DNA from: Parvibaculum sp.
Lineage (GTDB): Bacteria > Pseudomonadota > Alphaproteobacteria > Parvibaculales > Parvibaculaceae
Direction: 5' to 3'
Length of the DNA: 64,000 nucleotides
NCBI RefSeq assembly: GCF_030651915.1
Contig: NZ_JAUSBV010000002.1
Coordinates: 62,001-126,000, forward strand
Shown: one piece after another, positions 1 to 64,000 of the stretch
Numbering within the stretch: the first letter of the stretch is position 1
Layout: every line of letters begins with the position of its first letter
Position numbers and translations under genes: made by a program
Notes under the pieces: model-generated
What the model was told of the DNA's origin: nothing
Seen by the model: the letters and a program-made list of their open reading frames with translations, nothing else
The model's database searches: none

Positions 1-650
1 CCGCGCATGCCGGGGCCGACATGCAGCAGGCAGAAATCGCTGGTGCCGCCGCCGAAATCGCCGATCAGCACAAGCTCGTCGCGATCGAGCGAGGCCTCAT
101 AGGCATAGGCCGCCGCCACCGGCTCGAATTCGAAATGCACCTCGGGAATGCGCACGCCGGCAAGGGCGGTGCGCAGACGCGACAAAGCGAGGTCGTCGTG
201 GCCGCTGTCGGGCGTGCCGAGACTGTTGCGCACGAAGCGTGCCGGACGGCCGACCACGACCGGACCGGCCAGCAGCGCCTCTGTCAGCGTGTCGGCTTCC
301 GCCGTCGCGTCGACCAGGCGCGCAACAATGAAGCCGACCAGATTTTCGAGCGTGAAGCGGCTGCCGAAAATACTGGTCGCGGTGAAGGTCGGATTGGCGA
401 GCCAGGATTTGATCGACTGGATCAGCCGGCCCTCAGCGCCAGCCATCAGATAGGCATCCATCGCGGCCGGCCCGGCAAAGGCATGCGGGCGTCCGTTGGG
501 ATCGCGCTCCTCGTCGTCGAAAAAAAGGATCGAGCGGAAAGTGGGGAGCGTCGCCGCCCCGTGACGGACCGGCACCAGCCGCGCCGCGCCGTGTGCGGGC
601 GCGACCGCCAGGGCGCTGTTGGTCGTCCCGAAGTCGAGACCGATGAACAT
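1..650 (-). CDS. Hsp70-family (YegD-like) chaperone, 3' part outside window
   Basis: Hsp70/actin-superfamily ATPase, probably the YegD branch. Only about the first 216 residues are present; the gene runs off the left edge. The phosphate-1 loop GLDFGTTNSALAV (residues 4-16) and the phosphate-2 loop GDFGGGTSDF (about 197-206) define an Hsp70 nucleotide-binding domain, and EPVAAAYAY near 176 fits the connecting segment. The spacing is not that of DnaK, and no DnaJ or GrpE gene is adjacent, so a specialised chaperone is inferred. The ATG at 650 has GAGGTG upstream on the minus strand. The gene diverges from the ferritin-like gene at 943. Its clients are unknown. Confidence 0.8.
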   Translation of the reverse strand, partial: MFIGLDFGTTNSALAVAPAHGAARLVPVRHGAATLPTFRSILFFDDEERDPNGRPHAFAGPAAMDAYLMAGAEGRLIQSIKSWLANPTFTATSIFGSRFTLENLVGFIVARLVDATAEADTLTEALLAGPVVVGRPARFVRNSLGTPDSGHDDLALSRLRTALAGVRIPEVHFEFEPVAAAYAYEASLDRDELVLIGDFGGGTSDFCLLHVGPGMR

Positions 651-812
651 GGGGCGCACCTCGTATCCGTCTGACCCCGGCAAGGGGCCACGGCAATACA
701 TCTGAGGGAAATCGGGGGTTGCGTTCGGGGTTTTCGGAGCGAAAGGGCGGCGAGAAATACAGGCGGGCGGCCCTCTTGTCGAGTCCCGGGCCCGGGCCGG
801 GCCGCCTTGCGC

Positions 813-834
813 AAAATGACGCAGGCGTCATTTT
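813..834. promoter_or_regulatory. 10-bp perfect inverted repeat, probable operator
   Basis: AAAATGACGC (813-822) and its exact reverse complement GCGTCATTTT (825-834) are separated by two bases. It lies in the divergent region between the Hsp70-like gene and the ferritin-like gene, about 110 bp before the latter's start. Size and symmetry fit a dimeric TetR-like or GntR-like repressor; that assignment is inference, and no regulator gene is adjacent. Confidence 0.6.
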
Positions 835-942
835 TGGATTGATGTGCATTGCAGCAATACCCACACTCCGATTGTGAGAATTCGCCGGTCCCAACCTCAA
901 AGCGGGCCGCCGGCGCAACGAGAATCAATTTGGAGAGAGCCC

Positions 943-2064
943 ATGACCGCCGTTCGGCAGATCACCAAGGACAATGCCTATGATGCCGTCGCGCCGGACG
1001 ATTTCGAGGCGATGATGAACACCGAGCGCTACAACCGGCGCTCGTCGGCCTTCGACAAGATCATTTCGGCGACGCATGACCATTTCTGGGATCCGATGGA
1101 TGCCCGCTACATCGATTACAGCGAGCCCTTCGACATCGAAAACGAGATGCTGATCGATCCGCAACTGGTGCCGGAACTGAAGCTGGCCTGTTTCGAGGCG
1201 CTGCCGGAAAAGGAAAAGATCCGCTTCGTCAACGAGACGGCGCGCTGGATGATGTCGGCGATCCTGCATGGCGAGCAGGGGGCGCTCAATCTCTCGGCCT
1301 CGCTCTGCCACATCCTGCTCGATCCGGGTGCGCAGGAATATGCCGCCAACCAGGCCCGCGAAGAGGCCCGCCATGTGACGGCCTTCGCCAAATATGTGCA
1401 GGCCCGTTTCGGCAAGCCCCTGCCCTGCGGCGAGACGCTGGCCGGCCTGTTGTCCGAAATGGTCAACGCCAAGGAGGTCTACAAGAAGATCGTCGGCATG
1501 CAGCTGCTGGTCGAGGGTCTGGCCATGGGCACGTTTGCCACCTTCTTCAACACCGCGCGCGATCCGCTGCTGGTCAAGCTCTGCCAGCTGGCGATGACGG
1601 ATGAGGCCTTCCATCACAAGTTCGGCAAGATCTGGGCCGACCGCACGATCCCGAAACTGTCGCAGGACGAGCGCGACATCATCGAGGACTGGGCGGCGAG
1701 CGTCTTCCAGACGCTCTTGTTCAACCTCGTCAATCCGGAACAGAAGAAGCTGATCTATGCCGATTTCGGTCTCGACTGGCGCGAGGTGCAGGCGCAGATG
1801 CTTGAAGCGGTGACCGATGAAGACCGCCGCGAGGGCATGAAGGACGCCGCCAACATCTTCCGCGTGCTGGTCAAGACGCTCTTGAAGGCCGGCATCATCA
1901 CCGACCGCACCAGGGGCTTCTATGCGATCTATGTCGACATGGAGGAACTGAAGAACGAAGACGATCGCATGGTCGGCGACGATATCGCCGAACAGGGCAT
2001 CGACTTCCTGAAGACGGTCAACTTCGCCAAGAAGAACCCGATGGCGAGCGTCGCGGCCGACTAG
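943..2064 (+). CDS. Ferritin-like di-iron protein of unknown substrate
   Basis: A 373-residue soluble protein with the four-helix di-iron carboxylate pattern. Candidate iron ligands are E111, E141 with H144 (EARH), E191 and E221 with H224 (DEAFHH), giving two ExxH motifs. This is the ferritin/ribonucleotide-reductase/AurF-like fold, so an oxidase, oxygenase or oxidative-defence role is likely, but the substrate cannot be read from sequence. The ATG at 943 follows GGAGAG; an in-frame start at 844 would add an untypical basic leader. It is monocistronic: a palindrome lies upstream at 813-834 and a terminator follows the stop. Confidence 0.75.
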   Translation: MTAVRQITKDNAYDAVAPDDFEAMMNTERYNRRSSAFDKIISATHDHFWDPMDARYIDYSEPFDIENEMLIDPQLVPELKLACFEALPEKEKIRFVNETARWMMSAILHGEQGALNLSASLCHILLDPGAQEYAANQAREEARHVTAFAKYVQARFGKPLPCGETLAGLLSEMVNAKEVYKKIVGMQLLVEGLAMGTFATFFNTARDPLLVKLCQLAMTDEAFHHKFGKIWADRTIPKLSQDERDIIEDWAASVFQTLLFNLVNPEQKKLIYADFGLDWREVQAQMLEAVTDEDRREGMKDAANIFRVLVKTLLKAGIITDRTRGFYAIYVDMEELKNEDDRMVGDDIAEQGIDFLKTVNFAKKNPMASVAAD

Positions 2065-2110
2065 ATTTTGGCAATTCCCGAAGGGTCCTCACCACAGGGA
2101 TAAACTCGAA

Positions 2111-2140
2111 GGGCGGTTCCGCAAGGGACCGCTCTTTTTT
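2111..2140 (+). terminator. Rho-independent terminator of the ferritin-like gene
   Basis: Stem GCGGTTCC (2113-2120) with GGGACCGC (2125-2132), one G-T pair, a GCAA tetraloop and a run of six T (2135-2140). It sits about 50 bp after the stop at 2064. Confidence 0.85.
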
Positions 2141-2174
2141 CGTTGCCGCACGCCGCTCTGCTACACTCGCGGCC

Positions 2175-3065
2175 ATGAACGACATCCACGACATGCTGCG
2201 CGCGGCGATCGCGGACCTGCCGCCGCCGCCCTGGCCGGCGATCGGCGAAGGCCTCTGGTCGACGGTCCACGATCTCGGCGACGGCACGGCGCTGAAGCTG
2301 GTACGCCGCCAGACATCGGGCCTCGGTTCGGGCGTCGCCATCCACCGGCGCGAGGCGCTGGCGCTGGCGGCGCTTGGCGGCTTCGCGACGGCGCGTCTGC
2401 GCCTGCCGGCGCTGATCGCGGAAGGCGCCTTCGACAGCGGCTCTTGCGCCGGCTGGCTGCGCGTCAGCCGTCTCGACGGCGCGGTGCCGCGCGAGGACCG
2501 CATCGTCTATGCCGCAGCCGAAACGCGCGACGGTTTCGGCGAGCGGCTCGGCGCGGCGATCGCCGATTTCCACGCCGAGGCGAGCCCGCGCGCGCGCGCC
2601 GCTGAGAGCAAGCTCGGCGACAGCATTGCCCGCGGCCTGACCCTGGCGCGCGACCGCTTCAGCCAGCCCGCCGATCACCATGCGGCCGATGCCGTACTTG
2701 CCGCCTGGGCGGCGGAATGTGCAAAGGGCCCGCTCGTCTTCACGCATGGCGACGTCAATCTTTCCAATCTTCTCGATGCCGGGCGCAACGCGCCGCTCGG
2801 CTTCGTCGATCTTGCCGAAAGTGGCTGGAGCCTCGCCGAGGCCGATTTCCGGCATCTCGACGGCTTCGGTCCGCTCAGCGACGCGGTGATGCGCGGCTAT
2901 GCGGCGCGTGCGGGGACCGCACCCGACCGGCGCCGCATCGCGCTTGCCGCCGCCGCCAACGCGCTTTGCAGCATCGCCATCGAAGGCGCGTCGGGGCATC
3001 CGCGCGAGGCGATCCGGCGGCGCGGCCAGCTTGAACATTGTCTCGAAGCGGCGGGGCTGCCATGA
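2175..3065 (+). CDS. Aminoglycoside-phosphotransferase (APH) family kinase
   Basis: A 296-residue protein of the APH/choline kinase superfamily. The catalytic Brenner motif HGDVNLSN covers residues 191-198, with D193 as the likely base and N198 as a metal ligand. FVDLAE, with D212, is the DFG-equivalent. The N-terminal lobe has a possible ATP lysine in ALKLVRR (about 39-45). The substrate is unknown; members phosphorylate antibiotics, choline, sugars or homoserine. The last four bases overlap the start of mmcB (ATGA), so the two are probably cotranslated. Confidence 0.75.
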   Translation: MNDIHDMLRAAIADLPPPPWPAIGEGLWSTVHDLGDGTALKLVRRQTSGLGSGVAIHRREALALAALGGFATARLRLPALIAEGAFDSGSCAGWLRVSRLDGAVPREDRIVYAAAETRDGFGERLGAAIADFHAEASPRARAAESKLGDSIARGLTLARDRFSQPADHHAADAVLAAWAAECAKGPLVFTHGDVNLSNLLDAGRNAPLGFVDLAESGWSLAEADFRHLDGFGPLSDAVMRGYAARAGTAPDRRRIALAAAANALCSIAIEGASGHPREAIRRRGQLEHCLEAAGLP

Positions 3066-3538
3066 GCGACGACCTGCCCGACATGGAAGAAGACGAGTTC
3101 CGCCTCTTCGACGGGCGGCAGTCGCAAACGGCCGCCAATGTGCAACGCGGCTGCTGCCGCCTGCTGGCGCAGATGGGCTATGCCGCCGTCACCGAACTGA
3201 CGCTCGCCACCGGGCGGCGCGTCGACATCATCGCGCTTGGTCCGAAAGGCGAGATCGTCGTCCTCGAAATCAAGTCGAGCCTCATCGACTACAAGACGGA
3301 TTCGAAATGGGCGGAGTATCTCGAATTCTGCGACCGCTTCTATTTCGCGGTGCCGCCGGAATTTCCGCGCGAGATTATTCCGGCCGAAGTCGGCCTCGTC
3401 ATCGCCGACCGCTACGGCGCCGAGATTTTGCGCGAGGGCCCGGCAACGCCGCTCGCGCCGGCGCGGCGCAAGAAGCTGACACTGCACGCCGCCCGCGTCT
3501 CGGCCCGGCGCGTCATCCGGTTTCTCGATCCGGAGTGA
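3062..3538 (+). CDS. mmcB: MmcB family DNA repair protein (putative nuclease)
   Basis: A 158-residue protein of the MmcB family, known in alphaproteobacteria as DNA-damage (mitomycin C) associated. The core reads RRVDIIAL ... VVLEIKSS, with D55, E69 and K71 forming a PD-(D/E)XK-like nuclease signature, so cleavage of damaged or branched DNA is plausible. The start ATG at 3062 overlaps the APH stop by four bases; an upstream in-frame start at 3038 is less likely. No SOS box was recognised in front of the pair. Confidence 0.8.
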   Translation: MSDDLPDMEEDEFRLFDGRQSQTAANVQRGCCRLLAQMGYAAVTELTLATGRRVDIIALGPKGEIVVLEIKSSLIDYKTDSKWAEYLEFCDRFYFAVPPEFPREIIPAEVGLVIADRYGAEILREGPATPLAPARRKKLTLHAARVSARRVIRFLDPE

Positions 3539-3590
3539 GGGGGCATGTGGCATCGGTGCGGGAATCAGGCTCTCCACACCAACTAAGTCC

Positions 3591-3683
3591 GTCATGACCC
3601 GGCTCGTCCGGGTCATCCACGTCTTTCTTTCCTTCGCTGCGTGCCGCAAAGACGTGGATGGCCCGAATAAATCGGGCCATGAC
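3591..3683. repeat. Nested palindromic intergenic repeat
   Basis: The outer arms GTCATG (3591-3596) and CATGAC (3678-3683) enclose two small hairpins (GACCCGG/CCGGGTC and GGCCCGA/TCGGGCC) and an inner 12-bp perfect pair ATCCACGTCTTT (3615-3626) / AAAGACGTGGAT (3648-3659). Elements of this appearance are common intergenic repeats in alphaproteobacterial genomes. It lies between convergent mmcB and regA and may also act in transcript termination. Confidence 0.75.
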
Positions 3684-3707
3684 GTAACGTGAGAATGGTG
3701 GGAAGCC

Positions 3708-4280
3708 CTATTTCGGCGCGCGCTTGGCGAGGATGCGCTGCAGGGTGCGGCGATGCATGTTGAGGCGGCGCGCGGTTTCCGAAACGTTGCGGTCGCAGAG
3801 CTCGTAGACGCGCTGGATATGTTCCCAGCGCACGCGGTCGGCCGACATCGGATTTTCGGGCGGGCCGGCCTTGTCGGCGCCGGTCGCCAGAAGGGCCGCT
3901 TCGATGGCGTCGGCATCGGAGGGCTTGGCCAGATAATCGGCGGCGCCGAGCTTCACCGCGGTGACGGCGGTTGCGATATTGCCGTAGCCGGTCAGCACGA
4001 CGATGCGGGCTTCGGGCCGCGCCTCTTCGAGGGCGGCCACCACATCGAGGCCGTTGCCGTCTTCAAGCCGCATGTCGACCACCGCAAAGCCCGGCTTCTT
4101 CGAGCGCGCCAGTTCCTTGCCCTCCTTGACCGTGCTTGCGGTCATCACATCGAAGCCGCGCCCTTCCATGGCGCGGGCGAGGCGCGTCAGGAACGGAATG
4201 TCATCGTCGACCAGCAGCAGCGTCCGGTCTTCGGGAATGACGGGCATTTCATTTTCAGGCGCGACGGTTGGTTTGTGCAC
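3708..4280 (-). CDS. regA: Redox response regulator RegA/ActR/PrrA
   Basis: Two-component response regulator, 190 residues, partner of RegB. The receiver domain has VDDD at 24-27 and phospho-acceptor D69 in VVDMRLEDG, with the conserved Lys in YLAKPSDA. The C-terminus is the almost invariant RegA helix-turn-helix (ETARRLNMHRRTLQRIL). In related bacteria it controls respiration, nitrogen and carbon metabolism in response to redox state. The gene is read here from a GTG at 4280; an ATG at 4247 would still keep the whole receiver. It is separated from regB by an inserted island, whereas the two are normally close. Confidence 0.93.
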   Translation of the reverse strand: MHKPTVAPENEMPVIPEDRTLLLVDDDIPFLTRLARAMEGRGFDVMTASTVKEGKELARSKKPGFAVVDMRLEDGNGLDVVAALEEARPEARIVVLTGYGNIATAVTAVKLGAADYLAKPSDADAIEAALLATGADKAGPPENPMSADRVRWEHIQRVYELCDRNVSETARRLNMHRRTLQRILAKRAPK

Positions 4281-4460
4281 GTTGTTGTTTCTCTGATCGA
4301 TTCTGCGGCGGATAATGCCGATCTTAGGCCGAAGCGCCGGGCCGCGCCACCCCCGAGGGTCAGCTTGAATTTTGATCGAAGTACAGAACTATCCCGACCG
4401 ATACAGCGATCGCACCAGCTCCGAGTACCAGGCCGAGAGCTCTGAAAACCACTGACAGAA

Positions 4461-4518
4461 ATTGAGCTTGCCTCCATCCTTTGGACCGGTGGGCCGCTAA
4501 ATTCCGGCTTCATCTGAC
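4461..4518. repeat. IS-end-like direct repeat, copy A
   Basis: Roughly 80% identical over ~55 bp to copy B at 7210-7265, same orientation. Shared words include TGAGCTTGCC, TTGGACCGG and TAAATTCCG. Copy B directly adjoins the 3' end of the IS3-family transposase remnant, so this copy is read as the end of a second, otherwise lost, IS copy. Confidence 0.6.
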
Positions 4519-4572
4519 CGCCGGCTGACCAAGGGCCGCCGGCCCGCAGCGCTCACGGATCGGCGGACCAAG

Positions 4573-4977
4573 CTAGTCTACATCTTCGGTGCCATCTGCC
4601 CGGCGCACGGCGTCGGCGACGCCTCGTGCTGCCACGCCACAACATCCGGGCCGTGCAACCGCATGGCGACGAGTTTCATCGCAGGTGGCACCAAATGCCC
4701 ATGCCCTGCTCATCGTCGCCCGGGCCCGACGGCGCACCACCAAGAAGCGTGATGTGCCGACCGACATCACCCTCTTGTTTCTGCCGTATCCTACGATCAA
4801 ATTCTCGCGTGCTACTGCAACGTCCGGAACAGGTTCATCGATCAACCGTAGAAAATCATGTCTATTGGCATGTGGATATGGACGCATCGGTTTTAATCGA
4901 TGCTCGCCGGTATAAGGCACTTTCTCGAGAATCAAATCCATGGGTGCCAAATGCTGGTCCTCAAGGTGCCGCTTCAA
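4573..4977 (-). CDS. Hypothetical short gene downstream of the fusion gene
   Basis: An open frame of 134 codons whose ATG overlaps the 3' end of the GT/MT/MT gene by 17 bp. The first half (about 65 residues) has a protein-like composition; the second half is Arg/Ala-rich and resembles random GC-rich translation. No family, signal peptide or membrane segment is recognised. It may be a translationally coupled small gene, a degraded fragment, or not a gene at all. Confidence 0.25.
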   Translation of the reverse strand: MKRHLEDQHLAPMDLILEKVPYTGEHRLKPMRPYPHANRHDFLRLIDEPVPDVAVARENLIVGYGRNKRVMSVGTSRFLVVRRRARATMSRAWAFGATCDETRRHAVARPGCCGVAARGVADAVRRADGTEDVD

Positions 4978-7084
4978 TGAACGCTATGTCAGTGCGGCTA
5001 CCTCGGATACCTCGGCGCAAGCCCGTTTCCGCGATGCGCAGTCCCGCGTCCACGATCTCGTTCAAGATATCGTTTAGGGTGCCGTGAGGGACATCCTCCT
5101 CAACGACCTTCCCTTCGCTCAATGGCCAAAGATCATCGGTACCAGGAACCAGATCCACCGAAAGATATACGCGACCACTAGGCGCCAGCCAATTGGGCAG
5201 TTTGTTCAGAATATTTCGCCTGAGAGCAGCCGGCATGTGTTCAATGACGCTCACGCTATAGATCGCATCGAACGGATTCTTCGGGACATATTCCTGCGCG
5301 TCGATGCGATGGGATTCGATCCGCTTGTCGAAATGGCTGTAGTCGAGAAAGCCCCATTCGTTCCACCGGGATTTGTCCGGAGGGTCGCGAAAATGGGGAC
5401 TGTTGTCGATAGTCGCCACTTCGTTTCCCTGTTGTGCCAACCACAATGGCAGGGCGCACACGCCCGCACCAATGTCGAGAATTCTCCTTCCTGGCTCCGA
5501 GGAAAGGCGCCGCGCAAACCAAGGATATTCGATGGTGCGTGAAACCGTGCTCGGAAAGAACCCAAACTGTTCGCGGCTGAGTTCGACGAGTTCCACCAGC
5601 AAACGCCATTCCGAGGTTTCGCCGCAACCATAGGCAATTTCGGCTAGAGACGCATCGGCTCCGCTCATCGGCATGCCGGGCTTCTTCAAGCCAAGAAACA
5701 AGGTCACGTCCCGGTATGAGCCGAGCTCCACGACCTCGCAAATTTCCGTGTGGTCTTGCAGTGCTGCTAACAGGCTCTCGTGCGAGAATACGATCCCCGC
5801 ATTCGGCGGAGCGCTCGTGTAGCCCGAAACGAAAACGCCCTTCCTGCTGACGCGGATGAGGTCTGAGACAAGGTCATTGAACCGCTCTGGGGACGATTGA
5901 TGAATCAGGACATCCAAGCATATGGCGTAATCACAGGAGGCATCTTCGATGTCAGCTAACGACCCATCGCTGAATTGCCAATCAGGGCGCTTTGCCCCGG
6001 CAATCTCGAGCGCCATCGGAGAGGTGTCTATGCCGAAGTAGTCGGTAAACGGCATGTTGCGCATGAGCTCCAGGTCGCCACATCCGACATCGAATATGCG
6101 CTCTTGTGAAATGGCCTTGAAATATGGTTTGAGATACGACGATTTGAGCTTCAATGTTTCACCGCGCGAGCCTAGACCGCTGCCAAGTTCCGGAGCGGCA
6201 AAGTACCGATAGGTCCAGAAAATCGAATTGTCGAAATCAAGACGCTGGCCGTCTGTGATGATCTGGTTTGCACGGTGAATTGAACTGTCAATCCAACCAA
6301 TTCCCACAGGCTTTAGGCGGCCATGGGCATCCAGCTTCGAATGATAGTGTATTGCATGGATTTCCGTCTCCGGAAGTACAGCGTACCTGCTCGCAGGGAT
6401 ATGACACGGGAAGTTCTCACCGATTGGGAGATGCTCGTACGTGTAGCCGGATTGAAGGAGCGACATGCCGAAACCGAGCTGGTCGGAGTGGTGATGCCAC
6501 TTGTCGAGCAGGCCCGGCCGCTCCAGACAATACCCGGCCCATTTGGCCCACGAACTGGCGAGCTCCTTCACCGCTGCGCGAGGTAGAACGTACAGCCCCC
6601 CGTTGAAATTGGTCGAAAAAGTGCTGCTATCGGGATCGAGTTGTATCGGACACGTTTCGATCTTGTCTTCCAGGCCGGCACCGCCAAGCAGTTCGCGCCA
6701 GACTGTTTCCGGTGGATTTGGCAGGTCGACAGGTTTGGCGCGGACCACATCTCCGTGCGCCAATCGGGTCGGGCATGACAGGAACATCAGATCCGCGTCG
6801 CAGAGGATCACATGGTCAAAGTCCAACAAAGCGCCGGTCTTTAGTTGCTGGATTTTATTGCAGTAGACAGCAGGGCCATTTCCAAAAGGCTCAACTTCAA
6901 CCAATTGAGCTCCAAGTTGGCGAAACGTTTCCAGTCGACTTTGGGGAATATCAGGAGTGTGGTGAACGAAAACGTCGGCCCGATTTTGTACGCCGAGCGC
7001 ATTCAAACCGATCAGCCAATTCCAACCTTGCATGAGGAATTTGGGATGATTATCAATCAGACAGGAAATTGCAACTTTCGGCAT
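4961..7084 (-). CDS. Three-domain glycosyltransferase - methyltransferase - methyltransferase fusion
   Basis: A 707-residue protein with three enzyme-like modules. Residues 1-290 look like a GT-A glycosyltransferase, with a DxD motif in CDADLMFL (D96, D98) and HSDQLGFG at about 199-206. Residues ~325-465 form a class I SAM methyltransferase (motif I DVGCG 332-336, then FGIDTSP). Residues ~530-700 form a second one (motif I DIGAGVC 537-543, then ATIDNSP, later SVIEHMP). No signal peptide or membrane segment is seen, so it is probably cytosolic and acts on surface glycans or a glycosylated product; that role is inference. Its lower GC and IS-flanked setting indicate transfer. Confidence 0.75.
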   Translation of the reverse strand: MPKVAISCLIDNHPKFLMQGWNWLIGLNALGVQNRADVFVHHTPDIPQSRLETFRQLGAQLVEVEPFGNGPAVYCNKIQQLKTGALLDFDHVILCDADLMFLSCPTRLAHGDVVRAKPVDLPNPPETVWRELLGGAGLEDKIETCPIQLDPDSSTFSTNFNGGLYVLPRAAVKELASSWAKWAGYCLERPGLLDKWHHHSDQLGFGMSLLQSGYTYEHLPIGENFPCHIPASRYAVLPETEIHAIHYHSKLDAHGRLKPVGIGWIDSSIHRANQIITDGQRLDFDNSIFWTYRYFAAPELGSGLGSRGETLKLKSSYLKPYFKAISQERIFDVGCGDLELMRNMPFTDYFGIDTSPMALEIAGAKRPDWQFSDGSLADIEDASCDYAICLDVLIHQSSPERFNDLVSDLIRVSRKGVFVSGYTSAPPNAGIVFSHESLLAALQDHTEICEVVELGSYRDVTLFLGLKKPGMPMSGADASLAEIAYGCGETSEWRLLVELVELSREQFGFFPSTVSRTIEYPWFARRLSSEPGRRILDIGAGVCALPLWLAQQGNEVATIDNSPHFRDPPDKSRWNEWGFLDYSHFDKRIESHRIDAQEYVPKNPFDAIYSVSVIEHMPAALRRNILNKLPNWLAPSGRVYLSVDLVPGTDDLWPLSEGKVVEEDVPHGTLNDILNEIVDAGLRIAETGLRRGIRGSRTDIAFIEAAP

Positions 7085-7209
7085 TCTAACTGACTATATC
7101 CAGCACTCGGTTCCGGTTTGCCAAGATCACGACCGCCGTCAGATAGAATGGCCAACCATTAAAAGTAGCATAAAATAAAGGCTCAATATGGTCGATATCC
7201 CCGCAGCAA

Positions 7210-7265
7210 CTGAGCTTGCCCCAACCTTGGACCGGGCGGGCTGGTAAATTCCGATTTTATCGGAC
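7210..7265. repeat. IS-end-like direct repeat, copy B
   Basis: Partner of copy A at 4461-4518. It lies just beyond the C-terminal coding remnant of the transposase, where the right end of an IS3/IS407-type element is expected. Together the two copies bracket the fusion gene in direct orientation. Confidence 0.6.
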
Positions 7266-7289
7266 GACATTCTATTCTCAGTCGGTGAT

Positions 7290-7840
7290 ATGGTTGAACC
7301 TCATTGCAGTCTTTGAACCAAGCCTCGCATTTTGAATGCGTTTCGTCGAGGCTCAGAAACTAATTGGCGTTCAGACACTCCGCGCGGGACTTGCCATTGA
7401 GACTTTTGATGAAGCATCGCCCGGTCGCGAGACGTCGAACGTGTTGCCCCGCATGAAGGCCCCGAGATCGGGCTCGCGCGAGATGAACTCCGGGCCATTA
7501 GTCCAGACGGATCGTCTTTGGATAGCCGACCTGTCGGGCGACCCGCTCAAGCATGTCGTCGACATTGATCCCCTTGTAGGCAAAGTGGACGTCAATCGCC
7601 GGTGAGAATCGCGTGAACGTGTTGCACACGGACCTTCCTTCCGTCAAAGAGCTGATCGTGGACGAAATCCATTACCCCGATCTGGTTCGATTTTTGTGCC
7701 GGAGAGCGGACCTCCCGCAACTGCGCCCTGGCCCGCTTCTTGGGCGATTTGTTCCCCAATTGCGGGCCCGTTTCTCGACAGGGCCGACAGACACGTATTG
7801 CATCTACATGCCACTCTTCCTTCTCGTTAAAGGAGAACAT
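7290..7840 (-). pseudogene. Decayed IS3-family (IS407 group) transposase OrfB
   Basis: The minus strand carries recognisable OrfB pieces in shifting frames. One reads MDFVHDQLFDGRKVRVQ. After a frameshift comes AIDVHFAYKGINVDDMLERV, then VGYPKTIRLD with an in-frame stop. The next is GPEFISREPDLGAF. Near the left end comes a fragment similar to the family's SLDDARxKxEAWRxDYNE tail. These match the DDE integrase core of IS407-type transposases. The start of OrfB and all of OrfA are missing, so the element is inactive. Confidence 0.85.
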
Positions 7841-7894
7841 GGATGCGGCGACGTGTGGAATCGCCGATGGTATTAGGAATTTTGATCTGTAAAT

Positions 7895-9316
7895 TCAAAC
7901 TGAAACATTACCGGGCGGCGGGGTGCTGGCGGGAAAGACCGGGTCGGCCTCGATGGCGCGGCGCGGCCAGGTGATGGTCAGCTGCGCGCCGGGCCTTGCA
8001 TCGCGGCGATTGGCAATCTCGACCGTCGCGCCGGTGCGCTCCAGCAGCGTCTTGCCGATGAAGAAGCCGAGGCCCATGCCCTCATGCGCATCGTCGGAGG
8101 CGGGCGTGCCGCGCTTGCCCTTGCCGCGCGGCCGCGTCGTCACATAGGGCTCGCCGAGCCTTTCCAGCACGTCGGCGGCAAAGCCCGGCCCGTCATCGGT
8201 GATCGTGACGACAATACGGTTCGGGTCGTAATAGGCCGAGATCGACACTTCGGTTCGAGCGAAATCGGCGGCGTTTTCGATGAAGTTGCCGAGCCCGTAG
8301 AGCATTTCCGGCCGCCGCCAGATTTCCGGTTCGGTCGCGCCGTCTTCCGCCGCCACCACATCCATGCGGAAAGCCACATCCATGTCGCGATGCGGCCGCG
8401 TCACCTCGTCAAGCAGCGCCTTCAGCGGCAGGCGCGAATAGATCGCGTCGCCGTCTTCGGGCCGGCGCGACAGGCGCGAGAGAATTTCCTTGCAGCGTTC
8501 GGCCTGGCTGTTGAGAAGCGCCAGATCTTCTTTCATTTCGGCCTCGCTCATGCCGCCACGCATCAACTCCTTCGAAACGAGCGAAATCGTGCCGAGCGGT
8601 GTGCCGAGTTCATGGGCGGCGGCGGCGGCCAGCCCGTCCAGCGCCGACAGGCGTTGCGCGCGCGCCAGCACCGCTTGCGTCGCCGAGAGCGCCGCCGACA
8701 TGCGGCGCGATTCCTGCGAGATGCGCCAGGCATAGGCGGCGATGAAACCGAGGCCGAGCAGCAGCGCGATCCAGTGGCCGGTGACGAAGAGCGGCGGCAG
8801 GCCGACCTCTTCGCCCGGATACCAGGGCAGCGGCAGATGGAACCAGGCCAGCAGCGTCACATAGACAAAGGCCTGCATCAGCAGCAGACCGGTCGAGCGC
8901 AGCGACAATGTCGTCGCCGAAATCGTCACCGGCGCCATGAACAGCAGTGCGAAGGGATTTTGCAGGCCCCCGGTCAGGAACAAGAGCACCGCAAGCTGCA
9001 TCAGGTCGATGGCGAAATAGACCGCCGCCTGCCACTCGGGAAGGCGCATCGTCGAGCGGTAGCGCAGGGTGAGAAAGACATTGAGCCAGGCGGACGCCGC
9101 GATCACCGTGAGGCAGAGCCCCAGCGGCAACGGAAAATCCATCACCAGATTGGCAAACAGGACGGCGGTCAGCTGACCGGCGATCGCCAGCCAGCGCAGG
9201 ATGACCAGTGTCTGCAGGCGCACGCGGCCGCTCGCATCGCCCGCCGGTCCGATGCGGCCGGCCAGAAAATCCCGGCGCAGCCAGCGCATGCTGCCTCTGT
9301 CCTCGATTGTCGTCAT
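7895..9316 (-). CDS. regB: Redox sensor histidine kinase RegB/ActS/PrrB
   Basis: Membrane sensor kinase of 473 residues that phosphorylates RegA. The N-terminal ~200 residues hold about six hydrophobic segments. The quinone-binding redox box GGLQNPF is at 116-122. The phospho-acceptor is H235 in AHELGTPLGTISL. The redox-active cysteine of the family is matched by C275 (QAERCKEIL). The C-terminal HATPase domain has TDDGPGFA and GLGFFIG. All diagnostic RegB features are present, so the protein should be functional despite the island beside it. Sco lies at 11404, as in regB-senC-regA clusters. Confidence 0.93.
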   Translation of the reverse strand: MTTIEDRGSMRWLRRDFLAGRIGPAGDASGRVRLQTLVILRWLAIAGQLTAVLFANLVMDFPLPLGLCLTVIAASAWLNVFLTLRYRSTMRLPEWQAAVYFAIDLMQLAVLLFLTGGLQNPFALLFMAPVTISATTLSLRSTGLLLMQAFVYVTLLAWFHLPLPWYPGEEVGLPPLFVTGHWIALLLGLGFIAAYAWRISQESRRMSAALSATQAVLARAQRLSALDGLAAAAAHELGTPLGTISLVSKELMRGGMSEAEMKEDLALLNSQAERCKEILSRLSRRPEDGDAIYSRLPLKALLDEVTRPHRDMDVAFRMDVVAAEDGATEPEIWRRPEMLYGLGNFIENAADFARTEVSISAYYDPNRIVVTITDDGPGFAADVLERLGEPYVTTRPRGKGKRGTPASDDAHEGMGLGFFIGKTLLERTGATVEIANRRDARPGAQLTITWPRRAIEADPVFPASTPPPGNVSV

Positions 9317-9420
9317 GAAGTACCGCCCTGGTTTTGTCCGGCGGCTATTCTAGCGCGGCTTTCAGAGGGTGGGGATAAGTTCCATGCCGGTGCCGCCAGA
9401 TCCGCTTCCCGCCCTCCCCC

Positions 9421-10557
9421 TCAGGCGTTGGACGGCCAGCCGGTCAGCGGGCGGCTTTCGCCGATGGCCATGATCCAGGCATCCACGGCCGCATAGCCGG
9501 CAGCGTCGGCGGCCTTGATAAAACGCTCTGGCGGCTCGAAGGGCGGTTCGACCGTCAGCAGCACCGTTCCCCAATGCATGCCGACAATACGCTGCGCCTT
9601 GAGATCGCGGCCCATCTGCACCGCCTCCTCGGGCGTCGCGTGGGAGGCCTTCATCATCGCGCGCGGTTCATAGGCGCCGATGCCGAGAAGCGCGGTGTCG
9701 AACGGCCCGTAGGTCTCGCCGATCTCGCTGAAGACGGGGCCATAGCCCGAATCGCCGCCGAAAAACAGATGATGACCTTCGCTCTTCAGCGCGAAGCCCG
9801 CCCAGAGCGTCCGGTTGGTGTCGAAGCCCGAGCGCCGCGACCAGTGCACCACCGGCAGCGCCGTCGCCGTCACGCCGCCCATCTCGTGGCTCTCGTGCCA
9901 GTCGAGTTCGACGACATTGTGGAAGCCGCGGTCACGCATAAAGCCGCCGAGATTCAGCGGCACGACGACCGTCATGTGCTCCTTGCCGGCCAGCCGCGCC
10001 AGCGCGCGCTCGTCCAGATGATCGTAGTGATTGTGGCTGATGACCAGAAGATCGATCGGCGGCAGCGCCGAGACCGAGACGCCCGATTTGACGAAACGGC
10101 GGGGCCCAAGCCCCGCCGGCCCGGCATAGGTGGTGAGATAGGGATCGGTCAGCACCGTCACCCCGCCGATGCGGATCAGGAACGAGGCATGGCCGAGCCA
10201 GGTGATGAAATCGCCACCGCTCTCGATATGCGTCTCGAGCGCGCGCAGCGCCTCGACGCGCGGCACGACATGGCCGTCGGGCACCACGACATTGCGGCCG
10301 CTCATCTTCAGCATTTCGAGAAAGAAGGGTGCCGCCGTCTTGAGGCGCGCGAGAGAACGCGCCGGACTGCCTTTTGGATTGCGAAAGGTGCCATCCGGCA
10401 GATGATGCCAGGGCTTATCGCCAGCGGCCTTGCGCTCATCGCGCGGCTGCATGGCCGTGCGCATCTGATGACCGCGCGAAGCAAGCTTCGCCCGGACACC
10501 CGATCCTGCTTTCGCGGGCGATTTCGGTGGCGGTCTGCGATCTGTCATATCAGCCAT
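9421..10557 (-). CDS. MBL-fold metallohydrolase (NAPE-PLD/UlaG-like)
   Basis: Metallo-beta-lactamase-fold hydrolase, 378 residues from the ATG at 10557. The metal motif HNHYDH is at 175-180; further ligands are likely in PVVHWSRR, FGGDSGYG and GMHWGT. The arrangement resembles the NAPE-PLD-like/UlaG-like branch, whose members hydrolyse phosphodiesters or lactones. The first ~50 residues are basic and Pro-rich with no clear signal peptide. A TTG 30 bp upstream is an alternative start. The gene is in the minus-strand run with the ankyrin gene and regB. Confidence 0.8.
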   Translation of the reverse strand: MADMTDRRPPPKSPAKAGSGVRAKLASRGHQMRTAMQPRDERKAAGDKPWHHLPDGTFRNPKGSPARSLARLKTAAPFFLEMLKMSGRNVVVPDGHVVPRVEALRALETHIESGGDFITWLGHASFLIRIGGVTVLTDPYLTTYAGPAGLGPRRFVKSGVSVSALPPIDLLVISHNHYDHLDERALARLAGKEHMTVVVPLNLGGFMRDRGFHNVVELDWHESHEMGGVTATALPVVHWSRRSGFDTNRTLWAGFALKSEGHHLFFGGDSGYGPVFSEIGETYGPFDTALLGIGAYEPRAMMKASHATPEEAVQMGRDLKAQRIVGMHWGTVLLTVEPPFEPPERFIKAADAAGYAAVDAWIMAIGESRPLTGWPSNA

Positions 10558-10613
10558 AGAGATAGGGCGCGAGCCCGCCCCGCACAAGATGCGCCGCCTT
10601 GTGCCCGTCGCCG

Positions 10614-11216
10614 TCAGAAGCCGCCGGCCTCGCGCAGAAGGGCGGCAATTTCCCGATAATGGTTTTCTTCCGCCAGATTGAGCGCCGTGCGGCCGGTAAG
10701 GTCGGTTTCGCCGAGATCGACATTGTGCCGGATCAAGGCCTCGATAAAGGCCGCATTGCGCGACCGTGTCGCGATCAGCAAGGGGGCGTCGCGGTTGGGG
10801 CCGAGGCGGTTCGGATCGGCGCCACCGCTCAGCAGCAGCTCGGCGATATCGGTGCGGTTGACCACGGCGGCCATGGTCAGCGGCGTCGAGCCGTCGGGCG
10901 CACGCCGGTTGGGATCGGCACCCTTTTCCAGCAGCAATTCGACCACCGCCACATGACCGCCGCCAACGGCGAGGATCAGCATCGGAATTCCATCGCGGCC
11001 CGATTCGTTGGGCGTGATGCCCTTCATCAGGTCCGCGCGCAGCTTTTCGATATCGCCGGTGCGGGCGGCATGGACGGTGTCGTTGTCGATCATGTAGTTG
11101 GTCGGTCCGCCCGGCGGCACGGCAAAGGCCGGTGGCGCGGCGGCAAAGGCCAGCGGCGCGGCCAGGGACAACGCCACAGCCAGCCGGAATGACCGGTTCC
11201 TTACCTTACGTGTCAT
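10614..11216 (-). CDS. Secreted ankyrin-repeat protein
   Basis: A 200-residue protein with a Sec signal peptide (basic start, hydrophobic core LAVALSLAAPLAFAAA, likely cleavage after AFA). About four ankyrin repeats follow, marked by AVVELLLEKGADPN, DIAELLLSGGADPN and TALNLAEENH. Ankyrin repeats mediate protein binding, so a periplasmic scaffold or inhibitor role is plausible. The ATG at 11216 is chosen because it begins the signal peptide; upstream sequence in frame is not protein-like. It diverges from sco. Confidence 0.8.
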   Translation of the reverse strand: MTRKVRNRSFRLAVALSLAAPLAFAAAPPAFAVPPGGPTNYMIDNDTVHAARTGDIEKLRADLMKGITPNESGRDGIPMLILAVGGGHVAVVELLLEKGADPNRRAPDGSTPLTMAAVVNRTDIAELLLSGGADPNRLGPNRDAPLLIATRSRNAAFIEALIRHNVDLGETDLTGRTALNLAEENHYREIAALLREAGGF

Positions 11217-11403
11217 TTTGTCGCCCTGACGTCCATTTGCCCGGCGCCATCGTTTCGCGGTGGCGCCATTTGGCGGTAAACAGAAAACTTGGAACCCGCG
11301 CCTCCCCGGAGGCGCCATTCCTTTTTGTCAGTATAGTCCATAGGTTCCGCCGCGTCCGCTTTTCAAGTCGCCGCGGCCGGATCGCCCCAACTGGAGAGCC
11401 CGC

Positions 11404-12009
11404 ATGAAACGGAACGGCATCATCGCGCTTGTGGCCGGGGTCGCGGTGGCGATCCTGGCCGGCATCTGGATTTCCAACCTCGTCATATCGGCGGTCGAGA
11501 CCCGCGACGGGCAGGCCGCGGGCGGTGCCCGGGTCGGCGGGCCCTTCACGCTGGTTAACGAGCAGGGCGAGAGCGTCACCGAGGCCGATTTCCGCGGCCG
11601 CTACATGCTGATCTATTTCGGCTTCACCTTCTGTCCCGATGTCTGCCCGACCGAGCTGCAGGTGATGGCGAGCGCCATCGAGACGCTGGGACCGGAGGCC
11701 GAAAAGATCACGCCGGTCTTCATCACCATCGATCCCGAGCGCGACACGCCCGAGGTGATGGCGCGTTATGTGGCGCTGTTCCATCCGCGCCTGACCGGCC
11801 TCACCGGCACGCCCGAACAGATCGCCGCCGCGGCGAAGGCCTGGCATGTCTTCTACCGCAAGGCCGAGGACGAGAATTCGAGCGAGGACTACACGATGGA
11901 TCATTCCTCCATCGTCTTCCTGATGGGCCCCGAGGGCGAATATCTCAAACTCTTCGGTCCCGGCACCGGCCCGGACAAGATGGCCGAGGGGATTGCGGAA
12001 TTTCTGTGA
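11404..12009 (+). CDS. senC: SCO1/SenC family copper chaperone
   Basis: Membrane-anchored thioredoxin-fold protein of 201 residues that delivers copper to cytochrome c oxidase. One N-terminal membrane helix spans about 6-28. Copper ligands C77 and C81 (FCPDVCP) and H167 (MDHSS) are all present. In Rhodobacter-type clusters senC sits between regB and regA; here it stays in the neighbourhood but diverges from the ankyrin-MBL-regB run. A role in oxidase assembly and in tuning RegB signalling is expected from the family. Confidence 0.9.
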   Translation: MKRNGIIALVAGVAVAILAGIWISNLVISAVETRDGQAAGGARVGGPFTLVNEQGESVTEADFRGRYMLIYFGFTFCPDVCPTELQVMASAIETLGPEAEKITPVFITIDPERDTPEVMARYVALFHPRLTGLTGTPEQIAAAAKAWHVFYRKAEDENSSEDYTMDHSSIVFLMGPEGEYLKLFGPGTGPDKMAEGIAEFL

Positions 12010-12128
12010 GGCCGGTCGTGTCGGAGCAATTCCGGTGACCGACCGCCCGCCTGTCTGCCGGTCATCGAGCGCGCACCGACCGCCGTGTAGAAAGGACTTC
12101 ATGCGGCGTGAGTGCCGCGTTGGTGCGA

Positions 12129-12428
12129 TCAGTCCACATCGCGCAGATGCCTTTCCCAGTCCTGCCGTCCATGCAGGACGCGGACAATCAGAACACTCTC
12201 GCCGTCGATGAGATAGACGACGACATGCGCCCGGTGAAAATGGAATCTCACAGGCGGGCGGAATTCCGGGCGTTCGCGCGCAATCAAGGGCTGTGCGGCC
12301 AGAAGCTCGAAACATTGTTCGAGGCCACTGAAATAGGCTTCGGCTTGAGCGGTGCCGAACGTCTCCACGCCGTAAAGATAAATGCCGATGAGGTCTTCAT
12401 CGGCCTTCGCGGTTCTTCTACAGACCAT
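12129..12428 (-). CDS. parE: RelE/ParE family toxin
   Basis: A 99-residue ParE/RelE-superfamily toxin, seen from an N-terminal AKADEDLIGIYLYGVETFG helix pair and the C-terminal strand pattern FHFHRAHVVVYLID followed by VLHGRQDWERHL. ParE proteins poison gyrase, RelE proteins cleave mRNA; the HxRqD-type tail favours ParE. It overlaps the antitoxin gene by 11 bp and is translated after it. Confidence 0.88.
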   Translation of the reverse strand: MVCRRTAKADEDLIGIYLYGVETFGTAQAEAYFSGLEQCFELLAAQPLIARERPEFRPPVRFHFHRAHVVVYLIDGESVLIVRVLHGRQDWERHLRDVD

Positions 12429-12669
12429 CGGCGGACTTGGCCCGAGCGCGCGCTTCGATCAGCAGCTCTTCCATCGTCCGTGTACTGACACCACTGGCAA
12501 CGCCTTCGTCGACAAGCCTTTGCAACCGCGCGAGCCCGTCCTGCCGCTCCTGATCCCGGCGGATCAGGTCGCGCACATAGTCGCTGGCATTGCTGTATTT
12601 TCCGCCCTTTGCCTGTCCCTCGACCCATTCCTTCAGGGGCGCGGGCAGGGATACGTTCATCGTCGCCAT
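12418..12669 (-). CDS. parD: ParD/CopG-type antitoxin
   Basis: An 83-residue ribbon-helix-helix antitoxin: the DNA-binding strand TMNVSLPAPLKEWV is followed by the helices around YSNASDYVRDLIRRDQER. The C-terminal half would bind and neutralise ParE. The ATG at 12669 has AAGGAG upstream; a longer in-frame extension lacks support. It is first in the toxin-antitoxin pair and probably represses its own promoter. Confidence 0.9.
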   Translation of the reverse strand: MATMNVSLPAPLKEWVEGQAKGGKYSNASDYVRDLIRRDQERQDGLARLQRLVDEGVASGVSTRTMEELLIEARARAKSADGL

Positions 12670-12698
12670 CTCGATTTCTCCTTGCTCTAAACTCTCGT

Positions 12699-12719
12699 AC
12701 TTTTGGCAAAGTTTGTCAA
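12699..12719 (-). promoter_or_regulatory. parDE promoter region with imperfect palindrome
   Basis: On the minus strand a consensus -35 TTGACA (12719-12714) is followed by ACTTTGCCAAAAGT (12712-12699), whose ACTTT/AAAGT ends form a short inverted repeat suited to the dimeric ParD antitoxin. No convincing -10 box is seen at the right spacing. Confidence 0.4.
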
Positions 12720-12784
12720 TTTTCCAAAAACCGAACATGGCGCGGCTTCTTGACGGCTTTCCCGGGCCCGCCTATGTTCCGCTC

Positions 12785-12865
12785 ATGGATCGCAACGCGC
12801 ATATCGCCTTCGGCCGCAAACTCGGCCTTGAACTCGCTCTTCGGGGCGCGCTTCTCTGCGCTTGA
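12785..12865 (+). CDS. Possible Leu-rich leader peptide of leuA
   Basis: A 26-codon frame ending 110 bp before leuA. Its last 14 residues are LGLELALRGALLCA, six of them Leu, all encoded CTC or CTT. The stop codon falls in the loop of a perfect 7-bp hairpin (TCTGCGC/GCGCAGA, about 12856-12873). This resembles ribosome-mediated attenuation, known for amino-acid operons. Against it: no clear ribosome binding site, and no T-run terminator downstream. Confidence 0.35.
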   Translation: MDRNAHIAFGRKLGLELALRGALLCA

Positions 12866-12975
12866 GCGCAGAAAACAGATCCACCTCACCCATAGATACC
12901 TGAATTTCCCTTTGCGCCGCGCCAGCGACACGCCAACAGTGCTGGGCGCCGTCCGTTGAAGATGCGAGAGCTGTC

Positions 12976-14667
12976 ATGTTGAAGAACCCCGCCGTCAAAT
13001 ACCGCGCCTTCCAGCCGATCGACCTGCCCGACCGGCAATGGCCGTCGAAAACCATCACCAAGCCGCCGATCTGGATGAGCACCGATCTCCGGGACGGCAA
13101 TCAGGCGCTCTTCGAACCGATGAACGCGGAACGCAAGCTCCGTATGTTCGAATTGCTGGTCAAGATCGGCTTCAAGGAAATCGAGGCGGGCTTCCCGTCG
13201 GCGTCGGACACCGATTTCGGTTTCATCCGCAAGCTGATCGAAGAGGGGCGCGTGCCCGACGATGTGCATATCGAGGTGCTGACACAGGCCCGTCCCGAGC
13301 TGATCGCGCGCACGATGGAAAGTCTGCGCGGCGCCAGGAACGCCATCGTCCATGTCTATAATGCCACCGCGCCGAATTTCCGCGAGGTGGTGTTCAACCA
13401 GGGCAAACAGGGCGTCAAGGCGATTGCCACCGAAAGCGCGCATCAGATCAAGGAGATTGCGGCGACGCAGCCTTCGACCAACTGGACCTTCCAGTACAGT
13501 CCGGAAGTCTTTTCGGGCACCGAGCTCGACTTCGCCAAGGAAGTCGTCGACGCGGTGACCAAGGTCTGGGAGGCGGGGCCCGAGCGCAAGGTCGTCATCA
13601 ATCTGCCGGCAACCGTCGAAATGGCGACGCCCAACATCTATGCCGACCAGATCGAATGGATGCATCGCAATCTCGAACGGCGCGACGGCATCGTCCTGAG
13701 CCTGCATCCGCATAACGACCGCGGTACGGCGGTCGCCGCCGCCGAGCTCGGCGTTATGGCGGGTGCCGACCGCGTCGAGGGCTGCCTGTTCGGCAATGGC
13801 GAGCGCACCGGCAATGTCGATCTCGTCACGCTGGCGCTCAATCTCTACAGCCAGGGCATTCATCCGGGTCTGGATTTTTCGCAGATCAACGAGATCGCGC
13901 GCACGTCGGAGTACTGCACGCAGCTGCCGATCCATCCGCGCCACCCCTATGTCGGCGATCTGGTGTTCACGGCTTTTTCAGGCTCGCATCAGGACGCGAT
14001 CAAGAAAGGTTTCGGCGCGCGCAAGGAAGGCGACATCTGGGAAGTGCCCTATCTGCCGGTCGATCCGAAGGATCTCGGGCGCAGCTACGAGTCGATCATT
14101 CGCGTCAACAGCCAGTCGGGCAAGGGCGGCGTCTCCTATCTTCTCGAAGCCGAATACGATCTGAAGCTGCCGCGCCGGCTGCAGGTCGAGTTCAGTTCGG
14201 CCGTCCAGAAGGTGACCGACGACACCGGCAAGGAAGTGACGGCGGCCGATATCTGGCGGATTTTCGAGGCCGAGTATCTGACAATTGTCGAGCCGCTCGA
14301 ATATCGCAGCCATTCGCTCTTCGACGAAGGCGGCAAGCAGGGCGTGAAGCTCCGTGTACGCCGTTTCGGCCAGGATGAGGAGCTTGTCGGCTTCGGCAAT
14401 GGCCCGATCGATGCGCTGGTCGATGCGCTGAAGCTCGGCGTCCAGCTCCGCCATTTCGAGGAACATTCGATCGGCACCGGCTCGGACGCCAAGGCGGTCG
14501 CCTTCATCGAGGTCGCCGATCCGGCCGGCGCCGGCGATATTTTCGGCGTCGGCATCGACCCCAACATCATCACCGCCTCTTTCCGGGCGCTGATCGGCGG
14601 CGCGAACCGCGCCGCCAGGCGGGTGCCGGAGGGGGAGCGGCGGCGCTTTTGCGGTCTCGCCGACTGA
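12976..14667 (+). CDS. leuA: 2-isopropylmalate synthase
   Basis: First committed enzyme of leucine synthesis: condenses acetyl-CoA with 2-oxoisovalerate. 563 residues, the longer LeuA2 form. The TIM-barrel DRE signature [14 protein letters not shown] is near 35-48 and the metal-binding HPHNDRGTA near 241-249, followed by GERTGNVDL. The C-terminal ~130 residues form the regulatory domain that senses leucine. The gene is monocistronic, with a 5' region holding a candidate leader peptide and a second hairpin near 12917-12953. Confidence 0.95.
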
Positions 14668-14777
14668 CGCGGCGGCCCGTTTCGGCCTCAAGCGGGGATA
14701 AGGGCGGGGACAAGTGGTCTGTCAACTTGTCTCCGCTACGCTGCCGGGACGGTCACCCGACTGCCGCCTGCCCTTTT

Positions 14778-14838
14778 GTGACAGTTTTATGACAGTTTAG
14801 TGACAGAGGGGGGGTCCGCTGCCGTTTCTTGCTGTCAA
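14778..14838 (+). promoter_or_regulatory. Phased GTGACAG repeat module upstream of phaZ
   Basis: GTGACAG at 14778-14784, ATGACAG at 14789-14795 and GTGACAG at 14800-14806 recur at exactly 11 bp. They are followed by a run of seven G, TCCGCTG, and an inverted CTGTCAA at 14832-14838. The same order occurs at 38521-38601. The module ends 94 bp before the phaZ start. The rest of 14668-14932 shows no gene. Confidence 0.65.
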
Positions 14839-14932
14839 AAAAGCTCTTGGTGGCCTCCGCCCAAGCGCCTAGAGTTGATGTTGCGCCGCAACATAAGGGG
14901 CGCGCGGGAGGCCGTTCGCTGCGAGGTACTGC

Positions 14933-16183
14933 GTGCTTTATCACATCTACGAAATGAACCATGCGGCCGTCGCGCCGCTGCGTGCCGCCGCCGAAGTCGG
15001 CCTCTGGGCGCTGCGTCATCCGCTCAATCCCTTCGCCGAAACAGTTGCCGGCAAGACGCTTGCCGCGGCACTCGACGTTTTTGAAACGACGACGCGTCGC
15101 TATGGCAAACCGAAATTCAACCTTCACGAAACGGAGATCGGCGGCAAAGCGGTGCCGGTCGTCGAGAAGATCGTCTGGGAACGTCCCTTCTGCGATCTGG
15201 TGCATTTCGAGCGCGAAGCTTCGGCGATGACAGATGTCGCGCCGCAGCCGAAGCTGCTGATCGTCGCGCCGTTGTCCGGCCACTACGCGACACTGTTGCG
15301 CGGCACGGTCGAAGCGATGCTGCCCCATTGCGAGGTCTATATCACCGACTGGATTGACGCCCGAAAAGTGCCTCTGGCAGAAGGATCTTTCGATCTCGAT
15401 GATTATATCGACTATGTGATCGACATGTGCCACCTGCTCGGGCCCGATGTGCATCTGCTGGCCGTCTGCCAGCCGTCGGTGCCGGTTTTCGCCGCCGTCG
15501 CCGCCATGCACGACAATGACGATCCTTGCGTGCCGCTCAGCATGACGTTGATGGGCGGGCCGATCGACACGCGCGAAAGTCCGACCGAGGTCAATCGTCT
15601 CGCGACCGAGCGCGGCACCGAATGGTACGAACGCAATGTCGTGATGACGGTGCCCTGGCCGCATCCCGGCGTCATGCGCCGCGTCTATCCGGGCTTCGTG
15701 CAGCTGTCGGGTTTCATGGCCATGAATCTCGACCGCCACATGGATGCCCACTGGGATTATTTCGACCACATGGTCGAGGGCGACGGCGACTCGGCCGAAA
15801 AGCACCGCGAGTTTTATGACGAATATCTGTCGGTCATGGACATGACGAAGGAGTTCTACCTTCAGACCGTCGACGAGGTTTTCGTCAAGCATTCGCTGCC
15901 CAAGGGCGAGCTGACCCATCGCGGTCGCAAGGTTCGGCCGGCGGCGATCACCCGCACAGCCTTGATGACCGTCGAAGGTGAGAAGGACGACATTTCCGGC
16001 GTCGGCCAGACCAAGGCGGCGCACAAGCTTTGCACCGGCCTTCCCGCGTCGATGAAGACCCATTGGGAACAGCCGGGCGTCGGCCATTACGGCGTCTTCA
16101 ACGGCTCGCGCTGGAAAAACGAAATCGCACCGCGGGTGCGCGACTTCATTGCCGCCCACACGAAGCACCCGGCCAAGGGCTAA
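14933..16183 (+). CDS. phaZ: Intracellular polyhydroxyalkanoate depolymerase
   Basis: Mobilises stored PHB/PHA granules inside the cell. 416 residues, alpha/beta-hydrolase fold of the intracellular depolymerase family, in which the nucleophile is Cys: C179 in [10 protein letters not shown]. The catalytic His is probably in the C-terminal [11 protein letters not shown]. The GTG at 14933, preceded by GAGGTA, gives the typical N-terminus [10 protein letters not shown]. No signal peptide, consistent with cytosolic action. No PHA synthase or phasin gene is in the window. The promoter region carries the phased GTGACAG module. Confidence 0.9.
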
Positions 16184-16611
16184 AGCGTCCGCGCGAAAAT
16201 CCGGGCTTCGTCCTGAAAGGCCTTGAACTCGAGCGCGTTACCGGCCGGGTCGCGGAAAAACATCGTCGCCTGCTCGCCGGCCTCGCCCTCGAAACGGATA
16301 TGCGGTTCGACGACGAACGGCACGCCGGCCGCGCGCAGGCGGTCGGCAAGGTCATGCCAGTCCCGCCAGTCGAGGATCAGCCCGAAATGGGGCACCGGCA
16401 CGTCGTCGCCGTCGACCGCATTGGATGCGACATCGGTGCGCGCGTGCCGCGGCGCCAGATGAGCGACGATCTGGTGGCCATGGAGATCGAAGTCGATCCA
16501 GGTGTCGGAAGAGCGCCCTTCCGGGCAGCCGAGCAGGCCGCCGTAAAATTCTTTGGCCCTGGCGAGATCATCGACCGCGAAAGCGAAATGAAATCGTGGC
16601 ATTCTTGACAT
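16180..16611 (-). CDS. VOC (glyoxalase/bleomycin-resistance) family protein
   Basis: A 143-residue vicinal-oxygen-chelate fold protein with the two-module pattern: [19 protein letters not shown] at the start, then [18 protein letters not shown] and a final [15 protein letters not shown]. Likely metal ligands are the first His, H of HFGLIL and the Glu of NALEFK. The substrate is unknown. The 3' end overlaps phaZ by four bases in convergent orientation. A second ATG nine bases in is an alternative start. Confidence 0.8.
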
Positions 16612-16707
16612 GATTCGAGCCTATCTTTTTTGTCGTCGAACAAGAACAATCAGACCGCCGTCATCGCTCCGCCGGGGGCCCCGGAGGGCATTGGGTTCAA
16701 CCATATT

Positions 16708-17496
16708 ATGAACAAGCCGCTGAAGCCCGCATCGCTCCATTTCGACTATCTTCAGATCGAGGGGCGCACGGTCCCGATCACCGTGCGCCACAACCCGCGC
16801 GCCAAGCGCATGATCGTCCGCGTCGATCTTGCCGCCGGGTCAGTGCAAGTCACAGCCCCGTCGCGGCGCGGCGTCGGCAAGGCGCTTCTCTTCGCCCGCG
16901 AGCAGCGCGAGTGGATTGCCGAAAGGCTGCATCAGGTTCCGGCGCCGGTGCCCTTCCGAAACGGCGCGCGCATTCCCTATCGCGGCAAAGAACATATCGT
17001 GCGTTACATCGGCGCGCGGCGCGAGGATGCGCTGGAGCGCGGCCCGGTCTGGCGGGTTCGCAGTGCCGATACGGGGGGCGTGCCCGAGATTCGTGTGACC
17101 GGCCACCCCGATTTCGTGCAACGCCGGGTGACCGACTGGTTGAGGGCCAAGGCGCGCGACGAGCTCAACGAGCAGGCTCTGTTCTATGCCGACCTCTTCG
17201 ATGTGCGCCCGTCGCGCATCACCGTGCGCGATACGACGACACGCTGGGGTTCCTGTTCGCCGACGCGGGCGCTTTCTTTTTCGTGGCGGCTGATCCTCGC
17301 ACCGTCCTATGTGCTGGATTATGTGACCGCCCATGAGGTCGCGCATATAAGGCACATGAATCACGGGCCGCGCTTCTGGGGCCTCGTTGCCGAAGCGATT
17401 CCGAACTACGAGGTGGCCAAGCGCTGGCTGGAGGTCAACGGCCCCGGTCTTCACCGCTATGGCGCCGACCCGCTCGGCATTTTTTCCGGTCGATGA
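16708..17496 (+). CDS. YgjP-like zinc metallopeptidase (SprT/M48-related)
   Basis: A 262-residue protein of the YgjP/DUF45 family. The zinc motif HEVAH is at 209-213 with a third ligand H219 in HMNHGPRFW, and WGSC (180-183) is the family's hallmark. Family members resemble SprT and WLM metalloproteases; the target is unknown. The ATG at 16708 starts the conserved part; upstream in-frame codons starting from a TTG at 16630 lack family similarity. It overlaps the MFS gene by four bases (ATGA). Confidence 0.85.
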   Translation: MNKPLKPASLHFDYLQIEGRTVPITVRHNPRAKRMIVRVDLAAGSVQVTAPSRRGVGKALLFAREQREWIAERLHQVPAPVPFRNGARIPYRGKEHIVRYIGARREDALERGPVWRVRSADTGGVPEIRVTGHPDFVQRRVTDWLRAKARDELNEQALFYADLFDVRPSRITVRDTTTRWGSCSPTRALSFSWRLILAPSYVLDYVTAHEVAHIRHMNHGPRFWGLVAEAIPNYEVAKRWLEVNGPGLHRYGADPLGIFSGR

Positions 17497-18680
17497 GGCT
17501 TTCGCCGGGCACTGCGGCCTTCACTGTCTTTCTCGGCGCGTTGACGGCGGTCGGTCCGTTGTCGACCGACATGTATCTGCCGTCGCTACCGGCAATTGCA
17601 CTCGCCTTCGCGGCCGATACCGGCGCGACGCAACTCACGCTCAGCGTTCATCTGATCGGCTTTGCCGGATCCCAACTCTTCTACGGGCCGATGGCCGATC
17701 GCTACGGGCGGCGACCGGTTCTGCTTGCCGGCTTCGGTCTTTACGTCGCTGGCTGCTTTGTCTCGCTCTTCGTCGGCTCGATTGAGGAGCTGATTGCCGC
17801 GCGGTTTTTCCAGGCGATCGGCGGCGGCGCCTCGGTGGTGCTTGCCCGGGCGATCGTTCGCGATCTCTATGAAGGACCGGCAGCCGGACAGATGCTGGCG
17901 CGCATGGCGGCGATCATGGGCATTGTGCCGGCGCTGGCGCCAATGCTCGGCGGCTTCGTCGAGGCGGCTTATGGCTGGAAGATGAACTTTGTCGCCATGG
18001 GCGCTTTCGGCGCCGTTCTGGCACTGATCGTCCTGACGAGCCTCGATGAGACCTTGCCCCCGTCGCGCCGGCAAAGCGCCGCCCCCGTTGCCATTCTCGC
18101 CCATTACCGGCGGCTCATCGGCGATCGGCGCTATCTGCGCTACCTGCTGATCGCCGGCGCCTGCTTTGCGGGCCTCTTTGCCTTCATTTCGGGCTCCTCC
18201 TTCGTGCTGCAGGGGCTCTATGGGCTGTCGCCGATCGCTTATGGCATGTGCTTCGGATTGATGGCCGCCGGCTACATCGCGGGCTCGCTGACCGGCGGGC
18301 GGCTGGTGCGACGGCTCGGCATCGACAACACGCTGAAGGTCGGCGGTGCCTTTGCCTGTCTTGGCGGGTTTTCGATGCTGGCAGGTCTGGCGGGCAGCGC
18401 CTCGCCGGCGGCGATCGTCGCGCCGGTGATCGTCTATGGCTTCGCTGTCGGGCTGACCATGCCGCAAGCCATGGCCGGTGCGCTGACGCCATTCCCCGAA
18501 ATTGCCGGTACGGCTTCGGCGCTGCTGGGCTTTCTGCAAGCGGGCGCCGCCGCTGCCGTGGGTATCTATGTCGGGCACGGTGTGGGAACAAGCGCAATGC
18601 CGATGGTCGGCACGATGGCGCTGACAGGCCTTCTGACTTTCGCTGTAACGGTTTTCAGGCGGCGTGCGGACGGCGGCTAA
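17493..18680 (+). CDS. MFS drug-resistance transporter, Bcr/CflA family
   Basis: A 395-residue inner-membrane proton antiporter with about 12 hydrophobic helices. The MFS signature GPMADRYGRRP lies in the loop after helix 2, and STDMYLPSLP near residue 25 is characteristic of Bcr/CflA exporters (bicyclomycin, sulfonamides, chloramphenicol in characterised members). Cotranslated with the YgjP-like gene through an ATGA overlap. The end overlaps the convergent PBP gene by four bases. Confidence 0.88.
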   Translation: MRLSPGTAAFTVFLGALTAVGPLSTDMYLPSLPAIALAFAADTGATQLTLSVHLIGFAGSQLFYGPMADRYGRRPVLLAGFGLYVAGCFVSLFVGSIEELIAARFFQAIGGGASVVLARAIVRDLYEGPAAGQMLARMAAIMGIVPALAPMLGGFVEAAYGWKMNFVAMGAFGAVLALIVLTSLDETLPPSRRQSAAPVAILAHYRRLIGDRRYLRYLLIAGACFAGLFAFISGSSFVLQGLYGLSPIAYGMCFGLMAAGYIAGSLTGGRLVRRLGIDNTLKVGGAFACLGGFSMLAGLAGSASPAAIVAPVIVYGFAVGLTMPQAMAGALTPFPEIAGTASALLGFLQAGAAAAVGIYVGHGVGTSAMPMVGTMALTGLLTFAVTVFRRRADGG

Positions 18681-21001
18681 CGCCGGTCACCCGGGTGGCC
18701 GGGCTGCAATGTCGGCCGACGCGGTTCGTTGCGTCCGAAGAGCCGGTCAAAAAAGCCCGGCTCTTCCCACTCATAGGCGCGGCTGGTGTCGACACTTGCC
18801 GGTGCGACGACGAGCGCCGGCGTTTCGGCGATGACCATGTCGGGGAGTTCCGCAACCGGCACACCGCCTTGCGTGCTCATCATGAAATCGTGCCAGATGC
18901 GTGCCGGCAGCGTTCCGCCGGTGACATTCTTCATCGGCGCGCCATTGTCGTTGCCAACCCAGACACCGACAACGAGATCGGCCGTGTAGCCGATGAACCA
19001 GGCATCGCGGAAATCCTGACTGGTGCCGGTCTTGCCGCCGCTCGGTCGCTCACCAAGTGCCGAGTTGCGGCCTGTGCCGTACACCATGACTGCCTTCAGC
19101 ATGTTGTTCATTGCGCCTGCCGCGCGATCGTCGATCACGCGCCCGAAGCCGGAGCCGTGGCGGCGATAGAGTTCTTCGCCCGATTGCTTGTGAACCTCGG
19201 CGATGCCATGGGGGATCACGCCATGACCGCCATTGGCAAAGGTCGCATAAGCGCCCGTCATTTCGATCAGGGTGGCACTGCCGGAACCGAGCGCCAGCGA
19301 CAGGTTCGACGGCAACTCCTCTTGCAGGCCCAAACGGCGGGCGACCGAAACGACATTGCGAATGCCGACTTCATGCGCCACCTGCACGGCAACCGAATTG
19401 ACCGATTTTGCCAGCGCCGTGCGCAGCGTCATCTCGCCTTCAAACCGGTCGGAATAGTTTGAGGGCGACCAGCCGCCATAGGTGACTGGCCGGTCGACGC
19501 GCAACGTGTCCGGGCTCATACCTTTCTCGATGGCGGCCAGATAGACGAAGGGCTTGAACGCGGAACCGGGCTGGCGTTTCGCCTGCACCGCGCGGTTGAA
19601 CTGGCTTTGCGCATAGGATCGCCCGCCGACCATGGCGCGCACGGCGCCGTCCGGTGTCATTGCGACGAGTGCTGCCTGGCTTGCGTTCATCGTCGCGCCG
19701 TCGCTGGCGAGAATTTCCGCAATAATACGTTCCGCCTCGCGCTGCAGGTCGGGGTCGATCGTGGTGACGACATTGACGTCCGCGTCGGGGCGTCCCGCAT
19801 AATCCGGCAGCGCTTCTGCCACCCAGTCGACGAAATAGTTGATTGAGCCGCGCGCGGCATAGCCTTCGAGCGAAGCCGGGCTGACATTGGCGACATATGC
19901 TTCATCCGCCGAGATGTATCCGGCGGCGACCATGTTCTGCAGGACGATAGAGGCACGGCCCCGCGCGAGGTCGATGTCGTTGGTCGGCGAATAACGCGAC
20001 GGTGCCTTCAGTAACCCGGCCAGCATCGCCGATTCCGGTAGGGTCAGGGCACGCGCGGGTTTCCGGAAGTAACGCTCCGATGCCGCTTCGAGCCCGTAGG
20101 CACCGCCGCCGAAATAGACCCGGTTCAGATAGAGGGTCAGAATTTCTTCCTTCGAGAAACGGAGCTCCAGCCAGACCGCCAGCACCATTTCCTCAATCTT
20201 GCGCGAGAGCGTGCGATCGGGCTTCAGGAAAAGGTTCTTGGCCAATTGCTGGGTAATCGTCGAACCGCCCTGCACATAGGCGCCAGCGCGGTAGTTCTCG
20301 ACCATCGCGCGGGCGAGGCCAATCGGATCGACACCAAAATGCCAGTAAAATCGACGGTCTTCGGTCGCCAGCACGGCCGCCGGCACATGCGGTGGCAGAT
20401 CGACCAGCGAGGCATAGCCGCCTTTCAGGTCGCCGCGATGGCTCAGCAACTCGCCATCGGCAGCGCGAATGGAAATCGAGGGCGCCTGCCGGTCGTTATA
20501 GAGGTTCGAGGTATCAGGAAGGTTCAGTCCGTACCAGAAAAGCAGACCGCCAAAGGCGATGACGCCCCACAGCGCCAGAACCGAACTGTAGTAAAACAGG
20601 CTGCCAAGCCGACCGTTGCTTCGAGACGGCACGCGCTTGCGCGGCGCGGCGGATTTTGCTGCGGTCGCGCGGCGCGATGATTTCGGCGGGGCTTTCGCCG
20701 ACCGCAGCTTCTTTGCGGCGGGCTTCGATTTTGCCGTCGGCTGGCGTGGCTTCGACGCCCCTTTTTTCTGCGGCTTGAACGTGGGTTCGACGCGGCGTGC
20801 ACCACGCTCTTCCCAGGCATCGTCGTCCCAGCGCGCCATTTCGTCGTCGCTTTCTTCACCTTCGGCGTCGCTGTCGACCGCGGCATTGACGCCAACGCCA
20901 AGCCGCACGGGGCGAAGTCCGGCGATGCGGACCACAGTCCAGTCGTCGTCAGCGGCGGCGCCACGCCGCGCGGACCTTGTTGCCGGCCTGCGGGATGCCA
21001 T
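18677..21001 (-). CDS. Class A penicillin-binding protein (PBP1A-like)
   Basis: Bifunctional peptidoglycan synthase, 774 residues, polymerising lipid II and cross-linking stems in the periplasm. An unusual ~130-residue cytoplasmic tail, acidic at about 43-66 and then Lys/Arg/Ala/Pro-rich, precedes one membrane helix (about 132-158). The transglycosylase domain has E214 in ATEDRRFYWH and GGSTITQQLAKN. The transpeptidase has S480-x-x-K483 (SAFK), SVN at 533-535 and KTGT at 657-660. All catalytic residues are present. A CtrA-type box lies in the upstream region. Confidence 0.92.
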   Translation of the reverse strand: MASRRPATRSARRGAAADDDWTVVRIAGLRPVRLGVGVNAAVDSDAEGEESDDEMARWDDDAWEERGARRVEPTFKPQKKGASKPRQPTAKSKPAAKKLRSAKAPPKSSRRATAAKSAAPRKRVPSRSNGRLGSLFYYSSVLALWGVIAFGGLLFWYGLNLPDTSNLYNDRQAPSISIRAADGELLSHRGDLKGGYASLVDLPPHVPAAVLATEDRRFYWHFGVDPIGLARAMVENYRAGAYVQGGSTITQQLAKNLFLKPDRTLSRKIEEMVLAVWLELRFSKEEILTLYLNRVYFGGGAYGLEAASERYFRKPARALTLPESAMLAGLLKAPSRYSPTNDIDLARGRASIVLQNMVAAGYISADEAYVANVSPASLEGYAARGSINYFVDWVAEALPDYAGRPDADVNVVTTIDPDLQREAERIIAEILASDGATMNASQAALVAMTPDGAVRAMVGGRSYAQSQFNRAVQAKRQPGSAFKPFVYLAAIEKGMSPDTLRVDRPVTYGGWSPSNYSDRFEGEMTLRTALAKSVNSVAVQVAHEVGIRNVVSVARRLGLQEELPSNLSLALGSGSATLIEMTGAYATFANGGHGVIPHGIAEVHKQSGEELYRRHGSGFGRVIDDRAAGAMNNMLKAVMVYGTGRNSALGERPSGGKTGTSQDFRDAWFIGYTADLVVGVWVGNDNGAPMKNVTGGTLPARIWHDFMMSTQGGVPVAELPDMVIAETPALVVAPASVDTSRAYEWEEPGFFDRLFGRNEPRRPTLQPGHPGDRR

Positions 21002-21075
21002 GGACCCTGTGCCTCGCCTTGCTGCCCGGCGTCGCGAGGTGCCTGAGCTTTCGGCCCGAAGCTAGACTCCGATGG

Positions 21076-21091
21076 TTAACGCGTTGTTAAC
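21076..21091. promoter_or_regulatory. CtrA-type binding site TTAA-N7-TTAAC
   Basis: TTAA at 21076-21079 and TTAAC at 21087-21091 with exactly seven bases between, the full consensus of the alphaproteobacterial cell-cycle regulator CtrA; the motif also reads as consensus on the other strand. It sits about 75 bp before the PBP1A start. A GACTC (GANTC, CcrM methylation site) lies at 21065-21069. Confidence 0.65.
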
Positions 21092-21129
21092 GCTTTGGCG
21101 GCCTCGCCGGCTCGGCATCGCGGGCCGCG

Positions 21130-24226
<3,097 letters not shown>

Positions 24227-24242
24227 TCCCTTGGTACCGAAC

Positions 24243-25415
24243 CTAGTCGGCATTTTCGATTGTGCCGCGCGCGACGCGAAAATTTTGCGCGCGCGCGCCG
24301 AGAGTTTCAAAAAGCGACGGGTCCGCACCCGTCATGAAGGCCTGCAAGCCCAATGCGACGATCTCGTCGAAAAGCGCGGCGCGGCGCTTGCCGTCGAGAT
24401 GTGCCGCGATTTCGTCGAGCAGCAAAAGCGGCGGCGTTCCCCGCGCGGCCAGCAGCCGCGCATTGGCGAGGACGATACCGATCAGCAACGCCTTTTGCTC
24501 GCCCGTCGAACAACTCCGCGCTTCGCGATCCTGCGCCATATGCCGAACCGCAAGATCCGTGCGATGCGGACCGGCAAGGGCGCGACCCGCCGCGGCATCC
24601 CGCCCCCGCATTTCAACAAGCGTGCGGCGGAAGCCGTCTTCAAGGTCGACCGCCGCCTCTCCCTCGAGCGCGGCCTCCAGCGTCCCGTCGAGTACGAGCC
24701 CGGCACGCGGAAAGACGTCCGTTTCGGCCGCCTCCAACGCGCCACGCAGCCGCGCCAGCGTTTCGACACGCGCCGCGGCGATCGCCACACCATGCTCGGC
24801 CATCTGCGTTTCGAGACCGGCAAGCCAGGCATCGTCGAAAATATTGTCGGCCAGCAGGCGATTGCGCTCGCGCAACGCCCGGTCGTAAGCATTGACGCGC
24901 GCACCATGGGCCGGATCGAACCCCATGACGAGGCGGTCGAAGAAATGGCGGCGCTCGCTCGCGCCGTCGACGAAGAGGCGGTCCATGGCCGGCGTCAGCC
25001 AGACCGTTCGCAGAAGTGTGGCCAGCGCCGAGGGCCCTGCCGGTTCACCATCGATCCTGACACTGCGGCTGCGCGCGGCAGGCTCTGTGCCGGGTTCAAT
25101 GCCGGTTCCGATGCGAACCGGACCCTGGGCCATCTCCAGCGTCGCCGCAACGGCCCAGCCGCCCGCACCGCAGTCGCGGGCTATTTCCGCATAGGGCACA
25201 CCACGAATTCCGCGGCCCGCCGAAAGCAGCGAAATGGCCTCAAGCAAATTTGTCTTACCCGCACCGTTTTCACCGGTGAGTACGACCGGACGTCCGTCCA
25301 GCGCCAGTTCCGCGCGCGCGTAGGAACGGAAATCCGTGACGACGAGACGGCTCAGACCGATCCACGCCTGAGCCGCCGGCCGGTCGACAACGATCAACTC
25401 ACCCGTAGGATACAC
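24243..25415 (-). CDS. recF: DNA replication/repair protein RecF
   Basis: SMC-like ATPase of 390 residues that loads RecA at gaps. Walker A GENGAGKT is at 48-55, and the signature and Walker B are near the C-terminus (SCSTGEQKALLIGIVLAN, LLLLDEIAAHLD). The GTG at 25415 is used because GAGGATCGGGA lies directly upstream. It follows dnaN by 21 bp and precedes clpP by 16 bp, so the three are probably one transcript. Confidence 0.95.
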   Translation of the reverse strand: MYPTGELIVVDRPAAQAWIGLSRLVVTDFRSYARAELALDGRPVVLTGENGAGKTNLLEAISLLSAGRGIRGVPYAEIARDCGAGGWAVAATLEMAQGPVRIGTGIEPGTEPAARSRSVRIDGEPAGPSALATLLRTVWLTPAMDRLFVDGASERRHFFDRLVMGFDPAHGARVNAYDRALRERNRLLADNIFDDAWLAGLETQMAEHGVAIAAARVETLARLRGALEAAETDVFPRAGLVLDGTLEAALEGEAAVDLEDGFRRTLVEMRGRDAAAGRALAGPHRTDLAVRHMAQDREARSCSTGEQKALLIGIVLANARLLAARGTPPLLLLDEIAAHLDGKRRAALFDEIVALGLQAFMTGADPSLFETLGARAQNFRVARGTIENAD

Positions 25416-25436
25416 TCCCGATCCTCTGTTTTCGGC

Positions 25437-26555
25437 CTAGACCCGCATCGGCATCAGAACGTAGATCGCCAGGCTGTCATCGCTGTCGCGCACAAGCGTC
25501 GGTGAGCCGGAATCGGCGAAGGCGAATGTTGCCTCTGCGCCGTCGATCTGACCGGTGATGTCGAGCAGATAGCGGGCGTTGAATCCGATCTCAAGCGGTG
25601 TGCTTGAATAAGCGACCGACAATTCTTCGGTCGCGCTGCCCGAGTCCGGATTGGTGACAGAGAGCGTCAGCTTGCCCTCGTCGAGATTGAGTTTTACGGC
25701 ACGGGATTTTTCGGTCGAAATAGTCGAGACACGATCGACTGCTTCGGCAAATCGCTTGCCGTCCACTTGCATCATCTTGTCGTTGCCTGCCGGAATGACG
25801 CGGCCGTAATCCGGGAAGGTCCCGTCGATCAGCTTGGATGTCAGGACGATGCCGCCGAATTCGAAGCGGATCTTCGTCTCCGATACGCCGACCGACAACG
25901 TGCCTGTGTCGCCTTCCAGAAGCTTCTGCAGCTCCAGCACCGTCTTGCGCGGAACAATGACACCCGGCATTCCGCTCGCGCCGTCCGGCAGATCGTGGTC
26001 GACCTGGGCGAGGCGATGACCGTCGGTTGCGACGGCGCGCAAGGCCTTGTGCTTGCCGCTCTCGACCGCATGCACATAAATGCCGTTGAGATAATAACGC
26101 GTCTCCTCGGTGGAGATCGCAAAGCGTGTCTTGTCGATCAAGCGACGCATGGCCTCGGCCGGTATTTCGAAGCGATGCGGCAAGGAGCCTGCCGCCATGG
26201 CCGGAAAATCTTCCTGCGGCAGCGACTGCAGCGCGAAGCGCGAGCGGCCGGCGGTCAGCTGCAAGCGCCCTTCGTCGGCGCCGGTCGAGAGTTCGACCTG
26301 CGCGCCTTCCGGCAGCTTGCGCACGATGTCGTAAAGCGTATGGGCCGACGCGGTGGTCGCGCCTGGCTGTGCGACATCGGCATCGATCGCCTCCACCACC
26401 TCAATGTCGAGATCGGTCGCGGTCAGGCTCAGCTGGCCGTCCGCAGCCCTGATCAGAACATTGGACAGAATGGGAATTGTGTTGCGGCGTTCGACAACCG
26501 ACTGCACATGGTTGAGAGACTTGAGCAGCGCGCCCCGTTCGATCGTGATCTTCAT
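25437..26555 (-). CDS. dnaN: DNA polymerase III beta sliding clamp
   Basis: Processivity clamp, 372 residues, three repeated clamp domains; begins MKITIERGALLKSLNHVQ and ends YVLMPMRV, the typical partner-binding tail. The ATG at 26555 matches the family start; the 17-codon upstream extension does not. It lies upstream of recF in one likely operon, separated from dnaA by an unusually long 421-bp spacer. Confidence 0.97.
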   Translation of the reverse strand: MKITIERGALLKSLNHVQSVVERRNTIPILSNVLIRAADGQLSLTATDLDIEVVEAIDADVAQPGATTASAHTLYDIVRKLPEGAQVELSTGADEGRLQLTAGRSRFALQSLPQEDFPAMAAGSLPHRFEIPAEAMRRLIDKTRFAISTEETRYYLNGIYVHAVESGKHKALRAVATDGHRLAQVDHDLPDGASGMPGVIVPRKTVLELQKLLEGDTGTLSVGVSETKIRFEFGGIVLTSKLIDGTFPDYGRVIPAGNDKMMQVDGKRFAEAVDRVSTISTEKSRAVKLNLDEGKLTLSVTNPDSGSATEELSVAYSSTPLEIGFNARYLLDITGQIDGAEATFAFADSGSPTLVRDSDDSLAIYVLMPMRV

Positions 26556-26976
26556 GGTCTCTCTTCGGTCCCCCCGGGTTGGGTTCGCTTGTGACTTCTG
26601 CAGCATCGCGGATCGCGGATCAAAAGCTCCGCCGTCCCTGCCAGGCGCGACGTCACGCGGGTCTCCCCCCTCTCCACCGGAGACTTGTTCCTGAGTGTCC
26701 GGGGACGCCGCTCGCGCCTTTGCGGACGCGCCGTTTCCTCAAGGACATCTCGCGAACAGGGGGTCGGACGCGGCCGACACGGACCATCCGGCTCAAGAGA
26801 GCCGGGGACCGCAGCGGGCGCATTCCGGCGGCAGCCGGAATTCCGCGGGAATTCGCCCTATAAGTATATCAGATCGTTCGCACGATGCACGTTTTTCGAC
26901 GGAATTCGTGCCCAGGCGAAAGGCCCGCAACACCCTGATTTTCAAAGAGTTTCTGGAGACCCTGCGACACGCCCGG
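26556..26976. other. dnaA-dnaN intergenic region
   Basis: 421 bp without a supported gene. On the minus strand a TATACT -10-like box lies at 26868-26863 with only a weak -35, implying a ~300-nt dnaN leader. The leader holds a perfect hairpin CCGGCTC (26788-26794) / GAGCCGG (26799-26805). No DnaA boxes and no intrinsic terminator of dnaA were seen. Confidence 0.5.
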
Positions 26977-28485
26977 TTAGTTGGGGCCGTGACCGCCTTC
27001 AAGCATCCGGCGGAGCAGATCGACGTCCTCCTCGATGCCCGAATCGAGATGGCAAAGCTCGTCGATCTTGCGCACCGCGTGAATGACCGTCGTGTGGTCG
27101 CGACCGCCAAATTTGCGCCCGATCTCGGGCAGGGAGCGCGAGGTCAGCTGCTTGGCCAGATACATCGCCACCTGACGCGGACGGGCAACCGCCCGGGCGC
27201 GGCGGGCCGAGAGCATGTCGGCCAGACGGACGTTGTAATACTCGGCAACGCGGCGCTGGATTTCCTCGATCGTGATCTTGCGGTCGTTGGAGCGCAGCAG
27301 ATCGCGCAGCACTTCCTGCGACATATCGAGCGTGATCGGGCGGCCGACAAAGGAGGCGTAGGCGACAACGCGCTTCAGCGCGCCTTCAAGCTCGCGCACG
27401 TTAGAAACGATGCGGTGTGCCAGAAATTCCAGAACGCCGGCAGGAATGGTCACGGGGCCGTTCTTCTGCATCATTTCCTCGGCCTTGGCCTGCAGGATTC
27501 CGAGACGCAACTCATAATCCGTCGGGTGGATATCGGCGGCCAACCCCCAGCCGAGACGTGAGCGGATACGCTCCTCGATGCCTTCGAGATCGGAGGGCGA
27601 GCGATCGGCCGAAATGATGACCTGCCGGTTGTGATCGATCAACGCGTTGAAGGTGTGGAAGAATTCCTCCTGCGTCGAATCCTTGCCGGAAATGAACTGC
27701 ACGTCGTCAATCATCAGCACGTCGACCGAGCGGAACTGCTGCTTGAAGGCCATCGTGTCCTTGAAGCGCAGCGCCCGCACGAACTGGTACATGAATTTTT
27801 CGGCCGAGAGATAAAGCACCTTGCGCTCAGGCTGGCGGGTGCGGATTTCCCAAGCGATGGCGTGCATCAGATGCGTCTTGCCGAGGCCGACCCCGCCATA
27901 GAGAAAGAGCGGATTGAAGCTGACATCCGTCGCTTCGGCGACACGGCGCGCCGCAGCATGCGCAAGCTCGTTCGACTTGCCTACAACAAATGCGTCGAAA
28001 GTAAAACGCGGGTCGAGCGGTGCGCCGACACCGGCATCCTCAAGGCCCGAAGGAACTGCGCTCGCAGCAGGCTGGCTTTCGGCCTGGGCCGGCGCTGAGA
28101 CCGGACGCGCACTACGCGCCGCCTCTTCGCTGCCGTCCGATTTCGGGTCGCCCGCAGCCACCAGAATATCGACACGCGTAAAACCCTCATCCTCGTCCGC
28201 CCAGAGCTGCGACAGACGATCCGCATAATGCGAGGCAATCCAGTTGCGGATGAAACGTGTCGGAACGGAGAGCATCACACGGCCATCACCGACGCCGATC
28301 AGTTCGACCTGCTTGAACCAGCTGCTGAAGGTGGCCTCGCCCAGTTCGGCATGGAGTCGGGCGCGCACGCGACGCCATTGATCATTGAGGCTCATACCCG
28401 CGACCCGCCGAACCGAAGCCCGTTCCTCGCCGGCCACCGCGACCGGATGGTGGCGAACGCCTTTCTCCGCGGGAGATGCACCCAT
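26977..28485 (-). CDS. dnaA: Chromosomal replication initiator DnaA
   Basis: 502-residue AAA+ initiator. Domain I starts at about residue 31 ([14 protein letters not shown]). Walker A GGVGLGKT is at 197-204, Walker B is in [12 protein letters not shown], and the DnaA-box recognition helix [15 protein letters not shown] is near the C-terminus. The ATG at 28485 follows GAGGAAG; longer in-frame starts exist but have poor ribosome binding sites. The first 30 residues are a basic, non-conserved extension. It heads the dnaA-dnaN-recF-clpP-gyrB set. Confidence 0.95.
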
Positions 28486-28600
28486 GTCTTCCTCGTTCAA
28501 AACCTTGGCCCCGTTTTCTTTCCGGCCCATTTCACGGCACCGGACTTCCCTTGGCCGGGATTCTCGTGTCCCGATCCACCACCCCTCAAGTCGGCCCCGC

Positions 28601-29077
28601 TCAGGATTGAGCCCAGGGCAGGCCCATCGCTTTCCAGCCGTTGCGCGCACCGCGATGGCGGGTACTGTCGAGATCCCCCTCGAACCCGCCGGCGATGTTG
28701 AAGCAGCGTCCGAAGCCCGCCGCCGTCAACGCGATCGCCGCCGCCCGGCTCCGCGCGCCCGACCGGCATAGAAAAAAGACCGGCGAGTCCTTCATATCCG
28801 GGCCCAAAGCCGATGCCAGATCGTCGGCGAAGCGCGGATTGCGCTCCATGGCCGGAAAGACCTGCCATTCCAGCAACATCGGCTCCTTGCCCAGACCGGA
28901 GAGGTCGGGCACACCGACAAAGGACCACTCGGCCCGTGTGCGCACATCGACGAGCGTTGCTTTCGGATCGGCACCGAGCATCCGGAACGCCTCTTCCGGC
29001 GTCACGTCGCCCGCGTAGTCATCCGATTGCGTCCCGATCACTTCCGGCACAATGCCCCCATCCGCCACAGCGCCCAT
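28601..29077 (-). CDS. Rhodanese-like sulfurtransferase
   Basis: Single rhodanese domain, 158 residues. The active loop is LCRSGARS with the catalytic Cys, preceded by [17 protein letters not shown], the usual CH2A region. Moves sulfane sulfur between carriers; partners are unknown. The ATG at 29077 is chosen just ahead of the domain; a TTG at 29155 would add Cys- and Arg-rich codons. It lies between dnaA and rpsT. Confidence 0.85.
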
Positions 29078-29477
29078 CACCCTGCGCGCGCCCGGAAATC
29101 CGGACACACAGCTCCCGACAGGGCAATAGCGAAACCGCCCCGGCTCGTCACTCAATCTGTGTTTGAATACTTGCTTTTACCCGAAGGAGCAAACACCAAT
29201 ACTGGATTACTTAGAGTTTTACTTAAAAATCACAGTATTGATGGGCCCCTCTGAGGTTGTTAAACATACTGGCTGGGGATGGGTGAGGCAAGCGGAAGAA
29301 TCGTTTCCGTCAAAAAAAGTTCGCACGTGTGTCGGCAGGCACGCACGCAATATCCTGTGGCAATCGCAACGCAAACACACAGCAGCGCCCGCAAGTGCTG
29401 CTGTCGTACCGGTTATTTTTTTGGATGACCGAAATTTTTGCGACGCACCCCGTCCCACGATGAAACGTGGTGCGGCC
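29078..29477. other. AT-rich gene-free region between rhodanese gene and rpsT
   Basis: About 400 bp clearly richer in A+T than the surroundings, most strongly 29155-29450. It contains two inverted repeats: CAATACTG (29197-29204) / CAGTATTG (29233-29240) and ACAGCAGC (29379-29386) / GCTGCTGT (29397-29404). The long rightward frame through it is antisense to rpsT and not protein-like. No exact DnaA box (TTATNCACA) was found. Confidence 0.45.
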
Positions 29478-29516
29478 AAAAGAAAGACCCGCAGATCTTT
29501 CGATCGCGGGCTTTCG
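29478..29516 (-). terminator. rpsT terminator
   Basis: On the minus strand a long hairpin reads GAAAG-CCCGC-GATC ... GATC-GCGGG-CTTTC with a GAAA loop, ending in TTTT. It lies about 70 bp after the rpsT stop. Confidence 0.75.
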
Positions 29517-29585
29517 AATTTTCACACTTTGGCGACGTGCGACACATCGCTATGTCAGGGCAGTGCCGGGCGCAAAGAGTGCCTG

Positions 29586-29849
29586 TCAGGCAAGTGCTTT
29601 CACGCGCTGCGAGAAACGCGACACCTTACGCGAGGCTGTGTTCTTGTGGATCACACCCTTCTGCGCGGCACGCATGATCTCGGGCTGTGCGGCACGAAGC
29701 GCGACTTCCGCTGCTTTCTTGTCGCCGCTCGCCAGCGCTTCCTCAACCTTGCGGATGAAGGTGCGCATACGGCTACGCCGATCCTTGTTGACTTCGGTGC
29801 GCGCCGCAATCTTGCGGATCGCCTTCTTAGCGGAGGTTGTATTCGCCAT
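29586..29849 (-). CDS. rpsT: 30S ribosomal protein S20
   Basis: An 87-residue basic helical protein binding 16S rRNA early in 30S assembly. The [18 protein letters not shown] start, [16 protein letters not shown] and the [19 protein letters not shown] end are diagnostic. It is monocistronic: its own strong promoter lies at 29964-29992 and a hairpin terminator follows. Confidence 0.97.
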
Positions 29850-29963
29850 CGAGCTTCGGACCTTCGTGTCTCGCCCGGTCCGTTTTCGGACCCGCGGAAA
29901 TGCCGTTCAAGAAATTAAGGCAGCCAGCGCAAGAACAGGCAGTCTGGCCCCTCGAAAGCGGGG

Positions 29964-29992
29964 GTTATACGCGCCTGCCCCGCATTCGTCAA
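29964..29992 (-). promoter_or_regulatory. rpsT promoter
   Basis: Minus-strand -35 TTGACG (29992-29987), 17-bp spacer, -10 TATAAC (29969-29964). Transcription would start near 29957, giving a ~108-nt leader before rpsT. Confidence 0.75.
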
Positions 29993-30033
29993 CAAGCCCA
30001 GAATCGATGAAAATGCGGCAAAACAGGGCTTTT

Positions 30034-30810
30034 TCAACGGTTCCGGAACTGCGGCTGACGCTTCTCGACAAAGGCAGCCATGCCCTCGGTCTGATCTTCG
30101 GTCGCGAACATCGAATGGAACAGGCGGCGCTCGAAACGCACCCCTTCGGTCAGCGTCGTCTCATAGGCCCGATTGACGCTCTCTTTTGTCATCATGGCGA
30201 TCGGCAGCGACATGGCGGCGACGGTTGCCGCCGTTTTCAGCGCCTCATCGAGAAGTTCGTCTGCCGGCACGATGCGGCTGACCAGCCCGGCGCGCTCTGC
30301 CTCTTCGGCGTCCATCATGCGGCCGGTCAGGCACATTTCCATCGCCTTCGACTTGCCGACGAAACGGGTGAGCCGCTGAGAGCCGCCTGCCCCCGGCATG
30401 ACGCCGAGCTTGATTTCGGGCTGGCCGAATTTTGCGGTTTCGGCCGCGATAATGAAATCGCACATCATCGCCAGCTCGCAGCCGCCGCCCAACGCATAGC
30501 CCGCCACCGCCGCGATCACCGGCTTGCGACAGCGCGTCACGCGCTCCCAGTTGGCGGTGATGAAATCTTCCTTGTAGACATCCATGTAGGACTTCGGCTG
30601 CATCTCCTTGATATCGGCGCCGGCCGCAAAGGCCTTCGCCGAACCGGTGAGCACGATGCAATGAATATCGTCGTCGGCCTCCCAGGCATCCAGCGCCACC
30701 GTCAGCTCGTCCATCAGCGCCTTGTTGAGCGCGTTCAACGCATCCGGGCGGTTGAGCGTGATCAGGCCGACCGCACCTTTCTTTTCAACCAGGATGTTGA
30801 GATAAGCCAT
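30034..30810 (-). CDS. Enoyl-CoA hydratase (crotonase family)
   Basis: A 258-residue crotonase-fold enzyme hydrating trans-2-enoyl-CoA in beta-oxidation. Both catalytic glutamates are present, in [11 protein letters not shown] and in [15 protein letters not shown]; the oxyanion-hole segment is [10 protein letters not shown]. These match short-chain enoyl-CoA hydratase rather than isomerases. Single gene on the minus strand between mutM and rpsT. Confidence 0.93.
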
Positions 30811-30861
30811 TCGTCTCTCCTGTTACGGGTATTGAATTGCGGGGCGGGGCCGGAGGCGGCC

Positions 30862-31266
30862 CTATTCGGGCGTGATTGAGAAGCGCACTTCCGTTCGCGC
30901 GACGGCGTCGCTCGACTGCGACACAATCTGGATTTCAAGCTTCTCGCCTTCGCGACCGAAAATCAGCAATCCGCCGATCAGTTCCAGCCGCTCGTTCCGT
31001 GTCCAGCCAAGCTGCGGCAGCGTCTCGACATAGAAGGCGCGGACCTTTTCCGGTGCGACATCGCCGCGCGCCACCGTGCGCACGATACGGCCCGTCGGCT
31101 TGTCGAAGGCGATGCCGCCATCACCGGTCTCGCTCAGACCGTCCATCAACGGCATGTCCTCGACCTTGTCGAGATAACCACCCGCGGCAAGCGCCGCCGC
31201 AGGCAGCGCAGAAAGCGCAAACAGAACAATGAGACTGGTGCGCAGGAAGACGGCGGCTCTCGTCAT
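30862..31266 (-). CDS. Exported hypothetical protein next to mutM
   Basis: A 134-residue protein with an N-terminal signal peptide (hydrophobic LIVLFALSALPAAALA, then AGG). The mature part, GRIVRTVARGDVAPEKVRAF followed by VETLPQLGWTR, resembles small periplasmic proteins that pair with mutM in alphaproteobacteria, but no function is known to me. The start ATG at 31266 lies 9 bp beyond the end of mutM, implying cotranscription. Confidence 0.7.
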   Translation of the reverse strand: MTRAAVFLRTSLIVLFALSALPAAALAAGGYLDKVEDMPLMDGLSETGDGGIAFDKPTGRIVRTVARGDVAPEKVRAFYVETLPQLGWTRNERLELIGGLLIFGREGEKLEIQIVSQSSDAVARTEVRFSITPE

Positions 31267-31274
31267 TTGTGTCA

Positions 31275-32156
31275 CTACCTCTGGCACGACGAACAGAAGA
31301 AGGTCGACCGTCCCGATTGCACAATGCGGCTCACGGTACCGCCACAGCGCGTCTTTGAACAGGCTTCACCTTCGCGGTCATAGACGGCGAAGGAATGCTG
31401 GAAGTAACCCAGTTCTCCATCGGTATGGGCATAATCGCGCAAGGTCGACCCGCCGGCCATGATCGCATCCTGTAAAACATCGCGGATCGCGCCGGCAAGC
31501 CGCGACGAACGCAGAGGCGTCGCTACGGAAGCCGCAGATCGCCGGGGCGACAGGCCGGCGCGAAACAGCGCCTCGCAGACATAGATATTGCCGAGGCCGG
31601 CAACCGTGTGCTGGTCGAGCAGCGCCGCCTTGATCGGGGCCCGGCGCCCGGTCAACCGTTCGGCCAGCACCGCGGCCGAGAATTCATTGCCAAGGGGTTC
31701 TGGCCCGATCCCGGCCAAGTGCCTGCACGTCGCAAGTGCGGCCTCCGGCACGAGGTCCATAAAGCCGAAACGGCGGTGATCGGCATAGACGATACGGGCA
31801 CCGTCTTCCATGTCGAAGACGATATGGTCGTGGCGTTCTCCGCCGGGCATTCCATGATGAAAGTGCCCAGGCGCCCGGGTGCCCATCGGCTCGTGAACGG
31901 TGAACCGGCCCGACATGCCGAGATGCATGATCAACACCTCCGCCTCGACCTGCGCCGTTTCATCGAGATGGACGAGGATGTATTTGGCGCGGCGGTCGAG
32001 GCGGGACGCGCGGCGGCCTTTCAGCCGCTCGGCAAAACGGGCCGGCAATGGAAATCGCAGATCCGGCCGGCGCTGTGTCACATGCGCGAACCGACCGCCC
32101 TCAAGGACGGGGGCAAGGCCGCGACGGACGGTTTCGACTTCGGGAAGCTCGGGCAT
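31275..32156 (-). CDS. mutM: Formamidopyrimidine-DNA glycosylase
   Basis: Base-excision repair enzyme removing 8-oxoguanine, 293 residues. The N-terminal catalytic [13 protein letters not shown] (Pro2 nucleophile, Glu3) fixes the start at ATG 32156. The C-terminal zinc finger is complete, with CSKTRC and FFCSSCQR. It diverges from ubiE with 67 bp between the two starts, so the promoters are back to back. Confidence 0.96.
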
Positions 32157-32223
32157 GGCGGCTTTCAAGACTGGCGGGGGATCAAAGTAGCGCCACCGGC
32201 GGCGGCGCGCTATGGTCCGGCGC

Positions 32224-33024
32224 ATGAGCGCAGACACAAAAAATCGGGCCAAAACGGGCGCTTCCGATGTCCCGGAGGGCGAGACCCATTTCGGCTTCCG
32301 GACTGTTCGTGAGGGCGAGAAGGCCAAGCTCGTTCACGAGGTTTTCGAGCAGGTGGCCGAACGCTACGATCTGATGAACGACCTGATGTCGGGCGGTCTT
32401 CACCGCGCCTGGAAACAGGCGATGATCGATTGGCTCAACCCGCCGCAGAGCGCCCGGCCGTTCCATCTGATCGACGTGGCCGGCGGAACCGGCGACATTG
32501 CCTTCCGTTTTCTCGACCGGGCCGGCGCTGGCGCACAAGTGACCGTTTGCGACATCAACAAGCACATGCTGGGCGTCGGCCAGGGCCGCGCCGAGGCAAA
32601 GGACTATGAAGGCCGTGTCGCCTTTGCTTGCGGCGATGCCGAGGCATTGCCCTTTCCCGACCGTTCGTTCGATGCCTACACCATCGCTTTCGGCATTCGC
32701 AATGTGACGCATATCGAGCATGCGCTGAGGGATGCCTATCGCGTGCTGAAGCCGGGTGGACGGTTTCTCTGCCTCGAGTTTTCCCATGTTGCCGTTCCGG
32801 GACTTGAGGAGATCTACAATGCCTACTCCTTCGCCGCGATCCCGCGCATGGGCGAATGGGTGACCGGCGACGGCGCGCCCTATCAGTATCTTGTTGAAAG
32901 CATAAGGCGCTTTCCGGAGCAGGAGACGTTCAAGCGCATGATTGCGGAAGCCGGCTTCGGCAATGCGCGGTACCGCAATCTCACCGGCGGCGTGGCGGCG
33001 CTGCATTCCGGCTGGCGTCTCTGA
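32224..33024 (+). CDS. ubiE: Ubiquinone/menaquinone biosynthesis C-methyltransferase UbiE
   Basis: SAM-dependent C-methyltransferase of quinone synthesis, 266 residues. [19 protein letters not shown], the SAM loop [13 protein letters not shown], and [21 protein letters not shown] with the end [14 protein letters not shown] are all UbiE signatures. An ATG 12 bp upstream (32212) is an alternative start. Followed two bases later by ubiB, clearly one operon. Confidence 0.95.
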
Positions 33025-33026
33025 CG

Positions 33027-34634
33027 ATGCTGCGCGCCCTCCGTTCCATTGGTCGGCTTGCTCGCGCGGCGCGCATTCTCGGCCGTTACGACGCGCTGAT
33101 GCCGCTCGAACTGCGGGGCGAGATGCCGGCGGCACTACTGGCTTTGTTGCCGCTTGCCAAGATTCGGTTTCCCTGGGAAGCGCCGCCGCAGGAAATCGCC
33201 GGCAGCGCGGGTGAGCGGCTCGCCACCGCGCTGGCGGCGCTCGGGCCGTCTTACATCAAGCTCGGGCAATTTCTGGCAACGCGGCCCGACATTATCGGCG
33301 CCGAACTGGCGCAGGATCTCACTTCGTTGCAGGACAAGTTGCCACCCTTCTCGATGGCCGAAGCCCGCGTCATCGTCGAAGAAGGCATCGGCAAGCCGGT
33401 CGAAGCCTTGTTCAGCACCTTCAGCGAGCCGATCGCGGCAGCCTCGATCGCGCAGGTCCATCGTGCGCGGACACGACCCGACGGAGAAAATGCCGAGGGT
33501 CGCGATGTCGCCGTGAAGGTGCTGCGGCCCGGCATCGAAATGCGCTTTGCCGCCGATCTCGACAGTTTTTTCTGGGCCGCCGAAACAGTCGAGCGGCTCT
33601 ACGCGCCAGCACGTCGGCTCAGACCCGTCGAGATCGTGCAGACGCTGGCCGACAGCGTAAAGCTTGAAATGGATCTCCGGCTCGAAGCGGCGGCCATGTC
33701 GGAAATGGCCGAAAACACCGCGAAGGACGAGGGCTTTCGCGTGCCGCAGATCGACTGGGAACTGACAGCGAAGCGCGTGATGACGATGGAATGGGTCGAG
33801 GGCATCGCGGCCTCCGACCGCGCGGCGCTTGTCGCCGCCGGTCACGACATGAAGCGGCTGGGACGACAGGTCATCCAGTCCTTCCTGACCCATGCACTGC
33901 GCGACGGCTTCTTTCATGCCGACATGCATCAGGGCAATCTCTTCGTCGATGCGGAAGGCGGGATCGTCGCCGTCGATTTCGGCATTATGGGCCGCATCGG
34001 ACCGAATGAGCGGCGCTTCCTGGCCGAAATTCTCTATGGCTTCATCACGCGCGACTACACTCGCGTCGCCGAGATTCACTTCGAAGCCGGCTATGTGCCG
34101 AGTTCGAAAAGCATTCACGCCTTTGCCCAGGCATTGCGTTCGGTCGGCGAACCGATTTTCGGGCGTTCGGCGCGGGAAGTTTCGATGGGAAAGCTGCTTT
34201 CGCAGCTCTTCCAGGTGACCGAGCAGTTCGACATGAAGACGCGGCCGGAGCTGATCCTGTTGCAGAAGACGATGGTCGTCGTCGAGGGCGTCGCGCGGCA
34301 TTTCGACCCCGATCACAATATCTGGGAGAGCGCCGAGCCGGTGCTCAAGGCGTGGATGATCGAGCGGATGGCGCCCGAAACACGCATTGAGGAGGCAGCG
34401 GCGGGCGCGTTGCAGCTCGGCCGCATGATGAGCCACTTGCCGGAGGTGCTCGACCGCGCCGAACGCACCGCGCGTCTTCTTGCCGAGAGTGTCGACGAGG
34501 ACGGTGTGCGCATTCACCCGTCATCCGCCGATGCCATTGCCCGCGCGCAGGACCGGCAGCGCGGATATGCAACGCCGCTTCTCTGGCTCGCCGTCGGCGC
34601 ATTGGCGGCCTTGTTGATCGCCAACCTCATATAA
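33027..34634 (+). CDS. ubiB: Ubiquinone biosynthesis protein UbiB (ABC1/ADCK kinase-like)
   Basis: Atypical kinase-like ATPase of 535 residues required for ubiquinone synthesis. The family KxGQ motif is in YIKLGQFLATRPD; AAASIAQVHRAR, HADMHQGNLFVD and AVDFGIMG give the nucleotide and metal sites. The C-terminal ~20 residues (LWLAVGALAALLIANLI) form a membrane anchor. Together with UbiE it serves the respiratory quinone pool that RegB senses. Confidence 0.94.
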   Translation: MLRALRSIGRLARAARILGRYDALMPLELRGEMPAALLALLPLAKIRFPWEAPPQEIAGSAGERLATALAALGPSYIKLGQFLATRPDIIGAELAQDLTSLQDKLPPFSMAEARVIVEEGIGKPVEALFSTFSEPIAAASIAQVHRARTRPDGENAEGRDVAVKVLRPGIEMRFAADLDSFFWAAETVERLYAPARRLRPVEIVQTLADSVKLEMDLRLEAAAMSEMAENTAKDEGFRVPQIDWELTAKRVMTMEWVEGIAASDRAALVAAGHDMKRLGRQVIQSFLTHALRDGFFHADMHQGNLFVDAEGGIVAVDFGIMGRIGPNERRFLAEILYGFITRDYTRVAEIHFEAGYVPSSKSIHAFAQALRSVGEPIFGRSAREVSMGKLLSQLFQVTEQFDMKTRPELILLQKTMVVVEGVARHFDPDHNIWESAEPVLKAWMIERMAPETRIEEAAAGALQLGRMMSHLPEVLDRAERTARLLAESVDEDGVRIHPSSADAIARAQDRQRGYATPLLWLAVGALAALLIANLI

Positions 34635-34636
34635 AC

Positions 34637-34663
34637 AAAGGAAATTTTATTCCTATTTCCTTT
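34637..34663 (+). terminator. Terminator-like hairpin after ubiB
   Basis: Perfect 9-bp arms AAAGGAAAT (34637-34645) and ATTTCCTTT (34655-34663) begin three bases after the ubiB stop, followed by CTTTCCC. AT-rich stem and a short T tract; moderate strength. Confidence 0.55.
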
Positions 34664-34681
34664 CTTTCCCTGTCGATGGAT

Positions 34682-34723
34682 TTGATCTACAAATCTTCAG
34701 CGTGAATACTTATATTTTCACGC
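34682..34723 (+). promoter_or_regulatory. coaBC promoter overlapping an inverted repeat
   Basis: -35-like TTGATC (34682-34687), 17-bp spacer, -10-like AATACT (34705-34710). GCGTGAA (34700-34706) and TTCACGC (34717-34723) form an inverted repeat around the -10, so a bound protein would block the promoter. Confidence 0.5.
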
Positions 34724-34784
34724 AGAGCGCAGCAGAACCTCACGGGAGGTCTCTCTGTTGCGACCTCGACGCGAGGAGAGAGAG

Positions 34785-36029
34785 TTGGCCGAGAGCATTC
34801 TGAGCGGACGGCGCGTGCTGCTGATTATCGGCGGCGGGATCGCCGCCTATAAAAGTCTGGAACTGATCCGGCGGCTCAGGGAACGCGGCGCCAATGTGCG
34901 CGCAATCATGACGGCGGCGGCGCATGAGTTTGTAACCCCGCTTTCGGTTTCGAGCCTGAGCGGTGACAAGGTCTATGCCGATCTCTTCGACCTCACCGAC
35001 GAAGCGGAAATGGGCCATATCGAATTGTCGCGCGATGCCGATCTGCTGGTCGTCGCGCCGGCGACCGCCGATCTGATGGCAAAGATGGCGCATGGCATCG
35101 CGGGCGATCTTGCCAGCACGGCGCTGCTGGCCACCGACAAGAAAGTGCTGATCGCGCCGGCGATGAATGTGCGGATGTGGACGCATCGCGCAACGCAGCG
35201 CAATTTCGAAACGCTGCTTGCCGACGGCGTCGATTTCGTCGGCCCGAACGAAGGCGACATGGCCTGCGGCGAATATGGACCGGGGCGCATGGCGGAGCCG
35301 GCCGAAATTCTTGCGGCCATTGAAGCGCATTTCGCCGAGCTCGCCTTCCCCGGCGGTGGCCCGCTGAAAGGCAAGCGTGTGCTCATCACGTCGGGGCCGA
35401 CGCATGAGCCGATCGATCCGGTGCGCTATCTGGCCAATCGTTCGTCCGGCAAGCAGGGCTATGCAATCGCGCAGGCCGTGGCGCGCCTCGGCGCCGAGAC
35501 GGTGCTCGTTTCCGGCCCGACCAACCTGCCCTCCCCGCCCGGCGTGACGATGACGCGCGTCGAGACCGCACGCGAGATGCTGTCGGCCTGCGAAGCGGCG
35601 CTGCCGGCCGATATCGCGATCTGCGCGGCGGCCGTTGCCGACTGGCGCGTCGCCAGCGATGCCGAACAGAAGCTCAAGAAGCAGCCGGGCGAACAGGCGC
35701 CGGCGCTGATGCTGGTCGAGAACCCCGATATTCTGGCGACGCTGTCGCATCTGACCGCGAACCGCCCGCGGCTCGTTATCGGCTTTGCGGCCGAGACCGA
35801 AAAGGTGATCGAGCATGCGGTCGCCAAACGACAGCGCAAGGGCTGCGACTGGATCGTCGCCAATGACGTGTCGCCGGCGACCGGCGTGATGGGCGGTGAC
35901 CTCAACACGGTGCATCTGATCACGCGCGAGGGACAGGAAGACTGGCCGCTCTTGCCGAAGCAGGCGGTTGCCGAGCGGCTCGCACGCCGCATCGCCGATC
36001 ATTTCTCAACCGCAAAGGCCGCCGAATGA
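34785..36029 (+). CDS. coaBC: Bifunctional phosphopantothenoylcysteine decarboxylase/synthetase
   Basis: Two steps of coenzyme A synthesis. The N-terminal flavin-dependent CoaC domain has [16 protein letters not shown] and PAMNVRMW, with the active Cys in [14 protein letters not shown]. The C-terminal CoaB domain has [28 protein letters not shown] and DWIVANDV. About 414 residues. The TTG at 34785 follows GAGGAG; a second TTG at 34758 also has GGGAGGT, so the start is unsettled. It overlaps dut by ATGA. Confidence 0.94.
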
Positions 36030-36502
36030 CGCTCATGATCGATGTCCGCGTGCAAAGGCTGCCGCATGCGGAAGGACTGCCGCTGCCGCGCTACGAAACG
36101 GCGGGCGCGGCGGGCATGGATCTCATTGCAGCCCTTCCCGAGGATACGCCGCTGATGCTGGCGCCCGGCGCGCGGGCGCTGGTGCCGACGGGACTTGCAA
36201 TCGCCCTGCCGCAAGGCTTCGAAGCGCAAGTCCGGCCGCGTTCGGGGCTTGCCGCCAAGAACGGCGTCACCGTTCTCAATTCGCCGGGCACGGTCGATTG
36301 CGACTATCGTGGCGAAGTGAAGGTCATTCTTGTCAATCACGGGGCCGAGGCCTTTCTGATCGAACGCGGCACGCGCATCGCGCAGATGGTGGTGGCGCCG
36401 GTGACGCAAGCCAGGTTCAACGAAGTCGAGACGCTCGACGAGACGGCGCGCGGGCAGGGCGGTTTCGGCTCGACCGGCACATCGGGCATTGCGGGAAAAT
36501 AG
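36026..36502 (+). CDS. dut: dUTP diphosphatase
   Basis: Trimeric dUTPase, 158 residues, hydrolysing dUTP to dUMP to keep uracil out of DNA. The five motifs are visible: [40 protein letters not shown] and GQGGFGSTG. The start ATG overlaps the coaBC stop by four bases; this coaBC-dut pairing is common in alphaproteobacteria. Confidence 0.96.
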
Positions 36503-36518
36503 CGGGGGCGACGGGTCG

Positions 36519-36968
36519 ATGCTGAGACTTTCCAAGAAAACCTGGCTGGCGCTCGAGGCGGTGGTCGACGTCGCGATCAATGCGCGGCCCGATCCCGTGC
36601 AGTCGAAGGAAATCACCAAGCGGCAGGGCATTCCGCAGCGCTATCTCGAACAGGTGATGCAGCAGCTCGTGCATGCCGGCATCCTGAAAGGCGTGCGCGG
36701 TCCGCGCGGCGGTTATACGCTGGCGCGCGAGCGGCGGCGCATTGCGGTCGGCGAGGTGGTGCGCGTGGTCGGCGCCATGGAAGCGTCAGACGAACCGACC
36801 AGCAGCGGCCCGTCGGAACTCGGCGAGCGCGTGATTGCCCCCTTGTGGGAGGAGGTTCAACGCGATCTGATGGAGAAGCTTGACGGTATCACGATTGCGG
36901 ATCTGTGCCAGAAGGCGGAGGAAGCAGGAGTTGGAAGTTCGAAGCCGACAGCCGATTTCACCATCTGA
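36519..36968 (+). CDS. Rrf2 family transcriptional regulator (CymR-like)
   Basis: A 149-residue Rrf2 winged-helix regulator: LSKKTWLALEAVVDVA, then QRYLEQVMQQLVHAGILKGVRG and the wing GPRGGYTLARE. It has only one Cys (DLCQKA), so it lacks the three-Cys Fe-S site of IscR, NsrR and RirA. Its position 43 bp before cysK matches CymR-type regulators, which bind CysK and repress sulfur genes when cysteine is ample; that role is inference from context. Confidence 0.85.
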   Translation: MLRLSKKTWLALEAVVDVAINARPDPVQSKEITKRQGIPQRYLEQVMQQLVHAGILKGVRGPRGGYTLARERRRIAVGEVVRVVGAMEASDEPTSSGPSELGERVIAPLWEEVQRDLMEKLDGITIADLCQKAEEAGVGSSKPTADFTI

Positions 36969-37011
36969 CATGCATTGAGCGAAATTTTCAGCCGAGGCCC
37001 GGGAGGCCAGC

Positions 37012-37974
37012 ATGAGCAACAGCAGCAAGAAGCCCGGACGCGGGCGCGTCTATGACAGCATCATCGAAACCATCGGCGATACGCCGCTGGTGCGTCTCAA
37101 CCGGATGGCGAAGGAAGCCGGCGTCGTCGCCGACATTCTGCTGAAGCTCGAATTCTTCAATCCGCTGTCAAGCGTCAAGGACCGCATCGGCGTCTCGATG
37201 ATCGAAGCGCTGGAGCGGCAGGGCAAGATCGCCGAGAACACGGTCATCATCGAGCCGACATCGGGGAACACGGGCATCGCGCTTGCCTTCGTTTGTGCCG
37301 CCAAAGGCTACAAGCTCATTCTCTGCATGCCGGAGAGCATGTCGATCGAACGGCGCAAGATGCTGGCGCTGCTGGGCGCGCAGCTTGAGCTGACGCCGCG
37401 CGAGAAAGGCATGAAGGGCGCGATTGCGCGCGCCGAAGAACTGCTGGCGCAGTATCCGAATTCGGTGATGCCGCAGCAATTCGACAATCCGGCCAATCCG
37501 GAAATTCACCGCACCACAACGGCCGAGGAAATCTGGAACGACACCGACGGCAAGGTCGATGTCGTGATTTCGGGTATCGGCACGGCGGGCACTTTCACCG
37601 GCGTCGGCTCGGTGCTGAAGGCACGCAAGCCGGGCATGAAGATGATCGCGGTCGAACCGGAGGACAGCCCCGTGCTATCGGGCGGACAGCCGGGACCGCA
37701 CATGATTCAAGGGATCGGCGCCGGTTTCGCGCCGGGCAATCTCGACAAGTCGCTGATCGACGAGGTCATTACCATCGGCAACGAAACCGCTTTCGAGCAT
37801 GCGCGCAAGGTGGCGCGGATGGAAGGTATAGCCTGCGGCATCTCGTCGGGTGCGGCAATTGCGGTGGCGCTCGAAGTCGGCGCGCGGCCGGAGATGAAGG
37901 GCAAGACGATCGTCGTGATCATCCCGTCCTTTGCCGAACGCTATTTGTCGACGGCGCTCTTCGACGGTCTCTGA
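37012..37974 (+). CDS. cysK: Cysteine synthase A (O-acetylserine sulfhydrylase)
   Basis: PLP enzyme making cysteine from O-acetylserine and sulfide, 320 residues. The PLP lysine is in [11 protein letters not shown], the substrate loop is [11 protein letters not shown], and the phosphate loop is [16 protein letters not shown] stands six bases before the ATG. It is probably cotranscribed with the Rrf2 gene. The 3' end overlaps the convergent hxlR by 34 bp. Confidence 0.95.
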
Positions 37975-38441
37975 GGAACAACAAAGCCCGCCGGCGCGCC
38001 GGGACCGGGCTCGGCCGTCATCGCGCGCGCGTCGAGCGGTTCGCCGCATTCCGAACAGGTCGGCACGGCATGCGCGACATGACCGCAGGCCTTGTGACGG
38101 CGCAGCAATGGCGGGCCTTTCTTGCCCGACATGTATTCGTCGCCCCAGTCGAGAAGTGCCAGCAGCGCCGGATAGAGCGCCAGACCTTTTTCGGTCAGTC
38201 GATATTCTTCGCGGCGCGGGCGCTCCTGATAGGGAATTTTTTCAAGGACGCCGGCCTCGGTCAGTTTTTTCAGGCGATCGGCCAGCACGTGGCGGGCGAT
38301 GCCGAGACGCTGCTCGAATTCCTCGAAACGCCGTATGCGGAGGAAGCATTCACGCAACACCAGCAGCGTCCAGCGATCGCCGACAACCGACAGGGTGCGG
38401 GCAAGCGAGCAGTGTTCGCGGTCGAGTTCTTCCCAGCGCAT
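37941..38441 (-). CDS. HxlR family transcriptional regulator
   Basis: A 166-residue MarR-fold regulator of the HxlR family: [37 protein letters not shown] and the wing [14 protein letters not shown]-terminal extension carries ACGH and CSECG, which could bind zinc or sense thiol stress. It has AAGGAGC before the ATG and a TATACT box at 38466-38461. The divergent SDR gene and the repeat array between them make it the prime candidate to control the SDR-isomerase-thioesterase genes. Confidence 0.88.
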
Positions 38442-38460
38442 CGGAGCTCCTTTTGACGCC

Positions 38461-38466
38461 AGTATA
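38461..38466 (-). promoter_or_regulatory. hxlR -10 box
   Basis: TATACT on the minus strand, 20 bp before the hxlR start, with only a weak -35 (TTCCGA at 17 bp). The poor -35 suggests dependence on an activator, possibly one bound to the array upstream at 38521-38601. Confidence 0.45.
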
Positions 38467-38520
38467 GCTTGACAAGTTCCCTTTCGGAACCCATTCTGAC
38501 ATTACCGTTCTGAAACGGAA

Positions 38521-38601
38521 CTGACAATTGTGACAGCGAATTTGACAGCGGAACCCCCCCTCTGTCACGAAACTGTCACAAAACTGTCACAAAACTGTCA
38601 C
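38521..38601. promoter_or_regulatory. Phased CTGTCAC repeat array between hxlR and the SDR gene
   Basis: CTGTCAC starts at 38562, 38573, 38584 and 38595, exactly 11 bp apart. To the left lie seven C, then inverted copies TTGACAG (38542-38548) and GTGACAG (38530-38536). Read toward hxlR, the order is GTGACAG x4, GAGGGGGGG, TTCCGCTG, CTGTCA. This matches the phaZ module at 14778-14838, and the 89-bp distance to the hxlR start is close to the 94 bp at phaZ. Confidence 0.7.
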
Positions 38602-38656
38602 AAATGATTTTGCCCGGCCCCAAGGGGGATCGGCGATCACCCCGGAGGAGATGATT

Positions 38657-39385
38657 ATGGGAAGCCAGAAAGTCGCATTGATCATCGGCGCAGGTGACGC
38701 GACCGGCGGGGCGGTGGCGCGACGCTTCGCCAAGGGGGGATATGTCGCCTGCGTGACGCGGCGCTCGGAAGAAAAACTTATCCCCCTCATCCAGCAGATC
38801 GAAGCCGAGGGGGGACGCGCGCGCGGCTTCGGATCGGACGCGCGGAAGGAAGAGGACGTCGTCGAACTTTTCGCGACCATCGAGCGCGAGGTGGGGCCGA
38901 TCGAGGTGATGGTCTTCAATATCGGCGCCAATGTGAATTTTCCGATCCGCGAGATGACCGAGCGCGTCTATCGCAAGGTCTGGGAGATGGCGGCGCTGGC
39001 CGGCTTTCTGACCGGCCGCGAGGCGGCGCGGGTGATGGTGCCGCGCGGGCAGGGCACGATCATTTTTACCGGCGCGACCGCAAGCTTGCGCGGCGGGCCC
39101 GGCTTCAGTGCGTTTGCTGGCGCCAAATTCGCGCTGCGGGCGCTGGCGCAGAGCATGGCGCGCGAGCTCGGACCGCAGGGCATCCATGTCGCCCATCCGA
39201 TCATCGACGGCGCCATCGACACGGCCTTCATCCGCGACAATTTTCCGGAGCGCTACAAGCTGAAGGCCGAGGACGGGATCCTCAATCCCGACCATATCGC
39301 CGATGCCTATTGGCACATTCATGCCCAACCGCGCAGCGCCTGGACGCATGAGCTCGACCTCAGGCCGTGGATGGAAACCTTCTGA
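38657..39385 (+). CDS. SDR family protein lacking the catalytic Tyr
   Basis: A 242-residue short-chain dehydrogenase/reductase fold. The nucleotide loop is modified (IIGAGDATGGAVARRFA) and NIGANVNFP replaces the usual NNAG. Ser143 (ATASLRG) is present, but the YxxxK motif reads F153-AGA-K157. Without Tyr, ordinary hydride-transfer chemistry is doubtful; it may act as an atypical reductase or isomerase. The ATG at 38657 lies six bases after GGAGGAG, better placed than the ATG at 38651. First gene of the cluster diverging from hxlR. Confidence 0.8.
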   Translation: MGSQKVALIIGAGDATGGAVARRFAKGGYVACVTRRSEEKLIPLIQQIEAEGGRARGFGSDARKEEDVVELFATIEREVGPIEVMVFNIGANVNFPIREMTERVYRKVWEMAALAGFLTGREAARVMVPRGQGTIIFTGATASLRGGPGFSAFAGAKFALRALAQSMARELGPQGIHVAHPIIDGAIDTAFIRDNFPERYKLKAEDGILNPDHIADAYWHIHAQPRSAWTHELDLRPWMETF

Positions 39386-39408
39386 CCAAACCCAAGAGGG
39401 GAACGCAA

Positions 39409-40011
39409 ATGACCAAGACGGTCGAATTCCATTTCGATTTCGGCAGCCCCAACGCCTATCTCTCGTGGAAGGTGGTGCCCGAGATCGAGCGTCGCACGGG
39501 CACGACGTTCACATATGTGCCGGTGCTTCTCGGCGGCATCTTCAAGGCGACAAACAATGTCTCGCCGGTGATCGCCAATCAGGGGATCAAGAACAAGGGC
39601 GAATACCAGTTCCTCGAGATCGAGCGCTTCATCAAAAAGCACAATCTCACCAGGTTCAAATTCAATTCGCATTTCCCGGTCAACACGCTGCAGATCATGC
39701 GCGGCGCGGTGGCGGCCGAGATCGACGGCAATCTGCCCGCCTATATCGCGGCGGTGATGCCGGCGATGTGGGAAGATTCGAAGAAGATGGACGACGCGGA
39801 CGTCATCAAGGCGGTGCTCGACGCCGCCGGGCTGGACGGGACGCGGATGCTGGCGCGCATCCAGGAGGCGGATGTCAAGGCGAAGCTCGCGGCGAACACC
39901 GAAGGCAGCGTGGCGCGCGGCGCCTTCGGCATTCCGACCTTTTTTGTCGATGGCGAGATTTATTTCGGCAAGGACCGCTTGCGCGAGGTGGAAGAGGCGA
40001 TTGCGGGGTGA
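39409..40011 (+). CDS. 2-hydroxychromene-2-carboxylate isomerase-like (DsbA/GST-kappa fold)
   Basis: A 200-residue thioredoxin-fold protein of the HCCA isomerase family. The N-terminal DFGSPNAYLSWKV carries the Ser that takes the place of the CxxC pair and binds glutathione; ARGAFGIPTFFVDGEIYFGKD is the conserved C-terminal part. Characterised members isomerise aromatic degradation intermediates using glutathione. The ATG at 39409 follows AGAGGGG, 23 bp after the SDR stop, so the two are likely one operon. Confidence 0.87.
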   Translation: MTKTVEFHFDFGSPNAYLSWKVVPEIERRTGTTFTYVPVLLGGIFKATNNVSPVIANQGIKNKGEYQFLEIERFIKKHNLTRFKFNSHFPVNTLQIMRGAVAAEIDGNLPAYIAAVMPAMWEDSKKMDDADVIKAVLDAAGLDGTRMLARIQEADVKAKLAANTEGSVARGAFGIPTFFVDGEIYFGKDRLREVEEAIAG

Positions 40012-40039
40012 AGCCGCGAATAACGAGTTTGACGCTTTC

Positions 40040-40157
40040 TGGATTGCTTCGTCGCTTCCAGCCCTTCGCTGTCGCTCCGGGCGTTCAAAACTCGAAAAGG
40101 TCCACCGGACCTTTTCGTTCGCTTGCGCGAACCGTTTCTCACCCTCGCAATGACGGA
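40040..40157. repeat. Alphaproteobacterial intergenic repeat interrupted by a hairpin insert
   Basis: The left part GGATTGCTTCGTCGCTTC (40041-40058) and the right part CCCTCGCAATGACGG (40142-40156) look like the two halves of a common intergenic repeat, here separated by ~83 bp. The insert contains a perfect 11-bp hairpin CGAAAAGGTCC (40093-40103) / GGACCTTTTCG (40107-40117). Confidence 0.6.
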
Positions 40158-40202
40158 AAAATCAGAGAATATGCAAACCCGTTTCACGAGTGAGATGAAT
40201 CC

Positions 40203-41003
40203 ATGAACGCACCGAGCCCCGATCTCAATTCTGTCTTTCGCCGCGATGGCGAGGTGTGGAACGCGCATCCGCAGGCGCAGGGGCCGTTCGGCGGCATGCA
40301 TGGCGGCGCGGCGGCCGCTCTTGCGGTCGGCGAAATGGAAATCATGGCGGCGGCGCGCGGGCTTGGCGGGCTTGTGTCGGCGCAGCTTTATCTGCTCCGA
40401 CCGATGCCGCGCGACGGGCTGACGAGCAAGGTGAGCGCGGTGCGCGAAGGCGGGCGCGTGGCGGTGTTCGAGAACGAGATTTATGCGGGCGGCAAGTTGC
40501 AGGCCAAGGCCAGCGCCTGCTTCCAGCAGCCGGTCGAGATCGACGGGCTGCCGGGGCGCCCGGAGACGCGGCTCTTCGAGCCGGCGGCGTTTCCGGCATG
40601 GGAGCGGCCGGCGTCGTTCAAATCGGCAAATCCCGGTCCCGGCTTTCTCGATCTCTGCGACATTCGCGACACGGTGCATGCGGACGGGACACGCGCGAAG
40701 TGGTTCCGCCTCAAGCGCGTTTTTCACGAAACGCCGACGCCGTTTTCGAATGCGATGGCGGTGGCCGATGTCTCGACGCTGTTCACGGTGACGGATGCGG
40801 GGACGCGCCCCAACGCCGCCGGCTGGCCCAATGCCGATCTCAGCCTGCATCTGTCGCGCGATCCCATTGGCGAGTGGATCGGCGTCGCACAACGCGGCGA
40901 CTGGCGCGGCGACGGCCGCGGGATGACGGAATCGGAAATCTTCGATGTTTACGGGCGCATCGGGCGCTCGTGCCAGAGCGCGGTGCTGCTGGCGCTCACA
41001 TAG
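40203..41003 (+). CDS. TesB-like acyl-CoA thioesterase (double hotdog)
   Basis: A 266-residue thioesterase-superfamily protein with two hotdog halves: PFGGMHGGAAAAL in the first and AMAVADVSTLFTVTDAG with DLSLHLSRDPIGEWIG in the second. It would release free acids from acyl-CoA. The substrate is unknown; the neighbouring SDR and isomerase suggest a shared catabolic path. A repeat of ~190 bp separates it from the isomerase gene, so it may have its own promoter. Confidence 0.82.
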   Translation: MNAPSPDLNSVFRRDGEVWNAHPQAQGPFGGMHGGAAAALAVGEMEIMAAARGLGGLVSAQLYLLRPMPRDGLTSKVSAVREGGRVAVFENEIYAGGKLQAKASACFQQPVEIDGLPGRPETRLFEPAAFPAWERPASFKSANPGPGFLDLCDIRDTVHADGTRAKWFRLKRVFHETPTPFSNAMAVADVSTLFTVTDAGTRPNAAGWPNADLSLHLSRDPIGEWIGVAQRGDWRGDGRGMTESEIFDVYGRIGRSCQSAVLLALT

Positions 41004-41035
41004 AAGCAGGCGGGGAAAGGCCCCGCCTGCTTTTC
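41004..41035 (+). terminator. Bidirectional terminator between thioesterase and CBS genes
   Basis: Perfect 12-bp arms AAGCAGGCGGGG (41004-41015) and CCCCGCCTGCTT (41021-41032) with loop AAAGG, followed by TTTTCGTTT. It starts right after the thioesterase stop and also lies just beyond the convergent CBS gene. Confidence 0.88.
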
Positions 41036-41050
41036 GTTTCGCTGCCGGCG

Positions 41051-41488
41051 TCAGGCGCTTTTGGCGTGACGCTCGGCGTCGCGCGAGATCAGGCGGATGA
41101 CCTCGCCGCCGATCCGCTGCGGACCGCGGAAGGCGAGATCGCCCAGCGACAGCACGCCGACGATGCGCTTCTTGCGATTGAGCACCGGCAGATGCCGGAT
41201 GCCGTGCTTGTCCATCAGCTCGGCGGCTTCCTTGTCGGTCTGGTCGTCGTAGCACCAGATAATACCGTCGGTCATCACATCGCGCGCCGTTGCCTTTTCG
41301 GGATCGAGCCCGTCGGCAACACCGCGGCAGCAGACATCGCGATCGGTGACCATGCCGACCAGACGATCGTTTTCGCCGACCGGCAGGCAGCCGATATTCT
41401 TGTCGCGCAGCGTTCGCGAAACATCGCGCAAGGGCGTCGACGCCTCGATCCACTCTGCATGGTTGGTCATCAGTTCCTTTATCCGCAT
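41051..41488 (-). CDS. CBS-domain pair protein
   Basis: A 145-residue protein made of two CBS motifs (about 1-65 and 72-135), marked by GCLPVGENDRLVGMVTDRD and HLPVLNRKKRIVGVLSLGD. Such pairs bind adenosine nucleotides and often regulate partners; none is evident here. The ATG at 41488 follows GAGGAGG. Monocistronic. Confidence 0.88.
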   Translation of the reverse strand: MRIKELMTNHAEWIEASTPLRDVSRTLRDKNIGCLPVGENDRLVGMVTDRDVCCRGVADGLDPEKATARDVMTDGIIWCYDDQTDKEAAELMDKHGIRHLPVLNRKKRIVGVLSLGDLAFRGPQRIGGEVIRLISRDAERHAKSA

Positions 41489-41837
41489 AACAACCTCCTC
41501 TGTTTCGGGCTCTGTTTCGGGGGCCAAAACCGGATCGTCCGCCGTGCGGGGGCCGGGCGCATAGATCCTGCTGCGCCGGCAGGATTTTCCCGGGCGTTGT
41601 CGACGACGGAAGGCTGAACGCGGCCGGCGGCCGATGGGAAGCATGTTACCGCAGGCCGATGCGCAGCCGCGACCCGGCACGGGCCGGAACGCCGCCTCGC
41701 GAATGAGCGCTTCCCTTTTCGCGAGCGACGGCGTTGACGATAACAGAGGCGGCGCGGCGCGGCCACCGGCGCGGCACCGATTCTTCGATGGGACAGCGAT
41801 GCTTCCTTATTGCCGCCGGCATGGTAAGACTCCGCGC
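41489..41837. other. Divergent CBS/moeB intergenic region
   Basis: 349 bp between two divergent starts. In-frame codon extensions of both genes run into it but have no protein-like composition. No clear promoter, palindrome or RNA structure was recognised. Confidence 0.4.
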
Positions 41838-42644
41838 ATGGCACTGAGCGACCAACAACTCGAACGCTATGCGCGGCATATCGTGCTGAAGGAAATCGGC
41901 GGGCCCGGTCAGCAGAAGCTGCTGAAGGCGCGGGTGCTGGTGATCGGCGCGGGCGGGCTCGGCTCGCCCTGCCTCATCTATCTCGCGGCGGCGGGCGTCG
42001 GCACGCTCGGCGTCATCGACAATGACGATGTGTCGCTTTCGAACCTGCAACGCCAGATCGTGCATGGGACAGCCGATGTCGGACGGGCGAAGACGACAAG
42101 CGCCGCCGAAGCCGTTCACCGGATCAACCCGGATGTGCGCGTAGTCGAACATCGCGAAAGACTGACGGCGGCCAATGCGCTCGAAATCATTTCGCAGTAC
42201 GACGTGGTCGCCGATGGCTGCGACAATTTTCAGACGCGGTTTCTGGTCAACGATGCCTGCTATTTCGCGAAGGTGCCGCTGGTTTCGGCCGCGGTCGGAC
42301 AATTCGAGGGGCAGGTGGCGGTGTTCCGCGCCTTCGAGCGCGACGCCGAGGGCAAACCGAAACCCAATTACCGCGACTTCATCGGCGAGACACCGGCGCC
42401 GGGCTCGGTGCCGACCTGCGAGGAAGCCGGCGTGATGGGGGCGCTGACCGGCGTTGTCGGCTCGCTGCAGGCGCTCGAAGTCATCAAGGAGATCACCGGC
42501 GCGGGCGAAAGCCTCGCCGGCAAGCTGCTGATCTATGACGCGCTCGACACGCGCTTCCGGACGCTGACGCTCAGATGGGACCCGAAGAACGCGCTGACGG
42601 GGGAGCGGCCGACGATCACGGATTTGAGCGGGCATGGCGACTGA
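41838..42644 (+). CDS. moeB: MoeB/ThiF family sulfur-carrier adenylyltransferase
   Basis: E1-like enzyme of 268 residues that adenylates the C-terminus of a sulfur carrier such as MoaD or ThiS. The ATP loop GAGGLGSP is at 37-44, then DNDDVSLSNLQRQ and CDNFQTR; VPTCEEAGVMG holds the conserved catalytic-loop Cys. The two CxxC zinc pairs of E. coli MoeB are absent: the first reads NYRD and the second is lost. The start ATG at 41838 begins the conserved region. Confidence 0.88.
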   Translation: MALSDQQLERYARHIVLKEIGGPGQQKLLKARVLVIGAGGLGSPCLIYLAAAGVGTLGVIDNDDVSLSNLQRQIVHGTADVGRAKTTSAAEAVHRINPDVRVVEHRERLTAANALEIISQYDVVADGCDNFQTRFLVNDACYFAKVPLVSAAVGQFEGQVAVFRAFERDAEGKPKPNYRDFIGETPAPGSVPTCEEAGVMGALTGVVGSLQALEVIKEITGAGESLAGKLLIYDALDTRFRTLTLRWDPKNALTGERPTITDLSGHGD

Positions 42645-42689
42645 GCGAGCAAGATACGCGGCCGCGCGATGTGAGGAGAGCGGAGTCCC

Positions 42690-42740
42690 CCTCCCCGAAA
42701 TTTGCGACGCAAATTTCGACCCGCCCCCAAGGGGCGGGTG
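42690..42740. repeat. Double-palindrome intergenic repeat
   Basis: CGAAATTTGCG (42696-42706) and CGCAAATTTCG (42708-42718) form an 11-bp perfect palindrome around one base. Next to it ACCCGCCCC (42719-42727) pairs with GGGGCGGGT (42731-42739). The layout resembles REP-type repeats seen between genes in related genomes; here it lies between convergent genes and may help end transcripts. Confidence 0.65.
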
Positions 42741-42749
42741 GTCCTGACG

Positions 42750-43742
42750 TCACATGATCGCCGGGATCACGCGGTCGGGCGGGCGGTGGCCGTCCATGAA
42801 GGTCTTGATGTTGACGATGACCTTGCCGCCCATTTCGATGCGGCCCTCGATGGTGGCCGAGCCCATATGCGGCAGCGAAATGACATTGGGCAGCGCGACG
42901 AGGCGCGGATTGACCGACGGTTCGCGCTCGAAGACATCAAGGCCGGCACCGGCCAGTTCGCCGGCTTCGAGCGCGCGCAGCAGCGCGTTCTCGTCGATGA
43001 TCTCGCCGCGCGCGGTGTTGACGATATAGGCATCGGGCTGCAGCAGTTTCAGGCGACGCGCATCGAGAAGGTGAAAGGTCTGCGGCGTCAGCGGGCAGTT
43101 GACCGAGACGATGTCGACCTTCGGCAGCATGTCGTCGAGGTTTTCCCAGAATGTCGCCTCAAGCTCACGCTCGATGACCGCGTTGGCCGGCTTGCGGCCG
43201 TGATAATGGATTTCGAGACCGAAGGGCCGGGCACGGGCGGCAACCGCCTGGCCGATGCGGCCCATGCCGATAATACCGAGACGCTTGCCGGTGAGGCGCC
43301 GGCCAAGCATCCAGGTCGGCGACCAGCCGGGCCAGGCGCCTTCATGCTCGCGCAGATAGCGCGCGCCTTCGGAGAGGCGGCGCGGAACGGCGAGGATCAG
43401 CGCCATGGTCATGTCGGCGGTGTCTTCGGTCAGCACGCCCGGCGTGTTGGTGACCGTGATGCCGCGGCGGCGCGCCGTTTCGACATCGATATTGTCGATG
43501 CCGGTGCCGAACTGGGCGATCAGGCGGAGATTTTCACCGGCCTGGGCCAGCAGCCTGGCATCGATGCGGTCGGTGACGGTCGGGACCAGCACTTCGGCCT
43601 CGCGCATGGCCGCTGCCAGCTCGGCCGCCGTCATCGGATGGTCGTCGGCATTGAGCCTGACATCGAAAAGCTCGCCCATGCGGGCCTCGATGGGGGCCGG
43701 CAATTTGCGGGTGACGATGACGAGCGGCTTTTTGGCGGGCAT
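42750..43742 (-). CDS. D-2-hydroxyacid dehydrogenase (glyoxylate/hydroxypyruvate reductase-like)
   Basis: NAD(P)-dependent dehydrogenase of 330 residues. The Rossmann loop is GIIGMGRIGQAVAARA. The catalytic Arg is in VNTARGEIIDE, the Glu in VFEREPSVNP and the His in LPHMGSAT. This set matches D-glycerate dehydrogenases and glyoxylate reductases; the exact substrate is unsettled. The ATG at 43742 precedes VIVTRKLP. It diverges from the SH3 protein gene. Confidence 0.9.
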   Translation of the reverse strand: MPAKKPLVIVTRKLPAPIEARMGELFDVRLNADDHPMTAAELAAAMREAEVLVPTVTDRIDARLLAQAGENLRLIAQFGTGIDNIDVETARRRGITVTNTPGVLTEDTADMTMALILAVPRRLSEGARYLREHEGAWPGWSPTWMLGRRLTGKRLGIIGMGRIGQAVAARARPFGLEIHYHGRKPANAVIERELEATFWENLDDMLPKVDIVSVNCPLTPQTFHLLDARRLKLLQPDAYIVNTARGEIIDENALLRALEAGELAGAGLDVFEREPSVNPRLVALPNVISLPHMGSATIEGRIEMGGKVIVNIKTFMDGHRPPDRVIPAIM

Positions 43743-43869
43743 GCGGGGGGACTCCGGTAGCGAACAGCCTTTATTAGCAGGTTTTATCGCTTCCGTTGGC
43801 GGATTTTCTGGCAAAATCGGCTGAGTCGCGGGGCCCGGGGCAGAAGCACCGCGAAGGACGGAACGACAG

Positions 43870-44454
43870 ATGCGGGTGTTGCAATCGACAGGCGGAAGAG
43901 GCGCGGCGCTGCTGCTGGCGGCGATGGCAGCGCTATGGGCGGCACCGGCCGGCGCCTCCGAGCGCGCGGCGGCGCTGCCGACGGTGCAGGCCGAGAGCGC
44001 CGGCGAACGCGGCCGCGTGACCGGCTTGCCGCTGCCGCGCTATGTCAGCCTGAAGGCGGCGCGCGCCAATGTGCGGCGCGGGCCGGGCACCGATTTTCCG
44101 ATCGACTGGATCTACACCAAACGCGGCGTGCCGCTGGAGGTGACGGCGGAATCGGATCACTGGCGGCGCATTCGCGACCATGAGGGCGATGGCGGCTGGA
44201 TCTGGCACACGTTGCTCGACGGCACGCGCAGCGCGATCGTGGTCGGCGATGCGCCGGAGGATGAGGACGCGCCGGTGGCGCTGCACGCAAAGCCCGAAGC
44301 GGACGCCGATATCGTCGCCTATCTGGAACCCGGCCTGGTGACGACACTGCGCGGCTGCAAGGCCGGCTGGTGCCGGATCGAGGTGCAGAACCGCAGCGGC
44401 TGGACGCCGCAGGCGGCCTTGTGGGGCGTCTATCCGGGCGAGGAGTTCGACTAG
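43870..44454 (+). CDS. Exported bacterial SH3-domain protein
   Basis: A 194-residue protein with a signal peptide (LLLAAMAALWAAPAGASE). Two SH3-like modules follow: KAARANVRRGPGTDFPIDWI with GDGGWIWHTLLDG, and VALHAKPEADADIVAYLEPG with CKAGWCRIEV and SGWTPQAALWG. Bacterial SH3 domains often bind peptidoglycan, so a periplasmic envelope role is likely. The paired cysteines near the second module could form a disulfide. Confidence 0.85.
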   Translation: MRVLQSTGGRGAALLLAAMAALWAAPAGASERAAALPTVQAESAGERGRVTGLPLPRYVSLKAARANVRRGPGTDFPIDWIYTKRGVPLEVTAESDHWRRIRDHEGDGGWIWHTLLDGTRSAIVVGDAPEDEDAPVALHAKPEADADIVAYLEPGLVTTLRGCKAGWCRIEVQNRSGWTPQAALWGVYPGEEFD

Positions 44455-44485
44455 GTGTTCCGGTCCGGATACAGGGGTTGTCGCG

Positions 44486-44839
44486 TCAGGCGCGATAGCC
44501 GATCAGGACAGCAATTTTCTCACGCAGTTCGTTGAGCAGCGGTTCAGGCAGAACGGCACCGGCAAAGGCGACCGGGCGCGCGAGCGTATCGATGCTGCGG
44601 ATATGACTTGTCAGTATTTCTCCTGCGACCGACAATCCTTCGGGCAATACGACGCTGGCCGCGAAGGGCCGGATGCGTGAAGTCACCGGGCAGACGATGA
44701 GAAAGCGGCTGGCCCGCCAGAAAGCGCGGGGCGAAACAACCACAGCCGGACGACGGCCGCTTTGCTCGCGGCCCGTGCGCGGATCGAAATCAGTCCAGAC
44801 AAGATCACCGGCCCCGGGCTCGTAAGGCGCGTCCGTCAC
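44486..44839 (-). CDS. mazF: MazF/PemK family mRNA interferase toxin
   Basis: A 117-residue MazF-fold ribonuclease toxin: GDLVWTDFDPRTGREQSGRR, PAVVVSPRAF and ILTSHIRSID correspond to the conserved strands and the catalytic Arg/Thr-Ser elements. It cuts mRNA at short motifs and is held inactive by MazE. It overlaps mazE by four bases and is translated second. Confidence 0.9.
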   Translation of the reverse strand: MTDAPYEPGAGDLVWTDFDPRTGREQSGRRPAVVVSPRAFWRASRFLIVCPVTSRIRPFAASVVLPEGLSVAGEILTSHIRSIDTLARPVAFAGAVLPEPLLNELREKIAVLIGYRA

Positions 44840-45078
44840 TCGACGATCTCGCGGCCCTTGTCAGGACCCCAGTCGAAGGCATCGCTCATCGCCTCCGGCG
44901 TCATGCCGACCAGAAGATCGTCGAGATTGAAGCGCGGGCGCGCCGCCACGATGACGATGCGGCCATCCTCGGCGGTGATGTCGACCCTTGTCCCCTCACT
45001 CAGGCCAAGGCGCGCCGCGATATCCCGGGGCACCCGAATGCCCAGACTGTTTCCCCATTTGGCGACGCGCGCAAACAT
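44836..45078 (-). CDS. mazE: MazE/AbrB-type antitoxin
   Basis: An 80-residue swapped-hairpin AbrB-fold antitoxin: VAKWGNSLGIRVPRDIAARL is the DNA-binding part and the tail, including WGPDKGREIVE, would wrap MazF. It is expected to repress its own promoter through the palindrome at 45121-45147. Confidence 0.92.
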   Translation of the reverse strand: MFARVAKWGNSLGIRVPRDIAARLGLSEGTRVDITAEDGRIVIVAARPRFNLDDLLVGMTPEAMSDAFDWGPDKGREIVE

Positions 45079-45120
45079 TCAGCTGGCCCTTTCTGCTTCG
45101 CCGAACCGGCCCAGAAAATT

Positions 45121-45147
45121 TATTGTATATCCTAAAGATATACAATA
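45121..45147 (-). promoter_or_regulatory. mazEF operator palindrome
   Basis: Perfect 11-bp arms TATTGTATATC (45121-45131) and GATATACAATA (45137-45147) around CTAAA, 43 bp before the mazE start. A TACAAT -10-like box is part of the right arm on the coding strand, so binding would block RNA polymerase. Confidence 0.75.
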
Positions 45148-45168
45148 GGGGCAAATCCCGGCAGAAAC

Positions 45169-45762
45169 TCAGGCAAAATCCTTCGCCAGCGCCTCGCGCG
45201 CCGCCGGCGAAAGCACGGCCATGTGGTGATAGTTCTCATGCGCGACGACGGCCATGACCGGCACCGCGGGGTCGCGGAATCTGGCGATCTGTTCGGGCGT
45301 GAAGCGGAAATGGACGAAGTGGACAGATGAGGTCTTGCCGTCGGCCTTGGTGCGCTCGACGTCGAGCTCGGCCTCGCCGATGATGTGTTCGCCGCCGACA
45401 TCGATGTAGAGATGCTTCTCGACCCAGGTGATGGAACGCAGGAATTTGTCGCGGCGAACCGGATCCTCGATCTCGAACATGATCGTGGCGACAAGCTCGT
45501 TGCCCTGCGGGATCAGCGGATTGTAGGCGCGGAGTTCGTCTTCGAGCTGTTCGGCGCCGCCCTTTTCGATGTGCAGCATTTCATGGATCTGCTGGAACAT
45601 CGTCTCGTAATTCTCGAAATAGAAAGTCGCGTGCGGGCCGACCGAAACGCGGCGGTCCTTCTTCATGGCCATGGCGGCGGCGCGGCGCTCCTTGCGCTCC
45701 GCCGCGTAAGTCTCGTAGGGCAGAATATCGGCCGGGGTGATTTCTTTTTTCATCGCAGTCAT
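45169..45762 (-). CDS. DUF3501 family protein
   Basis: A 197-residue soluble protein of the DUF3501 family, recognised from [19 protein letters not shown] and [17 protein letters not shown]. Its function is not established. It regularly accompanies a rubrerythrin and a CCG-type Fe-S oxidoreductase, as here, where it starts directly after the Fe-S gene. A role in the same peroxide or redox pathway is inferred. Confidence 0.82.
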
Positions 45763-45765
45763 CTT

Positions 45766-47121
45766 TCAGATAAGCCCCCAGGCGCGCGCCATGATTTCGA
45801 CAGGGTGTTGCGGCGCCGGACGCTGCGGCTCGCCCATCAGGTCGATCTCGTGAACCAGATGCTTGGCGGCCAGCGGGCAGTCCGACGTCACATATTTGTT
45901 GCCGGTCCTGGCGACGTTGCGCGACGCGGTCTTGCCGACCTTCATCGCGGCGTCGAAGGTCTCCTTCATCACACCGAAGGTTCCTCCGTGTCCGGAGCAA
46001 CGCTCGACGATATCGAGCTTGATATCGGGAATGTAGCGCATCATCTCGGCCGATTTGGCGCCCATGTTCTGGGCGCGCGCATGACAGGCAAGATGCGCGG
46101 TGACGCCGCCCTCGACCGGCTTCAGGCCCGGCGCGAGGCCTTCCTTCTTGGCGATGTCGACGATGTATTCGTCGACATCGAAAGTGGCGGCGGCGAGTTT
46201 TTTCACGTCTTCATTGTCGGGCAGGATCAGCGGCCATTCGAACTTGAACATCAGCCCGCAGGAGGCGGTCAGGGCGATGATGTCGTAGCCCTTGTCGATC
46301 CAGGCCACCATGTCCTTCGCGACCTTTTCGGCTTGCGCTGCGACCTTTTCGATATTGCCCTGTTCGAGGAAGGGCATGCCGCAACAGCCGGGATAGGCGA
46401 CGGTGGTTTCGACGCCATTATGCGCCAGCACCAGACGCGCGGCCTCGCCGACGCCCGGATTGTTGTAGTTGACGAAGCAGGTGGCGAAGATCGCCGCCTT
46501 GCGGCCTTTGGCCGGCGCCTCTTTCGGCGCGGCGGCGCCGGCGGCATCCTGCGCCTTTGCGCGCATGGTGAAGGTTTTTCCGTGAAACTTCGGCAGTTCG
46601 GCGCGGCGGTCGATGCCGGCGACCGCTTCGAGCGCGGGCCGCGTCAACGCGTTGCCGCGCTTCGAGCCCCAATTGGCGATGGCGGCGACGGGGGCCGCCA
46701 GCTTGCCGTTGCGATCGGTCTCGGCCAGCTGACCGGGCACGAAGGGATAGGACCCTTTCCGCTTTGCCTCGGCCGCGCGGTAGCGCAGCATCAGATGCGG
46801 GAAGTCGAGATTGAATTCATGCGGCGGCACGTAAGGACATTTCGTCATGAAGCACATATCGCAAAGCGTGCAGGCCTCGACCACAGGCGCGAAGCCGGCC
46901 GATGTCACTTCGTCGAGTTCGCCGGTCGGGCTCTCGTCGATCAGATCGAAGAGGCGCGGGAAGCTGTCGCAGAGATTGAAGCAGCGGCGGCAGCCATGGC
47001 AGATGTCGAAGACGCGGCGCATTTCGGCGTCGAGCTTTTCGAGATCGTAGAAATCCGGATTGTGCCAGTCGAGCGGATGGCGCGTGGGGGCTTCTGTGCC
47101 CCCCTCTTTCGGGCTGCTCAT
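45766..47121 (-). CDS. Fe-S oxidoreductase with CCG domains (HdrD/GlpC-like)
   Basis: A 451-residue protein. Two 4Fe-4S motifs lie near the N-terminus: C41, C44, C47, C51 ([11 protein letters not shown]) and C84, C87, C90, C95 ([12 protein letters not shown]). The C-terminal half holds cysteine-rich CCG domains ([13 protein letters not shown] and a second, less regular copy around LACHAR and CSGHGGTFG). This is the heterodisulfide-reductase/GlpC electron-transfer type. It may pass electrons to rubrerythrin; that link is inferred from the operon-like order. Confidence 0.88.
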
Positions 47122-47210
47122 CGACAGGTCTCCGACATCAATGACGATTGCGGCGGGAAGCGGACGGCGGGAGATACGCGATCTCCCGCCGCACGATTTT
47201 CAACGGCAGC

Positions 47211-47633
47211 TCAGCTGCCGAGGCTGTCGAGCGCCTTCTGGAAGCGGCCGGCATGGCTCTTTTCGGCCTTGGCGAGGGTTTCGAACCACTCGGCAATTTC
47301 GTCGAAGCCTTCGTCGCGCGCGGTGCGCGCCATGCCCGGATACATGTCGGTGTATTCGTGCGTCTCACCGGCGATCGAGGCCTTGAGGTTCAGATCGGTG
47401 GCACCGATGGGCTCGCCGGTCGCCGGGTCGCCGACTTCCTCGAGGAATTCGAGATGACCATGCGCATGGCCGGTTTCGCCTTCAGCGGTGGAGCGGAAGA
47501 CGGCGGCGACATCGTTGAAGCCTTCAACGTCGGCCTTCTGCGCGAAATAGAGATAGCGGCGATTGGCCTGGCTTTCGCCGGCAAATGCCTCTTTGAGATT
47601 TTCCATGGTCTTGGAACCGGAAAGCGCTGGCAT
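47211..47633 (-). CDS. Rubrerythrin-family di-iron protein
   Basis: A 140-residue four-helix di-iron protein that reduces peroxide in characterised relatives. Ligand candidates are E20 ([10 protein letters not shown]), E53 and H56 (EGETGH), E90 (AGETHEY), and E124 with H127 (AEKSH). There is no C-terminal rubredoxin domain, so an outside electron donor is needed; the adjacent Fe-S oxidoreductase is a candidate. GAGGAG precedes the ATG at 47633. Confidence 0.9.
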
Positions 47634-47808
47634 GGTGGTGCTCCTCACCCGTTATGCAATGAACAGGAACAACATGCCGGCCGGGCGGCCAGCGCTGTTG
47701 CGCCCCGTTGGGGAATAACGCCCGTCGTGATTTCGGAAGGAATCGCTCGGGAGTTGGAAGGGAGACTAGGATTGACGCGCGCTGCGGTCAACAGTCTGGA
47801 GATATTCC

Positions 47809-47832
47809 AAACAAACTTTTTAGTGTTTGTTT
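47809..47832 (-). promoter_or_regulatory. 8-bp inverted repeat before the rubrerythrin gene
   Basis: AAACAAAC (47809-47816) and GTTTGTTT (47825-47832) with an 8-bp spacer, between irr and the rubrerythrin gene. It could be an Irr operator or the irr terminator stem, though no long T-run follows on the minus strand. Confidence 0.5.
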
Positions 47833-47858
47833 TTGCGAGGAATTCTTAACTCAACCCG

Positions 47859-48290
47859 TCAGCGACCCGAGCGATCCTGCAGGCGGACGATCACGTCGAC
47901 GCGGGCGATGTCCATGCCTTCGGGGGCCGGCGGCAGCTTGCCGATGGTCACGTCGTCGCCGGCAATATCCATCAGCGAGCCGTCGCGCTCGATGAAGAAA
48001 TGATGGTGATCGTCGATATTGGTGTCGAAATAGGTGCGGGCGCTGTCGACCACGACCTCGCGCAGCAGGCCGGCGCCGGTGAACTGGTGCAGCGTGTTGT
48101 AGACGGTGGCCAGCGAGACGCTGACGCCGGCGCGCTGCGCCTCGTCATGGAGCGCTTCAGCGGTCACGTGGCGGTCGCCGCCATCGAAGAGCAGACGGCC
48201 AAGCGCCAGCCGCTGCCGGGTGGGGCGTAGCCCCGCCTCGCGCAACCTGCCGAGCGTCTGGGTATAGGGCCTGTCCTGCGTCACACGCAT
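47859..48290 (-). CDS. irr: Fur-family regulator Irr
   Basis: A 143-residue Fur-superfamily repressor of the Irr type, which controls iron and haem genes in Rhizobiales. The HTH is in GLRPTRQRLALGRLLF and SLATVYNTLHQFTGAGLL. H95-H96-H97 in DDHHHFF is the Irr haem/metal signature, and the CxxC zinc pairs of Fur are absent. The N-terminal haem motif GCPWHD of Bradyrhizobium Irr is also absent. It is first in the run irr, rubrerythrin, Fe-S protein, DUF3501 and diverges from fabA. Confidence 0.88.
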   Translation of the reverse strand: MRVTQDRPYTQTLGRLREAGLRPTRQRLALGRLLFDGGDRHVTAEALHDEAQRAGVSVSLATVYNTLHQFTGAGLLREVVVDSARTYFDTNIDDHHHFFIERDGSLMDIAGDDVTIGKLPPAPEGMDIARVDVIVRLQDRSGR

Positions 48291-48308
48291 TGTCCTTCAA
48301 ACGACGTA

Positions 48309-48359
48309 GTTTGTAATCGTTACAAACAGTAGATAGGGTCTTTGTCACCTATTTGTCAA
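48309..48359 (-). promoter_or_regulatory. irr promoter with downstream palindrome
   Basis: Minus-strand -35 TTGACA (48359-48354), 17-bp spacer, -10 CTATCT (48336-48331). Over the predicted start site lies GTTTGTAA (48309-48316) / TTACAAAC (48320-48327), a perfect 8-bp inverted repeat around TCG, suited to Irr autorepression. Confidence 0.7.
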
Positions 48360-48534
48360 GGGCGGGGAGGGGGTTAGCCGCCGGCCGCGCCCGAAGGCGA
48401 GGGTTTGCGCGGGCCCTGCGGTGTGTTACCAAGCGGCCCAAGGGAGGCGGCCGAAAGGACCGCCGAGGAACGAGACCGGCCGGCGCTGCGCTCGAAAAAG
48501 AGGGCGGGCGCGGGCCCCAAGCGAGCGGACCCGA

Positions 48535-49053
48535 ATGGCGGACCAGAAAGCGGCTTATTCCTACGAAGACTTGCTCGAATGCGGCCACGGACGGCTGTTC
48601 GGTCCGGGCAATGCGCAGCTGCCGCTGCCGCCGATGCTGATGATCGATCGCATCACCCATATCTCGGATGAAGGCGGCGAACACGGCAAGGGCCTGATCA
48701 AGGCCGAATTCGACATCAAGCCGGATCTCTGGTTCTTCCCCTGCCATTTCGAAGGCGACCCGATCATGCCGGGCTGTCTCGGCCTCGACGGCGCCTGGCA
48801 GCTGCTGGGCTTTTTCCTCGGCTGGATCGGCGGCAAGGGCAAGGGACGCGCGGTGGGCGTGGGCGAAGTGAAATTCTCCGCCATGGTGACTCCCGCCATC
48901 AAAAAGATCGAATATATCATTCAACTGAAGCGGGTCGTGAATCGTCGTCTGGTTGTCGGCGTCGCCGACTGCACCATACTGGCCGATGGCGAACTGGCCT
49001 TCACCATCACCGACATGAAAGTCGGGCTGCAAGCCGAAGCGCAGGCGGCCTGA
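48535..49053 (+). CDS. fabA: 3-hydroxydecanoyl-ACP dehydratase/isomerase
   Basis: Hotdog-fold enzyme of 172 residues that introduces the cis double bond in unsaturated fatty-acid synthesis. Catalytic H71 ([14 protein letters not shown]) and D85 (GLDGAW) are present. The ATG at 48535 gives the family start [17 protein letters not shown]. First gene of fabA-fabB-fabI. Confidence 0.96.
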
Positions 49054-49102
49054 CGCGGCGACCAAACGGGTACGGAATTTTCGCAGTGAAAGAGAGGCAG
49101 CC

Positions 49103-50329
49103 ATGAGGCGGGTCGTCGTCACGGGCATCGGTATCGTCTCCAGCATCGGCAACAACAGCCAGGAAGTGCTCGCATCGCTTCGCGAGGGGAAATCCGGCAT
49201 CGAGAAATCGGCGGTCTATGCCGAGATGGGTTTCCGGAGCCAGATCCATGGCAGCCTGAAGATCAATCTCGACGAAGCGGTGGACCGGCGGGCGCGGCGC
49301 TTCATGGGCGATGGTGCCGCCTATGCGGCCGTCGCGATGGAACAGGCGATCCGCGATGCGGGGCTCGAGGAGAGCGATGTCAGCAATCCGCGCAGCGGGC
49401 TCATTGTCGGCTCGGGCGGGCCTTCGACGAAAGCCATCGTTGCCGCCGCCGACATGGCGCGCACCGAGCCGGTGAAGGGCCCGAAGAAAGTCGGCCCGTT
49501 CGCGGTGCCGAAGGCGATGTCGTCGACCTGCTCGGCCAATCTTTCAACCTGGTTCAAGACCAAGGGCGTCAACTATTCGATCAGCTCGGCCTGCTCGACC
49601 TCGGCCAACTGCATCGGCAATGCGGCCGAGATGATCCAGTGGGGCAAGCAAGACATCATGTTTGCAGGCGGCGGCGAAGAACTCGACTGGACGCTGTCGG
49701 TGCTGTTCGACGCGATGGGTGCGATGTCGGCCAAGCGCAACGACACGCCGGAGAAAGCCAGCCGCGCCTATGACAAGGACCGCGACGGTTTCGTGATTTC
49801 GGGCGGCGGCGGCATTCTGGTACTGGAGGAACTCGAACACGCAAAAGCGCGCGGCGCCAAAATCTATGCCGAGATCGTCGGCTATGGCGCAACGGCTGAC
49901 GGCGCCGACATGGTGGCGCCGTCGGGCGAAGGCGCGGTGCGCTGCATGAAAATGGCGCTCGAGAACGTCAAGGCGCCGGTCGACTACATCAATCCGCATG
50001 CGACCTCAACGCCGGTCGGCGACATTCCCGAGATCAACGCGATCCGCGAGGTCTTCGGCGCGAAAATGCCGCCGATCAGCGCCACCAAATCGCTGACGGG
50101 GCATGCGCAGGGTGCGGCGGGCGTCCATGAAGCGATCTATACGCTGCTGATGATGCAGAACGGCTTCATTGCGGCCAGTGCCAATATCGACGAGATCGAT
50201 CCGGCAGTGGCGGATGCCAATATCGCGCGGACGCGCATCGACGGCGCGAATATCAATCTGGCCATTTCCAACAGCTTCGGATTTGGCGGCACCAATGCGA
50301 CGCTGGCCTTCCAGCGCCATGAGGGGTGA
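49103..50329 (+). CDS. fabB: Beta-ketoacyl-ACP synthase I
   Basis: Condensing enzyme of 408 residues extending unsaturated acyl-ACP. The Cys-His-His triad is C164 ([12 protein letters not shown]), H299 (NPHATST) and H334 (TGHAQGAAG). GAGGCAG stands before the ATG. The pairing with fabA, 49 bp upstream, is the classical anaerobic unsaturated fatty-acid route. Confidence 0.96.
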
Positions 50330-50381
50330 CGGCGCGGGGGCACCGGTTTGAAGCGGAAGCAATTCGGGGAACGGACAATTC

Positions 50382-51239
50382 ATGCATGGGTCTGACGAAA
50401 AGCCGGGCGAACGGCGGCCGATATTGACCGGATCGCTGATGAAGGGCCGGCGCGGCCTGATCATGGGCGTCGCCAACGATCATTCGATCGCCTGGGGCAT
50501 TGCCCGCGCGCTGGCGGCGCACGGCGCCGAACTCGCCTTCACCTATCAGGGCGAGGCTTTCGGGCGGCGCGTCAAGCCGCTGGCGGAAGCGGCCGGCTCG
50601 AAGCTGCTGTTGCCCTGCGATGTGACCGATGGCGAGAGCCTCGACCGGACCTTCGAGGCGCTGGAAAAGGAATGGGGGCGCATGGATTTCGTCGTTCATG
50701 CGATCGCCTATTCCGACAAGAACGAACTCAAGGGCCGCTATGTCGACACGACGCGGGAGAACTTCCTGCGGACGATGGATGTTTCCTGCTTCTCCTTTAC
50801 CGATGTGGCGCGGCGCGCGGCCCGGTTGATGACGCAGGGCGGCTCGATGGTGACGCTGACCTATGGCGGTTCGACGCGGGTGATGCCGAACTACAATGTG
50901 ATGGGCGTGGCCAAGGCGGCGCTTGAAGCCAGCGTGCGCTATCTCGCCGTCGATCTCGGCCGGCACGGCATTCGCGTCAATGCGATTTCGGCCGGCCCGA
51001 TGCGGACGCTGGCAGGTTCCGCCGTCGGCGATGCGCGCTATGTGTTCAAGTGGAACAAGCAGCATGCGGCGATCAAGGAATCCATCGAACTCGACCATGT
51101 GGGCGGCGCCGGGCTCTACCTGCTTTCCGACCTTTCGGAGCGCGTGACCGGCGAAGTGCATCATGTCGATGGCGGCTACAACATCATCGGCATGCCACGC
51201 GCCGAAGAGCTGAAGATGATCGAGAACGGCGAGGGCTAG
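50382..51239 (+). CDS. fabI: Enoyl-ACP reductase (NADH), FabI
   Basis: SDR-type reductase of 285 residues closing each elongation cycle. GVANDHSIAWGIARAL is the nucleotide loop. The active site has Y161, Y171 and K178 (in PNYNVMGVAKAAL), as in E. coli FabI, and is the triclosan target type. The N-terminal ~20 residues are longer than in E. coli; an ATG at residue 20 is a possible later start. Third gene of the fab run. Confidence 0.95.
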   Translation: MHGSDEKPGERRPILTGSLMKGRRGLIMGVANDHSIAWGIARALAAHGAELAFTYQGEAFGRRVKPLAEAAGSKLLLPCDVTDGESLDRTFEALEKEWGRMDFVVHAIAYSDKNELKGRYVDTTRENFLRTMDVSCFSFTDVARRAARLMTQGGSMVTLTYGGSTRVMPNYNVMGVAKAALEASVRYLAVDLGRHGIRVNAISAGPMRTLAGSAVGDARYVFKWNKQHAAIKESIELDHVGGAGLYLLSDLSERVTGEVHHVDGGYNIIGMPRAEELKMIENGEG

Positions 51240-51247
51240 GCGGTCCG

Positions 51248-51871
51248 CTAGTGCCGCTTCAGCTCGAGCACGTTGAAGGTCGATTCGAGCACCGGCCAGG
51301 GAAAGAAAATGCGCAAGCGGCCATCGGCCAGCGGTTCGAGGATGCCGGGCTCGTCCTGCAGCTGCGGATCGGTGATGCCGCCTTCGGGGCCGGAATAGGG
51401 ACGCGGCGCGCCCGAGTGATCCTGATTGGGTGCGGCCAGCAAGACCCAGCTCGTTGCGTCGCGCGGATAGAGATAGCCGGTCTGACGCTGCGAGCCCGAA
51501 AGCTTTTCGAAGAAGAGGCCGTCGTCGCGCGCGGAAATGCGGCAGGCAAACCAGCCATAGACGACGAAGCTCAGATAGGGGCCGCCGGCCTTGATGGTGC
51601 GGCAGCGCCAGTTGCCGCGCAGCGAGGCGTCGGTCACCGAAACCGCTTCGGCCTGCATGATGTTGACCAGATCGGCATAGTCGCCGGCCGGAAAGGGTTC
51701 GGCGGCGGCCATTTCCATGCCCTTTGCCACCGCCTCGTCGAGACGGGCGAGACGGTCGCGGTCGAAATCGGTGATCTTGTCTTCCCAGCCCGATGGCGGG
51801 GCGGCGTCGGCAAGGACGGGAACCGGCAGCGCCAGAGCCAGCGCGGCGGCGAGAACGGCAGTGAAGCGCAT
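51248..51871 (-). CDS. Exported protein, DUF4893-like
   Basis: A 207-residue protein with a signal peptide (VLAAALALALPVPVLADA). The mature part has GNWRCRTIKAGG and VVYGWFACRI, which I associate with DUF4893, then SGSQRQTGYLYPRD. The two Cys may form a disulfide in the periplasm. No function is known. Convergent with fabI (8-bp gap) and directly downstream of the pnp terminator. Confidence 0.7.
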   Translation of the reverse strand: MRFTAVLAAALALALPVPVLADAAPPSGWEDKITDFDRDRLARLDEAVAKGMEMAAAEPFPAGDYADLVNIMQAEAVSVTDASLRGNWRCRTIKAGGPYLSFVVYGWFACRISARDDGLFFEKLSGSQRQTGYLYPRDATSWVLLAAPNQDHSGAPRPYSGPEGGITDPQLQDEPGILEPLADGRLRIFFPWPVLESTFNVLELKRH

Positions 51872-51885
51872 GGGCGACCTCCCAC

Positions 51886-51919
51886 AAGAAAACGGGGCCG
51901 GCTTTCAAAACCGGCCCCG
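51886..51919 (-). terminator. pnp terminator
   Basis: On the minus strand CGGGGCCGG (51919-51911) pairs perfectly with CCGGCCCCG (51901-51893) around a 9-base loop, followed by TTTTCTTG. It ends the long rimP-to-pnp transcript, 28 bp after the pnp stop. Confidence 0.88.
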
Positions 51920-51946
51920 CAATCCTAACGCTTTTGAAGCGGAAGA

Positions 51947-54127
51947 TCAGTCGCGACGACGGCCGCGGCCACCGCCACCCTCGCGCTTTTCGCGGGGCTG
52001 CTCGGCCGGCTCGTTTTCGTAGACGATCTCTTCGCCCGTCTCCTGGTTCACATGCTTCATCGACAGGCGGACCTTGCCGCGATCGTCGAAGCCCAGCAGC
52101 TTGACCTTGACCTTGTCGCCTTCCTTGACGATGTCGGAAACCTGCTCGACGCGGTTCGGCGCCATCTGCGAGATGTGCACCAGACCGTCGCGCGGGCCGA
52201 AGAAGTTCACGAAGGCGCCGAAATCGACAACCTTCACGACCGTGCCTTCATAGATCACACCGACTTCCGGCTCGGCGACGATGCCCTGGATCCAGGCAAT
52301 TGCCTTGCGGATCGCCTCGCCATCGGACGAGGCGACCTTGATCGTGCCGTCGTCGGAGATGTCGATCTTGGCGCCGGTCTTTTCGACGATCTCGCGCACC
52401 ACCTTGCCGCCGGTGCCGATGACTTCACGGATCTTGTCGGTCGGGACCTTGATGACTTCGATGCGCGGTGCATGTTCGCCCATTTCGGGGCGGGCGGTGT
52501 CGAGGGCTTTGGCCATCTCGCCGAGGATATGGATGCGGCCGCCCTTCGCCTGGGCGAGCGCCTGCTTCATGATGCCTTCGGTGATGCCGGCGATCTTGAT
52601 GTCCATCTGCAGCGAGGTCACGCCTTCGGCCGTGCCCGCCACCTTGAAGTCCATGTCGCCAAGATGATCCTCGTCGCCGAGAATGTCGGAGAGCACCGCG
52701 AAGCGCTCGCCTTCGAGGATCAGGCCCATCGCGATACCGGCGACGGCACGCTTCACCGGCACGCCGGCATCCATCATCGCCAGCGACGAACCGCAAACGG
52801 TCGCCATCGAGGAGGAACCGTTCGACTCAGTGATTTCCGAGACAAGACGGATCGTGTAGGGGAACTCGGTCTTGGGCGGCAGCACGGCGCGCAGCGCACG
52901 CCAGGCCAGCTTGCCGTGACCGACTTCACGACGGCCGGTGAAGCCGACGCGGCCCGTCTCGCCGACCGAGAAGGGCGGGAAGTTGTAGTGCAGCAGGAAG
53001 TGTTCCTTGTAGGTGCCTTCCAGCGCATCGACGAATTGTTCGTCGTCGCCGGTGCCCAGCGTCGCCACGACCAGCGCCTGGGTTTCGCCGCGGGTAAAGA
53101 GCGCCGAACCGTGCGCGCGTGGCAAAATGCCGACCTGGGAGACGATGGGACGCACGGTGTCGAGATCGCGGCCGTCGATGCGGCTCTTGGTGTCGAGGAT
53201 CGAATTGCGGACGATGTCGCTTTCGATTTCCTTGAAGACGCCGCCGACATCCGTTTCCGGCACGGCGTTCGGGTCTTCGGCATTGCAGAGCGCGGCCTTG
53301 GCCTTGTCTTTCGCCTGCGAGATCGCCGCGTGGCGCTGGCCCTTGTCCTTGAGGCCGTAGGCAGCGCGCAGATCGCCTTCAACCAGCGAACGCACCTTGG
53401 TGACCAGACCGGAATTGTCCTTCACATCGATGGCGCGGGGTTCCTTGGCGCATTTCTCGGCCAAGCGGATGATCATGTCGATCACCGGCTGGAAGTGCTT
53501 GTGGCCGTACATCACGGCGCCCAGCATGATGTCTTCGGAAAGTTCCTTGGCTTCCGATTCGACCATCATCACGGCGTCGGCCGTACCGGCGACGACGAGG
53601 TCGAGGTCGCTCTCGGCCATTTCGTCGATCATCGGATTGAGCTTGTATTCACCGCCGATGTAGCCGATGCGGGCGGCGGCGATGGGGCCCATGAAGGGCA
53701 GGCCCGAAATGGTCAGCGCGGCCGACACGGCGACCAGAGCGACGATATCGGGATCGTTCTCCATATCGTGGGAAAGCACGGTCGCGATGACCTGGGTTTC
53801 GTTCTTGAAGCCCTTGATGAAGAGCGGGCGGATCGGACGGTCGATCAGACGGCAGACCAGCGTTTCCTTCTCGCTCGGCCGACCCTCGCGCTTGAAGAAG
53901 CCGCCGGGAATCTTGCCTGCGGCGTAAGTCTTTTCCTGGTAGTTGACGGTCAGGGGAAAAAAATCGAGCCCCGGCTTCGGCTTGCGGTCGCCGACGACAG
54001 TGGCAAGCACCGTCGTTTCGCCATAGGTCGCGAGCACCGCGCCATCGGCCTGGCGGGCGATCTTGCCCGTTTCGAGGATGAGCGGACGGCCGCCCCATTC
54101 GATTTCTTCGCGTGTAATTTCAAACAT
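51947..54127 (-). CDS. pnp: Polyribonucleotide nucleotidyltransferase (PNPase)
   Basis: Phosphorolytic 3'-5' exoribonuclease, 726 residues, trimeric. Two RNase PH-like domains ([32 protein letters not shown] ... [11 protein letters not shown]), then KH ([15 protein letters not shown]) and S1 ([20 protein letters not shown]). The C-terminal ~25 residues are Glu- then Gly/Arg-rich and may bind RNA or RNase E. The ATG at 54127 follows CAGGAAAC. A structured leader lies upstream. Confidence 0.97.
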
Positions 54128-54283
54128 ATCGGTTTCCTGTTCCGCGCCGCCGCTCATCTGCGTTCGTTTCCACTATCCCGGCAGGCGCTTTTCTGCCGCC
54201 TTCCCGGCGGCCGGACAAAATGGAGGGCTGGTGCGGCGTGCGCGAACCTTGCGCTACGCGAACTTGACGCAGGACCGAACGCC

Positions 54284-54347
54284 ACGAGACAAAGGCGAAA
54301 GGTCCAGCCGCTTCACAGCCATCCGCTAACGGACGATTGTCTCTCGT
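54284..54347 (-). promoter_or_regulatory. pnp leader stem
   Basis: ACGAGACAA (54284-54292) pairs with TTGTCTCTCGT (54337-54347) with a small bulge, forming a long stem ~160 nt before pnp. PNPase genes are typically autoregulated through an RNase III-cut leader stem, which this resembles. The rest of 54128-54446 (319 bp) has no gene. Confidence 0.5.
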
Positions 54348-54446
54348 TCTGGCCTTACAAAGACGCACGCCCGCCCCTCGGGTCCAAAGACCGTCCGGGC
54401 AGGCGCCGCACCTTGCGAAACCGATGGGGTAATAATACGCACCCCG

Positions 54447-54716
54447 TTACCGCCGGATCCCCAAGCGGGCGATCAGCTTTTCATAACGCGCCTGATCCTT
54501 CTTCTTCACATAGTCGAGAAGGCTGCGGCGCTGACTCACCATCTTCAGCAGGCCGCGACGCGAATGATTGTCCTTCGCGTGGCCCTTGAAGTGTTCGGTG
54601 AGGTTGACGATGCGCTCGGTGAGAATGGCGACCTGCACTTCGGGCGAACCCGTGTCGCCGTCCTTGCCGGCAAATTCCTTGATCAGCTCGGTTTTGCGTT
54701 CCGGCGTAATCGACAT
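54447..54716 (-). CDS. rpsO: 30S ribosomal protein S15
   Basis: An 89-residue protein binding the central domain of 16S r[39 protein letters not shown] and [19 protein letters not shown] are typical. Ten bases downstream of truB and ahead of pnp, the usual truB-rpsO-pnp order. Confidence 0.97.
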
Positions 54717-54726
54717 CGGTGTCTCC

Positions 54727-55650
54727 TCATGAATCGAGATTGAACACGCGCACGGGGCGAAGCGCGCCTTTCTCGTATTCGGTGAGGGCCACCGGGTCTC
54801 CCCGATGGGTCGCCAAAACCGATCCGGAAAGGATGGGTGCGTCGCGTCCGCGCAACAAAACCCCCTGACCCTGTTTCAAGCGGGCCGCATCCTCGCCGCT
54901 CACGGCCAGTGCCGGGATGTCGTCCAGCGCGGTCTCGAGCGGCAGCAAATGGGCCCCAAGGTCGGGAGCGGGCGCAATATGACCCAAGGCGCAGAGTTTA
55001 TCCAGTGGAATTGCCGCCGCCTCGCCGAAAGGCCCATGGCGGGTCCGGCGAAGCGCCGAAACATGGCCGACGGTGCCCATCGCACGGGCCAGGTCGCGGG
55101 CCAGAGAACGGACGTAAGTCCCTTTGCTGCAAAGGATTTCCAGCTCGGCATGGTCGCGATCCGGGCACCCCAAAAGGCGGATTTCATGGATCGTGACCGG
55201 ACGGGGCTTCATTTCGACCACCTCACCGGCCCGGGCGCGCGCATAGGCCCGCTCGCCATCGATCTTGATGGCCGAAAAGGCCGGGGGCACCTGCTCGATC
55301 GGGCCCGAAAAAGCCGCCAGCCCGGCCTTGATCGCGGCCGCGGTGGGCCTGACAGGGCTCCATTCGACGATCTCGCCTTCGGCATCGTCGGTTGAGGTCG
55401 CCGCACCGAAGCAAATGGTGAAGCGGTAGCCCTTGGCCGCGTCGATGATGAAGGGAACGGTTTTCGTCGCCTCGCCCAGCGCCACGGGCAGAATGCCGGT
55501 CGCCAGCGGATCCAGCGTGCCGGCATGGCCGGCCTTGCGGGCGTTGAAGAGGCGGCGGACGCGATTGACGACGTCGGAGGAGGTCGGGCCCGACGGCTTG
55601 TCGACGATCACCCAGCCTGACACCGCTTCGCCTGTTTTGCGGCGGGCCAT
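54727..55650 (-). CDS. truB: tRNA pseudouridine(55) synthase
   Basis: Modifies U55 in the T-loop of tRNAs, 307 residues. [17 protein letters not shown], the catalytic Asp in [13 protein letters not shown], and [15 protein letters not shown] are diagnostic. The C-terminal PUA-like part ends in [10 protein letters not shown]. Five bases downstream of rbfA, in the same transcript. Confidence 0.96.
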
Positions 55651-55655
55651 GGGGC

Positions 55656-56114
55656 TCAGTCCTTTTCTTCGTCCCCGGCGGCATCGTGCGAAAGATCGCG
55701 CGCCACGTCGTCCGTTTTGTCGCGCGCGAGATCGCGCGCGACGGGGGGTGAATGCAGCAGGCGGTCGATCTCGCTCGCCTTGTCGTAGGAGGTGTCGGGT
55801 TCGAAGGTGAGATCGGGCATGAATTTGAACGTGACCTCACGCGAAAGCTGGCCGCGCAGATAGGCGCGCACCCGCGTCAGCGCGGCGGCAAGCGCGACAC
55901 CGTCGCCTGTGCCGAGCGGCGCGACGAAGCAGGTCGCGTGACGCAAATCCGGGCTCATGCGCACCTCGGTGATCGAGAAGCTGCGCTCGATCAGCTCGGG
56001 ATCGCGGATGGTGCCGCGCGCCACAATGTCGGCAAGCGCGCGCCGCACCAGTTCACCGGCGCGAAGCTGGCGCTGGCTTGGGCCCTTCGATGCGTGCGTG
56101 TGTTTTTTGGCCAT
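55656..56114 (-). CDS. rbfA: 30S ribosome-binding factor A
   Basis: KH-like 30S maturation factor, 152 residues: LVRRALADIVARGTIRDPEL, FSITEVRMSPDLRHATCFVA and YLRGQLSREVTFKFMPDLTF. The Asp-rich C-terminal tail, with repeated ARDL/DDVARDL words, is longer than in E. coli. The ATG at 56114 starts MAKKHTHASKG. Between infB and truB. Confidence 0.94.
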   Translation of the reverse strand: MAKKHTHASKGPSQRQLRAGELVRRALADIVARGTIRDPELIERSFSITEVRMSPDLRHATCFVAPLGTGDGVALAAALTRVRAYLRGQLSREVTFKFMPDLTFEPDTSYDKASEIDRLLHSPPVARDLARDKTDDVARDLSHDAAGDEEKD

Positions 56115-56169
56115 GACGGCGTCTTTCAATCGCCCTGGCATCGGCCGGGGCCGGGTGGCGGCCTCGCGA

Positions 56170-58791
56170 TCAGGCGAGGCTGCGCTTCACCACCTCGACA
56201 TCAAAACACTCGATGATGTCGCCCTTGCGCATGTCCTGGTAATTCTCGAAGGCCATGCCGCATTCCTGACCGGACTGCACTTCCTTCACTTCGTCCTTGA
56301 AACGCTTCAAGGTCGAGAGTTTGCCTTCATGCACGACAACGTCGTCGCGAATGAGGCGCACACTGGAGCCGCGGCGGACCACACCTTCGGTGACACGGCA
56401 GCCTGAAACCTTGCCAACCTTGGAGATGTTGAACACTTCCAGGATTTCGGCGTTGCCGAGGAAGGTCTCGCGCAGCTCCGGCGAGAGCATGCCGGAAAGC
56501 GCCGCCTTGATGTCGTCGACGAGATCGTAGATGACCGAATAATAGCGAATCTCGACGCCGGCCTGATGTGCCGATTCGCGTGCCTGCGTGTTGGCGCGAA
56601 CGTTGAAGCCGATGACCGGCGCACCCGACGCGGTTGCCAGCGTGATGTCGCTTTCGGTCACGCCGCCAACACCGACATGAATGACGCGGGCCGTGACCTC
56701 GTCGGTGCCGAGCTTCTCGAGCGCCTGAACGATGGCTTCGGCCGATCCCTGCACGTCCGCCTTGACGACGATGGGCAGCTCTTTCTTGTCCTGCTCTTTC
56801 AGCTGCGACAGCATCTGATCGAGCGACGTGCGGCCGCCGCCCACGCGCTTGTCGCGCTGGACGCGCCGGCGATATTCGGTGACTTCGCGGGCGCGCGCTT
56901 CGCTTTCGACGACGCTCATCACGTCGCCGGCCTCCGGCGCGCCGCCAAGACCCAGAACCTCGACGGGTTCCGACGGTCCGGCGCTTGCGACGTTTTCACT
57001 GCGGTCGTTGATCAACGCACGCACACGGCCCCATTCGGCGCCGGCCACAATGATATCGCCGACCCGCAAGGTGCCGCGCTGGACCAGCACGGTGCCGACG
57101 GGTCCGCGACCGCGATCGAGTTTTGCCTCAACGATGATGCCTTCGGCCGGGCGATCCGGATTGGCGCGAATGTCGAGCAATTCGGCTTGCAGAAGGATCG
57201 TTTCTTCCAGCTTGTCGAGACCCATGCCTGTCTTCGCCGAGATCGGAACGGCCAGCACGTCGCCGCCGAAATCCTCGACCACGACTTCGTGCTGCAGGAG
57301 TTCGTTCTTCACGCGGGTCGGATCGGCTTCCGGTTTGTCCATCTTGTTGATGGCGACGATCATCGGAACACCGGCGGCCTTGGCATGATTGATGGCTTCG
57401 ATCGTCTGCGGCATGACGCCGTCATCGGCCGCGACGACCAACACAACGATGTCGGTGACTTTCGCACCGCGGGCGCGCATCGAGGTAAAGGCCGCATGGC
57501 CTGGCGTGTCGAGAAAGGTGATGCGCTCACCGGAGCTCAGGTTCACCTGATAGGCGCCGATATGCTGCGTGATGCCACCGGCCTCACCGGCCGCGACGTC
57601 GGTCTTGCGCAGCGCGTCGAGGAGCGACGTCTTGCCGTGGTCAACATGACCCATGACGGTGACGACGGGGGCACGGGGCAGTTTCGACTCCGTCGAGTCG
57701 TCCTCGCCGACCAGGCCTTCCTCGACATCCGATTCCGCAACGCGCCTCACCGCATGGCCGAGCTCTTCGGCAACAAGCTGGGCCGTGTCGCTGTCGATCA
57801 CGTCGGTGATCTTCAGCATGATGCCCTGCTTCATCAGAATCTTCATCACATCGACCGCGCGTTCCGCCATGCGGTTCGCCAGTTCCTGGATGGTGATGAC
57901 CTCGGGAATGATCACGTCACGGATGATTTTCTGCGGGGCTTCCTGAATGCCCATATGCTTCTTGCGCTCGCGCTCGACGCGGCGGCGCATCGAAGCGAGC
58001 GAGCGCTGGCGCTCGCCCTCATCGTCGAAAGCCTTGGTGATGGTGAGCTTGCCGCGGCGGCGCTCCTCGGTGCGGCGCGCAACCGGGGGCTTGGCGGGCG
58101 TGTGGCCGGCGCCGCGCTTCGGCTTGTCGTCGTCCTCGGCCTCGTCGCTTTTCAAATCTTTCGCGGTCGCGCGTCCGACCGGAAGATCGGTATCGAGGCG
58201 GCGTTTGGCCTCGTCGGCGGCGCGCGCACGCGTTGCCTGTTCGGCAGCAAGGCGCGTGGCTTCCTCGGCGGCCCGTGCCGCTGCTTCCGTCCGTTCGCGG
58301 TCGCGGCGCGAATCTTCGTCGGCAAAACGGCGTGCCTCTTCTTCAGCACGACGCCGATCTTCGCCCTCGCGTTCGCGGGCGCTGTCGAGCGCCAATGCGC
58401 GGGCCTGCTTTTCCTCTTCGGTAAGTGTCCGCAAAACCACACCCGAACGGGCGCGGCTGGCGGGCCTTTCCTTGACCGCCGGCGCTGCCGCTGCGGGTGC
58501 GGGTGCGGCGGCTTTCGCCGGTTTCGCCGCCTTGACCTCGATTTCAGCCGGCACCGGCACTTCCGCGACCTTGCTGGCCGGGGCTGCCGCTTTTTTCGGC
58601 GCCGCCGGCTCTTCGGCAGCGGCCGCGCCGGTTTTCAACGTGCGGCTCTTCTTTTTCTCGACGACCACCGTCTTGGTGCGGCCATGCGAGAAGTTCTGGC
58701 GCACATGGCCAGACTCGACCGTCCGCTTCAGGCTCAGCGTCTTGCCGCCTGCTTTCGGTTTGCGTTCGCTCGTATCGGCCTGATCGGTCAT
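56170..58791 (-). CDS. infB: Translation initiation factor IF-2
   Basis: GTPase positioning initiator tRNA on the ribosome, 873 residues. About 250 N-terminal residues are Ala/Glu/Arg/Lys-rich and probably helical, including a segment rich in [20 protein letters not shown]-like charge. G1 [14 protein letters not shown] is near 380, then DTPGHAAF and [10 protein letters not shown]. The C-terminal domains end [27 protein letters not shown] precedes the ATG at 58791, which overlaps the ylxR-like stop. Confidence 0.96.
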
Positions 58792-59468
58792 TCCGGTCCT
58801 TCGGTTACCCACTCACCCGGCGCGCCTTGAGGGCCCGCGCGGGCGTTTTCCGGGCGGTCCTTCCGCCCATAGCGCTCCAGCCTGACAAGATCCGCCAAGA
58901 CTTTCGCCTGCATGCCTCCCTGGATCAGGGCAGCATGTATCACATTTCCGCGCCCCAATGCCAAACCCATTTCGTCCGCCCAAAGGGGGCTCAAAACGGG
59001 GACATCGGCCAGAATCTCCTGCTCTTTCGCCACCCGCAGGCGCTGTTCGAGCTTACGCCGGCCGTCCTCGGCGCCATCGCGGGCCTCGATCAGGCAGGCG
59101 ATCCGGCCCTTCCCGATAGCCGTCATCACCTTTTCGAAACCGGCCACCAGCGCGCCTGCCTTGCGCGCCAGACCCAGCGCATCGGCGGCGCGGCGCGCCA
59201 GCAGATGTTCGACGAGATCGGCGAGGCCCTCGTCAGCCTTGGCCGGCGCCTTGGCGGCACGAGAAAAATGGCCCTTTGCCACCGCTTTCGCAACGGCCTC
59301 GCGGCTCGCCGACACCCAGAGCCCGCGCCCGGGCAGCCGCCCGGCAAGGTCCGGCACCACATGGCCGTCGGGATCGAGGACGAAGCGGATCAATACCGCC
59401 TTCGAGCCGCTTTCACCCGTGACGATGCAGCGCCGGGCGCTTTCCTCTTCCTCTTTATGCCTCTTCAC
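58788..59468 (-). CDS. YlxR-like RNA-binding protein fused to an L7Ae-like domain
   Basis: A 226-residue two-domain protein. The N-terminal ~90 residues are YlxR/DUF448 ([36 protein letters not shown]). The second half ([19 protein letters not shown] ...) resembles an L7Ae/YlxQ fold. Both parts bind RNA, and the gene always sits between nusA and infB in such operons. It overlaps the nusA 3' end by 14 bp and infB by four. Confidence 0.88.
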
Positions 59469-61068
59469 CGACCTCGTCCGCTTCCTCGGCCGGTTCCTCG
59501 GCGGGTGCGAGATCGGCCTCGGTGACCCAGCCGGCGCGCAACCGCGCCTGCATGATCATCGCGTTCGCTTCCTCAGCCGAGATATCGAAGTCCTCCAGAA
59601 CGCCCTTCTGGTGCTTGCGCTCGCCGTTCACCGTCTCGTTCCAGCCGATCAGATCGTCGGTTGCACAGCCGGCCAGATCCTCGACCGTCTTGATGTCGTT
59701 CTCACCGAGGGCGACCAGCATTTTCGGTGTGACGCCCGGTATTTCACCCATATCGTCGGCGACGCCGAGCGCCTGACGCTTCTCGTCATATTCGGCGTTC
59801 TGGCGCTCGATAAACTCGAGGGCGCGGTTCTGGATTTCCTGCGCGGTGTCCTCGTCGAAGCCTTCGATGCCGGCGATTTCGTCGAGATCGACATAGGCGA
59901 CTTCCTCGACCGAGGCAAAGCCTTCGGAGGCCAGAAGCTGGGCGATCATCTCGTCCACATCCAGCGCTTCGGCGAAGGTCGCACTGCGGCTCTGGAATTC
60001 CGCCTGACGGCGTTCGCTCTCTTCGGCCTCGGTCAGGATGTCGATGTCCCAGCCGGTCAGCTGCGAAGCGAGACGCACGTTCTGGCCGCGCCGGCCAATG
60101 GCGAGCGACAACTGATCGTCCGGAACCACGACTTCAATGCGCTGCGCGTCTTCGTCGAGCACGACCTTGGCAACCTCGGCGGGCGCCAGACCGTTGACGA
60201 TGAAGGTGGCCGCATCGGGCGACCATTGAATGATGTCGATCTTCTCGCCCTGCAATTCGTTCACCACCGCCTGAACGCGGCTGCCGCGCATGCCGACGCA
60301 GGCGCCGACAGGATCGATGGAACTGTCGTTGGAAAGCACCGCGATCTTGGCGCGGCTGCCTGGATCACGCGCCACCGCCTTGATCTCGATGATGCCGTCG
60401 TAGATTTCCGGCACTTCCTGCGCGAAAAGCTTGGCCATGAATTGCGGATGGGAGCGCGAGAGGAAAATCTGCGGTCCGCGCTGTTCGCGACGCACATCGT
60501 ATATATAGGCGCGCACGCGATCGCCGTTGCGGAACGTCTCGCGCGGCAGGAGCTCATCGCGGCGCACGATGGCTTCGCCGCGTCCGAGATCGACGATGAC
60601 ATTGCCGTATTCGACGCGCTTGACGATGCCGTTGATGATTTCGCCGATGCGGTCACGATATTCGTCGTATTGCCGCTCGCGCTCGGCATCACGCACCTTC
60701 TGCACGATGACCTGTTTTGCGGTCTGTGCGGCGATGCGGCCGAAATCGACCGGCGGAAGCTCGTCTTCGATCAGATCGCCGAGCTGGGCGGCGGGATTGC
60801 GGCGCTGCGCCGACTTGACGTCGATCTGTATGGCGTCGTTGTCGACCGTATCCACGACCTCAAGCAACCGCACCAGACGAATTTCGCCGGTCTGCGGATT
60901 GATGCGGGCGCGGATTTCGTTTTCGGCGCCGTAGCGGGAGCGCGCCGCTTTCTGGATCGCTTCCGCCATCGCCTCGATGACGACCTCCCGGTCGATCGAC
61001 TTCTCGCGCGCGACCGCGTCTGCGATCTGCAACAGTTCAAGCCGGTTGGCGCTTACTGCGGTTGCCAT
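59455..61068 (-). CDS. nusA: Transcription termination/antitermination protein NusA
   Basis: RNA polymerase-binding factor of 537 residues. N-terminal domain ([20 protein letters not shown]), S1 ([20 protein letters not shown]), KH pair ([38 protein letters not shown]) and a C-terminal helix-hairpin-helix region with an acidic end. The ATG at 61068 starts [14 protein letters not shown]; upstream codons in frame belong to rimP. Five bases downstream of rimP. Confidence 0.96.
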
Positions 61069-61073
61069 TCTCT

Positions 61074-61694
61074 TTATTCTCCGTCGGAGGGGCTGTCGGG
61101 AGCGGTTGCCGCCCGGCCCTGTCTTTTGAGACTTTCCCTGATGAGGTCGTCGCTCATCGTGAGCTTCGCCTCGCTTAATTGCCGGAACGGCAGGCCGAGA
61201 ACCTGTGGCTCCGAAAACCCTTCGATCTCGCATTCGACGAGCACTTCACCGTCCTCGACGCCCTGAAGGAGACCGCGAAACCGCTTGCGGCCGGCGATCG
61301 GCTCCGACAGTTCGATCTTGGCCTCGAAGCCTGCCCAGCGTTCAAAGTCCTTGGGCCGGGTCAGCGGACGGTCGATGCCCGGCGACGAAACTTCGAGATG
61401 GTATTCGCCGGGGATCGGATCCTCGACATCGAGCAGCGCCGAGATGGTGCGCGAGAGCTCTTCGCAATCGGCAACGCACATCGTGCCGTCGGGGCGTTCG
61501 GCCATGATCTGCAGCGTGTGGCCGTCCTGCTGGCCGATCCGCACGCGCACGATTTCGAAGCCGATCCCTTCGGCTGGCCCACGCAGCATCTGGAATATAC
61601 GGCGCGCAGGCCCCGGCGCGGCGACAAGCGGCGTGTCGAGCACGGTGTCTGCCGTCTCGTTCGCGTCTTTTCTGTCCAAACCGGGCGTCGCCAA
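61074..61694 (-). CDS. rimP: Ribosome maturation factor RimP
   Basis: 30S assembly factor, about 206 residues. AEGIGFEIVRVRIG, ELSRTISALLDVEDPIPGEY and LEVSSPGIDRPLTRPKDF are the RimP signatures. The start is unsure: a TTG at 61694 has GGAG six bases upstream, and a TTG at 61718 is also open. The C-terminal 40 residues are a non-conserved tail. First gene of the rimP-nusA-infB-pnp series. Confidence 0.92.
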   Translation of the reverse strand: MATPGLDRKDANETADTVLDTPLVAAPGPARRIFQMLRGPAEGIGFEIVRVRIGQQDGHTLQIMAERPDGTMCVADCEELSRTISALLDVEDPIPGEYHLEVSSPGIDRPLTRPKDFERWAGFEAKIELSEPIAGRKRFRGLLQGVEDGEVLVECEIEGFSEPQVLGLPFRQLSEAKLTMSDDLIRESLKRQGRAATAPDSPSDGE

Positions 61695-61723
61695 GGAATT
61701 CTCCAAAATGCGCCCCAAGAAAC

Positions 61724-61759
61724 AAAAAAAGCGGGCCCCCGTTTCCGGAGACAGCCCAC
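61724..61759 (-). terminator. Intrinsic terminator in the rimP leader
   Basis: On the minus strand GTGGGC (61759-61754) pairs with GCCCGC (61736-61731), with an inner CTCC/GGGG pairing, followed by seven T (61730-61724). It lies 71 bp after the trmB stop and 30 bp before rimP. It would end the metK-trmB transcript and, if the promoter at 61789-61818 is used, also attenuate rimP. Confidence 0.75.
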
Positions 61760-61788
61760 TCTTGAGAGCATCGCTGACTAATCGGGCC

Positions 61789-61818
61789 TATATAGCCCCT
61801 TTTCGGGGAGCGGGGCAA
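61789..61818 (-). promoter_or_regulatory. Promoter candidate for the rimP-nusA-infB series
   Basis: Minus-strand -35 TTGCCC (61818-61813), 18-bp spacer containing a CCCC/GGGG hairpin, -10 TATATA (61794-61789). Transcription would start near 61782, upstream of the leader terminator. Confidence 0.55.
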
Positions 61819-61829
61819 GGGCCCCGGCA

Positions 61830-62555
61830 CTAAAGGCGCTCGAAGGCCAGATAGGCCGGCACCCGGCCCTCGCGCCGTGCCTTGGCCTCATAGCGTGTGC
61901 CGGGCCAGCCTTCATAAGGTGTCCGCCAGTCCAGGGGTTTTTCCGCTGTCCAGCGGAAGGCCTCACCCTTTTCCCTGTTGAGGCGGCTCACATGGGCAAG
62001 CGTCCAGGCGATGTAATCGGGGATGTCGCTGGCGAAACGCAACTCACCACCGGGCTTGAGCGCGCGGGCCAGAAAGCCCAGCGTCTCCTCATTGATGAAG
62101 CGGCGCTTGTTGTGACGCTTTTTCGGCCACGGGTCCGGATAGAGAATGAAGATGCGAGAAAGCGAGGCAGGCGCCAGCCGCTCGAGCAAAAAGCGCGCAT
62201 CGTCGGCCAGTATCCGGACATTGGAGAGGTCGTGCGCGTGGATTTCGGCGATGAGCTTGGCGACACCGTTGATGAAGGGCTCGCAGCCGAGAATGCCCAA
62301 GCGTGGATTTGCGGCCGCCTGATGCGCCAGATGTTCGCCGCCGCCGAAGCCGATCTCGAGCCAGACATCATCCACATCGGCGAAAAGCGCGCGCGGTACG
62401 ATCATGTCCTCTGCAAGCGAAATGGAGACCCTCGGAAAGAGGGTCTCCATCAGATTCGCCTGGTGGGAGCGCAGGCTCTTGCCCTTGGTCCGTCCGTAGA
62501 CGTGACGGTGCGATTTCTCCGCGGCAGCGCCCAGATGTGAACTTCTCGGGCTCAT
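61830..62555 (-). CDS. trmB: tRNA (guanine-N7)-methyltransferase
   Basis: Makes m7G46 in tRNA, 241 residues. The SAM loop is LEIGFGGGEHLAHQA, and YPDPWPKKRHNKRR is the family hallmark. Starts 18 bp after metK and is probably cotranscribed with it. Confidence 0.95.
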   Translation of the reverse strand: MSPRSSHLGAAAEKSHRHVYGRTKGKSLRSHQANLMETLFPRVSISLAEDMIVPRALFADVDDVWLEIGFGGGEHLAHQAAANPRLGILGCEPFINGVAKLIAEIHAHDLSNVRILADDARFLLERLAPASLSRIFILYPDPWPKKRHNKRRFINEETLGFLARALKPGGELRFASDIPDYIAWTLAHVSRLNREKGEAFRWTAEKPLDWRTPYEGWPGTRYEAKARREGRVPAYLAFERL

Positions 62556-62573
62556 GCCATTCGCGCTTTATCG

Positions 62574-63758
62574 TTAGCGGATTTCCGCTTTCAGCTTGTC
62601 GGCGAGATCGGTCTTCTCCCAGGAGAAGCCGCCATCTGCATCCGGCGTGCGGCCGAAATGGCCATAGGCGGCGGTGCGTTCGTAGATCGGCCGGTTGAGC
62701 TGGAGATGCTCGCGGATGCCACGCGGAGAAAGATCCATGGCCTTCGCGACGGCGCGCTCGACCGCTTCTTCCTCGACCTTGCCGGTGCCATGCAGATCGA
62801 CATAAATCGAAAGCGGCTTCGAGACGCCAATGGCGTAAGCAAGCTGGATCGTGCAACGGTCGGAAAGGCCCGCCGCCACGACGTTTTTCGCCAGGTAGCG
62901 CGCGGCATAGGCGGCCGAGCGGTCGACCTTCGTCGGGTCCTTGCCGGAGAAGGCACCGCCGCCATGGGGGGCGGCGCCGCCATAGGTGTCGACGATGATC
63001 TTGCGGCCGGTCAGCCCGGCATCGCCATCGGGACCGCCGATGACGAACTTGCCTGTCGGATTGACGTAGAATTCCTCTTCCGGCGGGAACCAGCCGGCGG
63101 GCAGCACTTCCTTGACGATCTCGCGGACGAGTTCACGCAACTTCTCCTGCGTGACGCCTTCCTTGTGCTGTGTGGAAACAACAACCGAGGTGACGCCGAC
63201 CGGCTTGCCGTTTTCGTATTTCAACGTGACCTGGCTTTTGGCGTCGGGCTCGAATTCAGGGCGCCTGCCGGCATGACGTTCCTCGGCCATGCGCTTCAGG
63301 ATGCGATGCGAGTAGATGATCGGTGCGGGCATCAACACATCGGTTTCGGTGCAGGCATAGCCGAACATGATGCCCTGGTCGCCGGCGCCTTCGTCCTTGT
63401 TGCCGCTGGCATCGACGCCTTGCGCGATGTCGGCCGACTGCGCGTGAAGCAGCACGTCGACGCTGGCGTTCTTCCAATGGAAGCCGGCCTGCTCATAGCC
63501 GATTTCGCGGACCGCGCGGCGCGCCGTCTCCTCGATCTGGTCCTTGGTGATCGAAGCCGGCCCGCGCACCTCGCCTGCCAGCACGATCTTGTTGGTCGTG
63601 GTCAGCGTCTCGCAAGCCACCCGGGCGAAGGGGTCGCCCGCCAGATAGAGATCAACGACGGCGTCGGAAATCCTGTCGCACACCTTGTCGGGGTGGCCCT
63701 CAGAAACGGATTCGCTCGTGAACAGGTAATTCGACCGCGCCAATTTGATCTCCCTCAT
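62574..63758 (-). CDS. metK: S-adenosylmethionine synthetase
   Basis: Makes SAM from methionine and ATP, 394 residues. [30 protein letters not shown] and [19 protein letters not shown] are the substrate and ATP sites. The ATG at 63758 has no clear ribosome binding site. A TTG five codons on (63743) follows GAGGGAG by seven bases and may be the real start. The promoter region holds a 9-bp palindrome. The product feeds the window's SAM enzymes (UbiE, TrmB, the fusion protein). Confidence 0.96.
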
Positions 63759-63860
63759 TGGGTTGAGATGAGTTTTGTCCCGAAAAAAAGGCCGTGGACC
63801 CTTTCCGGCGAGACGGTTTTTGCAAGGATCGACGGCGGGGTCAACAGCGCATGGTAAAAA

Positions 63861-63882
63861 GATATGCACATAAGTGCATATC
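63861..63882 (-). promoter_or_regulatory. metK operator-like palindrome
   Basis: GATATGCAC (63861-63869) and GTGCATATC (63874-63882), perfect 9-bp arms around ATAA, about 100 bp before metK. On the coding strand it lies just downstream of a TATTAT -10-like box, a good place for a repressor. The binding protein is unknown. Confidence 0.6.
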
Positions 63883-63887
63883 TGCAT

Positions 63888-64000
63888 AATATTTTCCGTA
63901 ATATTTGAACATAATGCCTGCGACAGGGTCCGCCGGCCTGGAATACAAGCGCCGGCGGTACGCAGAGCCCGCGCCGCTACCGTTTCAGCGGTGCACGGCC
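63888..64000. other. Right-edge region upstream of metK
   Basis: 113 bp to the window edge. The first 30 bp are AT-rich with two ATAATATT/GTAATATT words. The rest is GC-rich. A minus-strand stop TAG at 63979-63977 closes an open frame entering from the right edge, too short to call a gene. Confidence 0.3.

Follow-up and report, generated by a model that had tools for sequence, protein, structure and literature searches.

A dispersed family of 11-bp direct-repeat arrays at conserved places in Parvibaculum genomes, with a possible chromosomal role

Two copies of a composite sequence element were located in the window, the 64,000-nucleotide stretch of Parvibaculum DNA that was analysed (Table 1). 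One copy lay between an isopropylmalate/citramalate-synthase-type gene and phaZ, and the other lay between an hxlR-family regulator gene and a short-chain dehydrogenase (SDR) gene. The dnaA gene (27001–28377) was situated between the two elements. The motifs listed in the initial annotation were re-read in the sequence and were all recovered. On the hxlR/SDR side, CTGTCAC was present on the plus strand at 38562, 38573, 38584, and 38595, in exact steps of 11 bp, and inverted TGACAG copies were seen at 38531 and 38543. The order was the same on the phaZ side, where TGACAG at 14779, 14790, and 14801 was followed by seven G (14808–14814), TCCGCTG (14815–14821), and CTGTCA (14832–14837). The window contained three matches to the triple array, counting two that overlapped within the four-unit array, where shuffled windows gave an expectation of 0.01. 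Hence, as had been claimed, the arrays are not a product of chance. The 11-bp period suggests units on one face of the helix and cooperative binding, which is plausible.

Table 1. Positions of the two elements in the window, the neighbouring genes, and the mutY gene of the same genome.
Feature	Position	Strand	Remarks
Isopropylmalate/citramalate-synthase-type gene	12976..14667	+	Left of the phaZ-side element; Pfam HMGL-like, IPMS_D2, LeuA_dimer
phaZ-side M2 motifs TTATCCCC and TTGTCCCC	14694..14713	-	Downstream of the array; sequence given for the minus strand
phaZ-side M1 array, three units	14778..14806	-	Read on the minus strand
phaZ-side C7 run	14808..14814	-	G7 on the plus strand
phaZ-side upstream motif, TGACAGCAAG..GGCAGCGGA	14815..14837	-	Read on the minus strand
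phaZ, PHB depolymerase	14933..16183	+	Pfam PHB_depo_C
hxlR-family regulator gene	37941..38441	-	Pfam HxlR
GTTCCCTTTCGGAAC and GTTCTGAAACGGAAC	38476..38521	.	Outside the element, between hxlR and the SDR gene
Two inverted TGACAGCG copies	38530..38552	+	Upstream of the C run
C7 run	38554..38560	+	Just before the array
M1 array, four 11-bp units CTGTCAC-N4	38562..38604	+	Most elements have three units
Short-chain dehydrogenase gene	38651..39385	+	Pfam adh_short
mutY of the genome containing the window	L110:2737-3873		Pfam HhH-GPD and NUDIX_4

The core of the element was an array (M1) of 11-bp direct repeats, with three units in general and four at hxlR/SDR. The consensus in the genome containing the window (G000) was CCCCCCT-CTGTCACAAAA-CTGTCATAAAA-CTGTCACAAA. 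A run of at least five C stood directly before 70 of the 75 G000 arrays, a set that includes the Pho box of pstS, itself one of the five without such a run. The corresponding counts in other genomes were 4/54 (G001), 0/19 (G024), and 1/17 (G017). Inverted GACAGCG copies were frequent before the array, with a peak at −50 to −1 (32 matches in 68 elements). A second motif, M2 (consensus ACTTATCCCCG), was found in copies downstream of the array. When M2 was searched in four species as TT[AG]TCCCC on both strands, its density reached 5.4–5.9 per kb in the roughly 180 bp next to arrays, compared with 0.016–0.047 per kb at distances above 500 bp in the same loci. At least one M2 accompanied 61/75 elements in G000, 44/54 in G001, 17/19 in G024, and 14/17 in G017; the SDR-side element of the window had none adjacent. 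Moreover, clusters of at least two M2 occurred twice in a survey of 436 kb (200 kb of G024, 140 kb of G017, the window, and two 16-kb stretches of G001). A full-score array stood beside both clusters, one of which was the phaZ-side element. M2 read TTATCCCCG in G000, G001, and G024 and leaned to TTGTCCCCG in G017. A near-palindromic third motif, CCGTGTACGGA, was noted beside some G000 elements (6 matches within 300 bp of 68 elements), with no copy in the window. Double arrays were also seen; the distance between the main and the second array was 125 bp in L067 and 78 bp in L251.

A genome-wide scan for the triple at 11-bp steps (CTGTCA-N5-CTGTCA-N5-CTGTCA, overlapping matches counted apart) gave 73 exact matches in the 3.50-Mb genome G000. 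The module described from two loci was therefore not confined to them. In total, G000 had about 74 elements with a mean gap of 45 kb. Exact triples were also numerous in G013 (65), G026 (62), G001 (60), G022 (52), and G011 (20) and were few in G014 (5), G010 (2), and G005 (1). The other 31 of the 40 family genomes scanned had none, G024 and G017 included, and several species of the genus gave no arrays by either search pattern. In a class-wide sample of 385 genomes, two of which were of this genus (G000 and G011), genomes outside the genus had at most two TGTCA triples each. The reversed-pattern control for the exact triple gave 1 match in G000, 26 in G013, 25 in G022, 12 in G001, 4 in G014, 3 in G011, and 1 each in G005 and G026, and the control for the two-unit pattern in G000 gave 155. 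This control is not independent, because the arrays fit the reversed pattern when A precedes each unit. No described element of this kind in Parvibaculum was found in the literature searched, which was covered in part.

The positions of the arrays relative to genes were evaluated with gene calls from an in-house codon-score script, which is not a standard caller. By these calls, 64 of 71 G000 arrays were intergenic; 7/71 lay inside genes when judged by overlap and 4/75 by a stricter rule. One array within a called 1614-bp gene was kept in both species (L072 and L230, around 3001), and by eye we take this frame to resemble a molybdenum-cofactor cytidylyltransferase. Convergent gaps held 28/70 G000 arrays compared with 10/134 of the other gaps of at least 100 bp in the same loci (p 5e-8), and divergent gaps held 9/70 compared with 48/134 (p 5e-4). 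A similar distribution was obtained for G001 (convergent, 16/48 against 8/93; divergent, 8/48 against 34/93). A regulator acting at promoters would call for the reverse of this convergent enrichment and divergent depletion. The initial annotation had held that many copies without relation to gene starts would speak against a regulon, and such copies were what was found. A role as terminator or 3′-end stabiliser between convergent genes, formed by inverted M2 pairs and the array, would account for the 28 arrays in convergent gaps, and TTATCCCC and GGGGATAA are predicted to pair. However, divergent gene pairs flanked nine of the arrays, four others were located within called genes, and the even spacing and the polarity towards parB that are described below are not expected of terminators, which makes this role quite improbable. 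No Rfam match at the gathering score was obtained in the 20 of 76 G000 loci that were scanned.

The presence of the module at its two original loci was explored in relatives. Sixteen hxlR/SDR loci were read; they came from those of the 27 genus genomes in which the SDR match was nearly full-length. An array was present in eight species (G000, G026, G022, G013, G001, G011, G014, and G009) and absent from eight (G024, G017, G025, G023, G021, G002, G019, and G015). An [AG]TTC-N6-[AG]GAAC site pair (GTTCCCTTTCGGAAC and GTTCTGAAACGGAAC in the window) and CTTGACA were found in all 16 species and are probably the HxlR operators and promoter. Since the array was absent from eight loci that keep the operator-like pair, HxlR is not the binder of the array at hxlR/SDR; the gene pair needs no array, and single copies are dispensable. 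Close homologues of phaZ, at 87–99% identity, were mostly from MAGs labelled Parvibaculum. Among 14 records viewed upstream of phaZ, full triple arrays were present in L167, L168, and L174, and looser arrays were seen by eye in L169–L172, L180, and L183. There was none in L173 and L181, nor in L175–L177, which belong to other groups. A high-scoring array was also present somewhere in a 16-kb stretch of G001 (L380) chosen to seek the phaZ place. Regulation of hxlR/SDR and phaZ by HxlR or a PHA-responsive factor through the module agrees with the copies that adjoin both loci, but it meets about 72 further copies elsewhere, the convergent placement, and the eight array-free hxlR/SDR loci that retain their own operator-like pair. 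It is scarcely credible on these grounds and was rejected. The initial annotation had left a regulon and a dispersed element as alternatives; the dispersed element (about 74 copies, one every 45 kb or so) stood, and the HxlR or PHA-factor regulon found no support.

The arrays occupied the same places in different species. For 49 of the 54 G001 arrays, G000 had a counterpart at the corresponding place, and 48 of these had the same orientation. Nevertheless, orthologous G000–G001 arrays differed at 5.53 of 32 bp and were thus only a little more alike than non-orthologues between the species, which differed at 5.87 (p 0.0015 when compared with shuffled pairing). Differences among arrays within a genome were 2.72 of 32 bp in G000 and 4.51 in G001. 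The G001 arrays read CTGTCATCGA(A/T)CTGTCAAAAA(A/T)CTGTCAC. Because the search for G000 and G001 arrays relied on the CTGTCA units alone, it could not bias the spacers or the C run. The arrays of the sister clade (G024 and G017) had another spelling and were found with a pattern derived from the mutY copies, so that their consensus is partly built in. Of these 36 arrays, 26 lay at G000 places, with orientation retained in 25, and 24 lay at G001 places, with orientation retained in 23; 29 matched a place in at least one of the two genomes. Each lineage thus has its own array dialect, in which the spelling changes in concert at fixed places. The M2 motif TTATCCCC was nearly constant across lineages while the array spelling shifted.

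The spacing of the elements was more even than random. In G000, the coefficient of variation (CV) of the gaps was 0.547 against 0.934 at random, and 0/65 gaps were shorter than 10 kb against 12.9 expected; this analysis disregarded arrays with two mismatches as well as the pstS box, and double arrays (78–125 bp apart) were counted once. In G001, where exact arrays only were used for spacing and polarity, the CV was 0.583 against 0.975, and 1/54 gaps was shorter than 10 kb against 7.4 expected. Gaps were measured within contigs. The rule depends on the definition of an array, as two sites were excluded: a looser array with two mismatches (G000:C2:53387) at 4.8 kb from an exact one, and the Pho box of pstS at 5.1 kb from a different array. 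The even spacing could have been fixed at insertion, through transposition immunity, and need not reflect present-day selection. Furthermore, the arrays showed a polarity relative to parB. In G001, parB was located at 2,000,075, between arrays at 1,936,717 (+) and 2,094,006 (-), and the prevailing orientation flipped there. With the terminus assumed opposite parB, 39/54 G001 arrays pointed towards parB (p 0.0015), as did 23/29 within 0.9 Mb. In G000, 43/60 placeable arrays (about 72%) were oriented to parB. This count leaves out contigs C3, C5, and C9 (14 arrays), whose arm was not placeable, and the remaining contigs were oriented through their orthologues. The G000 and G001 counts are not independent. 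A permutation test on the best two change points gave p 0.0026. The polarity is a bias and not a rule, and it is weaker far from parB. Since the array strand is rich in C, strand composition could account for part of it. One G000 element was situated about 0.5 kb from parB (G000:C7:224432-224459; L087 and L352); in G001, the surroundings of parB (L353 and L379) yielded no array of high score.

One copy of the element was located inside the mutY reading frame. Of the 24 genus members read, 12 had it in frame in the linker that joins the EVPGTPWD and EWxLVPG motifs, and the other 12 did not have it; this linker comprised 29–62 residues with the element and 17–20 without it. The spelling of the mutY array tracked the lineage: a C run together with AAAA spacers was seen in G000 and G026, a TCGA spacer in G001 and G013, and CGTCA units in G017. 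In-frame insertion within a conserved protein gene is familiar from the Rickettsia palindromic elements (RPE). The mutY copy resembles this arrangement, whereas the present elements are mostly intergenic, are array-based, and have been respelled in concert across the genome.

The longer mutY linker and the array present in eight and absent in eight of the 16 hxlR/SDR loci would also suit a long-established family of mobile or selfish repeats (of MITE, REP, or RPE type) that spread with transposition immunity and then stayed put. Transposition immunity and a replication-linked orientation bias would explain the even spacing, including the deficit of gaps shorter than 10 kb, and the polarity. 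The many intergenic copies at gene ends and the inverted M2 pairs likewise resemble REP/BIME and CGTC-tagged REP sequences. However, the core is a direct repeat and is not palindromic, M2 alone occurs in both orientations, and the copies hold evenly spaced, orthologous places. A Y1/RAYT transposase gene (PF01797) was detected in none of the array-bearing genomes and in 1 of the 27 genus genomes, G019, which was arrayless by either pattern. Mobilisation by a RAYT as the current mechanism was rejected because carriers have no RAYT gene. An origin from phages or plasmids was rejected as well: one tested element (L100) had no plasmid or phage match, and a scan of viral_contigs gave 42 stretches with 58 matches when overlaps were counted, none of which had M2 beside the array and one of which had a nearby C run. 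Since the copies are orthologous in place, insertion elsewhere does not explain the respelling of a whole lineage, and an origin as mobile repeats is considered unlikely.

The array unit was further compared with the binding site of PhoB. The Pho box consists of 11-bp units with CTGTCA(T/C)-N4 (accessible part of PMC4415409), and the arrays have the same CTGTCA-type direct repeats and four looser bases at 11 bp. A four-unit box with CTGTCAT-type units was present at the pstS promoter of both G000 and G001, and PhoB could thus bind the G000 arrays. In G000 this box was CTGTCACAAAACTGTCATGCAACTGTCGTAAAGCTTTCG; its first unit was the commonest first array unit, and its second began with CTGTCAT, as in many arrays. 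The pstS boxes leaned to the spelling of the arrays of their own lineage in G000 (CACAAAA), G001 (CATCAAA), and G017 (CATCGAACCGTCG). The pstS boxes (L119 and L282, around 3000) were located directly after a gene that by eye was phoR-like and encoded a histidine kinase. The arrays may accordingly be read as non-promoter Pho boxes at which PhoB is stored, titrated, or used architecturally under phosphate starvation. However, the arrays as a set do not occupy promoters as Pho boxes do; they favour convergent gaps over divergent ones and extend into coding sequence, as in mutY. They also differ in having three units, a preceding C run and a following M2, roughly 74 copies that mostly lie outside promoters, and a lineage spelling, and no C7 stood before the pstS boxes. 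The G024 box, GTGTCACGTAACCGTCG, had no close match to the array spelling of its genome. In addition, a TGTCA unit was absent from 13/17 G017 arrays, which mostly read CGTCA, whereas at least one was kept in 17/19 G024 arrays, although the PhoB recognition-helix stretch VYVEARTVDVHVGRLR of these two genomes was identical. The search pattern used for both genomes left the T/C before GTCA free. A PhoB role of this kind is therefore taken to be rather unlikely. Pho-box-like sites outside promoters are known as inert intragenic PhoB sites in E. coli, which are described as non-conserved in the accessible part of PMC10294691; the Parvibaculum array places, unlike these, are conserved across species.

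Dispersed site sets of other chromosomal systems were also considered. Nucleoid-occlusion sites number around 70 per chromosome for Noc (NBS) and 24–52 for SlmA (SBS) in the accessible part of PMC4726725. The present 74 elements, with a mean gap of 45 kb, are similar in having tens of sites across the chromosome. They differ in being polar and in consisting of non-palindromic direct repeats with a second motif, where ParB- or TetR-type sites are palindromes. A DnaA-box cluster was rejected: clusters of the datA/DARS type carry TTATCCACA boxes, and TTATCCACA was found within about 200 bp of 0/75 elements, the M2 reading being TTATCCCCG.

Taken as a whole, the elements very likely form a dispersed, place-conserved family under selection as binding sites. 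On the favoured reading, they would be a chromosome-wide, probably architectural site set for a putative direct-repeat-binding protein. This protein would land cooperatively on M1, whose direct repeats lie one helical turn apart; candidates are an OmpR/PhoB-type winged-helix protein and other tandem binders. M2 may be used by a second protein or as a hairpin. Because the sites are spaced and polar and are not placed at promoters, a role for the chromosome was inferred, in which they would act in anchoring, looping, segregation, or division timing and not on neighbouring genes. That the role is chromosomal and not gene-regulatory, with the elements as candidate architectural sites, has close to an even chance of being correct, leaning slightly to the negative. 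The lineage dialects would follow from co-evolution of the sites with a shifting specificity of the M1 binder. Tentatively, and with the balance against it, the whole may be a lineage-restricted chromosome-organising system of even, origin-pointing two-motif sites that keep their genomic places from species to species, in which a fast-evolving DNA-binding protein would drive the rewriting of the arrays throughout the genome of each lineage.

For chromosomal site sets read by architectural proteins, the protein has usually been discovered before the sites. Here, the sequence by itself reveals the site set, with carriers set against relatives without pattern matches, and the natural dialects could serve to trace the binding protein through co-variation. 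Should this protein prove to be PhoB, a well-known regulator of phosphate genes would possess conserved sites away from promoters; otherwise, an unrecognised chromosome-organising protein may await discovery.
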